Shown one piece after another: positions 1 through 54,100 of a stretch of DNA of 54,100 bases. The notes below the pieces were generated by a model. That model saw nothing but the letters and a program-made list of their open reading frames with translations. It ran no database searches and was not told the DNA's origin. A program made the translations under genes and the position numbers. Source of the DNA: Singulisphaera sp. GP187 (GTDB lineage: Bacteria > Planctomycetota > Planctomycetia > Gemmatales > Gemmataceae). The stretch is taken from assembly GCA_945905925.1 (NCBI GenBank), contig CAMDQN010000029.1:1-54100 (forward strand). The letters are read 5' to 3'. Numbering within the stretch: the first letter of the stretch is position 1; every line of letters begins with the position of its first letter.

Positions 1-206
1 AATAACTCCTTGTCTTGAAGCGACTTGCCACCGTTGATATTTCGGACTCCTCGGCACTTGAAGAGCCAAATTTCTCAAGGACACCTGGCACTTTCGAGCG
101 GTTTTCACCGCATTTTCACAGGCCACGCGCAAACCATGTCGTGGACCCCTGTCAGCCCTGACGGTCGCGGCTCGGACCAGACGCTACGCATTAACTGAAA
201 TCGCTC
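1..206. other. Left edge, no gene recognised
   Basis: No family was recognised here. A minus-strand frame is open from about position 135 to the window edge, but it has no convincing start or ribosome binding site. Its third codon positions are less G/C-biased than those of neighbouring genes. It could be the start of a gene lying to the left, or decayed sequence. Confidence 0.4.
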
Positions 207-292
207 TAAACGCAGATACGACACGACCAGACAAGAAAGCAGAGTTCTTCAAAACACTCTTGTCTTGTCTGGTCGTGTCGTATCTGCGTTTA
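207..292. repeat. Perfect 30-bp inverted repeat downstream of haem protein gene
   Basis: The arms 207-236 and 263-292 are exact reverse complements around a 26-nt loop. The element lies 26 nt beyond the stop codon of the minus-strand haem protein gene. It could act as a transcription terminator or mRNA 3' stabiliser. There is no U-tract, so it is not a classical intrinsic terminator. It belongs to the series of long intergenic palindromes in this window. Confidence 0.9.
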
Positions 293-318
293 TCGTGCGA
301 CTACTCTTCCGCCTTCGG

Positions 319-1134
319 TCATTCGTCGAAGCGGAACTTGTTGTGACAGTTGGTGCAGGCGGCGTCGAGGAGCGTCAGTTTCGCGCGAATCACCTTCAGG
401 TCCGGCGTCTTCTTCGTCGCTTCCGCGACGAGATCCTTGCTCAGATCGACCGACTGCTTGCTGAGATCCTTCCAGTCCTTCTCGGTCGCCGGCTTGTTGC
501 GGGCCTTCTCGTTCGGGTTGTGCAACGCGTACTCGTTGATCACTGCGGACCGCACCGCGAGGAGTTCGACGGCCGCGAGGTCGAGCTTCACCACCTTGTC
601 CTTCGCGGTCCAGTCCTTGAGATCCTTCTCGATGTTCAGCCCCGCCGGGATCTTGAGCACCTGCGTGTTGCTGAACAGTTTCATCGTGGTCGGCAGGTAG
701 GTGATGTCCTTGTCCTTCGCCATCTCGAAAGGACCGAATTTGGGCAGGTCGCCGCCGGCCTTGCCGGGTGTTCCGGGTTTGATGGAGAGCTTCTTGGCCA
801 TGTCCGCGGCCTCCTTGTACTTCTTCGCGTTGACTGCCTCGCCGACCTTGAGCACATCGGCCTTGAGCGCCGCGTCGCCGAGGATGTCGGCATAGGTCGC
901 GAGCATCAGGGTCGCGGCCGTCGCCGGCTTCGCGGACCGAAGCGACGGTTCGTCGGCCTTCGCGAGTTCGTCGAGGCGAGTCTGAAGGAACTTGAGGTCC
1001 GCGTCGGCGGCCTTCTTGTACGACTCCTTCGGCAAGTCCGGCGTGCCTGCCGGCGCCGGGGCGGGGCTGCCGACGATCCATAGGCCGGCAATCAGCACGG
1101 CACAGCCAACGAGGGTGCGAAACGAGTGAGTCAC
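319..1134 (-). CDS. Secreted mono-haem cytochrome-like protein (copy 1)
   Basis: The product has 271 residues. It carries an N-terminal signal segment (about residues 1-30) and a single C-terminal haem-c site CTNCH (residues 260-264). A haem site near the C-terminus of a mostly helical, Lys/Ala-rich protein resembles class II cytochrome c (cytochrome c' type), so an exported electron-transfer or haem-binding role is plausible. The true ligand and partner are unknown. The start is a GTG at 1134, chosen because GGAGA lies about 8 nt upstream and because the N-terminus then aligns with the adjacent paralogue. The two genes are tandem on the same strand, 97 bp apart, and share very long identical DNA blocks at a fixed offset of 910 bp, showing recent duplication or gene conversion. 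Confidence 0.7.
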   Translation of the reverse strand: MTHSFRTLVGCAVLIAGLWIVGSPAPAPAGTPDLPKESYKKAADADLKFLQTRLDELAKADEPSLRSAKPATAATLMLATYADILGDAALKADVLKVGEAVNAKKYKEAADMAKKLSIKPGTPGKAGGDLPKFGPFEMAKDKDITYLPTTMKLFSNTQVLKIPAGLNIEKDLKDWTAKDKVVKLDLAAVELLAVRSAVINEYALHNPNEKARNKPATEKDWKDLSKQSVDLSKDLVAEATKKTPDLKVIRAKLTLLDAACTNCHNKFRFDE

Positions 1135-1231
1135 GAACTTTTCTCCAGAGTGAGCGCGAACGGGTGAGGTGGGATAGAAGTTGGACCGCGGCGGGCGAGC
1201 CGCAGTCACGTTGGTACGCAAAGGTGTTCGA

Positions 1232-2038
1232 TCAGTCGTCGAAGCGGAACTTACCGTGGCACTCGGTGCAGGCGGCGTCGAGCAGCGTCAGTTTCGTGCG
1301 GATCACTTTCGGGTCCGGGGTCTTCTTCGTGACTTCCGTGACGATCTCCTTACTCAAATCGATCGACTGCTTGGCCCACTTATCCCAGGTCTTCAGATCC
1401 TTGTCGCGTGCCTTCTCGTTCGGGTGGAGCAGCGCGTACTCGTTGATCACCGCGGACCGCACCGCGAGGATCTCGATCGCGGTCAGATCGAGCTTCGGCG
1501 GCGGGTTGGTCTTCGCGATCATGTCCTTGAGATCCTTCTCGATGTTCAGCCCCGCCGGGATCTTGAGCACCTGCGTGTTGCTGAACAGTTTCATCGTGGT
1601 CGGCAGGTAGGTGATGTCCTTGTCCTTCTCCTTCTCGAACGCGGCGAGTTTGGCGAGCGGGCCACCGGGCTTTCCGGGTGTGCCGGGCTTGATGGTGAGC
1701 TTCTTCGCCATCTCCGCGGCTTCCTTGTACTTCTTCGCGTAGACCGCTTCGCCAACTTTGAGTATCTCGGCCTTGAACGCCGCGTCACCGAGGATGTCGG
1801 CGTAGGTGGCGAGCATCAGAGTCGCGGCCGTCGCCGGCTTCGCGGACCGAAGCGAAGGCTCGTCGGCCTTGGCGAGTTCGTCGAGTCGTGTTTGAAGGAA
1901 CTTGAGGTCCGCGTCGGCGGCCTTCTTGTACGACTCCTTCGGAAGGTCCGGTGTGCCGGCGGGGGCGGGGCTGCTGACGACCCACAGGCCGGCGGCCAGC
2001 GCGGCGCAGCCGACGAGGATGCGGAGCGGATTGTTCAC
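1232..2038 (-). CDS. Secreted mono-haem cytochrome-like protein (copy 2)
   Basis: The product has 268 residues and is closely similar to the next gene downstream along its whole length. It has a signal segment at about residues 1-28 ending near Ala-Pro-Ala-Gly, and a C-terminal CTECH haem-c site (residues 257-261). The start is a GTG at 2038 with AGGAGA about 8 nt upstream. It is the upstream member of the tandem pair, and the two are probably co-transcribed from the 270-bp divergent region shared with the sulfite reductase gene. The role is inferred only from the haem motif and export signal. I recognise no enzyme domain. Confidence 0.7.
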   Translation of the reverse strand: MNNPLRILVGCAALAAGLWVVSSPAPAGTPDLPKESYKKAADADLKFLQTRLDELAKADEPSLRSAKPATAATLMLATYADILGDAAFKAEILKVGEAVYAKKYKEAAEMAKKLTIKPGTPGKPGGPLAKLAAFEKEKDKDITYLPTTMKLFSNTQVLKIPAGLNIEKDLKDMIAKTNPPPKLDLTAIEILAVRSAVINEYALLHPNEKARDKDLKTWDKWAKQSIDLSKEIVTEVTKKTPDPKVIRTKLTLLDAACTECHGKFRFDD

Positions 2039-2308
2039 GAACGGGTCTCCTAGGTGCGAAGGGGAACGCGGTGGGTAGAACCGGACCGCGGCGAACCGCG
2101 ATCACGCGGAGTATTATCGCACCCACACGGCCAAGAGGGGAGTCCCCGCCCCGAAAAGCCGAAAGTGGCGTCAGCACCGCCCCAGCAGCACCGCAATTCA
2201 TCCGTCAGTTCCCGGATGAGTGTTCACGGCAAAGTGGGCTTCCGAAATGGTCGATGAGAAGTAAAACAAACTGTACACGAACGCGCGCCACCAAAGCACA
2301 GGTACAAG

Positions 2309-4021
2309 ATGTCCGACGCTGCCACACCGAAGTTGTCTCCCGTCGAAGGCCACAAGGAAGAGAGCCGCTACCTTCGCGGCACGCTCGCGGAGGAAATCGC
2401 CGACCCTTCGATCGAGTCCCTCAGTGACGCGAACAAGAGCCTCATCAAGTTTCACGGGAGTTACGAGCAGGAGGATCGCGACGCGCGTAAGACGCGTGCG
2501 AAGGCGGGTGTGGGCAAGGCGTACATGTTCATGATCCGGTTGAAACTCCCCGGCGGGAAGTTGACCTGGGATCAGTACCTCGCAATGGACGAAATCTGCG
2601 GGCAGTACGCGAACGGCACGCTCCGCATCACGACGCGCCAGAGCTTCCAGTTCCATGGCGTGTTGAAAGGCAAACTCAAAGCGACGATGGCCGCGATCAA
2701 CGCGAGCCTCGTGACCACGCTCGGTGGGTGCGGCGACGTGAACCGCAACGTGCTGACGTGCCCTGCCCCGCTACCAGACCCGACGCGTGCCCGCATGATG
2801 CTCGACTGCGAAGCGGTCGCGGCACACCTCGCGCCCAAAGCCGGCAAGCAGACCTATCACGAAATCTGGCTCAACGGCGAACCCGCGAAGTTCGGTGACG
2901 ACGCAAGCACCGAGGAACCGATCTACGGGAAAACGTACCTGCCGCGGAAATTCAAGGTGGCGTTCTCGCTGCCGCACGACAACTGCACCGACATCCTCGC
3001 GCAGTGCCTCGGTTTCCAGGCGATCACCGAAAACGGAAACCTGGTGGGCTACAACCTGTTCGCGGGTGGTGGACAGGGCCAGACGAACTCGAACCCGGAC
3101 ACGTACCCCCTTCTGGCGCAACCCGTGGGTTTCATCTCGCCGGATGAAGTGCTTGCCGCGTCGGAGGGTATCATCAAGTTGTTCCGCGACCACGGCGACC
3201 GCACCAACCGCAAGCGGGCGCGTCTCAAGTACGTGATGAAGGATTGGGGCTTGGAGAAGTTCCGCGAAGTGTTCTACCGCGACTACTTCCAGCGCCCGGC
3301 CCAATTGCCACGCGAGGTGGAAATCACCGGTCTCGATCTGCACCACGGCTGGCAGAGCATGGGCGCTGGTAAATGGTTCTTGGGCCTCTCCGTGGAGAAC
3401 GGTCGCATCAAAGACGACGGATCGCTTCGGATGCGGGCCGGGTTGCGAGCGATAGTCGCGCAATACAAGTGCGAAGTGCGGCTCACGACACAGCAGGACA
3501 TCATGCTGTGTGGGCTGTCGATGGCGGACCGCGCGGGTGTCGATTCGATGCTGAACGAATACGGCATTCCGCGTCCCGAAACGCTATCGCAGGTACAGCG
3601 GTTGAGCATGGCGTGTCCCGCGGTGCCAACATGCCCGCTCGCGCTGACCGAGAGCGAACGCGCGCTACCGGGTTTGGTCGATCAACTCGAAGTTGCCTTG
3701 AAGGAAGTGGGGTTAGGCGATGAACCGATCAGCGTGCGGATGACCGGTTGCCCGAACGGGTGCGCGCGTCCGTATCAGAGCGAGGTCGGGATTGTGGGTC
3801 GCGGCGGCACGAAGTACACGCTGTACATCGGCGGCGACAGCTACGGCCGCCGGTTGAATACGGAAATCCAAGACAGTGTTCCACTGGAGCAAATCGTTCC
3901 CAAGTTGTCGAAGGTATTCGCGGCGTTCGCGATGGAGCGCACAAAGGGCGAGCTATTCGGCGACTACTGCACGCGGGTGGGGATGCCGAAGCTGAAGGAA
4001 CTGATCGGCGCACCGGCGTGA
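2309..4021 (+). CDS. cysI: Assimilatory sulfite reductase, haemoprotein subunit
   Basis: The product has 570 residues, the usual length of CysI, and shows the duplicated ferredoxin-like/sirohaem fold of sulfite and nitrite reductases. The C-terminal half carries the coupled sirohaem-[4Fe-4S] ligands: Cys436 and Cys442 (CX5C) followed by Cys481 and Cys485 (CX3C in TGCPNGC). Arg-rich substrate-site motifs such as TTRQSFQFHG are intact near residues 108-117. The enzyme reduces sulfite to sulfide for cysteine synthesis in the cytoplasm. No flavoprotein (cysJ) or other cys gene is adjacent, so the electron donor may be ferredoxin or a flavoprotein encoded elsewhere. A nitrite reductase role cannot be fully excluded from sequence alone, but overall similarity favours sulfite. 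The gene is divergent from the haem protein pair. Confidence 0.88.
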   Translation: MSDAATPKLSPVEGHKEESRYLRGTLAEEIADPSIESLSDANKSLIKFHGSYEQEDRDARKTRAKAGVGKAYMFMIRLKLPGGKLTWDQYLAMDEICGQYANGTLRITTRQSFQFHGVLKGKLKATMAAINASLVTTLGGCGDVNRNVLTCPAPLPDPTRARMMLDCEAVAAHLAPKAGKQTYHEIWLNGEPAKFGDDASTEEPIYGKTYLPRKFKVAFSLPHDNCTDILAQCLGFQAITENGNLVGYNLFAGGGQGQTNSNPDTYPLLAQPVGFISPDEVLAASEGIIKLFRDHGDRTNRKRARLKYVMKDWGLEKFREVFYRDYFQRPAQLPREVEITGLDLHHGWQSMGAGKWFLGLSVENGRIKDDGSLRMRAGLRAIVAQYKCEVRLTTQQDIMLCGLSMADRAGVDSMLNEYGIPRPETLSQVQRLSMACPAVPTCPLALTESERALPGLVDQLEVALKEVGLGDEPISVRMTGCPNGCARPYQSEVGIVGRGGTKYTLYIGGDSYGRRLNTEIQDSVPLEQIVPKLSKVFAAFAMERTKGELFGDYCTRVGMPKLKELIGAPA

Positions 4022-4124
4022 TTTGCGCGGACTTGCTCGACTCGTGCTGCCGACGACCCGACATTGATGACAAGTGGGTGCTTCAAGTACTCTTGGGCAG
4101 TACGAATGCGCCGAGGTGATTCGC

Positions 4125-4880
4125 GTGGCCGATGGCTCAATCGATCTCGTTCAGCAGGTGCGGTCGCACCTCGAATCGCTCCGCGCCGCAGGCGTGCTGT
4201 TCGTGCCGCGTGGCGAGGCTCTCGTACACGCTCCCCTTAGGGTCGTGGCTAAACAGGCTGATGTGGCGCCCGTCGTAGCGCCAGAACAAGAAGACCCACT
4301 GGAAACACGCCAGCGCGAACTCGAAGTACTTCGCGCCGAAGTTGCCGCGTGCGACAAGTGTAGCGAGTTGTTCGCCACCCGCTTGCAAACCGTGTTCGGG
4401 ACCGGACCGCTCGACGCGGAGGTCGCGTTTGTGGGCGAAGCCCCCGGTTCGGGCGAAGACGCACAGGGCGAACCGTTCGTCGGCAAAAGCGGACACTTGC
4501 TCAGACGCATCATCGCCGCGTGCCAACTCCCGGCTTCGCGAGAGTATCTCTTCAACATCATCAAGTGCCGGCCGCCGAAGAACCGACCGACCACAACCAC
4601 CGAATGCGCCAACTGTCGCGACTTCTTCCGCCGCCAGTTCGACTTGGTGAAGCCCAAATACGTCGTCGCGCTCGGCCTCACCGCGTCGAAGTTGCTAACG
4701 CAGAAAGGCGGCGCGCTGAGCGGACTTCGCGGGCAGGTTCACGAGTATCGCGGGGTGCCGCTGGTTTGCACGCACCACCCCAACGACATCGAGAACGACG
4801 AAACCGGCCAGCTCAAGCGCGAGACATGGGACGACATGAAACTGCTTCTGCGCACGATGGGCCGCGAAGTACCGAAGTAG
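4125..4880 (+). CDS. Family 4 uracil-DNA glycosylase (Fe-S)
   Basis: The product has 251 residues. The C-terminal two thirds match the family 4 uracil-DNA glycosylase fold: motif [18 protein letters not shown], motif B around THHP near the C-terminus, and four Fe-S cluster cysteines at 76, 79, 148 and 164. The first 70 residues form a variable extension typical of bacterial members. The enzyme removes uracil from deaminated DNA. The GTG at 4125 is chosen as start because it follows an AGGTG-like ribosome site and excludes out-of-family residues. An upstream in-frame start at 4074 exists. The gene starts 103 bp after cysI. Its stop TAG is part of GTAGGACAGGC, the opening sequence of a palindromic repeat found intact at 48.3 kb. 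Confidence 0.88.
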
Positions 4881-4912
4881 GACAGGCTTCCAAGCGGCTG
4901 CCAGCCTGACCC
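4877..4912. repeat. Decayed GTAGGACAGGC palindrome at a stop codon
   Basis: The sequence begins GTAGGACAGGCTTCC, identical to the left arm of the intact palindrome at 48318-48371, then diverges but retains CCAGCCTG as the returning half. The TAG in it is the stop codon of the uracil-DNA glycosylase gene. It is best read as a degenerate copy of the same REP-like family. Confidence 0.6.
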
Positions 4913-5097
4913 ACTTCCACTGATACACCCCAGCCGGGTTGCACTCGGGGTGGCGCATCGACACCTTTCGGAACGCGGTCCGCGCGAGCAACTCCCGTGC
5001 TGATGTAATGGACGAAGAACCTGACCGTCGCGTCGCTTCCCTTCAGGCTCGCGGGCGGGTACGCTTGTTGATATCCCGCCTGATGAGGTTCCCGCCG

Positions 5098-8000
5098 ATG
5101 CGATTGTCCACATCCCGCCGTGCCACGCTGTTCGTCCTTCTTCTTGCTCCGGTCGCTTACGCTCCCGGTTCGCCCAATGCGCAGCCGAAGGACAAGGTCG
5201 ATCCTGACCACGTCGCGAAGTTTGCGAAGGGCGCCGAACTGTTCAAAACGACCGTGCGCGGCGTGCTTCAAGCCAAGTGCCTGAAGTGTCACAGCGGGGA
5301 ACGCCTCGAAGGCGCGCTCGACATGAACACCCGCGAGTCACTCCTGAAGGGCGGCGAGCGCGGTCCCGCGATCGTCAGCGGCGACCACAAAAAGAGCTTG
5401 CTATACCAGCTTTCGGCTCACCTGAAAGAGCCGCACATGCCACACGAGAAGGCCAAACTCCCAGACGCCGACATCGCGAAAATCGCGGAGTGGATCGACC
5501 TCGGTGCGCCCTACGACAAGCCATTCGTCGCGATCGACGAGACCGCCTGGACGAAGAAAGTTACTTTACCTGACGCCAAGAAGCACTGGGCCTACCAGCC
5601 CCTGGCACTTGCTAAGCCGCCAAGCGGCGCGCACCCTGTTGACGCCTTCCTCCTCGACAAGTTGGGGAAGGCTGGACTGAAGCCAAACCCAGCGACCGAC
5701 AAGCGAACACTGATCCGCCGTGCGTACTTGGGTCTGATTGGGTTGCCGCCCACGCCCGAACAAGTCGATGCGTTTCTCAAAGACGAAACGCCTGGCGCCT
5801 ACGACAAGGTCATCGACGGGTTGCTTGCGTCCCAACATTTTGGCGAGAAGCAAGCCAGGCACTGGCTCGACCTCGTGCGGTTCGCCGAGAGTCACGGCTT
5901 CGAGCACGACTACGACCGTCCCACTGCGTACCACTACCGCGACTTCGTCATCAAGGCGCTGAACTCGGACCTGCCGTTCGACACGTTCGCGAAGTGGCAA
6001 CTCGCGGGCGACGAGATCGCGCCCAACGATCCGCTCGCGGTGATGGCCACCGGCTACCTCGCGGCCGGCGTTCACAGCACGCAGATCACCAAAAACGAAG
6101 CCGAAAAGCACCGGTACGACGAGATGGACGACATGCTCGCGAACATCGGCACGACGTTCCTCGGCCTTACGGTCGGCTGCGCCCGGTGCCACGACCACAA
6201 GTTCGACGCGATTCCCGCACGCGACTACTACCGGATGCTCGCGGCGTTCACCACGGTCGTTCGCACGGAGGTGGAACTCGACCTCGACCCGCAGTTGTAC
6301 ACGCTCAAGAAGATGCAGTTCGACATTTCGCACCAGCAGTTCCTCGACGCGCTCGCGAAATACGAGAAGGAACAACTGCCGGCGAAGTTCGCGACGTGGG
6401 AGAAGGAGCGCGCCGGCAAGCCGCTGCCGCTCGACGGGTGGGTGCTGCCGAAGATCGCGGCAAGCAAGTCCGCGGGCGGCGCGACGCTCACCGCACAGGC
6501 TGACGGCAGTGTGCTGCTGTCCGGCAAGAACCCAACGACCGAAACACTCACCTTCGAGTTGGTCACCGACTTGCAAAACATCAAGTCCCTCCGACTCGAA
6601 TCGCTCGCGCACGCGTCGTTCGTGAAATCGGGGCCGGGTCGCGCCGCGAACGGTAACTTCGCGTTATCCGACATTCGCGTGCTGGCCGAAGCTCTTGAAA
6701 ACAAGGAGTCGCTGCCACCGGTGCGTGTGAAGCTCACCAGCGCACGCGCGACGTTCGAGCAGAAGGGATTGGGCATCGCGGCGGCGATCGACGACAGCGT
6801 GACGACCGCGTGGGCCATCGACCCGCAATTCGGGAAGGACCACGCCGCGGCGTTCGCGTTCGAGAAGCCGGTCGGGTTCGTGGGCGGCACGAAACTCACC
6901 ATCACGCTGTCGTTCAACAACAACACCGGGCACGGCATCGGCAAACCGCGGTTCAGCGTGAGCGCGAGTGAGAAGCCGGAGTTGGTCGGCACTGCGACGA
7001 CCGAAGCGGTTCGCGTCGCGCTTGCGCAAATGGCCGACAAACGCACGCCGGAGCAAGTGGCCGCCGTGATGAAGTGGTACGGCCCACAGGACGCGGAGTT
7101 CCAGAAACTTCAGAAGGCCGAGCGCGATCACTTCGCGACCGCACCGAAGCCCAACAAGGTGAAGGCGCTTGTGTCCAGCGAAGGCTTGCCCGCGATCAAA
7201 CTCCACACGCAAGCTGAAGCGGAGTTCCTCAAGGAAACGCACTTCCTGAAGCGCGGCGACCCGGCGCAGAAGACGGGTGTCGCGTCGGTCGCGTTCCTGC
7301 AAACGCTCATGCCGGACGCCGAAGCGCAATCGAAGTGGGTGAAACCGGCGCCGACGGGAAGCCGCTTGAGCTACCGGCGCACCGCGTTCGCGAACTGGAT
7401 GACCGACGCGAACGGCGGTGCCGGTCATCTCGTCGCTCGCGTGATCGTGAACCGACTGTGGGCGCAGCACTTCGGTCGCGGGTTGGTGAACACGGTCAGC
7501 GACTTCGGTATTCGCGGCGAATCGCCGAGCCACCCCGAGTTGCTCGACTACCTCGCAACGGAACTCATTCGCAACGGCTGGAAGTTAAAGCCGATTCACA
7601 AGCTCATCGTGACGAGCGCCGCGTACAAACAGAGCGCCACACGCGACGAAGCGAAAGCAAAGGCCGACCCGGAGAACAAGCTCGTGTGGCGGCAACCGGT
7701 GCGCCGGCTTCAAGCGGAGGTAATCCGCGACAGCATCCTTTCCGTGGGCGGGCGGCTGAACACCACGATGCACGGTGGCGGCACGCTCTCCGAAGAAAGC
7801 CCGCGGCGCAGCATCTACTTCACCATGAAGCGCAGCAAACTGATCCCCTCGCTGGTGGTGTTCGACGCGCCGGACGGCACGACCGGCGTCGGCGACCGGC
7901 CCAACACAACGGTCGCGCCGCAGGCGCTTCACCTGATGAACAACCCGCACGTTCGCGCCGCGGCCTACGGACTCGCCAGGCGCGCGTCGAATGACGGCAA

Positions 8001-8184
8001 GTTGGGCGACACCGAAAGCGTGACGGGCGCGTACAAGATCGCGCTGTGTCGCGAGCCGACGAAAGACGAACTCGCCGACGCGCTCGCGTTCCTGAAGCCG
8101 CATACCGGAGCCGCGCGCGAAACCGCGCTGGCCGACCTGTGCCAAGTGCTGTTCTGCCTGAACGAGTTCCTCTACGTGGAATAG
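5098..8184 (+). CDS. PSD1-type protein: planctomycete cytochrome C, DUF1549, DUF1553
   Basis: The product has 1028 residues. A signal peptide (about residues 1-30) is followed by a planctomycete cytochrome-c domain with CLKCH at 61-65, then DUF1549 with a second CARCH at 361-365, a carbohydrate-binding-like middle region (about 450-650), and C-terminal DUF1553. This architecture is a hallmark of Planctomycetes and usually pairs with a DUF1501 gene, as it does here 59 bp downstream. The proteins are predicted to be periplasmic or surface-associated and haem-binding. They are often linked to polysaccharide degradation loci, but no reaction is established. The start at 5098 is chosen because GAGGT lies 9 nt upstream and the signal peptide then begins directly. 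Confidence 0.9.
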   Translation: MRLSTSRRATLFVLLLAPVAYAPGSPNAQPKDKVDPDHVAKFAKGAELFKTTVRGVLQAKCLKCHSGERLEGALDMNTRESLLKGGERGPAIVSGDHKKSLLYQLSAHLKEPHMPHEKAKLPDADIAKIAEWIDLGAPYDKPFVAIDETAWTKKVTLPDAKKHWAYQPLALAKPPSGAHPVDAFLLDKLGKAGLKPNPATDKRTLIRRAYLGLIGLPPTPEQVDAFLKDETPGAYDKVIDGLLASQHFGEKQARHWLDLVRFAESHGFEHDYDRPTAYHYRDFVIKALNSDLPFDTFAKWQLAGDEIAPNDPLAVMATGYLAAGVHSTQITKNEAEKHRYDEMDDMLANIGTTFLGLTVGCARCHDHKFDAIPARDYYRMLAAFTTVVRTEVELDLDPQLYTLKKMQFDISHQQFLDALAKYEKEQLPAKFATWEKERAGKPLPLDGWVLPKIAASKSAGGATLTAQADGSVLLSGKNPTTETLTFELVTDLQNIKSLRLESLAHASFVKSGPGRAANGNFALSDIRVLAEALENKESLPPVRVKLTSARATFEQKGLGIAAAIDDSVTTAWAIDPQFGKDHAAAFAFEKPVGFVGGTKLTITLSFNNNTGHGIGKPRFSVSASEKPELVGTATTEAVRVALAQMADKRTPEQVAAVMKWYGPQDAEFQKLQKAERDHFATAPKPNKVKALVSSEGLPAIKLHTQAEAEFLKETHFLKRGDPAQKTGVASVAFLQTLMPDAEAQSKWVKPAPTGSRLSYRRTAFANWMTDANGGAGHLVARVIVNRLWAQHFGRGLVNTVSDFGIRGESPSHPELLDYLATELIRNGWKLKPIHKLIVTSAAYKQSATRDEAKAKADPENKLVWRQPVRRLQAEVIRDSILSVGGRLNTTMHGGGTLSEESPRRSIYFTMKRSKLIPSLVVFDAPDGTTGVGDRPNTTVAPQALHLMNNPHVRAAAYGLARRASNDGKLGDTESVTGAYKIALCREPTKDELADALAFLKPHTGAARETALADLCQVLFCLNEFLYVE

Positions 8185-8243
8185 GCCGGCCGAAACGAAC
8201 CATTACGAACACGGCCGGTACAGCCGGTCTTTCCGAGGATATC

Positions 8244-9701
8244 ATGCTGAACCTTCCCCGTTTGTTCGCGTCGCCCGAAGTTGCGTACCGCTCGCGCCGC
8301 GAGTTCCTCGCGCGCGCCGGCGGCGGTTTCGGTATGCTCGCGCTCGCCGATCTGCTGAACGCCGAAGACAAGCCGGCGACGCGCGCCGAAGACCCGCTCG
8401 CAGCCAAGAAGTCGCACTTCCCCGCAAAGGCCAAAAGCGTCATCTGGCTGTTCATGAACGGCGGGCCGTCGCAGGTCGACACCTGGGACCACAAGCCCGA
8501 ACTCGAAAAGCGCGACGGCCAGGAGTTGAAGGGTTTCGACCCGAACACCGGGTTCTTCGCCGCGCAGGTCGGCCCGCTGATGAAGTCGCCGTTCAAGTTC
8601 GCCAAACACGGGCAGTGCGGGAAGATGGTCAGCGATCTCTTCCCGCACATGGCCAAACACGTGGACAAGATGGCGTTCATCCACTCGCTCTGGAGCGACT
8701 CGAACAATCACTCACCGGCGCTGTTCAAGATGAATACCGGGATGGGGCGGATGGGGTTTCCGTGCGTCGGGAGTTGGGTCACGTATGGGATGGGCAGCGA
8801 GAGCCGCGACCTGCCCGCGTTCTGCGTGATGTACGACACGCTCGGTCGCGGCATTCCCAAAGGGCACTCGCTGAACTGGGGGGGCGGGTTCCTGCCGACC
8901 GTCTACCAGGGCACCGCGTTCAAGCCGCAGGGCGACCCAATCGACAACCTCACGCGCCCGAAGGACATCACCGATGAGCGGCAGCGGAGCCAACTCGACC
9001 TACTCGCGAAGCTGAACAAGAAGGCCGCCGACAAGCACCCCGGCGAAGCGGACTGGACCGCGCGTGTGGAGTCCTACGAACTCGCGTACCGGATGCAGAT
9101 GGCGGCCCCCGACGCGCTCGACTTATCGAAAGAAACCGCTGAAACAAAGAAAATGTACGGCCTCGACAACCCGAAGGCGACGCACTTCGCGAAGCAGTGT
9201 CTCACCGCGCGCCGGTTGGTCGAAAAGGGGGTCCGCTTCGTGCAAATCTACTCGGGTGGAATGGAGAACGACCTGAGTTGGGACGGGCACAACAACATCG
9301 CGAAGAACCACGGTGGGTTTGCACAGGAGACCGACCAACCCATCGCGGCACTGCTCGAAGACCTTCAGCGCAAAGGATTGCTCGAAAGCACGCTGGTGAT
9401 CTGGGGCGGCGAGTTCGGGCGTTTACCGATCGTGCAGAAGGGCAACGCGGGCCGCGACCACAACCCGCACGCGATCACCTACTGGCTCGCGGGCGGCGGT
9501 GTGAAGGGTGGTGTGAGTTACGGCGCGTCGGACGAGATCGGCTTCCGAGCAGCGGAGAACCGCGTGAGCATCAACGACTTCCACGCCACCGTGCTTCACC
9601 TGATGGGACTCGACCACAAGAAACTGACGTACCGCTACAACGGCCGCGACTTCCGATTGACGGATGTAGCGGGGACGGTGGTGAAGGACATCTTGGTGTA
9701 A
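8244..9701 (+). CDS. DUF1501 (sulfatase-superfamily fold) exported protein
   Basis: The product has 485 residues. It begins with a Tat-type signal: SRREFL at 17-22 followed by a glycine/alanine-rich hydrophobic stretch. The body is DUF1501, recognisable by FMNGGPSQVDTWDHKP near residue 72, GGEFGRLP and GRDHN toward the C-terminus. DUF1501 proteins share the alkaline-phosphatase/sulfatase fold, but their substrate is unknown. The ATG at 8244 has GAGGAT upstream, and the gene follows the PSD1 gene closely, making a typical two-gene planctomycete unit likely acting outside the cytoplasm. Stop TAA is 24 bp before the first of two palindromes flanking a RAYT gene. Confidence 0.9.
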   Translation: MLNLPRLFASPEVAYRSRREFLARAGGGFGMLALADLLNAEDKPATRAEDPLAAKKSHFPAKAKSVIWLFMNGGPSQVDTWDHKPELEKRDGQELKGFDPNTGFFAAQVGPLMKSPFKFAKHGQCGKMVSDLFPHMAKHVDKMAFIHSLWSDSNNHSPALFKMNTGMGRMGFPCVGSWVTYGMGSESRDLPAFCVMYDTLGRGIPKGHSLNWGGGFLPTVYQGTAFKPQGDPIDNLTRPKDITDERQRSQLDLLAKLNKKAADKHPGEADWTARVESYELAYRMQMAAPDALDLSKETAETKKMYGLDNPKATHFAKQCLTARRLVEKGVRFVQIYSGGMENDLSWDGHNNIAKNHGGFAQETDQPIAALLEDLQRKGLLESTLVIWGGEFGRLPIVQKGNAGRDHNPHAITYWLAGGGVKGGVSYGASDEIGFRAAENRVSINDFHATVLHLMGLDHKKLTYRYNGRDFRLTDVAGTVVKDILV

Positions 9702-9725
9702 ACAGAAGAGATTGGCCAAACCTGA

Positions 9726-9815
9726 TAGCCGCAAGCCGAAGGCGAGCGCGCCACTTGCACATCTCATTGACGTCTGAGGTGTGCAAGTGGCGCGCTCGCC
9801 TCCGGCTTGCGGCTA
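9726..9815. repeat. REP-type palindrome, upstream flank of RAYT gene
   Basis: A near-perfect inverted repeat has arms 9726-9760 and 9781-9815 with one mismatch in 35 bp. Pairing continues inward to about 9766/9775 with one G-T pair. The outer sequence TAGCCGCAAGCC is shared with the palindrome at 10449-10520, so two members of one family bracket the transposase gene. It is the expected arrangement for REP sequences around a RAYT. Confidence 0.92.
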
Positions 9816-9834
9816 ACCAAACAGGAACGCCACC

Positions 9835-10431
9835 ATGATCGTTGGCTACCATGTGTCGTTCAGCGCGTATGGCTTCTGGCTACCGAACGATCCGCGCGGC
9901 TCGTGGTCCGATTTCGTCGGGAAGTGGGAACTGTATCGCGCCGCCGGAAAAGCAACGAAGACGACTGAGACCAAGTCGCTGGCACGCCGTCAGCACGATC
10001 GTTCGCTGCGACTCGCGGCCAAGCGCGAACTCGATCGCGCCCCGGTGCGGTTCACAGCAGAGCAGATCTCGTCGATTGGGCAGGCGTTCGGCGCGTACGT
10101 CGCGACGTCCGAGCTATCCGTGTGGGCGTGTGCGATCATGCCCGATCACGTTCACCTCGTCTTCGCACCACACCGGCTCGAACCGAAAGAGCTGGTTATC
10201 AAACTGAAATCGGCCGCAACGTCACGCCTCGTTGAAGAGGGGATTCACCCGTTTCAACATTTGAAGCTGGCCAATGGCCCGCCGCCCAAGTGCTTCGCTC
10301 AAGGCGAGTGGGTCATCTTCATCGACCCGGAAGACGTGGCATGGCACGTCGAGTACGTCGAGAACAACCCCATCAAAGCCGGGCTGGCGCGCCAGGAGTG
10401 GGATTTCGTCAAGCGCCCTGAGTTGAAGTAA
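9835..10431 (+). CDS. REP-associated tyrosine transposase (RAYT, IS200-like HUH)
   Basis: The product has 198 residues. The HUH nuclease motif is visible as MPDHVHLVF with His105 and His107, and the candidate nucleophile is Tyr174 in EYVENNPIKAGL. The N-terminal GYHVSFSAYGFWLPNDPRG and the overall length match IS200/Y1-related RAYT proteins rather than autonomous IS200 (about 150 residues). Such enzymes nick single-stranded palindromic REP DNA and are thought to spread REP elements. The gene sits between two related long palindromes (9726-9815 and 10449-10520), and palindromes bearing GTAG occur elsewhere in this window. AGGAA lies just before ATG 9835. No frameshift or missing key residue was seen, so it may be active. 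Confidence 0.9.
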   Translation: MIVGYHVSFSAYGFWLPNDPRGSWSDFVGKWELYRAAGKATKTTETKSLARRQHDRSLRLAAKRELDRAPVRFTAEQISSIGQAFGAYVATSELSVWACAIMPDHVHLVFAPHRLEPKELVIKLKSAATSRLVEEGIHPFQHLKLANGPPPKCFAQGEWVIFIDPEDVAWHVEYVENNPIKAGLARQEWDFVKRPELK

Positions 10432-10448
10432 CAACAAGAGCAGAAGTT

Positions 10449-10520
10449 GTTAGCCGCAAGCCGCAGGCGAGCGCGCCACCTATGCGTAGGTGGCGTGCTC
10501 GCCTGCGGCTTGCGGCTAAC
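10449..10520. repeat. REP-type palindrome, downstream flank of RAYT gene
   Basis: The arms 10449-10482 and 10487-10520 pair over 34 bp with one G-T pair and one central mismatch, around a 4-nt tip. The sequence GTTAGCCGCAAGCCGCAGG matches the 9726-9815 element closely. It lies 17 nt after the RAYT stop and 10 nt beyond the stop of the convergent desaturase gene, so it can also serve both as a 3' end structure. Confidence 0.92.
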
Positions 10521-10530
10521 AGGCCATCGA

Positions 10531-11493
10531 CTACAGTGCCTGCTCAGCCTGCTCTTCTGACTCAAGCACCTTGCTGTTCAGCGCCTTTTCGGTCGGTTCG
10601 CGGATGTCCCACACCAGCCCGACCAGCCCCAGCGCGCGGATGATGTAGTAGCTCATGTCGATCTCCCACCACTTGAACCCCTGACGCGCACAGCTCTGGT
10701 AGTGGTGGTGGTTGTTGTGCCAGCCCTCGCCCATCGTCAGGATCGCGGCCCACCAGCAGTTCTTGCTCTGGTCCGTCGTTTCGTAGCGGCGCGTGCCGAA
10801 CAGGTGACACGCCGAGTTCACGAGGAACGTCGCGTGATACAGCAACACGGTTCCGACCAGGAAACTCCACACCACGCCGCTCCAGTCGGCGAGGAAGTAG
10901 CAAAGCACCCCGAGCAAGATTCCGGGCACCCACGTGAAGAACGTATCCAGCACTCGCAGTTCGGGGTAGCGCTCGAAGTCCTTCATCGCGGGCGCGTTGC
11001 GGAATCGCCCGGAGATCACCCAACCGACGTGCGACCACCACACCGTTCGCACGATCGGTGAGTGCGGGTCGTCTTCCTGATCCGAGTGCTTGTGGTGATG
11101 CCGGTGGTGCCCGGCCCACCACAGCGGCCCTTTCTGCATCGCGGCGCAACCGATCCACGCGAGCGCGAACTGGAACCAGCGCGACGTCTTATACGCGCGG
11201 TGCGCGAAGTACCGGTGGTACACGCCCGTGATGCCGAACATCCGCACCACGTAGAACAGCAGCCCCAGCCCAATGGATTCCCACGTGATCGGCACGAAGA
11301 ACGGTGTCACCACCGCCGCAACGTGCAACCCGATGAACGGGATCGCGCGAAGCCTCGCGTACCACCCCACGGGCGGGTGCGGGAGTTTCAGTGCGGGAAG
11401 TCTCGGAACGGGAAGTGCGGGAACGACGCCCGATTGCGGTGCGGCTGTCGAAATGTGAACGGCTCCGTGGATGTTCCTGGCGGGTGCGAGCAT
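10531..11493 (-). CDS. Acyl-CoA/acyl-lipid delta-9-type fatty acid desaturase
   Basis: The product has 320 residues from ATG 11493. Three histidine boxes of membrane di-iron desaturases are present: HRYFAH (93-98), HHRHHH (129-134) and HNNHHH (259-264), with hydrophobic segments between them. Spacing and motif forms match the stearoyl-CoA desaturase/DesC group, which introduces a double bond in long-chain acyl groups at the cytoplasmic membrane and needs an electron-donor protein not found here. An alternative TTG start 18 nt upstream would add six residues. Neither start has a strong ribosome site. The gene is monocistronic and convergent with the RAYT. Confidence 0.9.
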   Translation of the reverse strand: MLAPARNIHGAVHISTAAPQSGVVPALPVPRLPALKLPHPPVGWYARLRAIPFIGLHVAAVVTPFFVPITWESIGLGLLFYVVRMFGITGVYHRYFAHRAYKTSRWFQFALAWIGCAAMQKGPLWWAGHHRHHHKHSDQEDDPHSPIVRTVWWSHVGWVISGRFRNAPAMKDFERYPELRVLDTFFTWVPGILLGVLCYFLADWSGVVWSFLVGTVLLYHATFLVNSACHLFGTRRYETTDQSKNCWWAAILTMGEGWHNNHHHYQSCARQGFKWWEIDMSYYIIRALGLVGLVWDIREPTEKALNSKVLESEEQAEQAL

Positions 11494-11579
11494 CGGGAGG
11501 GGCGATTCCAAAGTAAATTAGGACTGCAAGACGGCAAATGCTCGCACGAAATCGGGAATCGTACAACACCTACAATAGA

Positions 11580-11601
11580 CCCACCCGTTGCGACGGGTGG
11601 G
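11580..11601 (+). promoter_or_regulatory. Leader hairpin just upstream of CoxG-like gene
   Basis: CCCACCCGT and ACGGGTGGG form a 9-bp perfect stem with a TGCG loop. The hairpin ends 1 nt before the AGGAGA ribosome site (11603-11608) and 12 nt before the ATG, so it could affect translation or protect the 5' end. TACAAT at 11571-11576 is a possible -10 box. If so, transcription would start near the hairpin base. Confidence 0.45.
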
Positions 11602-11613
11602 CAGGAGAAACAC

Positions 11614-12060
11614 ATGATTCACTTTGCAGGCGATAAACTCATTCCACTCACCGTGGCCGAGGTCGCGGCCAAACTCTCCGACGCCGGGTACGTCGCAAAC
11701 TGCGTGCCGGATGCGCAGGTGACCGAGGCGACCGCGGACAAGTCCGTCGGGAAGATCAAGCCGAAGCTGTCGTTCCTCACCGGGAGCCTGACCCTCACCG
11801 CGGAGGTGACCGCGCGCGACCCCGGCAAGTCGGTGGTGTACCGGGTCGATACGAAGGCGATGGGGGCTGGCAGTACGGTCGAGTCAAAGCTCGAGTTCGC
11901 GGAAGCCGAAGGCGGTGGCACCGTCGTCCACTGGACAGGCGACCTCGTTGCCGTCACGGGTTTGCTGAAGATGGTGCCGAAGGGACTGCTCGAAGGCACC
12001 GCGAAGAAGTTGATCGAGGACGTGTGGACCGCAGTCGTGGCGAAGCTGGTGTCGGGGTGA
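11614..12060 (+). CDS. CoxG-like SRPBCC family protein
   Basis: The product has 148 residues with the order of the SRPBCC (START-like) fold seen in carbon monoxide dehydrogenase subunit G-like proteins: an early 'P(L)TVAEVAAKLSDAGYVANCVPDA' type helix region, central strands, and a long C-terminal helix. No signal peptide is present, so it is probably cytoplasmic or peripheral at the membrane. No coxMSL genes are nearby, and many stand-alone homologues have no known function. The ATG at 11614 is supported by AGGAGA 6 nt upstream. The stop TGA (12058-12060) lies inside the outer edge of a 41-bp-arm palindrome shared with the convergent gene. Confidence 0.75.
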   Translation: MIHFAGDKLIPLTVAEVAAKLSDAGYVANCVPDAQVTEATADKSVGKIKPKLSFLTGSLTLTAEVTARDPGKSVVYRVDTKAMGAGSTVESKLEFAEAEGGGTVVHWTGDLVAVTGLLKMVPKGLLEGTAKKLIEDVWTAVVAKLVSG

Positions 12061-12182
12061 TTTGTAGGGTGGGTCAAGGCTCTGCGCAGGCCCACCAGCG
12101 TCGAGCGAGAGTAAAGATGCTCAACCTTGCTGGCGTCTCCGTGGTGGGCCTGCGCAGAGCCTCGACCCACCCTACAAATCAC
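12057..12182. repeat. 41-bp-arm palindrome carrying both convergent stop codons
   Basis: The arms 12057-12097 and 12142-12182 match at 40 of 41 positions. The sequence starts GTGATTTGTAGGGTGGGTC on both strands. The TGA in the left arm stops the CoxG-like gene, and the TGA in the right arm (12179-12181 on the minus strand) stops the thioredoxin-like gene. The core GTAGGGTGGGTC recurs at 44221-44323. A 44-nt loop separates the arms. It is likely a bidirectional 3' end structure as well as a REP-like repeat. Confidence 0.95.
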
Positions 12183-12784
12183 CGAACGGCTTCGTACCGG
12201 AGTGCCTGCACGCCGTTCACGAGTTTGTCCATCGCGGGTTGGTTGAGCGCGCCGTTGATCTTCAGGCGAAGCTTACCGGTCACGTCGATCACGGCCACGT
12301 TCGTTTCGCCTGCGGTCACGCCGAACGTGTCCTTCATCTTGTCCGCGTAGTCAAGCCACACCACCACGTCCGGCGAACTCTTCGCGATCTGCTTGCTGAC
12401 AGCGCCGCGAATTGCGGCCGGCAGTTTCCCACAGCACGCGACCGGCACCACGATCACGTTCGGCGACACCTGACCCGGCTTAAGACCATCCAGGGGCACG
12501 GCGGGCGCGGCCTGCGCCTTCGCGGGCGGCAGTCCCTTCGCGTCCGGGTGCCAGCAGACATGAAGTTGTTCGCCGAGCGCGCGGCACGCGTCGTTCCCCT
12601 TGCGGTCGCCGAACACCAGCACGACCACGTTGCCGCGCAGGTCGGTGATGTCGGTCTTCCGCTCGAACTGGTCTTCCAGCATCAACTCGACCGTCTTCGG
12701 TGGAGGCGCCGGCGCGACCGGCTGCGCGCCAAGAGGTGCGAGCATGACGAGAGCAACGAACGCGGTCCACATCAAGCGATTCAT
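12179..12784 (-). CDS. Secreted thioredoxin-fold-like protein
   Basis: The product has 201 residues with a signal peptide (about 1-20). The region around residues 35-60 (ITDLRGNVVVLVFGDRKG) resembles the first strand of redoxin/AhpC-TSA folds, but the CXXC redox pair is absent. The sequence has AC in place of it and a separate VACCG motif further on. It is probably a non-redox or atypical thioredoxin-like periplasmic protein. It follows the ABC permease gene by 13 bp, so it is likely the last gene of a three-gene operon. The stop codon is inside the convergent palindrome. Confidence 0.55.
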   Translation of the reverse strand: MNRLMWTAFVALVMLAPLGAQPVAPAPPPKTVELMLEDQFERKTDITDLRGNVVVLVFGDRKGNDACRALGEQLHVCWHPDAKGLPPAKAQAAPAVPLDGLKPGQVSPNVIVVPVACCGKLPAAIRGAVSKQIAKSSPDVVVWLDYADKMKDTFGVTAGETNVAVIDVTGKLRLKINGALNQPAMDKLVNGVQALRYEAVR

Positions 12785-12797
12785 CAGCTTGGCCCTC

Positions 12798-13979
12798 TTA
12801 TGTCTTTCCTTGCCGGAGGCTTCGTTCCGCGAGCTTCAGCCGTAGTGCCGCGAGCGCCAACAGCGCGAGCGTGAAGCCAGTCACGGCTGCGATGCTCGGC
12901 AGCGCCGAGCGGAACCCGCCGCCTTGCCACGTTACCGTTTCAAATCCGCGCAGTGCCCACGTTGTCGGGAGTGCGAGCGAGAACTCGCGTGCCCACGTTG
13001 GCAGCAGGAACGCCGGCACCCACAACCCGCCGAGCATCGACACGCCAAGTATCACGAGGATGCTCACGTTCCGTGCCCGGGCTTCGGTGCCGCCGATCGC
13101 GGCGACCAGCAGACCGGTGGCCGCCGCGAGTCCGCACGCGGTCATCGCGAGCAGCGCGAACCCGAGGACAGAACCGTCGATTCGCACGCCGAACGCAACG
13201 TAGCCGACGCCGAACGTGACCATCACCTGGAGGAGCGCGATGAACGCGGTCGCGAGCACCTTGCCTCCGATGATGCACGGCAGCGGAACCGCTGCGGCCC
13301 GAACGCGAGTCCACACGCTGCGCTGTCGCTCGCGCAGAAACAACAGCCCGCTCTCCATGCCCCAAAACAGGAGGTACTGGAGTGTCATCCCGCAGAAGCT
13401 ATGCGAGTACGAGTTGAACTGCGTTCCGTTGCGTGTTGACACCCCTACGGCTTCGATCTTGAACGGCGGTGCGAGTACCGTTTCGTCACCTTTCAGCACG
13501 TCCGTGAACGCTTCGCGCGTGACGCGTTTCATCACCGTTTCGGTGACGACGCCCTGTGCCATCTGTCGTTCGGGCGCGGCGTTCGGATGGTGAAGCAGCA
13601 GCAGTTCCGGCTGCTCGGTCGTGACACCGGGTTGCCAACTCTTGAGTCGCTCGAAGCCGGCTGGCAGCACGACCGCTACTGCCTTTCGCTCCGCGACAGC
13701 AGCTTCTGCTTCGGCGCGCGAAACCTGTTTCGCGTCGAATCGCGGGGACGTGAGGAGTTCGTTCGCGACTTGTCGCGTGAACGGTCCGTCATCTTCGACC
13801 ACCACAAGTACGGCGAGCTTCGCGGCGATCGCGTTCGCGGGCCGGTGGAAGATCGTGCCGAACGCGGACGCGAGCAGCACTGGCACCACGAAACACAGCA
13901 CCGCCGCACGCCGGTCGACCCAGAACAACCGCCAGTCCTTGCACGCGAGTGTGAGCGTTAGCGACACCTTGTTCGTCAC
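12798..13979 (-). CDS. ABC-2 type transporter permease
   Basis: The product has 393 residues. A first hydrophobic helix lies near residues 28-45, followed by a large external domain (about 50-200) and five further hydrophobic segments in the C-terminal half, the pattern of ABC-2/YhgE-Pip-like exporter permeases. It would form the membrane channel for the ATPase encoded immediately upstream. The start is a GTG at 13979 that overlaps the ATPase stop codon in the arrangement GTGA, and GGGGG lies about 8 nt upstream, so the two genes are translationally coupled. Substrate cannot be told from sequence. Drug, lipid or polysaccharide precursors are all possible. Confidence 0.85.
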   Translation of the reverse strand: MTNKVSLTLTLACKDWRLFWVDRRAAVLCFVVPVLLASAFGTIFHRPANAIAAKLAVLVVVEDDGPFTRQVANELLTSPRFDAKQVSRAEAEAAVAERKAVAVVLPAGFERLKSWQPGVTTEQPELLLLHHPNAAPERQMAQGVVTETVMKRVTREAFTDVLKGDETVLAPPFKIEAVGVSTRNGTQFNSYSHSFCGMTLQYLLFWGMESGLLFLRERQRSVWTRVRAAAVPLPCIIGGKVLATAFIALLQVMVTFGVGYVAFGVRIDGSVLGFALLAMTACGLAAATGLLVAAIGGTEARARNVSILVILGVSMLGGLWVPAFLLPTWAREFSLALPTTWALRGFETVTWQGGGFRSALPSIAAVTGFTLALLALAALRLKLAERSLRQGKT

Positions 13980-14929
13980 GGGTGTTCCCCCGCGCCACAT
14001 TCTTCGGCGCGCAGCACACGTTCCAGCGTGCCGGCCGGTGTGCGGCACGCTTCCAGTTCGATCCCTTCCGCGAGCAGCGTCGCGAGTGCTTCGCCGAGCC
14101 GTTCACTCGTGTCCGCAGCGAGACGCAACCGGCGCCCGGTGATTTCGAGTTCGACGCCCGCACCGAGGCGCCGCCGAATCGCACGTTCGAGGTATTTGGG
14201 CGGGCGCGACCGAAGGTGCCCGTACAGCACCGCGCGCTCGGTAGACTTCGCGCGGAGCAGTTCCGACGGCGCGCCGCTCGCGACCAGCTTTCCCTTCTCT
14301 AGAACCGCGATACGATCGCAGCCGCTTTCGGCTTCGTCGATGTGGTGTGTGGTGAGCAGGATCGCGTGGCCGTCGTCGCGGAATCGCGTGAGGTCGGCGA
14401 AGAGCGCGTCGCGGCTCGCGGGGTCGAGCGATGCGGTCGGCTCGTCGAGTAGCAAAACCGGCGGGTCGTGGAGTAACGCGGCAGCGAGGTTCAGCCGCTG
14501 TTTCATGCCGCCAGAGAACGTCGAAACGCGATGCTGCGCGCGGTCGGATAGCTTCACACGAGCGAGTGTTTGCGACACGCGTCGGCGCAGGTCGCTACCG
14601 CAGAGCCCGTACAGTTCGCCAAAGAACGTGAGATTTTGTGCGGCGGTGAGTTCGTCGTAAACGGCCGGTTCTTGCGGTACCAGCCCCACGCGTATCGCGA
14701 ACGCGCCTGGGTCCGCTTCGCGCGTGCGGCCTTCGACGGTAACGACGCCGCACGCGGGTTCAAGTATGCCCGCAGCGACCGCGAGCGTGGTGCTTTTGCC
14801 GGACCCGTTCGGCCCGAGCAGCCCGACGATTTCGCCGCGACGCACGTCGAGCGACACCGATTCTAATGCGACGCGCTCGGCATAGCGGACGGTCACGTCA
14901 ACAAGACTGAGGGCCACGGGCAGCGGCAT
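13976..14929 (-). CDS. ABC transporter ATP-binding protein
   Basis: The product has 317 residues. Walker A GPNGSGKS (39-46), ABC signature FSGGMKQR (138-145) and Walker B LLLDEP (159-164) are intact, with the switch histidine in TTHH. The order and the roughly 80-residue extension after the nucleotide-binding domain match the DrrA/CcmA-like exporter ATPases that pair with ABC-2 permeases. ATG 14929 starts the protein directly before the conserved beginning. Longer frames run into the palindrome at 14978-15081. It is the first gene of the operon with the permease (4-nt overlap) and the thioredoxin-like protein. Confidence 0.92.
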   Translation of the reverse strand: MPLPVALSLVDVTVRYAERVALESVSLDVRRGEIVGLLGPNGSGKSTTLAVAAGILEPACGVVTVEGRTREADPGAFAIRVGLVPQEPAVYDELTAAQNLTFFGELYGLCGSDLRRRVSQTLARVKLSDRAQHRVSTFSGGMKQRLNLAAALLHDPPVLLLDEPTASLDPASRDALFADLTRFRDDGHAILLTTHHIDEAESGCDRIAVLEKGKLVASGAPSELLRAKSTERAVLYGHLRSRPPKYLERAIRRRLGAGVELEITGRRLRLAADTSERLGEALATLLAEGIELEACRTPAGTLERVLRAEECGAGEHP

Positions 14930-14977
14930 GGAACCCGGCTCCGTAACTACGGGCCGGGGGGATAGCGAAGGAGGGGA

Positions 14978-15081
14978 GGAATGAAAAGTGCAAAATGAAC
15001 AGTGCGAAATGGAAGACGGCACAGGTCAACTATTTCTTGCCGTCTTCCATTTCGCACTGTTCATTTTGCACTTTTCATTCC
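14978..15081. repeat. Perfect 43-bp inverted repeat
   Basis: The arms 14978-15020 and 15039-15081 are exact reverse complements (GGAATGAAAAGTGC at the outer end), with one more A-T pair inward and an 18-nt loop. The right arm contains the stop codon TGA (15075-15077, minus strand) of the zincin gene, and the left arm lies in the leader of the ABC ATPase gene. The arms are AT-richer than the flanking genes. Confidence 0.97.
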
Positions 15082-15476
15082 CCGAACGGGTCGGGGTTGC
15101 TGTCGAACCGTTCGAGGTCGCGGTCAGACCAGCCGAAGTGGTGCGCGATCTCGTGAACCACCGTCTTCCGAATCTCGATGAGCAGTTCCTGCGAATCGGG
15201 GAAGTCCTCTTCGAGCGGGTTCTTGAAGATCAGAATGCGGTTCGGGTTCTCCAGCATCTCGGACGACGACGTGCCCTCGAACGGCATAAAGTAGCCGTAC
15301 AGCGAATCACCTTCTTCGATCTCCTCGTCCGTGAAGCCGGCTTCGCGGAGGAACTCGTCCGAGGGTTCGTCCTCCACGTCCACGACGACGTTTTCCATGT
15401 GCCGCCGAATCTCGTCCGGCAGCGAGTCGATCGCGTCGCGGACGACCGCCGCGAACTTCTTCATGCTCATGCCCAT
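15075..15476 (-). CDS. Zincin-like metallopeptidase family protein
   Basis: The product has 133 residues. The zinc-binding motif VHEIAHHFG (HEIAHH at 108-113) and the acidic, small-domain context match the bacterial Zincin_1 (PF06262-type) family of minimal metallopeptidases. No signal peptide is present, so it is cytoplasmic. The substrate is unknown for the family. It starts 31 bp after the last TIGR02996/LRR gene on the same strand and could be the final gene of that transcript. Three in-frame ATG codons occur within the first five residues. The first is used here. Confidence 0.82.
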   Translation of the reverse strand: MGMSMKKFAAVVRDAIDSLPDEIRRHMENVVVDVEDEPSDEFLREAGFTDEEIEEGDSLYGYFMPFEGTSSSEMLENPNRILIFKNPLEEDFPDSQELLIEIRKTVVHEIAHHFGWSDRDLERFDSNPDPFGE

Positions 15477-15507
15477 GCCGTCATACTCGCGGAACCGGGG
15501 CCGGAGG

Positions 15508-16773
15508 TCAATGAGCCGGTTCGGGCGCGACGAACATCACCGCGTCCCCGAACCTCTTCACCAGCGCGGCGCGACTCTCGGTGCTGCCCGTGTCCGCGTC
15601 GAGCACCAGCGCGGCGAGGTCCGGCGGCACGGACGCATTGAGAAGATGCTTCACGCCGGCAGGCGAGATCGAGTTGTTCCGCAGAGTCAATTCGACCAGA
15701 CCGGGCCACCACTTCGCCTGTGTCACGTGCCGCACACCTTTGTCACCGATGCGACAGTTGGTCAGATCGAGAGACCGAAGCGAGGTCAGCGAATGCGACA
15801 GCGAGAGGACCTTCACCGCGCGCGGCGTGAGCGGGTTTGAGCTAAGGTCCAGGCGGTTCAGGTTCGCAAGTTGGTCGCTGCGGGCGAATACTTCCAGCCC
15901 GTCGGCGCGCATCCCAATGTTCACCAGCGTGAGGTCGCGGAGGGTGCGCGGGAGTACGTCGGCCAGTACGCGCAACCCGTCGCCCTCGAACAGCTCGTTG
16001 CGGAAGTGCAGTCCGATCAGCGCGCACGCGGTGGGACCGGCGAAGAGCCGGCGCAAGTGATTCGCGCCTAGCCCGAGTACGCGGAACGAGAGCCGGTCTA
16101 GCGGCCCACCGGTGTTGAGCGCGTCCAGAAGTGCGTCGATCGACTCATGGCTCCCGACGTGGAAGTGCAACCCGCGAACCGCCGCGCCGAGCCGCGAGCG
16201 GAACAGGTCTTCGATCACCTCCGGCATCCCGAACCCGCTCGCTCGCGCGAAATGCAGGTCGGTGATCCCGCACGCAGCCGGCACATCGCGCAGCGCGAAC
16301 AACGGCTCGATGGGGCTGGACACGAAGACGACTTCGCGCAGGTGTTTCACGCACGCGGATGCGGCAACACGGCGCCAGTCGTCGAGGACCGCGGTCGGCA
16401 AGGTGACTTTTCCGATCGGGGCGCGGTCGAACAGCGGCGAGACACGCGCACCCCACTCCGACACCATGGGGACGCGGAGCCACCAGCCGAACCCGCGGCG
16501 GAAGGGTGGGGTTGCCCACTCCACCGCGGAGCTTTCGAGCTTCGGGAGTGTGGGAACGAAGGCGGTGCCGCTCACAACGTTCGGCGCGCGCCACCGGCAC
16601 CGCACCGCGAATGGTTCCCACGGCGCTGCGGTCGCGAGTTCCACTTGCGCGCGTATGAACGCGGCGCGCGCGCCCTCGTCGTGTTCCTCCAGGTAGTCGG
16701 CGAACACAAGCCGCGGCGTGTCTTCGTCGGGTTGTTCGACGATCGCGCGAAGGAGTGCGTCGCGGTCGGACAT
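15508..16773 (-). CDS. TIGR02996-domain leucine-rich-repeat protein (paralogue A)
   Basis: The product has 421 residues. The first 50 residues (MSDRDALLRAIVEQPDEDT, then the RLVFADYLEEH segment) form the TIGR02996 repeat-companion domain, known almost only from Gemmata-like planctomycetes. The rest contains ribonuclease-inhibitor-like leucine-rich repeats, clear in LRSLDLTNCRIGDKG and LVELTLRNNSISPAGV. No signal peptide or membrane segment is present. The function is unknown. LRRs suggest protein binding. ATG 16773 lies 9 nt after the stop of paralogue B, so the pair is tightly linked. It is the last of four paralogues in the direction of transcription. Confidence 0.85.
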   Translation of the reverse strand: MSDRDALLRAIVEQPDEDTPRLVFADYLEEHDEGARAAFIRAQVELATAAPWEPFAVRCRWRAPNVVSGTAFVPTLPKLESSAVEWATPPFRRGFGWWLRVPMVSEWGARVSPLFDRAPIGKVTLPTAVLDDWRRVAASACVKHLREVVFVSSPIEPLFALRDVPAACGITDLHFARASGFGMPEVIEDLFRSRLGAAVRGLHFHVGSHESIDALLDALNTGGPLDRLSFRVLGLGANHLRRLFAGPTACALIGLHFRNELFEGDGLRVLADVLPRTLRDLTLVNIGMRADGLEVFARSDQLANLNRLDLSSNPLTPRAVKVLSLSHSLTSLRSLDLTNCRIGDKGVRHVTQAKWWPGLVELTLRNNSISPAGVKHLLNASVPPDLAALVLDADTGSTESRAALVKRFGDAVMFVAPEPAH

Positions 16774-16782
16774 GGCCACGGC

Positions 16783-18033
16783 TCACGGGGTGAGGAACAC
16801 GCGGGGGCCGAACCGCTTCCGCAGATGGCCCACCGCTGCGGGGTTGATCGCGTTGCCGTACAGGTTCAGATACATGAGGGCGGTCAGGTGTTCGCCGCGC
16901 GCGAGTGCGTCGGCCCCCGCATCACCGACTTGCGCCTCCGCGAGGTCGAGCACGAGTAATCCGGTGAGGTTCGCGCTCTCCGCCAGCGATTCCGCGCCGC
17001 GGTCGCCGACCCGGTTGTCGTGGAGGTTGAGTACACGGAGGTTTTTGGCCGTCGCGCCCGCGAGCAGCGCTGCGGCCGGCGCAGCGAGGTTGTCACCACC
17101 GAGCGAAAGGCTTCGCAGTTCGGGGAAGAATCTGGCCCCGACCAGCGCCGCGATACCTTCGGTGGTCGGTCCCGTGCGGAGCAAGTGGAGGATGCGCAGG
17201 TTGGGAAGTGTCGCCCCCGCGAGCGCAGTCAGACCCGCCGCGCCGAGGTGGTTGTCGCTGAGGTCAAGTTCTTCGACCGTTTCCAACACCGACGACGTGA
17301 CCAGTGGGCTGAGCGATTGCGCCGTCAACCGGTTGCTGGCGAGGTCGAGTCGCTTGAGTTTCGGGGGCGCTGCGAGCCTCGCCAGTTCACCAGCGAGCGA
17401 CCCGCCGCCGCGCCGGTCCTCATGGACGCTCAAGTCGGTGAGTCGCTTGAAGACGCGACTCCGCACCGCCGCTTGCACAGTCGGTGCGGTCGTCATCTGC
17501 GGCCCGAGGTGCAACGCGGTCAATCGCTCGAAGTGTTCCGAGTCGAGCAACCGCTGGACAGTCGGACCGCCCGCGCCTTCCAGGAGCGAGAGGTAGCGGA
17601 CCCGGTTCAGCCAGGGGCACGCGGCGAACACAGCCGTGTCCGCTACGCGTGTGGCTCTGAGTTCGAGCGATTCGATCGGGTACCGCGAGAAGAGGTCATC
17701 GGCGTGGGCGACGAACGCGGCCCCGTCGTGTGCCTGAATCGCGCCGGGCAGCCCGCGGCGGAACGGGTCGCGCGCCCAAGAGATGCCGTCTGGCAGTGGC
17801 GGTAGTTGCCCGATCCACCGCACCCCTTCCACTTGCTTCTTCCGGTCGTGGTATCGTGCGCGGATCGCGAACGTGTCGTACTCCGGGACACGGTTCAGTT
17901 CCACGCGTGTGCGGACGAACGCGGCCCGGCGCGGGTCGCCGCTCTCTTCGAGCGCGTCCGCGTAGACGAGGCGCAGCGTGTCGTCGTCGGGGTAGTCGAG
18001 AAGAGCACGGTAGAGTGCGTCGCGGTCAGTCAC
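16783..18033 (-). CDS. TIGR02996-domain leucine-rich-repeat protein (paralogue B)
   Basis: The product has 416 residues. An N-terminal TIGR02996 domain (TDRDALYRALLDYPDDDT at the start) is followed by a poorly conserved middle and several LRRs such as LDLASNRLTAQSL and LDLSDNHLGAAGL. It is cytoplasmic by sequence. The start is taken as GTG 18033, because the protein then begins in the same way as its paralogues. A second in-frame GTG at 18063 lies inside the adjacent inverted repeat and is unlikely. Regulation, if any, must come from upstream paralogues or from the 105-bp gap holding the repeat. Confidence 0.83.
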   Translation of the reverse strand: MTDRDALYRALLDYPDDDTLRLVYADALEESGDPRRAAFVRTRVELNRVPEYDTFAIRARYHDRKKQVEGVRWIGQLPPLPDGISWARDPFRRGLPGAIQAHDGAAFVAHADDLFSRYPIESLELRATRVADTAVFAACPWLNRVRYLSLLEGAGGPTVQRLLDSEHFERLTALHLGPQMTTAPTVQAAVRSRVFKRLTDLSVHEDRRGGGSLAGELARLAAPPKLKRLDLASNRLTAQSLSPLVTSSVLETVEELDLSDNHLGAAGLTALAGATLPNLRILHLLRTGPTTEGIAALVGARFFPELRSLSLGGDNLAAPAAALLAGATAKNLRVLNLHDNRVGDRGAESLAESANLTGLLVLDLAEAQVGDAGADALARGEHLTALMYLNLYGNAINPAAVGHLRKRFGPRVFLTP

Positions 18034-18050
18034 GGGGGAACCCAAATTCG

Positions 18051-18141
18051 AAATTCGAAGCACGAAATCCGAAAGGAAGACGGTAGCGGTGCGTGCTGTC
18101 TTTCTATTTCGAATTTCGTGCTTCGAATTTCGTGCTTTCTA
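18051..18141. repeat. Inverted repeat with GCACGAAATTCGAA units between LRR paralogues
   Basis: The arms 18051-18074 and 18107-18130 pair over 24 bp with one mismatch. The right side carries two head-to-tail copies of AAGCACGAAATTCG. The unit's outer GTAG (18139-18142, read on the minus strand) includes the TAG stop codon of paralogue C. The repeat fills most of the 105-bp gap between paralogues C and B, so it may also attenuate read-through. Confidence 0.85.
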
Positions 18142-19401
18142 CAAACACACGCGGTCCCCGAACCGCGCGACCAGCGCGGCGCGAGCGGTGTCGCCGAACC
18201 CGCGCCCCGTGCGCGTGCGGAGGTCGAGCCGCAGCAAGCCGTTCAGGTGCGGCGAGTCGGCGAGCGCGAGCGAGCCCGCGTCGCCGATTTCCGATTCGCA
18301 CAGGTCGAGTTCGAGCAGGCCCGCGAGCGCGCCCGACGCGGCGAGATCGGCCGCGCCGGAGTCGCGCACGTGGTTGTTCGAGAGGTTCAGCACGCGCAGC
18401 CCGCGGACCCCGGAACACCCCGCGAGTGCCTTTATCGCACTCGGCCCCAGCGCGTTGTTGGAGAGATCGAGCATTCGCAACCCCGCGAGGCCGCTGGCCT
18501 CGGTCAGCGCTTTCACGCCCGCGAGGCCGGGCCGCGTCTTGTGCAGGTTCAGCTCGCGCAGCCCGCGAACGATCCCGCTCTCCGCCAGGGCGGTCACGCC
18601 GTCCATCGCCAGCGGGTTGTCGCTCATGTCGAGGGATTGCAGTTCGTGCAGCGCCGAGAGCTGGAAGAGGTTTTCGGCGTCGTGGCGGCCCACGCGGTTG
18701 TTCGCGAGCGACAACCGTGACAACGCACTGCCGCGCCGGACGGCACCAAGCGAATCGATCAAGAGAGCGGGGGGGAATGCGTTCGCGCTCAATTCGAGTG
18801 CCTTCAACCGCCCGAACAGCGGCGACGCGGCCAGCGCGGTCAACCCCTCCGGCGCGAGGCTCTCGAACTCGAACTCGAGTTCGGTGATATTCTTCGCGTG
18901 CGGGGACTGGGCGAACCGGGCGATGTCGCTCGCGTCGAACCACCCCGTGGAGAACGCGAGCCGGTGCAACCGCGCGAGGTGCGGCCAGTCCGCGAGCGCC
19001 GCGAGGCTGGGACGGTCGCGTTGATCCAGGTCGATGGCCTGAATGGGGGCCGCGTCGAACACCGCATCGCCGCTTTCGAGGAGCGCGGCCAGCGACAGCA
19101 CGCCGACCTTCCACGGGAACCCGCGGCGGAACTCGAACCGGTGCCAACTGCACCCGCTCGGCACCCGTGGGAGCGATTGGGTCATGAGCCAGCCGGTCAC
19201 GGCGTCGGGGTCGTGCTGGCGCGCATTCACCCAGGTCGGGTCGTAGGTCGGAAGGCGCGCAAGCGCGACCTGCGTGCGGATGAACCCGGCGCGCCGGCCC
19301 TCGCCGTTCTCTTCGATGAGATCGGCGAACGCGAGGCGCGGTGTGTCCTCGTCCGGGTGCGCGCAGATGGCGCGGTAAAGGGCGTCGTGCGAACTGGTCA
19401 T
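18139..19401 (-). CDS. TIGR02996-domain leucine-rich-repeat protein (paralogue C)
   Basis: The product has 420 residues. TIGR02996 occupies about residues 1-48 (SHDALYRAICAHPDEDT and LAFADLIEENGEG), followed by LRRs through most of the remainder, with regular motifs such as LRMLDLSNNALGPSAI and LRVLNLSNNHVRDSGA. No signal peptide. The ATG at 19401 starts the conserved domain. The last codon TTG and stop TAG read into the palindromic repeat as GTAG. LRR phase and length resemble paralogue A more than D. The role is unknown. Confidence 0.85.
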   Translation of the reverse strand: MTSSHDALYRAICAHPDEDTPRLAFADLIEENGEGRRAGFIRTQVALARLPTYDPTWVNARQHDPDAVTGWLMTQSLPRVPSGCSWHRFEFRRGFPWKVGVLSLAALLESGDAVFDAAPIQAIDLDQRDRPSLAALADWPHLARLHRLAFSTGWFDASDIARFAQSPHAKNITELEFEFESLAPEGLTALAASPLFGRLKALELSANAFPPALLIDSLGAVRRGSALSRLSLANNRVGRHDAENLFQLSALHELQSLDMSDNPLAMDGVTALAESGIVRGLRELNLHKTRPGLAGVKALTEASGLAGLRMLDLSNNALGPSAIKALAGCSGVRGLRVLNLSNNHVRDSGAADLAASGALAGLLELDLCESEIGDAGSLALADSPHLNGLLRLDLRTRTGRGFGDTARAALVARFGDRVCL

Positions 19402-19486
19402 CGGGTGGTGTCTGGCCTCCGTGGCGATTTCACCGGCGCAGTTTACGCGGCCCGCACCACCGGCGCCTATGCCAGTGGCGCCACGG

Positions 19487-21007
19487 TTACAGTGGGAATT
19501 CGACGCGATTCTTGAACCGCTTCTCCAGAACGCCCCGGTCCGCGAGGTCGAGACCGGTCGCGCAGATGTGCCGCAACCCGGCGAGCGACCGGCTGGTCGC
19601 GAGCGCCGCAGCCCCTTCGCCCGTGAGCGGGTTCCGACACACGTGCAACTGATCCAGCCCCGGCTTGCCGGCCCACCGCGCGAGCGCCCGCGCGCCATCC
19701 GTGGTGATCTGGTTCCCCATCAGGTAGACAACCGCCGGTGTACACACGAGACCCGACACGAGACGGTCGATTGCGGCGTCATTCAAGCGGTTGTAATCGA
19801 GGTCGAGGTACACCAGTTCGGCCAGGCGCGGGCACTTCGCGAGTACGTCCACGTCCTCGGTTGTCAGGTCGCAGTTGTGGAACGAAATCGCACGCAACCC
19901 GCCCGCTGGTGCGGTCGCCAGGACCGCACGGTCCAGGTTCTGGATCGGGTTCCTTTCCAGTTCGAGGATGGTCAGGCTCTTGAGGTGTTTCGAGGTCAGT
20001 AGCGCGGTGAGTCCCCGGGCCGTGATGCGATTGTGCGACAGGTCGAGGTATTGCAGGTTAGCCAACAGCGGCGACGCGGCGAGGCGTTCGACCTCGTCGT
20101 CGCCGAGGTTGCCGAACGCGAGCATCAGTTCCCGCAGGTTGTGAAGGGGTGCGCGGAGGAACGCGTCCATCGTTTCGAGCGTCCAGTTGCGGCTGCACAA
20201 CCGGAGGCGTGTCAGCCCGCCCATGTGTTGACTTTGGAAGAGCGTCGCGGCCGTGTCCCCGGTGACACCCTCGTTGGAAATTTCGAGCGAGCGAAGGCCG
20301 GTCCAGTATGGCGAACCGGCCAGCGCCGTTGCGAACCGCCCGGTGGCTGCGGCGGCACTCGGCCTGTAGGTGAGGGCGCGCACGCCGGCCGCAGCCGGGT
20401 TTGTACTCATCTCCTCGAACAACTCAGGTTCGGTGTGCGCCAAGTTCAGGGCGTGCGCCCACCGCAACAGCCCGCGTTCGACACGCCCGATCGGTAGGAG
20501 AGAGGAATGCTCGATCGTGAGTTCGACCGACGGGCACCACCGGACGACGGTGTCGGCGTGCCGGATGAAATGTCGGGCGAAGCGCGTGCCGTCGATAACG
20601 GTCGCGGACGCCTGGAACCCGCGGCACGTTCCGGTTCCCCAACTGAGTCCGCACTTCGCGGGGGCCGGGCGCCCGGCGTTGCGGACACGCGCCGACCGCG
20701 GGCGGAGCTTCGCCGCTTCCCTTTCGAGCGCCAGTCGGCGGCCCACGTCCGTGTCGGCACGGTCCCATCGCACGCGTGCGGCGATGTGCCCGCAGCCACC
20801 TTGCTTCTCGATGTGGTCGAGGAAACGGATCAGCGATTCCGCCGGCGAACCGTCGTCGCGGAGTTGCTCGCAAGCGCATTCGATGCGGATCAGCGCCGCC
20901 CAGTGCGGTTGGTCGTTTTCGTCGAGCCAGTCCGCCAACACTAGCCTCGGCGTGTCGTCGTCGGGGTTCGCGATGATCGCGGCCAGCAGTGCGTCACGGT
21001 CGTTCAT
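19487..21007 (-). CDS. TIGR02996-domain leucine-rich-repeat protein (paralogue D)
   Basis: The product has 506 residues, longer than its three paralogues. It has a typical TIGR02996 start (NDRDALLAAIIANPDDDT), then an Arg/Cys-containing insert of about 80 residues (roughly 60-140) that the others lack, then LRRs such as LQYLDLSHNRITARGL. ATG 21007 is preceded by AGGA about 9 nt upstream. It is the first of four same-strand paralogues and is divergent from the CNNM-type gene, so the 120-bp region between them probably holds the promoter for the whole array. Confidence 0.83.
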   Translation of the reverse strand: MNDRDALLAAIIANPDDDTPRLVLADWLDENDQPHWAALIRIECACEQLRDDGSPAESLIRFLDHIEKQGGCGHIAARVRWDRADTDVGRRLALEREAAKLRPRSARVRNAGRPAPAKCGLSWGTGTCRGFQASATVIDGTRFARHFIRHADTVVRWCPSVELTIEHSSLLPIGRVERGLLRWAHALNLAHTEPELFEEMSTNPAAAGVRALTYRPSAAAATGRFATALAGSPYWTGLRSLEISNEGVTGDTAATLFQSQHMGGLTRLRLCSRNWTLETMDAFLRAPLHNLRELMLAFGNLGDDEVERLAASPLLANLQYLDLSHNRITARGLTALLTSKHLKSLTILELERNPIQNLDRAVLATAPAGGLRAISFHNCDLTTEDVDVLAKCPRLAELVYLDLDYNRLNDAAIDRLVSGLVCTPAVVYLMGNQITTDGARALARWAGKPGLDQLHVCRNPLTGEGAAALATSRSLAGLRHICATGLDLADRGVLEKRFKNRVEFPL

Positions 21008-21127
21008 CGGGGCGAATCCTCTCACTCACTGCGGTTTCCATCACTTCGGCCCGCTCTGATAGAATACCTGGCGCCGCGCGTTCGCGTCAGTGCGGGTGCG
21101 TTACCATTCAAACAAAAGGAAACCTCC

Positions 21128-22339
21128 GTGGTCGCGTGGTCCGCTGATTCGCTCGGACTTCTGGCGGCGGCCGAAGGCGAGATGAGCCAGACGCTCCTGC
21201 TCGTTGGGTTGGTCGCGATCCCGTTGCTGGTGGCCGTCAATGGGTTCTTCGTCGCGGCCGAGTTCGCGCTGGTCGCGGTCCGCCGGACACGGGTCGAAGA
21301 GTTGGTGAACCAGGGGAAGAAAGGCGCGGTCGGTTTGCTCGCGGCCCTCGACGACCTGAACCGGAGCGTCGCCGCGTGTCAGTTGGGGATCACGGTCGCG
21401 AGCCTCGCGCTCGGGTTCGTCAGCGAACCGGCCATTCACCGGCTCATCCACCCGCTGATGTCCGCGCTGCCAGGCGAGTGGGCGCGGGCGCTGTCCATCC
21501 TCATCACGCTGTCACTCATCACGTACATGCACGTCGTGTTCGGCGAACAGATGCCGAAGCTCGCGGCGCTCCAGGCGAGCGAAGCGGTAGGGCTGTGGGT
21601 CGCGCGGCCCGTGTATCTGTTCGGCCGGGCCACGTCGCCGCTCATCCGGCTGATGAACGGGTCGAGCAACTGGTTCCTCCGGCGTCTGGGCTATCGCGGG
21701 GACGGCGAAGAAGGCGAGGTTCACACGGTCGATGAACTGCGGCTGTTGGTGGAAGACAGCGAAGAGGCTGGCGAGATCGACGCGGACGCGGCCGACATGG
21801 TTCTCGGCGTGTTCGCACTGGCCGATAAGGTGGTGCGAGACTGCATGGTGCCGCGCGACCAGATGGCCGCGCTCGACGTGTCCACCTCGCCGGATAAAGT
21901 GCTCGAAATCGCCAGACTCGGCGCGCACACGCGGATGCCGGTGTTCGAGGGCACGCCGGACACAATCGTCGGCATCGTGAACACGAAGGACTTGTTCTTC
22001 CTGTTCAGCACGTCCGGCGCGGTGCTCCTGGAAGACGCGCTCTACCCGGCGACGTTCCTCGACCCGGAAGAACCTGTGGCGAACGCGTTTAGACTCTTTC
22101 GCAAGTCGCACAGGCCGATGGCCGTGGTGCGCGATGGCGAAGGCAAGGTGTTGGGCCTCATCACGCTCGAAGACGTACTGGAAGAGATCGTGGGCGACAT
22201 CGAGGACGAGCACGACGTGCCAGTGCCAAAGCTGAAACTCGCTCGCCGGCGCGCGGGCGCATTGCCGGGCAAGTCCGGGACGCACCAACCGGTGAAACCG
22301 CACCTGACCGACCCGCGCGACAAGCCGGCGGGGAGTTGA
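21128..22339 (+). CDS. CNNM/HlyC-type membrane protein with CBS pair, short C-terminus
   Basis: The product has 403 residues. It has an N-terminal CNNM (DUF21) transmembrane domain with four hydrophobic segments (about 20-170, including NGFFVAAEFALVAVRRTR and HVVFGEQMPK), followed by a CBS-domain pair (about 225-365). Family members are implicated in divalent cation (Mg2+/Co2+) export or tolerance at the cytoplasmic membrane. The usual C-terminal CorC_HlyC domain of about 80 residues is absent, and the protein ends shortly after the second CBS domain in a basic, proline-rich tail. The start is a GTG at 21128 with AGGAAA upstream. Nothing suggests a frameshift. Confidence 0.88.
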   Translation: MVAWSADSLGLLAAAEGEMSQTLLLVGLVAIPLLVAVNGFFVAAEFALVAVRRTRVEELVNQGKKGAVGLLAALDDLNRSVAACQLGITVASLALGFVSEPAIHRLIHPLMSALPGEWARALSILITLSLITYMHVVFGEQMPKLAALQASEAVGLWVARPVYLFGRATSPLIRLMNGSSNWFLRRLGYRGDGEEGEVHTVDELRLLVEDSEEAGEIDADAADMVLGVFALADKVVRDCMVPRDQMAALDVSTSPDKVLEIARLGAHTRMPVFEGTPDTIVGIVNTKDLFFLFSTSGAVLLEDALYPATFLDPEEPVANAFRLFRKSHRPMAVVRDGEGKVLGLITLEDVLEEIVGDIEDEHDVPVPKLKLARRRAGALPGKSGTHQPVKPHLTDPRDKPAGS

Positions 22340-22349
22340 CCGATGTGCT

Positions 22350-22811
22350 TCACCAGCCGGCGTCCTCGTCGTCGTAGAGTGACGGGCGCTCGTCGATGTC
22401 GAGCGGGCTCGCGCCGAACACCCCCACCTTCACGCCATGTTTGCGGAGTTCGGTTGTCGCGTACCCGTTCACCAGCGTGAGGATCACCAGCCCCATACAC
22501 GGGATGATCGTCGCGAGGCCGAACACGAACGCCGCGAACGCGCCACGCAGTTCCCACGACAACCTGAACACGTAAATCCCGCCGACTACACCGAGAATCA
22601 GCATGAGAATCGCCGGGAACTCCATCCCCGCGGGGTGGGCCTCGCTCAACACCGTCAGCGCGATGTACCCACCCCACAGCGCCAGTTGCGCCAGCACGAC
22701 CGCGATCAGCCACCGCTGGTACCGGGCGATTCGCTTCAGTTCCTCGACCGGGCGCTCGTAGCTCGGCCGGTCGAACTCGTCCTCGAATGCGGCCATTGCG
22801 TCTTCCCGCAT
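22350..22811 (-). CDS. Small predicted membrane protein of unknown function
   Basis: The product has 153 residues. A charged N-terminus (about 1-30) is followed by three to four hydrophobic segments between residues 35 and 120, and an acidic C-terminus. I recognise no family beyond resemblance to planctomycete hypothetical membrane proteins. ATG 22811 is chosen because GAGGT lies 7 nt upstream. The gene follows the ROK kinase gene with a 10-bp gap and is likely co-transcribed, and it converges with the CNNM-type gene. Confidence 0.65.
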   Translation of the reverse strand: MREDAMAAFEDEFDRPSYERPVEELKRIARYQRWLIAVVLAQLALWGGYIALTVLSEAHPAGMEFPAILMLILGVVGGIYVFRLSWELRGAFAAFVFGLATIIPCMGLVILTLVNGYATTELRKHGVKVGVFGASPLDIDERPSLYDDEDAGW

Positions 22812-22821
22812 CGCGACAACC

Positions 22822-23817
22822 TCACTGTTTTCGCTGTACGAGCATCCGGGCACAGCCCGCAGCGCCGATGAAGCCCGCGTCCGAACCGAGGCTCGCGAAC
22901 GCGATCTTCACCGACTTCGTCGGGAACGGCAGCCCGTACCGATTCACGTAAGCGCCGATCTTCGATCGGAACCACTCGCCCGCCGCGACCATCCCGCCGC
23001 CGAACACGATCATCTCGGGATCGACCGTCGCCATCACCGCGCATGCGCCGAGTGCGAGGTAGTACGCGGTGTCGTCTACCACCTTCATCGCCAGTTCGTC
23101 GCCGTCGGCCGCGTACCTAAAGATGACCTTCGCTGTGAAATCCTCGTCGGTTGCAGTGTAGTAGTCGCGGAGCTTGCTCGCCGGTCCGCGCCAGCACGCC
23201 ATGTCTTCTCGCGCGCGCTTGACGACGTTCGTTGCACTGCCGTAGGCTTCGAGGCACCCGCGAGCGCCGCACCCGCACTGCCGGCCGGTGTCGGGCATCG
23301 CGATCCGCACGTGACCCAGTTCACCGCCGTGGCTGTGCTCGCCCTCGATGATCTTGTCGTCGATGATGATGCCGCCGCCGACACCGGTTCCGAGAGTGAA
23401 CAGTACCATGCTTTTCACGTCGCTGGCGGCCCCGACCCAGAACTCGCCATAAGCCGCGGCGTTCGCGTCGTTCTGGTACGCGGTCGGCAGGCCAAATGCT
23501 TTCGCGATGTGATCGCGGACCGGCACGTTCTTCCACGGCTTCAGATTGGGCGGGTCGAGGATCAATCCGGCTTTGATGTCCATGAGGCCCGGCGTCGCGA
23601 CTCCAATCGCAGCGATGTTGGTGAACGTCAGGTTCGCGGCGGCGACCGCGCGGCGAATCGTCTCGCACATCGTCTCCAAACCTTCGTCCTGTCCGCGCTC
23701 CGGGTTAGTGTCCATTACTACTGGCTTGGACAGCGGCCGCCCGGCGCCGGTTACCACCGCTGCCTTCATCGTGGTCCCGCCGACGTCCAGTCCGACGTAG
23801 TTGTCCTGTGCAGCCAT
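22822..23817 (-). CDS. ROK-family sugar kinase, glucokinase-like
   Basis: The product has 331 residues. The ATP-binding DVGGT motif (11-15), the catalytic Asp in NDANAA (116-121), GTGVGGG (143-149) and the ROK zinc site (His169 with Cys181, Cys183 and Cys188 in CGCGARGCLE) are all intact. Bacterial proteins of this form usually phosphorylate glucose at C6 in the cytoplasm. The exact sugar cannot be told from sequence, and no DNA-binding domain is present, so it is a kinase rather than a repressor. ATG 23817 is preceded by GAGAG. A small membrane protein gene follows by 10 bp. Confidence 0.88.
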   Translation of the reverse strand: MAAQDNYVGLDVGGTTMKAAVVTGAGRPLSKPVVMDTNPERGQDEGLETMCETIRRAVAAANLTFTNIAAIGVATPGLMDIKAGLILDPPNLKPWKNVPVRDHIAKAFGLPTAYQNDANAAAYGEFWVGAASDVKSMVLFTLGTGVGGGIIIDDKIIEGEHSHGGELGHVRIAMPDTGRQCGCGARGCLEAYGSATNVVKRAREDMACWRGPASKLRDYYTATDEDFTAKVIFRYAADGDELAMKVVDDTAYYLALGACAVMATVDPEMIVFGGGMVAAGEWFRSKIGAYVNRYGLPFPTKSVKIAFASLGSDAGFIGAAGCARMLVQRKQ

Positions 23818-23830
23818 TGCTCTCTCGGTT

Positions 23831-23902
23831 GGTCGTGTTTCGTGTTTCGTTTGTGCGATTTGGGTTTGGAAGAACGCGAGGGCGAAGCACCAAACACGAA
23901 CC
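23831..23902. repeat. Imperfect inverted repeat of CGTGTTT units
   Basis: GGTCGTGTTTCGTGTTT at 23831-23847 is roughly reverse-complementary to AAGCACCAAACACGAACC at 23885-23902, and further CAAACAC units follow to 23918. Pairing is imperfect, so this is a weaker member of the palindrome series. It lies in the leader of the ROK kinase gene. Confidence 0.45.
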
Positions 23903-24129
23903 ACCAAACACCAAACACATTCCCCAAGTTGTACCGACTGCGCCGCAGTTGTGACAGTGGGAGTGTTAACGAGCCTTAGCGCGGGTCCGCAGGTGTTAAC
24001 TGTTGATGCGCACGTGCGCAAATCGGTTCGGCCGGGCCGATCTTTTCGCGGACCGGTGACCTACGGTTGGAGAACCAACATCCCCCCGCGACAGCCCAAG
24101 CGGGTCGCCCACCCACAAGTCCGCACATT

Positions 24130-24798
24130 ATGGAACCGCTCACACCGCAGGTGATGCACAAGCTGGTCTTCACCATTCTCGTCCACGGGCTGCCGGATGC
24201 GCAGTCGAACGTGGCCTACGAGGTGCTTCTGGAAACCCAGAACAACCCAAACCCGCAGGTACGGGAACTGGCCGTGGTCGCGCTGGCGGAACTGTCGGTA
24301 CCCGCAGCCAAGCGGGTCGCGGCCCTCGCGAAGGGAATGCGCGATGCGTCGGCCCGCGTGCGGCGCCGCGCGGCGCGCGCGATGGGCGACTTCGGGGTGC
24401 AGGCGATCCCCGCCGTGCCCGCGCTCGTGATCGGGCTGCACGACGCCGACACCAGCGTGCGCCGCAACTGCGCCGGCACGCTCGGGCGCCTCGGTCCTGC
24501 GGCGGCCCCGGCCGTCACCGGACTGGTGAACCTGTTGGCCGAACCGGAGACCCGCAGCCGCGTGGTGGCCGCGACCGCACTCAAGCGCGTCGGTCGTGGG
24601 GCCGTGCCCGCGTTGCTCGTCGGGTTGCGGAACGCCGACCCCGAGTTCCGCGCCCGGTGTGCGAACCTCCTGAACTACCTCGCCGCAGACGACGACGAAG
24701 TGAACAATGCGATCCGCGCTGCACAAGCCGACAAGGAGCACTGCCGTGAGATGTCCGGCGCCGACCACTTCGTCCCGCACGCGCTCACGACGAGTTGA
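24130..24798 (+). CDS. HEAT-repeat protein
   Basis: The product has 222 residues built of alpha-helical HEAT or PBS-lyase-type repeats of about 35 residues, for example VRELAVVALAELS and VRRRAARAMGDFG. No catalytic motif, signal peptide or membrane segment is visible, so a scaffolding role is likely. ATG 24130 begins the repeats after a short N-terminus. A TTG 63 nt upstream is also in frame, and neither has a clear ribosome site. It is convergent with the SDR gene. Confidence 0.72.
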   Translation: MEPLTPQVMHKLVFTILVHGLPDAQSNVAYEVLLETQNNPNPQVRELAVVALAELSVPAAKRVAALAKGMRDASARVRRRAARAMGDFGVQAIPAVPALVIGLHDADTSVRRNCAGTLGRLGPAAAPAVTGLVNLLAEPETRSRVVAATALKRVGRGAVPALLVGLRNADPEFRARCANLLNYLAADDDEVNNAIRAAQADKEHCREMSGADHFVPHALTTS

Positions 24799-24815
24799 GG
24801 ACAAAGTCCTCCGGG

Positions 24816-25610
24816 TTAAATGCGGCGGCTCATCATCCACTTCACCGCCGAGAGAACCGCACTTCGCGGGAAGAATCGCTCCGCGAACAGCATCAACTTG
24901 TTCCGCCACCCGGGAACGACCATCCGCCGACCGGCCTTCAGCGCGCGAAGGCCAGCCGCGGCCACTGGGCGCGCGCCCATCGCCTGACCCGCGCTGAACG
25001 CGCGTGTCGTCTGCATCCCCGAAACCGCCGCGAACTCGGTCGCCACCGGACCGGGACACAGCACCGTGACCGTGACACCAGTTCTGCGCAACTCCGTGTG
25101 CAGCGCTTCGGAGAACGAGTTCACGTAGGCCTTCGTCGCGTAGTACACCGCCATGTACGGCCCAGCCTGGAACCCCGCGATGGACCCGACGTTCAGGACG
25201 CGGCCTGAATCGCGCGCGACGAACGCGGGCAGGAACAGCCCGGTCAGTTCGGTGAGCGCTACGACATTCACCTGGAGCATCTGGAGCGCTTTGCCGAGGT
25301 CCGACTGCGCGAACTTGCCGAGGTCGCCGAACCCGGCGTTGTTTACCAACACATCGATCGCGATCCCCGCGGCACTGATCGTGTCGAACAATTTGCGAGG
25401 CGCGTCCGGCTCCACGAGGTCGGCGGGGAACACGTGACACGTCGCGCCATGTTTCTGTTTCAGTTCGTCCGCGAGCGCCTGAAGTTGTTCGGAGCGGCGC
25501 GCGGTGAGTACGAGGTCGTGATCGACCGCGAGGAGGCGGGCGATCTCGGCGCCGATCCCGGCGCTGGCCCCGGTGACGAGCGCGACCGGCCGCGCGGAAG
25601 GCGAGGACAT
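24816..25610 (-). CDS. Short-chain dehydrogenase/reductase
   Basis: The product has 264 residues and has all classical SDR features: TGASAGIG cofactor loop (13-20), NNAG (90-93), and the catalytic Ser143, Tyr156 and Lys160 (YYATK). The C-terminal extension with a Trp- and Arg-rich end and the Gly/Pro-poor substrate loop suggest a membrane-adjacent lipid or steroid-type substrate, but this is inference. The NADP(H) preference is not readable with certainty (TARRS after strand 2 favours NADP). ATG 25610 is followed upstream by the 25631-25759 repeat, then by scpA on the same strand. Confidence 0.85.
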   Translation of the reverse strand: MSSPSARPVALVTGASAGIGAEIARLLAVDHDLVLTARRSEQLQALADELKQKHGATCHVFPADLVEPDAPRKLFDTISAAGIAIDVLVNNAGFGDLGKFAQSDLGKALQMLQVNVVALTELTGLFLPAFVARDSGRVLNVGSIAGFQAGPYMAVYYATKAYVNSFSEALHTELRRTGVTVTVLCPGPVATEFAAVSGMQTTRAFSAGQAMGARPVAAAGLRALKAGRRMVVPGWRNKLMLFAERFFPRSAVLSAVKWMMSRRI

Positions 25611-25630
25611 GATGGTGTTCCGTTTTGTTG

Positions 25631-25759
25631 GTAGGTGCCGCTTGCTGAGCGGAACGGCTGGACAATTCGTATTGCTCGATACATTCGCGTTCGCGTCTGG
25701 CGAGATACTTCTTATCGATCCAAGTTGTGTCGTCGCGCCGCTCGGCAAGCGGCACCTAC
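25631..25759. repeat. 129-bp element with 22-bp inverted ends, overlapping scpA stop
   Basis: GTAGGTGCCGCTTGC begins the left arm (25631-25652), and the right arm (25738-25759) is its reverse complement with one G-T pair. The 85-bp centre shows no strong hairpin. The stop TAG of scpA (25756-25758, minus strand) lies in the right arm, again within GTAG. The element lies between scpA and the SDR gene and looks like a non-autonomous mobile or REP-type unit. Confidence 0.85.
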
Positions 25760-26475
25760 TCCACGGCCGGTATGGTGACGAGGAAGATGTCCCCCTCGGG
25801 TTCGGGCTGTTCCAGACCTAAGCCGCGGTGTCGGATCAGCTCGAGTACCGCGAGGAAGATACCGATCAAGCGCGCCTTGAAGTGTGGCGGCGGGAATGCG
25901 TCGCGGAACGGGAGTCGCCCGCCGGCCGCAGTCACGCAGTCCTTAAGCTGCGCTTCGTAAACGTGCTGCGGCGTGTCATCGACCGCAATTGTCGCGGGCT
26001 GAAGCGACTGCGTTTCGCGCATGAGCCGTGCGAATGCGCTGACCAAGTCCCAAAGTTCGACCGGGCGCACCTTCGGACTGCGGTCGCGATCAACCTCCAC
26101 GGGTTCCTGCCGCGAGATCCGCGTACCGGCGGCTTCCGCCTTCGCTTCCAATGCTGCCGCCGCGTCCTTGAACTTGCGGTATTCGAGTAACTGCCGCACG
26201 AGTTCGCGCCGCGGGTCGGGTTGGTCATCACTGGCGAACTGTGTGTCAGCCGGGAGCAGCGTCCTACTCTTGATCTCCATGAGCGTCACGGTCATCACCA
26301 GGAACTCTCCCGCAAATTCAACGTCGAGTTCCTTCACCGCGAGGATGTAAGCGAGGAACTGGTCGGCGATGGTCGCAATCGGGATATCGAGAACGTCCAC
26401 CTCGTTTCGCTTGACTAGATAGAGGAGCAAGTCGAGTGGGCCGTGGAACGCGTCGAGTGCGACGAGGTGTGACAT
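25756..26475 (-). CDS. scpA: Segregation and condensation protein A
   Basis: The product has 239 residues. The N-terminal FHGPLDLLLYLVKRNEVDVL and DIPIATIADQFLAYI region and the winged-helix C-terminus match ScpA, the kleisin subunit of the bacterial SMC condensin complex. ScpA bridges SMC heads and binds ScpB to condense chromosomes. scpB is not adjacent. ATG 26475 begins at the conserved start. The stop codon TAG is part of the GTAG of the 25631-25759 repeat. Confidence 0.9.
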   Translation of the reverse strand: MSHLVALDAFHGPLDLLLYLVKRNEVDVLDIPIATIADQFLAYILAVKELDVEFAGEFLVMTVTLMEIKSRTLLPADTQFASDDQPDPRRELVRQLLEYRKFKDAAAALEAKAEAAGTRISRQEPVEVDRDRSPKVRPVELWDLVSAFARLMRETQSLQPATIAVDDTPQHVYEAQLKDCVTAAGGRLPFRDAFPPPHFKARLIGIFLAVLELIRHRGLGLEQPEPEGDIFLVTIPAVE

Positions 26476-26930
26476 GGGACAGCAGTATAACGCGGCGAGA
26501 AGAAAAACCTAGCCGGGTAGCCCCGGCTGGGTCGAACTTCGAACGGTCGAACGCACCGCGGTCGCGCGAGAACCCCGGCGGTAGCGAAATCGCAAGCGGC
26601 GGCGAACATTTTCTCCAATTGCCCTTTTTATTTTTCACACACACCATATTATTCTGTCACTGGGCGGCGGGTGCCGTTCAGTTCAGGAGCTACGAACCGC
26701 TTTGCTGCTATCTCGCTCTGCACTTCTTGGTCTTTTGACTTTGAGCTACCCTCACAGCCTCCAAGACAGTCAAGCTAGCATCGTCGCAATCGCAGAGGAA
26801 CTGTGGTATTCGGCCATTTCGCGTGACAATCGCGGATGATCGAGCCCCCGGCTACTCGTCAGTCCTGTCCTCAGCGCGGGGGGTTCCGCGCAGCGTTCTA
26901 TCGGGCCCACGGCCCAAGAAGTGAATGATT
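26476..26930. other. 455-bp intergenic region upstream of RRM gene
   Basis: No gene was recognised. A short hairpin at 26511-26528 (AGCCGGG/CCCGGCT, loop TAGC) lies just upstream of scpA's start. An AT-rich block (about 26609-26656, including TATTAT at 26647-26652) stands out from the GC-rich surroundings and may hold the promoter of the RRM gene, leaving a leader of more than 250 nt, which is common for RNA-binding cold-shock-type genes. Confidence 0.4.
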
Positions 26931-27302
26931 ATGGCGAAGAAGTTGTACGTCGGGAACATCTCGTTCCAGACCACCAGCGACGATCTGGTGCAGGCGTTCT
27001 CCCAGTACGGCACCGTACTGGGCGCGCAAATCGTCAGCGACCGCGAAACCGGGCGCAGCCGCGGGTTCGCGTTCGTCGAGATGCACGACGGTGGTGATGA
27101 GGCCATCGCGGCCCTCAACGGCGCCCAACTCGGCGGTCGGACTCTGACCGTGAACGAGGCCAAGCCCCGCGAAGAGCGTCCCCGCTCCGGCGGCGGCGGT
27201 GGCGGCTACGGCGGCGGCGGCGGCGGCGGTGGCCGCAGCGGTGGCGGTGGCTACGGCGGCGGTGGCGGTGGCGGTGGCCGCAGCGGTGGTGGCCGCTACT
27301 AA
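26931..27302 (+). CDS. Single-RRM glycine-rich RNA-binding protein
   Basis: The product has 123 residues. A single RNA recognition motif spans residues 4-80, with RNP2 LYVGNI (5-10) and RNP1 RGFAFVEM (44-51) intact, followed by a low-complexity Gly/Arg/Tyr tail (about 85-123) repeated as GGGG-Y and GGRSGGG units. This matches the bacterial RbpA/glycine-rich RRM proteins found in cyanobacteria and planctomycetes, usually linked to RNA chaperoning under cold stress. The start is taken at ATG 26931 rather than two codons upstream, because MAKKLYVGN is the usual beginning. The gene has a long leader. Confidence 0.9.
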   Translation: MAKKLYVGNISFQTTSDDLVQAFSQYGTVLGAQIVSDRETGRSRGFAFVEMHDGGDEAIAALNGAQLGGRTLTVNEAKPREERPRSGGGGGGYGGGGGGGGRSGGGGYGGGGGGGGRSGGGRY

Positions 27303-27622
27303 GCGATCGTGGGAAGTGTTGCTTTTCAGCAGCAACGTTTCCAAAACGGTACTCTGGAAATGATAACTGCCGGGGGCTGACGCTCACTGGCTACTGACTT
27401 CTCTCGTGCCGCGCGAGTCGTGTAGTCCACGATTCGTTGCTGGGCTGGTGTCACCGGCGGGACCAAGGGGATCGATTCCCTTTCGCCCGAAGCAACGACA
27501 CCCGCGTCACGGAGAGTCAGTAGTCGGCGAGCGTCGGCCCTCGACGCATTTCCGGGGCTTTCTTTTTCGCACTCAGCCGGTTACGCTCTTCACATCTTCC
27601 ACACTCACTCCGGGAATCCCCC
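27303..27622. other. 320-bp intergenic region with possible structured RNA
   Basis: A short hairpin GTTGCT/AGCAAC near 27321-27339 may end the RRM transcript. At 27435-27497 an 11-bp helix with a 2-nt bulge (CGTTGCTGGGC pairing with GCCCGAAGCAACG) closes a region containing a further AAGGG/CCCTT stem. It is not a tRNA because anticodon and T-loop bases do not fit. No gene was recognised. Confidence 0.4.
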
Positions 27623-28666
27623 ATGCTAAAACGAATCGCGTTGCTCGCGTCGGTCGGTGTCGCATTTGCCCTCGTCGTGTACGCCGGGGCCGACAAGAAA
27701 GACGAACCGAAGCAACTGCCCATCCCGGAGATGAAGTTCAACGATGTGAAAGAGATCGCGCCCGGCGTGTTCTTCCGCTATTCGTCCATCTCGGCCAACG
27801 ACAAGAAGATCCCGTTCGGCGGCAGCAATCACACCTGGATCGTCTTCAAGGATTACGTCGTCGTGATCGACGCAAACTTCCCGAAGGAAGCCGCCGACGT
27901 GATCGCGGACATCAAGAAGACGACCAAGAAGCCGATCAAGTACGTGCTCGACACGCACCACCACGGCGACCACGCTTACGGCAATACCATCTGGGCGAAG
28001 GAGGGCGCGCAGATCATCGCGCACAAGAACGCGGCCCGGATGCTGAAGGTGAACGGTCCGAAGCAGTGGGAAGATGCCGCGAAGGACCGCAAAGACATCA
28101 AAGACAATGAACTCAAGCAGGTGGACATTACTTTCGACGACAAGTACGAACTGAAAGACGACACGCAGCACGTGATCTTCATGCACTTCGGACATAGCCA
28201 CACGGCTGGCGACGCGAGCGCGTACCTTCCGAAGCACAAAATCCTCTGCACCGGCGACGCGTGCGTGAACGGCGCGTTCAATTACATGGGCCACGCCAAC
28301 TCCGCGAACTGGATCAAGTGCCTCGACGCGATGGACAAGTTGGAGATTGACCTCGTCTGTCCCGGTCACGGGAAGATCTCGCGCAAAGACCTGTTCGCGT
28401 TGGAGAAGCGGTATTTCACCGAACTCCGCGCCGCGGTGAAAAACGGCATCGACGCGAAGAAGTCCGTGGAAGACATCACGAAGGGACTGGACTTCGCGTG
28501 GTACAAGGAGTGGACTGGCGTAAACGTGGCCGAGACCGACATGAACAAGGACAACGTGAAGCACGTGTACAACGAACTGATGGGCAAGATCGACCACGAC
28601 CGCATTGGCGCGGCTCCGGCTCCGCTCGACTGGCGGCCCGGTGCGACGGGCATCGCGGGGCGCTGA
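27623..28666 (+). CDS. Secreted metallo-beta-lactamase-fold hydrolase
   Basis: The product has 347 residues. A signal peptide (about 1-22) precedes an MBL domain with HHHGDH at 112-117 and later metal ligands in FGHSHTAGD and CPGHG. All expected di-metal residues are visible. The family covers hydrolases and sulfur-oxidation-type proteins (for example SoxH-like), so the substrate is open. Export is predicted, in keeping with its neighbours. ATG 27623 starts the signal peptide directly. It converges with the lipoprotein gene. Confidence 0.85.
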   Translation: MLKRIALLASVGVAFALVVYAGADKKDEPKQLPIPEMKFNDVKEIAPGVFFRYSSISANDKKIPFGGSNHTWIVFKDYVVVIDANFPKEAADVIADIKKTTKKPIKYVLDTHHHGDHAYGNTIWAKEGAQIIAHKNAARMLKVNGPKQWEDAAKDRKDIKDNELKQVDITFDDKYELKDDTQHVIFMHFGHSHTAGDASAYLPKHKILCTGDACVNGAFNYMGHANSANWIKCLDAMDKLEIDLVCPGHGKISRKDLFALEKRYFTELRAAVKNGIDAKKSVEDITKGLDFAWYKEWTGVNVAETDMNKDNVKHVYNELMGKIDHDRIGAAPAPLDWRPGATGIAGR

Positions 28667-28699
28667 CCTCGACGTTGCCCGCGTGTTCGCCCCGAGCTT

Positions 28700-28863
28700 T
28701 CAACAGATTCAACCCTTGGAGGGTGAATCCCGTCAACCACTGAGGAATGAGAGAGCGGCTGGGTCGAATGCCCGCTTCGAGCAAACACCCGTTAGAACGG
28801 CCCACTCCTCGTGATTCAACGACAGACGGGAGCTTGTGACCGCCAAGGATTGAAATCTGTTGA
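28700..28863. repeat. 164-bp element with about 20-bp inverted ends
   Basis: TCAACAGATTCAACCCTTGG (28700-28719) is the reverse complement of 28843-28863 except for one extra base and one mismatch. The interior contains AT-poor sequence without an ORF. It fills the convergent gap between the MBL gene and the lipoprotein gene and resembles the other bracketed units, for example 25631-25759. Confidence 0.6.
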
Positions 28864-28884
28864 CCGCCCGCAGCGACGATGTCC

Positions 28885-28899
28885 GACCCCTTCGGGGTC
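28885..28899. terminator. Short hairpin at convergent gene end
   Basis: GACCCC/GGGGTC forms a 6-bp stem with a 3-nt loop, and a second stem-like pair GGGCG/CGCCC follows at 28905-28924. Together they lie 46 nt beyond the stop of the minus-strand lipoprotein gene and may end its transcript. There is no U-tract. Confidence 0.4.
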
Positions 28900-28945
28900 A
28901 AGAAGGGCGAGATTACCCTTCGCCCGGCTCCGATTGTGCGACCCT

Positions 28946-29428
28946 CTACTTCCCGGGTTCCTTCGCCTTCTCCGCTTCTTTCGGGTCGCCCTTCTTGCGA
29001 CCGCCCTTTCCGCCCTTCGGCGCGCCCGCGGCGGGCGCGGTCTTTGGCACCTCGATGTCGAGCACCTGCCCGTCCTGCGTCACTTCGACCACGAGGTTGG
29101 TGTGCCCGGGATCGTACTTCCCGCTGAGCGCGTCGTTGAAGTTCGTCTTCGCGTCGGGGAAAAACTGCTGCACGGCCACCTTGTAGCGCCCCGGCGGGAT
29201 GCCGGTGATCTTGTACGTGCTCATCGCCGTGTCCGTCTCGCGGGCCACGTACCGCTCCGCGCGCGTCTCGTCCTCCGACATGAAAATGACCAGCAACGTG
29301 CCGCCGTCCGGCCAGGTCATCTTCTCGCCACCGTGCAACACCGTGCCGCTGATCGAATGCGTTTTGGGAGCACCGCACCCTGAAAGCGCGGTCACCAGAA
29401 CGAACAGGGTCGAAATAAAGCGATTCAT
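28946..29428 (-). CDS. Predicted lipoprotein of unknown function
   Basis: The product has 160 residues. A signal sequence with lipobox ALSGC (Cys18) predicts lipid anchoring. The body is a small domain of beta-rich sequence (a carboxypeptidase-regulatory-like/transthyretin-like fold is possible from KITGIPPGRYKVAV). The tail is highly charged, Lys/Glu/Gly-rich. It is typical of the short lipoproteins that follow DUF1559 genes in planctomycetes. ATG 29428 has GAGG upstream. The gap to the preceding gene (stop 29451) is 22 bp. Confidence 0.7.
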   Translation of the reverse strand: MNRFISTLFVLVTALSGCGAPKTHSISGTVLHGGEKMTWPDGGTLLVIFMSEDETRAERYVARETDTAMSTYKITGIPPGRYKVAVQQFFPDAKTNFNDALSGKYDPGHTNLVVEVTQDGQVLDIEVPKTAPAAGAPKGGKGGRKKGDPKEAEKAKEPGK

Positions 29429-29450
29429 GGTTACGGCCTCGTGGTCGGTG

Positions 29451-31370
29451 TCAGTCACCAAAAGGTTCGGCGTGACGGTGGTTCACACGTGGCATCCCAC
29501 TATGCCCAGGGTGGCAGCCGACGCAGAAGTGCTTGCGGCCCGGTCCGGTCAGGCTGTAGTGGTCGCCGGCGAAGGCGTAAAACTCGGCCCGACGACCGAG
29601 GGAGTCCGTTGAGCCCGACGCCCACCGAACCACTTTCCCGTCCGCGCCGAAGCCCGCGAGCACCGTCGGCGCGTCGGTCGGGAGCGGGCCACCGGCCGCG
29701 TCCTTCGCGGGCAATTCCAGCAGCAGTTCCCACACACCCGGCACGCGCAACTTCACCGGATCGTCGAACTGGTCGCGGCGGGACGCGTAGACCTTGAGCC
29801 GCGTGATGGAGTTGAGCGGTGGCGGAACGAACACTGGTCCGGTGCCGGCGTCGGTCTGCTGGCCCGGTAGGTCGTTCATCACCGCGCTGTACAACCCGGT
29901 AGCGAACACTGTACCGACCGGCCCGCGATACGACTTCCCGTTCGCCAAAGTCAGCGCCACTTCCCGCGACACATCGGGCTGACCAAGCGGCACGTCGTAT
30001 ACCTTTCGCGCGTAAACCGCCACCGGTTCGGCATCGACCAACTCTGGGTCGTCGAAGAGGGGTTGAAGATTCACGCTCGAGTCAGAAGGCGGAGCGTCCT
30101 GATCCGGCCAGTCGTCCGACGCGACGTACAATCCGAACGCGCCGGGCACCGCGCGCGACTGTCCGGGTTCGAGCGGGGCCGCCGAAAGAAGTACGCGACC
30201 GTGCGGGCATGGTGACGGCGTCGCGGTCCAGAGTGCCCGCCCGTCGGCGGTCCGGTCCGGCGCGCGGCGGAGGCGTGTCCCCTGTTGTCGCGGAAGCGGA
30301 CCGTAGGCAGAACTCGGCGCGGCAGCGATCAACCCGGGTTCGGCCTGCACCGCCACGAGCGCGCCATCCCCCACTGTTGTCATGAACGCGATTCGGCCGT
30401 TGCCCAGCGATCGCGGGCGCCAGACCGGAACCGGCGGTTTCACCAGCATCCCGAAGTGACCAGACGAACTAACCCTCAGGAACGCCCCGAGCCACGCATC
30501 AGTGGGCTGGGTCGCCGACGCGACCACCGGGTCGAACGGGCGCACCGCAGTAGCGTCGGCCGAGATGACCTCTCGGTTGCGGCTCCACAGGCTGAACGCG
30601 ACGTACCCGCTAGCCATCATCCACGGCCACCGGTCGTTGTTACGGTTTGCGGTCGCGGGAGTCTTGCGACCGTCGGCGTGGAGCAACCAGAGGGTCGTAC
30701 AGCGGCGAGCGTGGTCGCGCCCCAGGTCCGGCGTGCGGCTCGAAGCGAACATGATCTGCCGCGGTTCGGCGCGAATCTCGACGGGGTCGACGTCGTCGTA
30801 ATCCGTCCGGCGGCGCGCATCGGCGGGCAGAATCGCGCCGTCTTCAGCGAATCGCATCGGCGGGAGCGCATCAGCACCGTGGTCATCGGAACCGCCAGTG
30901 AGCGGGCGCAGTTCGGTCCCGTCGATGCGGACTTCGTACAGGCGGAAGTGTCCGGGGTCGTCACCGCCCTTGCGGCCCGCGAACAGCACCGACTTCCCGT
31001 CGAACGTAACCGACGGACTCATCACATCGATGAGCGTGCCGCCGTCGGGGAGTGTCTTCCCCCAGGTGAGTTCGTGCACGGTGCCGCGGGGCGTGAGGAG
31101 CCGCAGTCGGCCCTCGCGTGCCGCCCAGAGACGCTTACCTGGGTAACGGAACTCTTCACCGTCCGGCGCCGCGGCCTCGAAACTCAACGGTTCGGTGCGG
31201 GACGTGAAGACGACGGGCACCGGCGGGCGTGCGTGGACGAAGGTGTTCAACCGCGGGTCGCCGGGGTCCGGGCGAAAAACGAACCAGTACGCAGCGGTAC
31301 CAACCGCCGCAAGTGCGACGAGGCCCACTGCGGCGAGCCTGGTCCGGCGCACGCGGAGAGGAAATCGCAT
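29451..31370 (-). CDS. Membrane-anchored mono-haem protein, hydrazine synthase alpha-like fold
   Basis: The product has 639 residues. An N-terminal basic stretch with a hydrophobic anchor (about 10-32) is followed by beta-propeller-like sequence with TolB/PD40-type motifs (LYEVRIDGTELRPLTGG), which resembles the hydrazine synthase alpha middle domain. A single CVGCH haem-c site lies at 616-620. No anammox gene is nearby, so hydrazine synthesis is not implied. The start is taken at 31370. An upstream ATG at 31394 lies inside a terminator-like hairpin. It is probably co-transcribed with the DUF1559 gene upstream and the lipoprotein downstream. Confidence 0.65.
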   Translation of the reverse strand: MRFPLRVRRTRLAAVGLVALAAVGTAAYWFVFRPDPGDPRLNTFVHARPPVPVVFTSRTEPLSFEAAAPDGEEFRYPGKRLWAAREGRLRLLTPRGTVHELTWGKTLPDGGTLIDVMSPSVTFDGKSVLFAGRKGGDDPGHFRLYEVRIDGTELRPLTGGSDDHGADALPPMRFAEDGAILPADARRRTDYDDVDPVEIRAEPRQIMFASSRTPDLGRDHARRCTTLWLLHADGRKTPATANRNNDRWPWMMASGYVAFSLWSRNREVISADATAVRPFDPVVASATQPTDAWLGAFLRVSSSGHFGMLVKPPVPVWRPRSLGNGRIAFMTTVGDGALVAVQAEPGLIAAAPSSAYGPLPRQQGTRLRRAPDRTADGRALWTATPSPCPHGRVLLSAAPLEPGQSRAVPGAFGLYVASDDWPDQDAPPSDSSVNLQPLFDDPELVDAEPVAVYARKVYDVPLGQPDVSREVALTLANGKSYRGPVGTVFATGLYSAVMNDLPGQQTDAGTGPVFVPPPLNSITRLKVYASRRDQFDDPVKLRVPGVWELLLELPAKDAAGGPLPTDAPTVLAGFGADGKVVRWASGSTDSLGRRAEFYAFAGDHYSLTGPGRKHFCVGCHPGHSGMPRVNHRHAEPFGD

Positions 31371-31384
31371 GTGATCGCATGGGG

Positions 31385-31424
31385 AACGGTGCATGATCCG
31401 CCCGTTGGCGGGTCACGCACCGTT
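31385..31424. terminator. 18-bp imperfect hairpin after DUF1559 gene
   Basis: The arms AACGGTGC-A-TGATCCGCC and GGCGGGTCA-C-GCACCGTT pair over 18 positions with one mismatch and one G-T pair, with a 4-nt loop. It lies 21 nt after the DUF1559 stop codon on the minus strand and just upstream of the next gene. It may be an intercistronic attenuator rather than a full stop. Confidence 0.6.
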
Positions 31425-31444
31425 CTTGAGGTGGGTCGGGTTAG

Positions 31445-32476
31445 TTAATCGGTCCAGGTCAGACCATCGTCGCGGCTGAGCATGAGGAACCAGTTGCCCA
31501 TCGAGACACTGTTGTTGACGAACCGGACGCTGCCGTCGCCCAGCGCGACCTGAACGCCACCTGTGTGCTTGCTGCGGGAGGTGGCCTGTTGGAACGGGCA
31601 CCCGGGCCAGGCGCCCATGCCGTTCACGGGGTCGTTGATGCACCCCTCACAGTCGTCGGCATTGTCATCGGTCGTGTTCGGCCGCGCGCAGTCCCACCCA
31701 TTGCCGGAAACCACGCTCGACCCGGGAAAGCCAATCGCCCAGACGCCGCGCGCGTCCTGGGCGCCGAGATGCGCCCCGATCCGGAGTTCGGCGAGCAGGA
31801 TCGTGTTCGACGACCCGTCGCGAATGCGGTCGATGCCAGACCCAAAGTTGATGCACATCACCCCGCCGGCCGTGGTGCCCACTGGCACCCCGAGGTCGAC
31901 CGGGGCGTTGTTATTCGGCGGGCTGGCCCCGGCCTCGCTGCTGATATACCCGACGCCGCTGGTCGCACCGGTTCCGTCGGACTGGTGCAGGCCACCAGCG
32001 TTGCACCCGTAGTTGCCCCGCGCCCAGCCGCCACCGGCCCCGCTCCAGGCAACCTCCGCGTTCGTGTCCGACGGGCACAACATGGTCTTGATTGAGGTCG
32101 TCCCGACCGCTTTCCAGGCCGTGTTCCCGTTCGCCATGTAGGTGGTGATGTTGGCCGACTGCGTGTTGTACAAGTTCCCCTGCTCGATGTCCGGCAGGAT
32201 CAGGACCACCCAGTTCGGCCCGAAGGCGTTGGTGCCCGCGACCGTCCGATCGACACCGGACCGCAGTTGAATCGACGGGGGTAGTTGGCCCACTCGGTCG
32301 TGGTAACTGTGGCACGCGAGGGCGAGCTGTTTCATGTTGTTGCCGCACCGCATCCGGGCCGCGGCCTCGCGCACCTTCTGCACGGCGGGCAATAACAGCC
32401 CGATCAGGATGGCGATGATCGCGATCACCACCAACAGTTCAATGAGCGTAAACCCGGAGTTCCGACGGAGCGTCAT
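31445..32476 (-). CDS. DUF1559 prepilin-like protein
   Basis: The product has 343 residues. The N-terminus carries a type IV prepilin-like cleavage and helix motif (NSGFTLIELLVVIAIIAIL, about residues 6-24), followed by the SBP_bac_10/DUF1559 domain with conserved Cys pairs and the H-X9-DG motif near the C-terminus (HTGGVQVALGDG). These proteins are massively expanded in Planctomycetes and are thought to form pseudopilus-type structures or surface layers. A perfect AAGGAGG ribosome site lies 6 nt before ATG 32476. It is probably co-transcribed with the haem protein and lipoprotein. Confidence 0.95.
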   Translation of the reverse strand: MTLRRNSGFTLIELLVVIAIIAILIGLLLPAVQKVREAAARMRCGNNMKQLALACHSYHDRVGQLPPSIQLRSGVDRTVAGTNAFGPNWVVLILPDIEQGNLYNTQSANITTYMANGNTAWKAVGTTSIKTMLCPSDTNAEVAWSGAGGGWARGNYGCNAGGLHQSDGTGATSGVGYISSEAGASPPNNNAPVDLGVPVGTTAGGVMCINFGSGIDRIRDGSSNTILLAELRIGAHLGAQDARGVWAIGFPGSSVVSGNGWDCARPNTTDDNADDCEGCINDPVNGMGAWPGCPFQQATSRSKHTGGVQVALGDGSVRFVNNSVSMGNWFLMLSRDDGLTWTD

Positions 32477-32666
32477 CGGAATCCTCCTTATGAGGGAGAG
32501 AATGGAAACGCCTGACCATTGGGGGAGAGATTCACCAAACGAGTCAGACAAAGAAAACGTCGTCTCAAATGTGAGAAGATCGAGTCGTTTATGGAATGTA
32601 CCCGTGGGCGCAGAGGGCGCCAAGTCAATTGTTTAATGATTACCAGGCATGGGCACTCACAAATCG

Positions 32667-33854
32667 TTACTTGGCCAATCCTGTCGGTTGCCAGTGCGCC
32701 CACATGGCCCCGGAACCGGTCTTCAACTCGGTGAGTTGCTTTTCGGTTCGGTCGGACAGATTCATCACGTAAATGTTGCGAACGCCGTCTCGCATCGCGC
32801 CGTAGACGAGCCAATTCCCGTCCGGCGAGGGTTGCGGATGGTAGTGCATCGCGCCGGCGGGCGACTTGGTGAGTTGCGTCGCCTTGCCGTCGAGTGTCGT
32901 CTGAAACAACTCCACGCTCTTGCCGACCTTCGCAGTAAAGTAGACCATCGCGCCGTCGATGGACCAAACAGGAACGTCGCTGCTACCGCCGTGGAAATCG
33001 GGCACGTCAAGGAACTCGATCACACCGCGATACCCGCCGCGATCCGCGAGCTTCTTCAACCCGGTGCCGTCGGTCTTCACGACCTGCGGGTGACAGTTGT
33101 AGTGCTCACCGCTGACAAACAACAGCCACTTTCCGTCCGGCGACCACTTCGGCGCGAAGTCGAACGGGTTCCCCGTTTTGATGTGCTTCTTGTTGCTGCC
33201 GTCCGCGTTGGAAATGTGGATCTGATAGTTCTCGTGGTAACAGATGAACTTGCCGTCTGGCGAGGCGCTGTAGCCATACGTGAAGCCCGTGCCTTTGCCC
33301 GAGACATCGCGTTTGTTGCGCCCGTCGAGGTCCATCCCGAACGGCTTCGAGACACCTTTGATAAGCGGCGTGAACCCAAACCCTTTTCCGTCGGGGAGGT
33401 AGAACAGCCCGCCGTTGTAATGGCTCACCCGGTCCACACCGGTCACGTTCGCGACCTTTCCCGAGGCGAGGTCGAGCAGGCACGAATCGAGTTTCCACTT
33501 GCCCTCGTCCATGCGGAACCGCTTGTTCTCCTCTTCCCATTTGGCGTTCTCGGGCGATTGCCAGCCGGCCCCAATGATCGCAGTCTTGCCGTCGGGCGAC
33601 CAACCCGCGAACTGCGTCCACGTGTCAGGTTCCTTCGACCATTCCTCCGCCACGAGTTTCCGCCCGGTGCCGTCTGCTTTCACGACCGCGGCGCGCATGG
33701 TGCGGACGTTCGCGTGTCGGCCGCCGGGTAGGTTGGTGCGCAGTTCGGTGTACCCGATGAGCGGAACCGGGTCCGCGGCAATCGCGGGCGCGCAACTCCA
33801 CAGCGAGAACGCTACACCGAGCCAAACCGCTCGCGTTACTTTTCGATTTCGCAT
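32667..33854 (-). CDS. Secreted PD40/TolB-like beta-propeller protein
   Basis: The product has 395 residues with a signal peptide (about 1-28). Multiple WD40-like PD40 blades are visible, for example FAGWSPDGKTAIIGAG, YSASPDGKFICYHEN and HPQPSPDGNWLVYG. It matches the planctomycete TolB-like propellers that often sit with DUF1559 genes, and a binding role for a carbohydrate or peptide is plausible. There is no catalytic motif. It is divergent from the cupin gene, with 97 bp between the starts. It is followed on the same strand by the DUF1559 gene. Confidence 0.82.
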   Translation of the reverse strand: MRNRKVTRAVWLGVAFSLWSCAPAIAADPVPLIGYTELRTNLPGGRHANVRTMRAAVVKADGTGRKLVAEEWSKEPDTWTQFAGWSPDGKTAIIGAGWQSPENAKWEEENKRFRMDEGKWKLDSCLLDLASGKVANVTGVDRVSHYNGGLFYLPDGKGFGFTPLIKGVSKPFGMDLDGRNKRDVSGKGTGFTYGYSASPDGKFICYHENYQIHISNADGSNKKHIKTGNPFDFAPKWSPDGKWLLFVSGEHYNCHPQVVKTDGTGLKKLADRGGYRGVIEFLDVPDFHGGSSDVPVWSIDGAMVYFTAKVGKSVELFQTTLDGKATQLTKSPAGAMHYHPQPSPDGNWLVYGAMRDGVRNIYVMNLSDRTEKQLTELKTGSGAMWAHWQPTGLAK

Positions 33855-33951
33855 GTCAGCAGCACCTTCTGGAGTTCCGTCACCTGCTTGTCACTCGGGT
33901 TCATCGTGTTAAAATCCGGAGTTCCGGCCGAACCCATCGAGGAGGTATTCC

Positions 33952-34308
33952 GTGGACGCACAACCGCTCATCGCCATCAACGCGGCTACGCTGCCCTGGG
34001 AAGAACGGTTCAACGAGAAGTTGGGCCGCGCCCTCTACCGGAAGAACTTAATCACCGACCCCGACACTGGTATGGAAGTGCGGCTCGTCCGCTACCCAGC
34101 CGGAGTCATCAACGTGCGGCACACGCACCCGTGCGCGCACGGCATGTACGTTTTGGAGGGAACACTGGTCACGCACGCGGGCAACTACGGCCCCGGGTGC
34201 TTCGTGTGGTTCCCGGAAAGCTCCGTCATGGAGCACGGCGCGTCCGCTGACGGCGACGTGACCGTGCTGTTCATCACGAACAAGCCGTTCGAGATTCATT
34301 ACGTCTGA
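33952..34308 (+). CDS. Cupin-domain protein
   Basis: The product has 118 residues and is a single cupin domain. Metal ligands are in HTHPCAHG (His57, His59, His63), with later conserved Glu and Gly positions (VLEG at 67-70, YGPGCFVWFP further on). The fold is small and cytoplasmic. Possible roles include sugar isomerisation or dioxygenation, but no substrate can be assigned. The start is a GTG at 33952 with a strong GGAGG 6 nt upstream. It is convergent with the SGNH-like gene. Confidence 0.85.
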   Translation: MDAQPLIAINAATLPWEERFNEKLGRALYRKNLITDPDTGMEVRLVRYPAGVINVRHTHPCAHGMYVLEGTLVTHAGNYGPGCFVWFPESSVMEHGASADGDVTVLFITNKPFEIHYV

Positions 34309-34366
34309 ACTGAGTACGCTCGCGAAGCCGCAATCACTTTGCCGCTTGGGGCTTCACGGGCGCACC

Positions 34367-35596
34367 TCACTCCTTCGTCGGGCGCACGAACCACGGCTTT
34401 GCGGTCGCGTCCGACTTGAAGAACTTCAGCATGTGGTCGGCGATCTTCTTCTGACCCGCGGGCGACGGGTGCGTGCCGTCGTTGCCGTAATCCGATTGCT
34501 CGTAGGAAAGACCCTCCGAGTTCTTGGTCGTTCCGTTCGCCCACAGGTACGGACCCCAGAGCAAGTACGGAGCTTTCACCGCGCCCTTCTTCGGGTCGAA
34601 GTTCAGTTCCTTGTCGCCCTTCGTTTGCTCCTCGATCAGCCACCGCACCGAAAAGCCCGACTCGAACGCATACGGTTCCGGGTTGAGGCCCGTGGTCGCG
34701 TACCCGCCGTAAGTGCGACTCGACAGGTACACCATCTTCAAGTTCGGGAACCGCTTGTGCATCGCCTGAACGATCTGCCGCAGTTCGTCGCGGAGCGTCT
34801 CCGCGTACTTCGGGAACCCCTGGTTCGGTCCCGCGTCCGCCTGCTTGATCCACGCCACCTGCACCTGCTCGCGCGTCACGCCCGCGGTCTTCAGGCGTTG
34901 ATCGGCGACCTCCCAGTACTTCGTGCCGCTGGCCTTGTCGTCGGGGTCTTTGATGCGGGTCGCGGTCATGCCACCTTGCGCACCGTCCACGAGAACGAGA
35001 TCGGGGTGCTTCTCCTTGTCGGTGTCCGCGAGCCGCTTGAATGTCGAAAACGCTTGAGTCGTGTTGCTCATCCCGACGGAGAGCATCACCACCTTGCCAG
35101 TGTTCACGGGGTTGCCGTCGGCATCGAGCGGCCGGAGTGCCTTCGCGAGCGCAAGCCCGGCGGCATCGTGTTCCTTCGGGCGTTCGTTCTTGCCGCCCGC
35201 GTACAGCCCGCCGTCGTGCCCCTGATACTTCTCGGTGCCCATGCCGGTGAGCGGTTTCAGTTTGGACACGTCGAACTTCGGCGGCTGACCCGCGTTCCCG
35301 GCCCCGAACTTTAAGCCCACAAGCGCCTTGCCGTCCTTGTCGGACTTGAACTGCACAGCCGATCCCGGTGACAGTCCCTTGTCATCGAACGGCTTCGCAA
35401 CCACCTTGCTGTCGGCGCCCATCACGCGCGTACTGGCGGTGAGCGTGAAGGTTTCGTCCTTGCCGTTCGCGGTGATCGTCACCGTTTTCTTCTCGGCGTC
35501 GATGGATTTCACGGTCCCGCGACGGATCTCGTCCTGGGCCACGACCAAGCCGGCGACAAACACGAACACCGCGATGGTGCTCAGCGGACGAAACAT
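34367..35596 (-). CDS. Secreted SGNH-hydrolase-like protein
   Basis: The product has 409 residues with a signal peptide (about 1-20). A small N-terminal beta domain (about 22-90, RGTVKSIDAEKKTVTITANG) precedes a larger region resembling SGNH/GDSL hydrolases: SVGMSNTTQAF supplies a likely block I serine region, and DGTHPSPAG near residue 375 supplies the late catalytic Asp-His pair. The classical GDSL wording is absent, so the assignment is tentative. ATG 35596 has AAGAGGT upstream. It follows the DUF4139 gene on the same strand. Confidence 0.62.
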   Translation of the reverse strand: MFRPLSTIAVFVFVAGLVVAQDEIRRGTVKSIDAEKKTVTITANGKDETFTLTASTRVMGADSKVVAKPFDDKGLSPGSAVQFKSDKDGKALVGLKFGAGNAGQPPKFDVSKLKPLTGMGTEKYQGHDGGLYAGGKNERPKEHDAAGLALAKALRPLDADGNPVNTGKVVMLSVGMSNTTQAFSTFKRLADTDKEKHPDLVLVDGAQGGMTATRIKDPDDKASGTKYWEVADQRLKTAGVTREQVQVAWIKQADAGPNQGFPKYAETLRDELRQIVQAMHKRFPNLKMVYLSSRTYGGYATTGLNPEPYAFESGFSVRWLIEEQTKGDKELNFDPKKGAVKAPYLLWGPYLWANGTTKNSEGLSYEQSDYGNDGTHPSPAGQKKIADHMLKFFKSDATAKPWFVRPTKE

Positions 35597-35724
35597 GGCA
35601 AACCTCTTCGGAGAGCGTACCGGCGTCAGGTCGGGGGACGTGATGGCTTGTCGAGTGCGGTGTCGCCAACGACTACGGGTCCGACGCGAGCGAAGATTCC
35701 GCTCACGCCGGGCCGCGGGTCGCG

Positions 35725-37908
35725 TCAGTCGGTGATGTTGGCGAGGTAGTCCTCGTACTTCTTGCGCGCCTTGAACTCGTCGGTCACGAACGCCTTCTGC
35801 TTCGCGGTCAGCGCGTCGATTTCCTTCTCCTGATCGGAGAGCTTCTTGAGGTAGGTGGCGTACACCTCGGCCTCCTTCGGCGTCTCTCGCAGGTTCTTCC
35901 GAATGCGGTCCTGGTCGATGGTGAGGCGCTGAAGGTCCGCGCTGATCTGGTTCAACTCGCGGAGCGCGCTGTCCCACATGCCCTTGATCTTGAGGGCCTC
36001 TTCGAGCTTCTGCTTGAGGGCCGGGCTAGCTTCACTCAACGAGATAAAGTAGCGGATCTGGTTCTCGGCTCCGTTGGTCAGGCTCACAGTCGCAGTGACG
36101 TCCTTCTCTTCCTTGACGGTGAAGGATTTGGTTTCGCCAGCATTGAGTGTGTGCTGGAAGCGGAACACCTCGGGCGTGTCTTCCACGGGCTTGGGCGTGT
36201 CCACGAACTTGAACTGCTGCGCGGTGCGGTTCGGGTGCTCGATCAACAGCGTGCGGTCCGTCTGCGAACGGTTCACCACCTTGTACGTCGTCTCCTCCGT
36301 GATCTTCGTCACCGTCGTCACGATTCCGCGGACCGCCTTGACGCTGGTGATCTTCTGCTTGCCGGCGCCGGCCTTCGGATCGACTTCCGTTCCGAGATCG
36401 ATCGCGTAGGAGAGCAGACGCTCTTCGTTGGGTTGCACATCCAGAACGCGGGTGTCGCCGGCGTAGACGCTGCCCTCGAACACCGTGATCGGACCTTGAT
36501 TGAGATGCGCGCCGCTCGTGTTCTTGAAGCGCAAACCCAACAGCGGGTGCTTGGCTTGCACGTTGGAGTTGTAGATGCTGACCCGCGTCCCTTCGATCTC
36601 CTTGCCCACGATGGGCAGCATCGCCGACTTCTGGCGAGGGAGCGTAACCGGGTGGTCGATGGTGTATTGGTAGAAATCGCCGAGCGCGCCGGCGGTCGCG
36701 GCGTTGCCCACGCTCCCGTGGCCCAACCGCTGCGCCAGTTCAGCGGCGGTGTCGCGCGCGAACTTCGCGTTCGGGTCGTTGGGCCGAACCGATCGACCCA
36801 GGCCGCTCTCGCGAACGGGTGCCCCAAACGCCAGCGCCGGTGCCGCGCCGAGGCGTGTGCCGTCGGTGTCTTTGAGAGCCTTGTCCAGTTCCTTGAGCGC
36901 CTCGTCCTGTTTCTTCGAGACCTGCAATTCATTTCCGAAGCCGCCGCGATACGTCACGGGTCGCAGCGATGCGAACAGTTCCGGCTCGACCGTCGGCCGG
37001 TTGATGTAGAGCGGGTTGTAGAGATCCATCTTGAACGAGATCGGGCGCCCGGACACGAGCGCCATCTTCACGCTGTTCCAGTCCTCATCGGTGGGGTTCT
37101 CGACCATCGCCCAGCCTTGCAGATACGGCTTGTCCTTGTCCGCCATCAGAAGCCGGTAGCTCGTCTTCCAGATCGGCGCCTCGATGACGTAACCCACCTG
37201 GACCTTGCGTTTGCCTTCGCCCGCGAAGTGCAGTTGAACCGCCTTCTTCCCGTTGTCGTGGCTCAGCGTCAGCACTTCGAGCGCCCGGCGGAATTCGCTC
37301 TCGATGATCGGGTTCGAGAATCGCAGGCTCTGAATGTCGGACATCTTGACCGCGCGCATACCTTCGGCGCACCACATGTTCAGCACTTCCAATTCGACGG
37401 TCGCGGCGCCGGCGGGCACCCGTTGCTTCTCAACGCCGACGATGGTGCCGGTGAGTTTTCCGGGCTGGTTCGCCGCGGTCGCGCTGATCGCGACCTCGAT
37501 GCGCTCGCCACGCATCTGGGACACGATCCCCGCGAACGTCGGGTTATTGTTCAGGTTGATCGCGAAACTCGACAGCGTGCGCGCGATCGGTTCGCGTGAG
37601 TCGTAGCTCACGGCGGAGACTCGTCCGGTCTTGCTGAAGTCTTCGAGCACCATGCTCTTGAGCAGGTCGTTGATGTCCGCTTCCGGGAACGTCAGATCGA
37701 CGCGTGCGTCGCCGTCCACTTCGCCGGAGCGCGAGAAATAGCCCACGCCTGAGTTGAACAGCACGACCCGCGACAGTGGAAGCGTGGTCGCGGGCTTCAG
37801 GTCTTGTTTCGCCTCGCCCGCAGCGATCAGGAACTCATCCGCGCCAACGCCCGCCGCAATGCCCAGAGCGCCCGCGACCGGAGCCATCAGCAGCCACTTG
37901 CTTGCCAT
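35725..37908 (-). CDS. DUF4139-domain exported protein
   Basis: The product has 727 residues. A short signal segment (about 1-25) precedes long beta-rich DUF4139 sequence (about 45-620, including FNSGVGYFSRSG and YVIEAPIWKTSYRLL) and a C-terminal coiled coil (about 625-725) rich in Lys, Glu and Leu. DUF4139 is a common exported domain in planctomycetes and other bacteria with no established activity. ATG 37908 has GAGGAC upstream. The gene is divergent from the 38142 DUF1501 gene across 233 bp and precedes the SGNH-like gene. Confidence 0.8.
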   Translation of the reverse strand: MASKWLLMAPVAGALGIAAGVGADEFLIAAGEAKQDLKPATTLPLSRVVLFNSGVGYFSRSGEVDGDARVDLTFPEADINDLLKSMVLEDFSKTGRVSAVSYDSREPIARTLSSFAINLNNNPTFAGIVSQMRGERIEVAISATAANQPGKLTGTIVGVEKQRVPAGAATVELEVLNMWCAEGMRAVKMSDIQSLRFSNPIIESEFRRALEVLTLSHDNGKKAVQLHFAGEGKRKVQVGYVIEAPIWKTSYRLLMADKDKPYLQGWAMVENPTDEDWNSVKMALVSGRPISFKMDLYNPLYINRPTVEPELFASLRPVTYRGGFGNELQVSKKQDEALKELDKALKDTDGTRLGAAPALAFGAPVRESGLGRSVRPNDPNAKFARDTAAELAQRLGHGSVGNAATAGALGDFYQYTIDHPVTLPRQKSAMLPIVGKEIEGTRVSIYNSNVQAKHPLLGLRFKNTSGAHLNQGPITVFEGSVYAGDTRVLDVQPNEERLLSYAIDLGTEVDPKAGAGKQKITSVKAVRGIVTTVTKITEETTYKVVNRSQTDRTLLIEHPNRTAQQFKFVDTPKPVEDTPEVFRFQHTLNAGETKSFTVKEEKDVTATVSLTNGAENQIRYFISLSEASPALKQKLEEALKIKGMWDSALRELNQISADLQRLTIDQDRIRKNLRETPKEAEVYATYLKKLSDQEKEIDALTAKQKAFVTDEFKARKKYEDYLANITD

Positions 37909-38141
37909 GATTCGTCCTCAGGTTAAAGTGCCCCGAACCGGGTCGGGAAAGGTCCGGCGGTGCTGCCGAGACACTGGAGATAGTAACGCTTTCTCGGCCC
38001 GAATGTAACGAGCAGCCACACGAGTTGTTACAACTCCCCGCGCCGAAACACCGCTTTCCGTTGCACTCCGCCCGCGGATCGGGTGGAATAGAGCAACCCG
38101 CCAGGGTTCCCGCCGACCCCGCCCTCCTCCGGTACGACGCA

Positions 38142-39527
38142 ATGCTGCGACTCGTCTCCCCCGACGATGCCAACCACCTCTCCCGTCGCGAATGGCTGCG
38201 TGCCGGCGCGATCGGCCTCGGCGGGCTGACGCTCCCGCAACTGCTCGCGCAACAAGCCCGCGCGACACCGTCCGCGAAGCCCGCGAAGGCGAAGTCGGTC
38301 ATCATCTTCGGGTTGACCGGCGGACCGTCGCAGCACGACACCTGGGATCCGAAACCCGACGCGCCGCTCGAAGTTCGCGGGCCGTTCGTCACGATCGCGA
38401 GCCGCACGGTAGGGTTGCGCGTCGGCGAACTAATGCCCGAAACCGCGAAGCTCACCGACAAGATCGCGGTACTGCGAGCGGTCGTCACCAACGACAACGC
38501 GCACTCATCGAGTGGCTACCAGATGCTCACCGGCGTGCCGCACGCACCGCTGAACGTCGAAAGTGCGCTGCCAAAAGCGCCGAACAACTGGCCGTCACTC
38601 GGCGCGATGGTGCGCTACCTGCGTCCTGCCGCGGGTCAACTGCCTTCCGCGGTCACGCTGCCGGAACACATCTGGAACGACGGCAACTTCCCGTGGCCCG
38701 GTCAGGACGCGGGTCTGCTTGGGCGCAAGCACGACCCGTGGCTCATCCACTGCGACCCCGCTGACGCGAAGTTCAAGATCGGCGCACTCGCTCCGCCCGA
38801 TGAAGTGCCCGCGTCGCGATTGTCGGACCGGCGCGAACTGCTCGACGGGATCAACCGCCGGATGGAATCAGCCGGGAGTCGCGGTTCGTTCGACCTACAC
38901 GACGCGAACACACAGAAAGCGTTCGAGTTGGTCTCATCTGGGGCAGCGCGGGCCGCGTTCGACATCGAGCGCGAACCCGACCGCCTGCGCGAGCGATACG
39001 GCCGCAGCCGGTTCGCGCAAAGCTGCTTGCTCGCTCGCCGCTTGGTGGAAGCGGGCGTGTCGCTGGTGCAAATCAACTGGACTCGCATCGCAAAGTTAGA
39101 GAACCAGGGCGGGTGGGACACGCACGCGAAGCACAACCAGTCCGCGAAGGACTTCCTGATGCCGATGATGGACCGCGCATTCTCGGCACTGGTAACCGAT
39201 CTGGATGCTCGCGGGATGCTCGATGAAACGCTGGTAGTGTGGTTCGGCGAGTTCGGGCGCACGCCGAAGTTCAACGGCAACGCCGGGCGCGACCACTGGG
39301 GCCACGTGTTCTCACTCGCTCTCGCCGGCGGCGGGATTCGCGGCGGCGTTGTCTACGGTTCGTCGGACAAGAACGGCGCGTATGCGGCCGACGGGCGTGT
39401 CGAGCCGCGCGACTTAATCGCCACCGTGCTGGACCGCCTCGGGTTCGGAGCGGACGCCGAACTGCGCGACGCCGAAGGGCGCCCGTTCGCGGCCAGTCGC
39501 GGTAGCGTCATCAAAGCGATTGTGTAA
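38142..39527 (+). CDS. DUF1501 exported protein (second copy in window)
   Basis: The product has 461 residues. A Tat motif SRREWL (14-19) with hydrophobic stretch leads into DUF1501, identifiable by FGLTGGPSQHDTWDPKP, ALVTDLDARGMLDETL and WFGEFGRTPKFNG. It lacks a PSD1 partner nearby, unlike the DUF1501 gene at 8.2 kb. The sulfatase-superfamily fold is expected, but substrate is unknown. ATG 38142 lacks a clear ribosome site but begins the family-typical N-terminus. It is followed 30 bp later by another DUF1501 gene, forming a tandem pair. Confidence 0.88.
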   Translation: MLRLVSPDDANHLSRREWLRAGAIGLGGLTLPQLLAQQARATPSAKPAKAKSVIIFGLTGGPSQHDTWDPKPDAPLEVRGPFVTIASRTVGLRVGELMPETAKLTDKIAVLRAVVTNDNAHSSSGYQMLTGVPHAPLNVESALPKAPNNWPSLGAMVRYLRPAAGQLPSAVTLPEHIWNDGNFPWPGQDAGLLGRKHDPWLIHCDPADAKFKIGALAPPDEVPASRLSDRRELLDGINRRMESAGSRGSFDLHDANTQKAFELVSSGAARAAFDIEREPDRLRERYGRSRFAQSCLLARRLVEAGVSLVQINWTRIAKLENQGGWDTHAKHNQSAKDFLMPMMDRAFSALVTDLDARGMLDETLVVWFGEFGRTPKFNGNAGRDHWGHVFSLALAGGGIRGGVVYGSSDKNGAYAADGRVEPRDLIATVLDRLGFGADAELRDAEGRPFAASRGSVIKAIV

Positions 39528-39557
39528 GCGCGACGATTCCTTGCCGGAGTTCCCGCG

Positions 39558-41039
39558 ATGCTCCGAATCCTCGGCAGTCCGAAGCGCTCGTGCAACGGCG
39601 TCACGCGCCGCGACCTTCTCCGCGCCGGCTCGCTCTCGCTCCTAACAGGGGGCTTTCGCCCTACGCTCGCCAGCGCAAAAGCGGGCGAGACGCCCGCGCT
39701 CCGCGGAAAGAAAGCCAAGAACGTCATCCTGCTCTACCTCTTCGGCGGGCCGAGCCAGATCGACACGTTCGACCCCAAGCCGGACGCGCCCGCCGAAATT
39801 CGCGGCGAGATGAAGTCGATCCGCACCGTCGTGCCCGGTCTCGACATCAACGAGCATTTGCCGAACGTCGCGCGCGTGATGGACCGCGTCACGCTCCTCC
39901 GGTCGCTCAACCACCCGTGGAACTTCCACGGCATGCAGTACGCCACGACCGGCTTACCACAGGGAACGATCCCCATCGAGGAGACGCAGCAGCACCCCGA
40001 ACAGTGGCCGTTCGTCGGTTCGGTGGTGACGTACCTGAACCATAAGGCGCACGGGGCGAAGCCGAGAGGCAGCGTACCGGACAATGTCGTGCTACCCTGG
40101 CTCCTCAGCTCGAAGCGGACGATGCCGCCTTACGCGCGGCTGCATGCGGCGCACCTCGGCGGCGAGTTCGACCCGATCTGGAGCGAGTTCCGCGGCAGCG
40201 CAACGCGAACCGTCCGCCGGGCCGCGTGGGGAGAGCCGGAAGAGTTCCGCGACCCACACCTCGGCATCACACCGGATAGCCGGTTCGAGTTCGCGGCCGG
40301 CACCGCGATCACCGACGACATGACGCTCGACCGGCTCAGCAGCCGCCGCTCCCTTCTTGAGCAGTTCGACGCGGCAAGGCGCGAAGCTGACAAGTCGCGC
40401 ACGGGGAGAAAGTTCGACGAGAACCGCGCGCTCGCGTTCTCGCTGATGGACTCACCGAAGATCCGCACCGCGCTCGACCTCGGTCGCGAATCGGAGAAAC
40501 AGCGCTCGCGCTACGGCATGACGCTGTTCGGGCAGGGTGCGTTGCAAGCGCGAAGATTGGTGGAAGCCGGTTGCAAGTTCGTCACGGTGATCTGGGACGA
40601 GTTCGGGCAACTCAACACCGGTTGGGACACGCACGAGGACCAGAAGAACCGGCTGAAGACCGACCTGCTCCCCGGCTTCGATCTCGCGTTCTCGGCGCTG
40701 ATCGAAGACCTCACACAACGCGGAATGCTCGACGACACACTGGTGCTGGTGTTGAGCGAAATGGGCCGCACGCCGAAGCTCCAGAGCGACGGTCGCGGGC
40801 ACTGGGGGCGGGCGTACTGCAACTTGATGGCCGGCGGCGGTGTTGCTCGCGGAAAGGTGATCGGCAAGACGGACAAGATAGCGTCCACACCGACCGATCG
40901 GCCGCTGAAGGCGAAGGACGTGCTCGCGACGATGTACCACCTGCTCGGCATCGACCACGAGATGACCGTCACGGACAAACTGGACCGCCCGGTGCCGCTG
41001 CTCCCCTACGGCGAGGTGATCCGCGAAGCGCTCGCATGA
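39558..41039 (+). CDS. DUF1501 exported protein with in-frame REP-like insertion
   Basis: The product has 493 residues. TRRDLL at 16-21 begins a Tat-type signal. The DUF1501 body is complete (LFGGPSQIDTFDPKP, LVLSEMGRTPKLQ and the C-terminal HLLGIDHEM region). Between the signal peptide and the domain, residues about 34-50 include AGETPALRG, encoded by a palindromic GC-rich stretch that resembles a translated repeat rather than family sequence. GGAG lies upstream of ATG 39558. It forms a tandem pair with the preceding DUF1501 gene. Confidence 0.88.
   Translation: MLRILGSPKRSCNGVTRRDLLRAGSLSLLTGGFRPTLASAKAGETPALRGKKAKNVILLYLFGGPSQIDTFDPKPDAPAEIRGEMKSIRTVVPGLDINEHLPNVARVMDRVTLLRSLNHPWNFHGMQYATTGLPQGTIPIEETQQHPEQWPFVGSVVTYLNHKAHGAKPRGSVPDNVVLPWLLSSKRTMPPYARLHAAHLGGEFDPIWSEFRGSATRTVRRAAWGEPEEFRDPHLGITPDSRFEFAAGTAITDDMTLDRLSSRRSLLEQFDAARREADKSRTGRKFDENRALAFSLMDSPKIRTALDLGRESEKQRSRYGMTLFGQGALQARRLVEAGCKFVTVIWDEFGQLNTGWDTHEDQKNRLKTDLLPGFDLAFSALIEDLTQRGMLDDTLVLVLSEMGRTPKLQSDGRGHWGRAYCNLMAGGGVARGKVIGKTDKIASTPTDRPLKAKDVLATMYHLLGIDHEMTVTDKLDRPVPLLPYGEVIREALA
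39681..39697. repeat. GCGGGCG-AGA-CGCCCGC palindrome inside DUF1501 coding sequence
   Basis: A 7-bp perfect stem with a 3-nt loop is embedded at codons 42-47 of the DUF1501 gene, in a segment without counterpart in the 38142 paralogue. A competing stem with CTCGCC at about 39665-39670 is also possible. It reads in frame without disrupting the gene. Confidence 0.55.
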
Positions 41040-41077
41040 GGCGCGGCGACCGCGCGACGGCGAAGACTTGCCCCGCC

Positions 41078-42124
41078 CTACGCAGAGCGTAACACGAACA
41101 CCACCGACACCGCGTTGAACAGCGAGTGAACGAGCACCGGCACAAGCAGACCGTTCGTGCGCACCGCGAGCCAGCCCAACCCCAACCCCAACACGAACAG
41201 CGGGACCGGGTTCGGCCAGACGGCGTGGTGCATGAGCGCGAAGAAGGCAGCCGTCGCGTACACCGCCCGCGCCCGGCGCGCCCCGGTGCGCGTAAAACGC
41301 CACAACACGCCAAGTCCCACCACGAGCGCGCACGCGAAGACCACCGGCTGCCACTTCCCGCCCGTCGCGGCGAACAATCCCGCCGCGCCCATCACGAACC
41401 ACGGCCGCGTGCCCGTTATGGGTAGCACGCCTACACCGGGCAGTTTCATCCGCCCGACGCACCACCACAGCAGCACCCCGCGAATGATGATCTCCTCTCG
41501 CAGCGGCGCACCGACGCACGCTTCCAGCGCGAGCAGAAGTTGATCACGCAGCGGGCGCGCGCCGAGTTTCGCGAGCGGGTGCGTCTCCGGCGGCACATCG
41601 AGTTGCTGTGAAACCACGTTCACGACCGCGTTGAAGAGCAACACGATCGGCGTGAGAACGCACCACGCGAGTACCGCGAGTGTGACCTTTCCCGCGACGC
41701 TGCCGCTCAGGTTCGGCCGCCAGTTCGGGTACCGCGTGTGGCGAATGAGGTACAACACGACGAGGACGAGCGGCAGCGAAAGCAGGTTCGTCCACAGCCC
41801 GCGGAGCGTGTTCGCTTCGCGCCTTGCTTCCGGCGGTGAGTCCTTCGCGTCCGGTGGCGACAGCGAGTCGCCGTAAACGAACTGATAGAAGCCGCTCTCG
41901 TGGAGCAACGCGAACACCACGGCTGGCAGCACAAACATGACCACCAGGAACGCGATCGTTACCTCGAACCCGCTCCACGGAACCGGAAACGGCGTCCACC
42001 TGGGCAAGAGTAGCGAGGCTTTCGGCCGCAGCACGTGCGCCACGAGTCCGACAGGCAGGGCGACCGCCGCGACGATCGCACCGGCCGTCAGCAGTCGCGA
42101 GAGTTCCGACAAATCAATCGGCAC
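41078..42124 (-). CDS. CPBP-family intramembrane metalloprotease
   Basis: The product has 348 residues and is largely hydrophobic, with about eight membrane segments. The CPBP (Abi) protease motifs are intact: EEIIIR (210-215, EEXXXR), FFALMHH (294-300) and HSLFN (333-337). Members cleave substrates within membranes or act in bacteriocin self-protection. No bacteriocin gene is visible. The start is a GTG at 42124 with AAGGA about 8 nt upstream. It is convergent with the DUF1501 pair and divergent from trpC (88 bp between starts). Confidence 0.88.
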   Translation of the reverse strand: MPIDLSELSRLLTAGAIVAAVALPVGLVAHVLRPKASLLLPRWTPFPVPWSGFEVTIAFLVVMFVLPAVVFALLHESGFYQFVYGDSLSPPDAKDSPPEARREANTLRGLWTNLLSLPLVLVVLYLIRHTRYPNWRPNLSGSVAGKVTLAVLAWCVLTPIVLLFNAVVNVVSQQLDVPPETHPLAKLGARPLRDQLLLALEACVGAPLREEIIIRGVLLWWCVGRMKLPGVGVLPITGTRPWFVMGAAGLFAATGGKWQPVVFACALVVGLGVLWRFTRTGARRARAVYATAAFFALMHHAVWPNPVPLFVLGLGLGWLAVRTNGLLVPVLVHSLFNAVSVVFVLRSA

Positions 42125-42212
42125 GGTTCGTCCTTCGTAGCGCACGGAGGTTGGTGTTCGCGCATCAGGCCTTAAAATACCCGCTGCCCGGCCGCCCGCA
42201 CAGAGACGATGC

Positions 42213-42992
42213 ATGAGCAACATACTCGACCGGATTGTGGAAACGAAGTTGCGCGAGATCGCAAGTGCGAAGTCCGCGGTGCCCGAGATCGAACTCGAGC
42301 GCCGCGCCGCGAAAATGGAACCACCGCGCGACTTCAAGCTCGCGATCCGTCAGATTGGGAAGATCACGGTTATCGCGGAGGTGAAGAAAGCGTCGCCGTC
42401 CGCGGGCGTAATCCGCGCCGACTTTGACCCGGTACGCATCGCGACGACTTACGAACAGCACGGTGCCACCGCGATCAGCGTTCTGACGGACACCGATTAC
42501 TTCCAGGGGCGTTTGCAGTACCTCACCGACGTGAAGGCTGCGGTCGCGTGCCCGGTGTTGCGGAAGGACTTTGTCCTCGACCGCTACCAACTGCTCGAAG
42601 CGCGCTGCGCCGGTGCGGACGCGGTGTTGTTGATCGCGGAGTGTCTACCGGGTGACCGGCTGGCGGAGCTTCAGAAGCAGGCGATTGCGCTGGGGCTTCA
42701 CACGCTGGTGGAACTGCACGACGCGGACCAGTTGCCGCGTGTGCTCGACTGTGGCGCGGCGATCGTTGGCATCAACAACCGCGATCTGCGAACGTTCGTG
42801 ACTCGCCTGGAACACACACTGGAGTTGCTGCCGAAGATTCCGCTTGATCGTGTCGTTGTGAGTGAGAGCGGCATCAAGACGCACCCGGACCTGGTGCGGT
42901 TGGGCGCGGCCGGCGCGCGGGCGGTACTGGTGGGTGAATCGCTCATGCGCGCCGAAGACATCGGCGCGGCTCTGGATGCGCTGCGAGGGTGA
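42213..42992 (+). CDS. trpC: Indole-3-glycerol-phosphate synthase
   Basis: The product has 259 residues, the normal length for a stand-alone TIM-barrel TrpC. The catalytic and substrate residues are visible: Glu56 and Lys58 in AEVKKASPS, Lys118 in LRKDF, Glu168 in LVELHD, Asn188 in GINNRDL and Ser219 in SESG. The enzyme closes carboxyphenylaminodeoxyribulose phosphate to indole glycerol phosphate in tryptophan synthesis. No other trp gene is adjacent, as in many planctomycetes with scattered trp genes. A GC-rich hairpin follows at 43027. Confidence 0.94.
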   Translation: MSNILDRIVETKLREIASAKSAVPEIELERRAAKMEPPRDFKLAIRQIGKITVIAEVKKASPSAGVIRADFDPVRIATTYEQHGATAISVLTDTDYFQGRLQYLTDVKAAVACPVLRKDFVLDRYQLLEARCAGADAVLLIAECLPGDRLAELQKQAIALGLHTLVELHDADQLPRVLDCGAAIVGINNRDLRTFVTRLEHTLELLPKIPLDRVVVSESGIKTHPDLVRLGAAGARAVLVGESLMRAEDIGAALDALRG

Positions 42993-43026
42993 GCGATTGA
43001 GCGCGCAAAAGAGTAACGTTTAGCGT

Positions 43027-43043
43027 TGGCCCCGGAGGGGCCA
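43027..43043. terminator. GC-rich hairpin between convergent trpC and Gfo/Idh/MocA genes
   Basis: TGGCCCC/GGGGCCA forms a 7-bp stem with a GGA loop, 34 nt after the trpC stop and 45 nt before the convergent stop. It can serve both genes. There is no U-tract. Confidence 0.55.
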
Positions 43044-43088
43044 TGCTTTGGTCTGGTCGCACTGAGATTTACTTGGGCACTGCGTCAC

Positions 43089-44204
43089 TCACTCTACTTC
43101 GCTCAGTTCCACCAGCCGGCTCTTCTCCTTGAGCGACTTCGCCGCGGCGTGGACGATCGCCGTGACCGCGACGATCTCCGCGTGCGGGATCGGCTCCTTC
43201 TTGGTCTTCACCATCTCGCGGAACGTCGCGGCCATACGGAACATCTCGTAGTGGTGGCCATACCAAAAATCGCCCTCGATCGACGGCGTGAACTCGAACT
43301 TCTTCTTCTGGAAGTACACGGCCGTGTGGCAGTATTCCCACTGCTCGTTGGGTCGCCCGAACCAGATCTCCGCGGGCATCCGGTCCGGGTACGTCACCAG
43401 CGCGTGGCAGGTGTCCTCGCGCGCGTACATGCTCACCGCTTGCGCGCCCGCGCCGAGCAGCGTGACCACGCTCCACGCGGGATGCTGGCCGTACACCATC
43501 CAACCGTCCGGCCGGTAACCGCCCTGCACGGCAGCGATCACGTAGCGAATTGGGCCGAACTCGTCCGCGTCGCGCTTCCGCACCGCTGCTTCCATCCCCT
43601 GATGGTGACGGAACAGGCTGCTGGACATGATCGGCGCGTTGTGCTTCTTCGCGAACTCCAGAATCTTCTTCGTTCCCGCGACCGAGCCGCCGATCGGCTT
43701 GTCACAGAACGTCGGCAAGCCGCGTTTGAGCGCGGGCGCGATCAGGTCGAAGTGATCTTCGCCGAACCCGCTCGCATCGCCGAGCCATACTGCGTCCACA
43801 CTCTCGACAAGCTCCTCAAGCGACTTCGCGGCCTTCACGCCCGGGAAGGCTTCGAGGTACGGCGGAATGACGGTCGCGTCCGCGTCGTAGTAGTGCGTGA
43901 TCTTGGTGTCGGAGAACGGAAGCTGGTCGAAGGTGAACTTTGGGTTGCGGTTGTACTTGCGGAACATCTCCGCGGAGCCGGGGTCGAGGTACTTTTTAAT
44001 AGCCGCGAGATCGATCTCCGGGTGGAGGTACTGCGCGAAGTGCCAGGTGTGGCCGTTCCGCGGTTGCGGCTTGCCCTTGATCGCTGCGGAGATGACGCCG
44101 ATACGGTACACCTTCGCCGGTTCGGGCGCGGCAGCGGTGGCACTCGAAGCCACCAGTGGCGTGAGAGCGGCGGCACCGAGGAGAACGTCGCGGCGGGTAG
44201 TCAT
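43089..44204 (-). CDS. Tat-exported Gfo/Idh/MocA-like protein
   Basis: The product has 371 residues. A Tat-type signal (TTRRDVLLGAAALTPLVA, residues 2-19) precedes a Rossmann-like domain with late motif CDKPIG (in place of the usual EKP) and the C-terminal substrate domain. The Gly-rich cofactor motif GXGXXG is not visible near the first strand (RIGVISAAIKGKP instead), so nucleotide binding may be altered. Planctomycetes encode many such Tat-exported homologues with unknown substrate, usually thought to be sugars. ATG 44204 begins the signal. A palindrome lies 16 nt upstream. Confidence 0.78.
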   Translation of the reverse strand: MTTRRDVLLGAAALTPLVASSATAAAPEPAKVYRIGVISAAIKGKPQPRNGHTWHFAQYLHPEIDLAAIKKYLDPGSAEMFRKYNRNPKFTFDQLPFSDTKITHYYDADATVIPPYLEAFPGVKAAKSLEELVESVDAVWLGDASGFGEDHFDLIAPALKRGLPTFCDKPIGGSVAGTKKILEFAKKHNAPIMSSSLFRHHQGMEAAVRKRDADEFGPIRYVIAAVQGGYRPDGWMVYGQHPAWSVVTLLGAGAQAVSMYAREDTCHALVTYPDRMPAEIWFGRPNEQWEYCHTAVYFQKKKFEFTPSIEGDFWYGHHYEMFRMAATFREMVKTKKEPIPHAEIVAVTAIVHAAAKSLKEKSRLVELSEVE

Positions 44205-44220
44205 GTGCGTGTTCCGTTCT

Positions 44221-44323
44221 TGTAGGGTGGGTCGAGATCCGCGGATGCGAATCGAAGGCCCACCACCCACGTCAACGGTCGATGGTGGGCCTTCGCCGCA
44301 AAGCCGGCTCGACCCACCCTACA
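44221..44323. repeat. GTAGGGTGGGTC-family palindrome with embedded stop codon
   Basis: The outer 16 bp (TGTAGGGTGGGTCGAG, 44221-44236) pair perfectly with 44308-44323, and an inner 13 bp (CGAAGGCCCACCA) pair with 44283-44295. The middle is unpaired. The TAG stop (44319-44321, minus strand) of the CACCR-type gene is part of the GTAG at the right end. The same outer sequence is found at 12057-12182, so these are two copies of one family. Confidence 0.9.
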
Positions 44324-45011
44324 CTTTGCCGAGAAGTAAATCCACTACCCAACACCCGCTAACATGCTCTCGAGCTACGCGACAATGCGAGAGCATCTCC
44401 GCATCGTCGCAGCCGGCGTCTTGAAGCGCATCCGCGAGGATCGGCATGCGGTCGAACGCGTGTTCCGCGTAAATGCCGCGAGCCAGCGCGAGCACGGTTT
44501 CCGTGAGCCATTCAAGTTGGATTTCGAGAGAGCGGAAGGGATTGCCGAAGATGTCGCGGACTACTTCTGCTTGCAGCGAAAGTTCTTCGCTGAATTCCGA
44601 TGGCCGCACCCCGGACGCGGGCCAGGGCATGTCCGCTGCGGCCCGGGCCGTCGCGAGCGCGGTGTCCTGGGCTGCTTCCATCTCGTCATCGGACCAACAC
44701 GCTGCTGCAACAGCATCCAACAGGTGACTCAGGTATCCGGTTCCACTACGGACGTCCGCATCTCGCGCGGCACCGATCGCCACTCTCACCAAGTCACCAA
44801 CCCGCGCCAGCATCTCGCCGGTGATTTCGCGGTCGGCGAAAGCTTCGGCCACGCTCACCGCACGTTCCACGAGCGGCGGGGTAAACGGGTTTAGCACCTG
44901 CCGACAGCAGGCGCAGGTAAACAACCGCAGTTTCCGCTTGCTCGCGCCCGCGCCGACGAACGTCAGCATCCCCCACGGCTCGGTTGCCGTCAGCCATTCC
45001 GGTTCTGTCAT
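44319..45011 (-). CDS. Gemmata-type 'CACCR' protein of unknown function
   Basis: The product has 230 residues. The N-terminal form (MTEPEWLTATEPWGML, then KLRLFTCACCRQVL) and the C-terminal CWVVDLLLGK are, from memory, features of a large paralogous family in Gemmataceae. Helices rich in Ala dominate the centre. No signal peptide or known domain is present. ATG 45011 follows GGGAGG closely. The final codons read AAA GTG TAG, the last GTG and TAG coming from the inserted GTAGGGTGGGTC palindrome, so the natural C-terminus may have been altered by a residue or two. Confidence 0.7.
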   Translation of the reverse strand: MTEPEWLTATEPWGMLTFVGAGASKRKLRLFTCACCRQVLNPFTPPLVERAVSVAEAFADREITGEMLARVGDLVRVAIGAARDADVRSGTGYLSHLLDAVAAACWSDDEMEAAQDTALATARAAADMPWPASGVRPSEFSEELSLQAEVVRDIFGNPFRSLEIQLEWLTETVLALARGIYAEHAFDRMPILADALQDAGCDDAEMLSHCRVAREHVSGCWVVDLLLGKV

Positions 45012-45055
45012 CCTCCCACCATAACGCGCGCCGGAGGTGGTCCGCTACCGCACGA

Positions 45056-46534
45056 TCAACGAAACAGCGCGAGCGAACTGAGTACCGTCTGCGACACGCC
45101 CCACGCGAGTGGCACCCCGACCCACGCCCACCGGAACGCCAGCGTCGGCCCGTCGAACGCAGTCGGCGCGTCTGATTCGCGCGATACAACCGCTTCCGGC
45201 GCGGCACTCGCGACCGCGCCCACGCGCTCCGCGCGGCGGACGAGCAAGTTGCACACGAACCCGACGACGAGCAACCCGGCCATCAGGTACATCGTCACCG
45301 TGTACGCGTCCGCTTTCGGCACGCCGCTGTCGAGCTGCGCCTTGCGGATGTAGTTCACCAGCACCGGACCCGCGATGCCCGCGATCGACCACGCGGTGAG
45401 TAATCTCCCGTGAATCGCGCCGACCTGCGCTGTACCGAACTGATCGCGGAGGTACGCCGGGATGGTCGCGAACCCGCCGCCGTACATACTCATGATCACC
45501 GCGTAACAGACCACGAACAGCACGACGCTGCCCATCTTCCCGGTTTCTGGCGTTGCGGCGTACAGCACCGCGCCGAGCGCGAAGAAGACCACGTACGTCG
45601 GCTTCCGCCCGATCGCGTCGGACGTGGACGACCAGATGAACCGCCCAGCCATGTTGAAGAGACTCAACAGCCCAACGAACCCGGTCGCGGCGGAGACCGT
45701 CACGCGGTCGGGAAACATCTCCTGAATCATCGGCGACGCCTGACCCAGCACGCCGATTCCCGCGGTCACGTTCAACAGCAGCACGCACCACAACAGCCAG
45801 AACGCGCGTGTGCGAATCGCTTCGTTCGGCGTCGCGCTTGGTCCGATCGCGATCGTGCGCTTCACCGAGCCAGACGGCTTCCAACTCGGCGCAGGTAAGC
45901 GCACCGTCAGCACGCCGAACATCATGAAGCCGAAGTAAAGTGCGCCCATCACCGCGAACGTTTCCAGCACGCCCGTCGAACTTGACGTGCGGAACTGACC
46001 CATCAACAGATGGGACAGTGGCGAGCCGAGCATCGCGCCGCCGCCGAAGCCCATGATCGCCATTCCGGTCGCCATTCCCGGCCGGTCCGGAAACCACTTG
46101 ATGAGTGTGGACACCGGCGAGATGTACCCCAAGCCCAAACCGATTCCTCCGAGCACGCCATAGCCGAGGTACAGCAGCCAGAGTTGATGCAAATACACGC
46201 CGACCGCGGACACCAGGAACCCGCCGCCGAAACACGCGGCCGACGCAAACATCGCCTTGCGCGGCCCGACGCGTTCGAGCCACGACCCGAAGCACGCGGC
46301 CGACAAACCAAGGAACACGATCGCGATACTAAACACCCAGCCAATCTCTGTGCGCGTCCAGTCATCATGCGCGGGCGCCGTAATACCAATGAGGTGTTCG
46401 AGCGGGAGGTTGAACACGCTGAATGCGTAGGCTTCACCGATGGCGAGGTGAATAGCGAGCGCCGCGGGCGGCACGAGCCACCGGTTGAAGCCCGGCGGCG
46501 CGATGATGCGGCTTCGGTCGAGGAAGGACAGCAT
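45056..46534 (-). CDS. OFA-type major facilitator superfamily transporter
   Basis: The product has 492 residues with about 12 hydrophobic segments. The N-terminal half carries the MFS motif between segments 2 and 3 (GSWLERVGPRKAM), and the overall pattern resembles the oxalate/formate antiporter (OFA) group, which moves small carboxylates across the cytoplasmic membrane. The substrate is not provable from sequence. ATG 46534 begins the protein. It is divergent from the D-aminoacylase-like gene, and most of the 122-bp gap is a palindrome. Confidence 0.85.
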   Translation of the reverse strand: MLSFLDRSRIIAPPGFNRWLVPPAALAIHLAIGEAYAFSVFNLPLEHLIGITAPAHDDWTRTEIGWVFSIAIVFLGLSAACFGSWLERVGPRKAMFASAACFGGGFLVSAVGVYLHQLWLLYLGYGVLGGIGLGLGYISPVSTLIKWFPDRPGMATGMAIMGFGGGAMLGSPLSHLLMGQFRTSSSTGVLETFAVMGALYFGFMMFGVLTVRLPAPSWKPSGSVKRTIAIGPSATPNEAIRTRAFWLLWCVLLLNVTAGIGVLGQASPMIQEMFPDRVTVSAATGFVGLLSLFNMAGRFIWSSTSDAIGRKPTYVVFFALGAVLYAATPETGKMGSVVLFVVCYAVIMSMYGGGFATIPAYLRDQFGTAQVGAIHGRLLTAWSIAGIAGPVLVNYIRKAQLDSGVPKADAYTVTMYLMAGLLVVGFVCNLLVRRAERVGAVASAAPEAVVSRESDAPTAFDGPTLAFRWAWVGVPLAWGVSQTVLSSLALFR

Positions 46535-46548
46535 GGGTTCTTATTCTC

Positions 46549-46634
46549 AAGGCGAGCGGGGCGTAAGCCCTCCGAGTGCAGCACAACTATATTGAGTTGG
46601 ACTGCACTCGGAGGGCTACGCCCCCGCTCGCCTT
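46549..46634. repeat. 33-bp-arm palindrome filling a divergent promoter region
   Basis: The arms 46549-46581 and 46602-46634 (AAGGCGAGCGGGG ... TCCGAGTGCAG) pair except for one missing G and one extra A. The 20-nt loop is AT-rich and contains TATATT (46588-46593), a possible -10 element. The palindrome starts 14 nt from the MFS start codon and ends 22 nt from the amidohydrolase start codon. Confidence 0.88.
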
Positions 46635-46656
46635 CCTCTTTGCTCGCGAGGCTCTC

Positions 46657-48321
46657 ATGAAACTCTTCCTCTCCCTGTTCGCCATCGCGCTGCTCGCGCT
46701 CCCCGTGAGCGCCGCCGAACCGGAATACGACCTCGTCATCCGCAACGGGCGCGTTGTGGATGGCACCGGCAACCCGTGGTTTCACGGCGATGTCGCGATC
46801 ACCGGCGACAAGATCGTAGCCGTCGGTCGCGTGCCGGAAGGAAAAGCCAAGCGCACCATCGAGGCGAAGGGACTTGTGGTCGCGCCCGGCTTCATCGACA
46901 TTCACTCGCACTCGGACGAACTGCTCCTCGAAGACGGTCACGCGCAGAGCAAGATTCGGCAAGGCGTGACGACGGAGGTTCTCGGCGAAGGCAAGTCCGT
47001 CGGCCCACTGCGGGGCCAACTCGAACCGCGCGTCATGAAAGGCCGCGGCGGCAAAACGTTCGGCTGGGCGTCCGTTGACGGCTACTTCAATCTCATCGAC
47101 AAGGAAGGCGCGAGTGTGAACGTCGCGACTTACGTCGGCCTCGACAACGTGTGGGAATCGGTGATGGGAAAGTCGTACGCACGGCCCACCGCCAAGCAAC
47201 TCGACGAGATGAGGAAACTCGTCGAAGAAGCAATGAAAGACGGCGCGCTCGGGCTGTCCACCTACATGATGATGCCGCCCGGTTCGCTCGCGACGACCGA
47301 CGATCTCGTGGAACTGTGCAAGGTCGTGAAGAAATACGGCGGACTTTACTCGTCGCACATCCGCACGGAAGGCCTCGGCGTACTCGAAGCCATCAAGGAA
47401 ACAATCGAGATCGGTGAAAAGACCGGCGTGCCGGTGGACATCATTCACCTGAAGATCGCGGACGAGAAACTGTGGGGGAAGATGAAGGACGTGATCGCGC
47501 TCATCGAAGACGCGCGCAAGCGCGGCGTGAACGTGCAAGCGAACGTGTACCCGTACACGCGCGGCAACAACAACCTCGCGAGCATCATTCCGCCGTGGGC
47601 GCACGAAGGCGGACTCGCGAAAATGATGGAGCGACTCAAAGACCCGAAGGGCCGCGAGCGCCTCAAGAAAGACATCAAAGACGGCGTGCCGGGATGGTAC
47701 AACCACTACACCGCGGTCGGCGGCGACTGGTCGCGGATGCTCGTCAGCGGTCGCGGCACTTACGAAGGCTTGACGATGGATCGCGTCATCGCGGCGAAGT
47801 CGAAAGGCAAGACGCCGGTGCCAGACCCGCTCGACATTCTCTTGGACATCCTGATTGAACAAGGCGGGTCGGTGCCCACGGTGTTCGCGCACCATGACGA
47901 GAAGGACATGAACCTCGCGATGCAGCAACCGTGGTGCTCCATCGGCTCCGACGGCAGTGCTTACGCGACCGAAGGCGCGTTGAAGCGCGGCAACCCGCAT
48001 CCGCGAAACTTCGGCACGTTCCCGCGTGTGCTCGGTGTGTACGTTCGCGATCGCGGCGTACTGAAACTCGAAGACGCAGTGCGCAAAATGACCTCGCTGA
48101 ATGCCGCGAAGATCGGCCTGCGCGATCGCGGCACGATCGCGGTCGGGAACTTCGCAGACGTGACACTCTTCGACGCGGACAAGGTAATCGATAAGTCCAC
48201 GTACACCACGCCGTTCGCGTACAACGACGGCATCGAGTACGTAATCGTGAACGGCACAGTGGTGTTGGACAAGGGCAAGCACACCGACGCGATGCCGGGC
48301 CGCGCGCTGCGGAAGAAGTAG
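46657..48321 (+). CDS. Secreted D-aminoacylase-like amidohydrolase
   Basis: The product has 554 residues with a signal peptide (about 1-20). It has the N-acyl-D-amino-acid deacylase fold: HSHSD (83-87), SSHIRTEG, DIIHLKIADEK and late GSDGSAY. The family's bridging-metal cysteine (normally in GNCG after GVTTEV) is absent. The sequence reads GVTTEVLGEGKSVGP (103-117), so the metal site differs. It could hydrolyse N-acyl-D-amino acids or related cell-wall compounds outside the cytoplasm. ATG 46657 has GAGG upstream. Its stop TAG is the start of a perfect palindrome. Confidence 0.82.
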   Translation: MKLFLSLFAIALLALPVSAAEPEYDLVIRNGRVVDGTGNPWFHGDVAITGDKIVAVGRVPEGKAKRTIEAKGLVVAPGFIDIHSHSDELLLEDGHAQSKIRQGVTTEVLGEGKSVGPLRGQLEPRVMKGRGGKTFGWASVDGYFNLIDKEGASVNVATYVGLDNVWESVMGKSYARPTAKQLDEMRKLVEEAMKDGALGLSTYMMMPPGSLATTDDLVELCKVVKKYGGLYSSHIRTEGLGVLEAIKETIEIGEKTGVPVDIIHLKIADEKLWGKMKDVIALIEDARKRGVNVQANVYPYTRGNNNLASIIPPWAHEGGLAKMMERLKDPKGRERLKKDIKDGVPGWYNHYTAVGGDWSRMLVSGRGTYEGLTMDRVIAAKSKGKTPVPDPLDILLDILIEQGGSVPTVFAHHDEKDMNLAMQQPWCSIGSDGSAYATEGALKRGNPHPRNFGTFPRVLGVYVRDRGVLKLEDAVRKMTSLNAAKIGLRDRGTIAVGNFADVTLFDADKVIDKSTYTTPFAYNDGIEYVIVNGTVVLDKGKHTDAMPGRALRKK

Positions 48322-48371
48322 GACAGGCTTCCAGCCTGTCCAAAAAGAGACAGGCTGGAAGCCTGTCCTAC
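48318..48371. repeat. Perfect GTAGGACAGGC palindrome starting at a stop codon
   Basis: The arms 48318-48340 and 48349-48371 are exact reverse complements (23 bp) with an 8-nt loop. Each arm is itself a hairpin (GACAGGCT/AGCCTGTC, loop TCC), a REP-like double structure. The TAG stop of the amidohydrolase gene (48319-48321) is inside the GTAG. A degenerate copy lies at 4877-4912. Confidence 0.96.
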
Positions 48372-48378
48372 AAAGACA

Positions 48379-48404
48379 AAAGCCCCGGCTCGTGCCGGGG
48401 CTTT
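48379..48404 (+). terminator. Intrinsic-terminator-like hairpin
   Basis: AAAGCCCCGGC/GCCGGGGCTTT forms an 11-bp stem with a TCGT loop, flanked by A and T runs in the manner of a rho-independent terminator. It follows the amidohydrolase gene and the palindrome at 48318-48371. Confidence 0.8.
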
Positions 48405-48763
48405 CGCTGTTGGTCGTGCCGCGTCTACTTCAAGACCTGATGCGCGGAAGGCTCACGGCACCGCCGGCCCCGGAGTATTCCGGGAACGGAATTACACCCT
48501 GACCGGCGGGGTGGCCCCAGCAATTCCGTTCCCGGAATACTCCGGGGCCGAAAGCGGTGCTGGAACAGCCTTCCCCGCGACGCATAGCAAGGCAAGCGCT
48601 CGGGCGACGCAACATCGCCCTTGTGCAAAGCACGAGCTAAACGCGCACACAACCAACGCACGCAGTTCTACGCGACCCGCGACGGCTTCGCAACCGCTCT
48701 GTTTAGTTCGCGCGCGGTTCGCGATAATGCTCTCACCGCCCCTTCCCCGAGAACGGACACTCA
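48405..48763. other. Intergenic region upstream of prmC
   Basis: Apart from the palindrome at 48465-48550, no gene was recognised. Short open frames on both strands have no ribosome site and no family resemblance. The promoter of prmC is probably in the last 100 bp, but no clear -35/-10 pair was seen. Confidence 0.4.
48465..48550. repeat. 29-bp perfect inverted repeat upstream of prmC
   Basis: The arms 48465-48493 and 48522-48550 (CGGCCCCGGAGTATTCCGGG at the outer end) are exact reverse complements, with a 28-nt loop. Each arm contains a smaller hairpin (ATTCCG-GGAA-CGGAAT), so the unit resembles a pair of REP sequences in opposite orientation. Confidence 0.93.
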
Positions 48764-49642
48764 ATGCAGCCCGCACCGACGCCGACCGTCTGGACCATCA
48801 AGGCGCTCCTCGCGTGGACGACTGACTTCCTCAAATCGAAGGGCGTTGAAGCGGCCAAACTCGAAGCGGAAATCCTCCTCGCGCACGTCCTCCGGGGCAA
48901 GCGCATCGATCTGCTCGTGCGGTACGACGAGCAGCCCACCGACGCCGAGCGCACGAAGTTCCGCGAACTCATCACGCGCCGCGTCGCTGGGTGGCCGGTC
49001 GCGTACCTCGTCGGCTCGCGCGAGTTCTACCTGCTCACGTTTGAAGTCGAACCCGCCGTCCTCGTCCCGCGATCCGATACCGAAACGCTCGTCCTCGAAG
49101 CACTGAAACGCCTCAAGCCGATGACCGCGCCGACCGTGCTCGACATCGGCACCGGGTCCGGGTGCATCGCGGTGAGTCTCGCGCACCAGAAGAAAGACGC
49201 GCACGTCACCGCGACCGACGTTTCGCCCGACGCACTCCTGGTGGCAAAGCGCAATGCCGCCAAGCACGGTGTCGCGGACCGCATGACGTTCCTTCAAGGC
49301 GATCTGCTCGCGCCGCTCGCACCGGGCAGCGTATTCGACATGGTGGTGAGCAACCCGCCGTACATCGCGCAATCGGAGTTCGCGGAATTGAGCGCCGAGG
49401 TGCGCGACCACGAACCGCGAATCGCGCTCGACGGCGGACCGGACGGACTCGCATTCTACCGGCGCATCGCGACCGGCATCAGAGCGTTCCTCAAGCCGGG
49501 CGGTACGCTGCTGTTGGAGATCGGTTGGACACAAGACGCGGCGGTGCGGAACATCATCGCCGAACAGTCGGAACTGGAACTCGGCCCAACGCTCAAGGAC
49601 ATGGGGAAGAACCCGCGAGTCGTCACCGCGAAGAAGAAATAG
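48764..49642 (+). CDS. prmC: Peptide chain release factor N5-glutamine methyltransferase
   Basis: The product has 292 residues, close to the usual PrmC length. An N-terminal helical domain (about 1-95) is followed by the SAM-dependent methyltransferase with DIGTGSG (127-133) and the diagnostic NPPY (197-200). The enzyme methylates the glutamine of the GGQ motif of release factors. prfA, often its neighbour, is not present. ATG 48764 begins the family-typical start. Confidence 0.92.
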   Translation: MQPAPTPTVWTIKALLAWTTDFLKSKGVEAAKLEAEILLAHVLRGKRIDLLVRYDEQPTDAERTKFRELITRRVAGWPVAYLVGSREFYLLTFEVEPAVLVPRSDTETLVLEALKRLKPMTAPTVLDIGTGSGCIAVSLAHQKKDAHVTATDVSPDALLVAKRNAAKHGVADRMTFLQGDLLAPLAPGSVFDMVVSNPPYIAQSEFAELSAEVRDHEPRIALDGGPDGLAFYRRIATGIRAFLKPGGTLLLEIGWTQDAAVRNIIAEQSELELGPTLKDMGKNPRVVTAKKK

Positions 49643-49671
49643 GCGAACCCGTCTAACAAGGGTGTTGCCCG

Positions 49672-49815
49672 TCACTTCTGCAGAATCCGTTTCCCACGAC
49701 GGGTGATACGCAGCCTGTATCGCGCGCCGTCGAGGTCGATCCACACTTCGCGTTTGCCCGCTAACAACTCGTTGGCCTCGATGGCCCGCTCCGGTTCCGC
49801 GTCGGCGGCGGTCAC
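49672..49815 (-). CDS. hemP: HemP-like small protein
   Basis: A 47-residue frame runs from GTG 49815 to TGA 49672, following an in-frame stop nine bases upstream. Its second half, ELLAGKREVWIDLDGARYRL plus RITRRGKRILQK at the C-terminus, matches the hemin uptake protein HemP pattern (a hydrophobic core after a Gly-Arg/Lys-Glu-Val motif and the final RLRLT-X-X-GKLILTK-type ending). HemP proteins are short and act as regulators of haem uptake in some bacteria. The many haem proteins here make this a sensible neighbour, although no haem uptake genes were seen. The ribosome site is weak. It converges with prmC. Confidence 0.72.
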   Translation of the reverse strand: MTAADAEPERAIEANELLAGKREVWIDLDGARYRLRITRRGKRILQK

Positions 49816-50185
49816 GTTGCGCTACCACTCCCAAGACGGGTGCTATCGGACGAAACGAGGGCTGAGGGAATCCGCGCAATTATCAATACGCAACTGACTC
49901 GAAAGTAATCTCTGACGGCGAATGAATCCCTTTGGAACGTCCGACCATTCCGAAGCGGTGACACGGAACCAGAAGTGCGAGGCGGCACTGGTCATTTTCC
50001 GCAGAGGTCGAATAATCACATTTCTGGGATCGTCTCTACTTCGGTTCCCGTAACTCGCCACCTTAGCAGCCCGCCTGAATTGTGAAGTGGGGTCTTGCCT
50101 TCCCACAACACAAGATTACTATCTCCTCGGCCTTTCCGCTGTACCCGGAACGTTTCCGGGCACGGCCTTACAGTAGGAGTGCATC
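49816..50185. other. 370-bp intergenic region upstream of thioredoxin-like gene
   Basis: No gene was recognised. The right part carries a 7-bp hairpin CCCGGAA/TTCCGGG (50144-50160) placed 16 nt before the AGGAG ribosome site of the next gene. The left part must hold the promoters for the HemP-like gene and the thioredoxin-like gene, but no clear promoter sequences were identified. Confidence 0.4.
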
Positions 50186-50731
50186 ATGCGCGCGATTCGT
50201 TTCTTCGGTCTGGTTGTTGCCATGGGTCTGGTCGCGTCGATCGCCAACGGCGAAGACGTGAAGTCCGGCCCGGAAAAGAAAATCGGTGGCGCCTTCGACG
50301 TGAAGGCGATTACCGGCGAGAAGGCCGGCAAGACCCTGTGCTACGTCTGCAAGTTCGGTGGCGAGGCTCGCCCGGCCGCAGTTCTGATCTTCACCCAGAA
50401 GGCCGACGACAACCTCGTCACGGTCGTCAAGGCAGTTGACGCGGTCCAGAAGAACAACGACAAAATCGGCACCGTGGTGATCGGCGTCAGCGGCGTCGAA
50501 GCCGCCGACTTCGAGAAGATCCAGACCACCCACAAGCTGACCACCCCGCTGACGATCGCCACCGACAAGGACGGCCCGAAGGCGTACACCCTGAGCAAGG
50601 ACGCCGTCGTGACCGTGGTCGTGTACCAGAAGGGTGGCGCGGTGACCAAGAACTTCGCGTTCAAGTCGACGAAGGAAGCCGCCGAGAAGGCCAAGGAAAT
50701 CGCCGACGCCGTGACCGCCGCCGGCAAGTAA
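50186..50731 (+). CDS. Secreted thioredoxin-like protein with CYVC
   Basis: The product has 181 residues. A signal peptide (about 1-23) precedes a domain with CYVC at 52-55, then strands and helices compatible with a thioredoxin/redoxin-like fold (VVIGVSGVEAADFEKIQ). The CXXC pair could be a disulfide oxidoreductase site or a structural site. It may help maturation of exported c-type haem proteins such as that encoded downstream, but this is inference. ATG 50186 is preceded by AGGAG. It is followed by a palindrome and then the large haem protein gene on the same strand. Confidence 0.7.
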   Translation: MRAIRFFGLVVAMGLVASIANGEDVKSGPEKKIGGAFDVKAITGEKAGKTLCYVCKFGGEARPAAVLIFTQKADDNLVTVVKAVDAVQKNNDKIGTVVIGVSGVEAADFEKIQTTHKLTTPLTIATDKDGPKAYTLSKDAVVTVVVYQKGGAVTKNFAFKSTKEAAEKAKEIADAVTAAGK

Positions 50732-50740
50732 GTCGCGCCG

Positions 50741-50843
50741 AAGGGATGAAGGATGAAGGATGAAGGATGAAGGCGGGCAGCAATCCGGTGTCCCGGGCTG
50801 CTTGCTCCTCTCTTCATCCTTCATCTTTCATCCTTCATCCTTT
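50741..50843. repeat. GGATGAA tandem-repeat palindrome
   Basis: The left arm (50741-50773) contains four head-to-tail GGATGAA units, and the right arm (50811-50843) is nearly its reverse complement (about 30 of 33). The centre has a GC-rich stretch of 37 nt with a possible GCAGC/GCTGC stem. It lies between the thioredoxin-like and haem protein genes, ending 13 nt before the start codon of the latter. Confidence 0.85.
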
Positions 50844-50856
50844 TTCGGGTTCTCTC

Positions 50857-53800
50857 ATGCGTCTTCCCCTTCTCACTGCGTTCTCGCTGCTCTTGGTGTC
50901 GCTCGCGGGGGGGCAACCGCAACCGCCGGACGTGCCCGGGCCCATTAACATCACGCCCAAAGCAGTCACTTCCGATAAGTCGGTGAAACTCGACTACGAC
51001 ATCGTCTACGTCCGCGCGCCGCGGAACGGCGACAAGATCGGCACCAACTGGCCCGAAATCTCCAACCCGGTTTACATGGACGCCGGCGCGGACCTCATGC
51101 TGCTCCACCCAGACGGAACCGAAGAGATTCTGGTCAAGGGCGGGGCCGGTTCCGTGACGGATCCGATGGTCTCCTTCGACGGCGAATGGGTCTACTACTC
51201 GCTCTTCCACGACATGAAGGGCGGGAGCGTCTCGCAGGGCCCGCCCGGCGGCGCGGACATCTACAAGATTCATCTCAAGACGAAGAAGATCGTCAGGCTC
51301 ACACAGCAAGTGTTCACACCGAATACGGGAGCCGCGAACTGGAGTAAGGATTTTCGCACGCTGGAGCCAGGGAAGAATCACTTCGCGTATGGCGCGTTCA
51401 ACACCGGGCCGTGCCCGCTGCCAGGCGGGAAGGTGATGTTCACCAGTAATCGTAACGGCTTCAAGCCGCCGAAACGCGTGCCGCACGTCCTGCAACTGTT
51501 CGTGATGGACGACGACGGTTCCAACGTGGAGTGCATCGGCCACCTGAACCTCGGGATGGCACTTCACCCGACCGTACTGCGCGACGGCCGCGTGATGTTC
51601 AGCTCGCTCGAATCGCAGGGTTTACGCGCCTCGACGTTGTGGGGGCTGTGGAACATCAACCCGGACGGCACCGGTTGGGGACCGATGGCGAGTGCGTTCA
51701 TGCCGGGTGCCAGCCCGAGCGCGTGGCACTTCCAGACGCAACTCTCCGACGGTTCGATCGTGGCGGAGGAGTATTACAGTCAGACGAGTAGCGGGTTCGG
51801 GAGCCTCGTGAAGTTCCCACTCGCGCCGCCCAGCGGCGAAGCCGCGTTCGGTCCCGGCTACACACTCGACTCGCGGAACCCCGCGCTGCGCCACGGGCGC
51901 AGCGACACCGGCGCGGCCCGCATCCGGCGGTTGCCGTTCAGCCCGTTTGGGATTGAATCGATCACTCCGTTCGCGCGCGCCGACGAAGGCCCGTCGGACT
52001 TCGCGGTTCGCGGATCGCGCGTCGGGCCGCGCGTGGGTAAGGTCACGCACCCGTCGGCCGCGCCGGACAATCACCTGTTGGTGGTGTGGTCGAGCGGCCC
52101 CGTGAACGGCGGCTACACGGTCCACCAGCCCGCGGTGGACGGCGGGCTTTATCTCATGAAAGAGAGCAAGACCGTCAACGAACCCGGCGAACTGTTGCTC
52201 ATCAAGAACGACCCGAAGTACAACGAGCAGTGGCCGCGTGCGGTCGTGCCGTACAAACGGGTTCACGGCATCGACGAACCCAAGAAACTCGCTCCACTCG
52301 CGAACGATGGGAGCCTCTCGAAGCACCTCCCCGCGGGCACGCCATACGGCTTGGTGGGCACATCGAGCTTCTACAAGCGCGAGAGCTACCCCAACGGCGT
52401 CGTGAAGCCGGGCACCGTGACCGCGGCCTTCGCGGGTGGCCCCGACGCGATCGGCACGCAAGACCTCGACCCGTTCAACTCGGCACTCGACGGCGTTTCA
52501 CTGAACTGGTTCAACCAGGGCGCGGACGCGGGCCGTTACGCGAACGACGACATCCATGCGGTGCGCATCCTCGCGACGGAACCTGCAACGGATCGCAACA
52601 AAGGCCCGCACTCCGGGCGCACGTTCCGCAGCCACGCGACCGAGCGTTTGCGCATCCTGGGCGAGATTCCGCTGCGCAAATTCGACGATGGAAAAGAGCC
52701 GACCGACCCCGATGGGAACCCGGACACGAGCTTCCTCGCGAAGATCCCCGCGGACGTCGGCTTCACGTTCCAGACACTCGACAAGCGCGGCATGGTGCTG
52801 AACATGGCGCAGACGTGGCACCAGGTTCGGCCGGGCGAAATCCGCAACGACTGCGGCGGCTGTCACGCGCACAGCCAGAAGCCGACCGACTTCAAACTCA
52901 CCGTCGCCGCGAAGCCGGGCTACGAGGTCTTCGACCTCACGCAGAAGACGCCGCTGCTCACCACGAAGGCACAAGACGAATCGAAGAAAAAGTGGGACGC
53001 GAAGGACGAAACCGGTGTGAAGTTCGCGAGCGGCGTGAAGAACGTCGAGTACTTCCGTGACGTGAAGCCGATTCTCGACCGCAGTTGTGCCGCGTGCCAC
53101 AGCGTGAAAGGCGACGCCGCCGCGAAGTTGGTTCTCGACGATCACAAGACGATCAACGTGGCCGATTGCGACGACGTACCGGGCACGTACTACCGGCTCG
53201 CGATGGACGGCGCTGGCCGCTTCGGGCACAAGCCGCTGATCAACGGCTGGCGCGGGGCGAACGCGTCGCGCTACGTTCGGATGTTCCAGTCGCGCCGCAG
53301 TCTCCTCGTCTGGAAGGTCTACGGCGCCAGGCTCGACGGCTGGACGAATGACGACTTCCCCACCGAGACGACGCCGGGTGACGTTCGCACACTGGCGCAG
53401 AAGGGCGAACCGGTCACGAACACAATCGCGAACCGCAACCGCGCGGACCTCGACTTTACCGGTAGCGTGATGCCGCCGCCTGACGCGGTGAAATCTGGGA
53501 AGGTTGCCCCGCTCACGGAAGAAGACAAGTTCACCCTGGTGCGCTGGATCGATTTGGGTTGTCCCATTGATCTCAGTTATGATCCCGCGAAGCCGCAAGC
53601 AGCCGGTTTCGGCTGGGCGCTGGACGATCAACGACCGACACTGACGGTCGCGTCACCGAAGGCCGGATCGAACGCATCGGTCGAGCGAATCCTGATCGGG
53701 ATGCACGACTACGGCACCGGGCTGGACGCGACGAGTTTCGAGGTGGTCGCGAGCTTCCGTGCGAACGGCGTCGCGGCCGGAACGAACCTCGCGCCCAAGT

Positions 53801-53940
53801 TCGCGTCGCTCGGGGGCGGCGTGCACGAACTGAAACTGACCGCACCGCAGACCGGCGCGAACCAGAAACTGACGGTAAGCGTGAAGGACAAGCAGGGCAA
53901 CGTGACGCGCGTCGAACGCACGTTCTCGGCAGGGAAGTAG
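50857..53940 (+). CDS. Large secreted haem protein, hydrazine synthase alpha-like fold
   Basis: The product has 1027 residues. A signal peptide (about 1-20) leads into propeller-like sequence resembling the hydrazine synthase alpha middle domain (MLLHPDGTEEILVKGG, FDGEWVYYSLFHDMKGG, VMFTSNRNGFKPP). Two haem-c sites lie at CGGCH (666-670) and CAACH (744-748), the second in a planctomycete cytochrome-like segment. The C-terminus is a beta-sandwich-like region (about 930-1027). A related but shorter protein is encoded at 29451-31370. Anammox genes are absent, so the fold probably serves another exported electron-transfer or binding role. ATG 50857 starts the signal peptide. Confidence 0.75.
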   Translation: MRLPLLTAFSLLLVSLAGGQPQPPDVPGPINITPKAVTSDKSVKLDYDIVYVRAPRNGDKIGTNWPEISNPVYMDAGADLMLLHPDGTEEILVKGGAGSVTDPMVSFDGEWVYYSLFHDMKGGSVSQGPPGGADIYKIHLKTKKIVRLTQQVFTPNTGAANWSKDFRTLEPGKNHFAYGAFNTGPCPLPGGKVMFTSNRNGFKPPKRVPHVLQLFVMDDDGSNVECIGHLNLGMALHPTVLRDGRVMFSSLESQGLRASTLWGLWNINPDGTGWGPMASAFMPGASPSAWHFQTQLSDGSIVAEEYYSQTSSGFGSLVKFPLAPPSGEAAFGPGYTLDSRNPALRHGRSDTGAARIRRLPFSPFGIESITPFARADEGPSDFAVRGSRVGPRVGKVTHPSAAPDNHLLVVWSSGPVNGGYTVHQPAVDGGLYLMKESKTVNEPGELLLIKNDPKYNEQWPRAVVPYKRVHGIDEPKKLAPLANDGSLSKHLPAGTPYGLVGTSSFYKRESYPNGVVKPGTVTAAFAGGPDAIGTQDLDPFNSALDGVSLNWFNQGADAGRYANDDIHAVRILATEPATDRNKGPHSGRTFRSHATERLRILGEIPLRKFDDGKEPTDPDGNPDTSFLAKIPADVGFTFQTLDKRGMVLNMAQTWHQVRPGEIRNDCGGCHAHSQKPTDFKLTVAAKPGYEVFDLTQKTPLLTTKAQDESKKKWDAKDETGVKFASGVKNVEYFRDVKPILDRSCAACHSVKGDAAAKLVLDDHKTINVADCDDVPGTYYRLAMDGAGRFGHKPLINGWRGANASRYVRMFQSRRSLLVWKVYGARLDGWTNDDFPTETTPGDVRTLAQKGEPVTNTIANRNRADLDFTGSVMPPPDAVKSGKVAPLTEEDKFTLVRWIDLGCPIDLSYDPAKPQAAGFGWALDDQRPTLTVASPKAGSNASVERILIGMHDYGTGLDATSFEVVASFRANGVAAGTNLAPKFASLGGGVHELKLTAPQTGANQKLTVSVKDKQGNVTRVERTFSAGK

Positions 53941-54100
53941 CAACAATACCGCCCCTGGTATGGTTCTGGTATGGTTCTTCAGCGTCGTGAATAACCTATT
54001 CAGGAGTCCACCGGCGGGTGAGTTCGTTGCCCCTGAGGCCTTCGCGGCCGTGGGTGAGTAAGAACCCCCGCCGGGCCGTCCGCGACAGACCCCGAACAGT
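53941..54100. other. Right edge, no gene recognised
   Basis: A short direct repeat CTGGTATGGTT occurs twice just after the haem protein stop. No coding frame, RNA gene or hairpin of note was found in the remaining bases to the window edge. Confidence 0.5.

Follow-up and report, generated by a model that had tools for sequence, protein, structure and literature searches.

The window, the whole 54,100-nucleotide stretch analyzed here, is contig C29; the assembly to which it belongs (G000, the own genome) has 251 contigs, totals 6.47 Mb and is 96.6% complete. Between a DUF1501 gene (8046-9701, + strand) and a fatty acid desaturase gene (10531-11511, - strand) lies a gene (9835-10431, + strand) that begins with ATG and encodes a 198-residue TnpA-REP-like Y1 transposase, or RAYT. 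The HUH residues H105 and H107 are contained in a DHVH motif and the catalytic tyrosine Y174 in a YVENNP motif. The initial annotation had described two long palindromes bracketing the transposase with a common outer sequence, and this was borne out: TAGCCGCAAGCC opens every arm of both palindromes, and the distance from gene to palindrome is 18 nt on either side. The upstream palindrome (9726-9815, the dimer itself spanning 9725-9816) ends 18 nt before the ATG, has arms of 41 nt that are 95% complementary and folds at -55.1 kcal/mol (z = -15.3, 200 shuffles). The core of the downstream palindrome (10448-10521, the dimer itself spanning 10449-10520) starts 18 nt past the stop codon, and its 35-nt arms are 97% complementary.

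The transposase is intact as first stated, its two HUH histidines and its tyrosine being unchanged in 12 and in 40 aligned homologs (40/40). The NP that follows the Tyr motif (N178 and P179) is also present in 40/40 homologs and gives YxxNP, in contrast to the YxxxQ of IS200. The protein scored 26.3 bits against Pfam Y1_Tnp (cut-off 23). The top-scoring NCBIfam model was REP_Tyr_transpos (NF047646), at 41.6 bits below its cut-off of 80, whereas transpos_IS200 scored 23.2 bits; REP_Tyr_transpos was matched by 40/40 homologs at E <= 0.01. With an AlphaFold2 model (pLDDT 88.7) Foldseek returned the E. coli RAYT 4er8 (E 2.1e-5) and IS200/IS605 transposases (E 1.1e-5), and structure alignment gave Z scores of 11.4 for 4er8 (120 aligned residues) and 11.7 for the IS200/IS605 TnpA 2vju. 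The fold search does not separate a RAYT from an IS200/IS605 TnpA, as the predicted structure matches both about equally. Thg1 and others that appeared in the fold searches (Z about 8 to 9) were taken to reflect the common ferredoxin-like fold.

Given this common fold, and a palindrome at equal distance on either side of the gene, the locus could be read as an autonomous IS200/IS605-like insertion sequence, with the palindromes as its ends and the dispersed units described below as non-autonomous derivatives. We consider this improbable. The motif YVENNP is of class 2 rather than the YxxxQ of IS200, REP_Tyr_transpos outscores transpos_IS200, and the own genome has a single copy of the gene, the second match being a 52%-identical paralog with different REPs. 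The own genome has three Y1 matches in all, none near-identical. The paralog (G000 C99:12951-13529, L087) has its own dispersed hairpin, present in 29 copies, and in its downstream palindrome the tags lie inside, not outside. The third Y1 gene (G000 C25:56347-56682, L001) is IS200-like at 46.5 bits (cut-off 55) and is without clear flanking dimers.

The sequence that recurs beyond the locus is a 24-nt core, TTAGCCGCAAGCCGNAGGCGAGCG. The initial annotation had treated the long palindrome as the element of the family; it does flank the gene and is a dimer of inverted units, but only the 24 nt are repeated. The upstream dimer consists of unit 1 (9725-9748, + strand, ATAGCCGCAAGCCGAAGGCGAGCG, one mismatch to the core) and unit 2 (9793-9816, - strand, TTAGCCGCAAGCCGGAGGCGAGCG, no mismatch), with a variable middle. 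The downstream dimer consists of unit 3 (10450-10473, + strand, TTAGCCGCAAGCCGCAGGCGAGCG, no mismatch) and unit 4 (10496-10519, - strand, TTAGCCGCAAGCCGCAGGCGAGCA, one mismatch), each preceded by a G, with a hairpin in the middle. In both dimers the units are inverted with their tags outside. One related unit stands alone at 4229-4252 (- strand); its hairpin is of the CCC/GGG type, and it has two mismatches and the tag GTTTAGC.

The limits of the unit were read from an unselected sample of 80 stretches of contigs C1-C23 (1,596,813 bases, the 1.6-Mb sample), which excluded the window and contained 49 units at up to four mismatches, against one in the control. Conservation in the 49 units is 1.38 bits at position -1 and no more than 0.19 bits between -2 and -12; at the other end it is 1.86 bits at +24 and no more than 0.55 bits between +25 and +40. 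The conserved stretch runs from the G ahead of TTAGC to base 24. The symmetry of the dimers ends there too, with 3 to 8 matches per 20 bases outside the tags. As conservation and symmetry both stop at the unit boundary, each long palindrome of the window is a dimer of two units with a variable middle. The tag GTTAGC is itself well conserved (G at -1 in 43/49, T at +1 in 49/49 and T at +2 in 46/49), and the 49 sampled units do not have the canonical GTAG or GTRG directly before the hairpin.

A search of the own genome returned 183 units at up to three mismatches (96 + 87) and none with the reversed-pattern control. The core is matched exactly in at least 53 units among the first 100 of the 183 matches listed. 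In the 1.6-Mb sample the units form 36 elements, 23 single units and 13 dimers with spacers of -2 to 36 nt, and tags face outward in 13/13 dimers; two of the 23 singles have a worn partner unit beside them (5 and 7 mismatches). When genes were predicted with a hexamer script, 29/49 sampled units were wholly outside genes and 8/49 at a gene edge, compared with 13.1% and 2.8% of random places. The many dispersed intergenic copies that the initial annotation had anticipated are thus present, with 37/49 sampled units outside genes or at a gene edge, and a restriction of the palindromes to the neighborhood of this gene is excluded by the genome-wide count. The proposal of a RAYT beside its own REPs, the layout of a REP-mobilizing system, is supported by these units. 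We regard it as highly probable that the locus is a REPtron, that is, a RAYT (TnpA-REP, a predicted Y1/HUH single-strand DNA endonuclease) together with its own 24-nt REPs, which form one dimer at either end of the gene.

The location of the elements is not random with respect to gene direction. The 36 elements comprise 22 in tandem spacers, 4 in convergent spacers, none in divergent spacers, 9 inside genes and 1 at a contig end; the deficit in divergent spacers (0/26 intergenic elements) has p = 0.0026 by spacer count. In the 22 tandem spacers the median distance from the upstream stop codon to the element is 13 nt. The same spacer distribution is reported for GTAG REPs in the available text of PMC3733652. 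Placement directly after stop codons and absence between divergent genes would also be expected of host elements, such as terminators or mRNA 3' ends, that spread by recombination and have a transposase adjacent by chance. The palindromes, however, have no terminator-like T-run: the search gave one weak site, and shuffles a mean of 0.9. Together with the association of tag and hairpin with RAYT genes given below, this makes the host-element explanation very improbable. A search for sigma-70 promoters at the locus found none, and Rfam matches there (plant and animal microRNA and sRNA models) were far under their gathering scores and were dismissed as the usual artefact of long hairpins.

The remaining 12/49 sampled units lie inside predicted genes, various in kind and in reading frame, 8 on the same strand and 4 on the opposite strand. 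The idea that these in-gene copies encode a motif conserved among PSD1 (DUF1553) proteins was dropped, because translation shows different genes, both strands and several frames. PSD1 (DUF1553)-type genes do contain REP units, which are found in either orientation and sit in the linker that precedes the PIDAF motif (G000 C3:6861, C14:20491 and several loci of the congener G003). A tie between tag length and hairpin type within the own genome was unsupported by eye, with mixed cases. At two places, L288 (G003) and G000 C17 about 7290-7420, a REP dimer is nested within mirrored runs of GTGTTTGG / CCAAACAC.

The fold of the unit can be written CGC-AA-GCC-GNA-GGC-GA-GCG; the mismatch inside it is AA/GA or GA/GA, and the 5' tag, (G)TTAGC, is unpaired. 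As DNA a single own-type unit folds weakly (-4.3 kcal/mol, z -0.79), and the hairpin formed by the whole palindrome is much more stable. With the tag and outer stem held fixed and the nine inner bases free, the inner 3-bp stem was fully paired in 28/32 instances, whereas shuffles gave a mean of 20.5 and a maximum of 25 in 2000; 4 of the 28 paired stems use a different stem (CCC/GGG, CTC/GAG). In a sister family, the G003 paralog type (60 distinct units typed, among the matches listed), 97.9% of cells are paired versus 91.5% in shuffles, and there are 24 double-sided changes versus 5.6 in shuffles, a number that 0/500 shuffles reach. The perfect hairpins of other families fold strongly (z -4.19 for that of G031 and -5.71 for that of G022). 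Hence the hairpin inside the own unit, weak by energy alone, is supported by sequence comparison.

The RAYT protein was matched in 22/59 related genomes. A scan of 84,980 species genomes gave 231 loci, of which the best 80 were kept; by their record titles, 78 of these best 80 are planctomycete and two are Vicinamibacteraceae MAG. The best 80 loci, the window RAYT and the paralog fall into 70 clusters at 75% identity, which served as a non-redundant set. Within about 150 nt of these RAYT genes GTTTAGC was the top enriched 7-mer, found at 40/70 loci (112 occurrences) versus 1/70 controls (one occurrence), the controls being stretches 1 kb away from the genes. At least two copies beside the RAYT were found at 34 of the 70 loci for GTTTAGC (0 controls), 10 for GTTAGC (0), 3 for GTGAAGC (1), 2 for GTTTCGC (2) and 1 for GTTCAGC (0). 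GTAGC is hardly enriched at the RAYTs of the clade, with at least two copies at 7/70 loci versus 4/70 controls. None of these six tag words was found at 16/70 loci. The enrichment of GTTTAGC beside RAYTs argues against the palindromes being host elements, as does the variation of hairpin families with the RAYT.

A different tag raises the matter of the residues that read it. In a profile alignment to 4er8, which is weak in the tag-reading stretch (domain score 14.1 bits), E. coli residues W94, Q95, E100, H101 and R104 fall on F154, A155, V160, I161 and D164. By this weak alignment the 40 homologs have W or F at the place of W94 (25/15), A, G, S or T at that of Q95, no E (one D) at that of E100, no H (two R) at that of H101, and D, N and others at that of R104; unlike in the E. 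coli RAYT, the Gln, Glu, His and Arg are missing there. W94, Q95 and R104 are described as conserved in the subclasses with typical REPs, where the region probably reads GTAG (PMC6006769, available text). Conservation of W94, Q95 and R104 as in the GTAG-reading subclasses 2.2, 2.4, 2.5 and 2.7 is absent in the clade, there being no Q and no R in the 40 homologs at the places given by the weak alignment. On most of the features examined the locus is a RAYT/REP system, the exceptions being the tag, which is not GTAG, and a score below the curated NCBIfam cut-off. RAYTs and REPs are already known; the type that appears to be new is this planctomycete clade of RAYTs, whose tag is GTT(T)AGC. No account of a GTTTAG-tagged REP family was found in the literature searched, supplementary files and most subscription journals being outside its reach. 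R. baltica (Planctomycetota) is named in PMC3733652, in the text available, as having several REP families, whose sequences lie outside this comparison.

To see how hairpin families are distributed, hairpins from beside RAYTs were counted in 16 genomes picked for RAYT or REP content. The G031-type hairpin occurs 652 times in G031 and the G022-type 168 times in G022, each with 0 in the other 15 genomes, and the G008-type (up to two mismatches) 52 times in G008, 8 in G004 and 0 in 14. Type B, which lies beside RAYTs of G004, G028 and G021, is more widespread (G014 150, G033 83, G028 75, G008 36, G004 13, G021 10 and 0 in 10); its commonest host is G014, where the best RAYT match is just 37%. The own-paralog-type hairpin has nearly equal counts in G003 (30) and at home (29), with 6 in G018, 3 in G010 and 0 in 12, and the G003-paralog type numbers 78 in G008, 59 in G004, 33 in G003, 2 in G000 and 0 in 12. 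Own-type REPs were matched in 15 of 59 genomes, ten of which have at least 10 (G000, G035, G010, G003, G018, G008, G015, G034, G014 and G031). A RAYT at E <= 1e-40 was found in 12 genomes, five of them among these ten. Own-type REPs are present without a close RAYT (E > 1e-40) in G010 (144), G018 (65; assembly 65% complete), G015 (56; assembly 68% complete), G034 (36) and G014 (14). From the counts in 16 and 59 genomes, some hairpin families are private, others are common to relatives, and some populations are without a close RAYT. In a sample from G031, 22/28 elements were inverted REP pairs with outward-facing tags.

At one syntenic locus (L176, L179 and L193) the neighboring genes are 80-96% identical and the RAYTs 65, 71 and 82%, and the flanking hairpins differ; in a second case (L087/L227) the RAYT is 82% and the neighbors are 91-94% identical. 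These loci, judged by their sequences, would fit co-divergence of protein and hairpin. That RAYT loci remain syntenic in some groups is a further point against an IS200/IS605-like insertion sequence. We lean toward an undescribed Planctomycetota RAYT subclass with a tag superfamily of its own, in which GTTTAGC (GTTAGC in this species) would replace GTAG, the GTAG-reading residues would be rebuilt, and each RAYT would drive a private REPIN family whose hairpin changes with the protein, even at one locus.

The populations without a close RAYT bear on a further explanation, in which the RAYT/REP pair is the same but inert here, the REPs being leftovers from an ancestor and the RAYT either serving another function or being lost. 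The state of G031, the genome richest in exact copies (652), is in its favor: all three of its RAYT-like matches (L072, L091 and L344) contain an in-frame TAG, each at a different place, and TAG is a normal stop in G031 (0 interior stops in 15,252 aligned residues). The invariance of the catalytic residues in 40 homologs and the units of the own genome that match the core exactly weigh on the other side.

Comparison with G003 gives evidence for both. Of 20 placed rows five were dropped as paralogs (L294, L299, L313, L333 and L337) and two L303 rows are one site, leaving 14 G003 elements that can be placed on own DNA; the REP is present in the own genome at nine, and five are G003-only. As 9/14 comparable sites are common to both genomes, the REP population appears to be largely older than the split from G003, with turnover. 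The nine common sites favor an inert pair and the five G003-only sites disfavor it; at four of the five the own genome has another palindrome, a point for the host-element reading. The window RAYT is also missing from the orthologous spacer of six congeners (G003, G007, G009, G012, G014 and G015), in which the DUF1501 and desaturase genes are adjacent without it, which again speaks against an inert pair. We judge inertness to be possible but rather unlikely.

The RAYT-less site in six congeners would likewise suit an autonomous insertion sequence, as would the arrangement in two related MAGs (L221/L222), where the neighboring genes are conserved and the homologous RAYT cassette between them, flanking repeats included, is inverted in one relative to the other. 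All six spacers contain other palindromes and resist nucleotide-level alignment, so the direction of change and the exact joint are not readable there. The aligned element pairs of G003 and the own genome likewise do not align base by base, and hence neither comparison yields a target-site rule. In G014 the spacer that corresponds to window 9702-10530 (L264, about 700-1500) holds a different RAYT-like gene, flanked by GTAGGGTGCGGTCGAG palindromes and split over two frames (PEHLH, YTHYNP), so that this one site has two unrelated types of RAYT.

How such a REPtron would work can be proposed from the biochemistry of TnpA-REP and IS200/IS605. A REP dimer would become single-stranded, for example during replication, and the RAYT protein would bind the tagged hairpin of this single-stranded dimer. 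Y174 would then cut adjacent to the tagged hairpin, and the dimer would reach further intergenic sites by copying or by relocation. Jointly, tag and hairpin would assign each RAYT its own REP family, and the dispersed element would be two inverted REPs with tags outside, like a REPIN. By analogy, then, the window RAYT may bind, cut and transpose its REPs and may do so at present. The system may be or have been active, as the initial annotation had it; most of the comparable REP sites are old.

Known systems share parts of this organization. With the E. coli TnpA-REP/RAYT (4er8; subclass 2.2, available text of PMC6006769) the protein shares the Y1/HUH fold and the NP after the Tyr motif. As in the E. 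coli y and z REPs (PMC8266576, available text), there is a 5' tag before a mismatched hairpin (AA-GC in E. coli, AA/GA or GA/GA here), and dimers are intergenic. Differences from the E. coli RAYT are the tag, (G)TTAGC or GTTTAGC here and GTAG there, and a longer N-terminal insert here, with YGFWLPNDPRGS. The inverted REP pairs with tags outside and the single-copy RAYT beside its own family recall the REPINs of Pseudomonas fluorescens SBW25, as described in the available text of PMC3116915; tag and hairpins differ from those, and here 23/36 sampled elements are single units. Class 3 TnpA-Y1 of Planctomycetes and Acidobacteria (PMC6006769, available text) are alike in phylum, extended N-terminal conservation and flanking dispersed hairpins, and unlike in having NHVH, YV[VI]xEQ and a CnGA foot, where this system has DHVH, YVENNP and GTT(T)AGC. 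TIRtrons (PMC3733652) also have a RAYT-like gene between long inverted repeats, some of them dispersed; the available text describes TIRs as unrelated to GTAG REPs, some sharing GGGGWSAS, whereas the long repeats here are dimers of a tagged REP. IS200/IS605 TnpA (IS608, ISDra2) have in common the fold, the predicted HUH-Y1 chemistry and, presumably, recognition of subterminal hairpins; unlike them, this system has a YxxNP motif and gene-free hairpin dimers in dispersed positions, with no multi-copy autonomous mobility that we could see.

To our knowledge, recognition between RAYT and REP is understood in detail for GTAG-tagged systems only. A clade with another tag, replaced tag-reading residues and many natural pairs of RAYT and hairpin, including syntenic pairs in congeners, makes recognition and co-evolution accessible to swap experiments, which could show what residues are responsible for reading the tag and for reading the hairpin, and whether altering both redirects the enzyme. 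Dispersed REPs are thereby documented in a phylum with few described RAYT systems.

The window contains 23 inverted repeats, two of which are the RAYT/REP system. The initial annotation took the other palindromes as a sign of RAYT activity, which is unsupported: the seven tested (I1, I2, I4, I6, I8, I9 and I10) are different sequences with 0 to 4 matches in the 1.6-Mb sample and belong to other families. Elsewhere in the window, at 48318-48371, lies a GTAG-tagged palindrome, GTAGGACAGGCTTCCAGCCTGTC, which resembles a canonical REP dimer, is of another family and has four matches in the 1.6-Mb sample.
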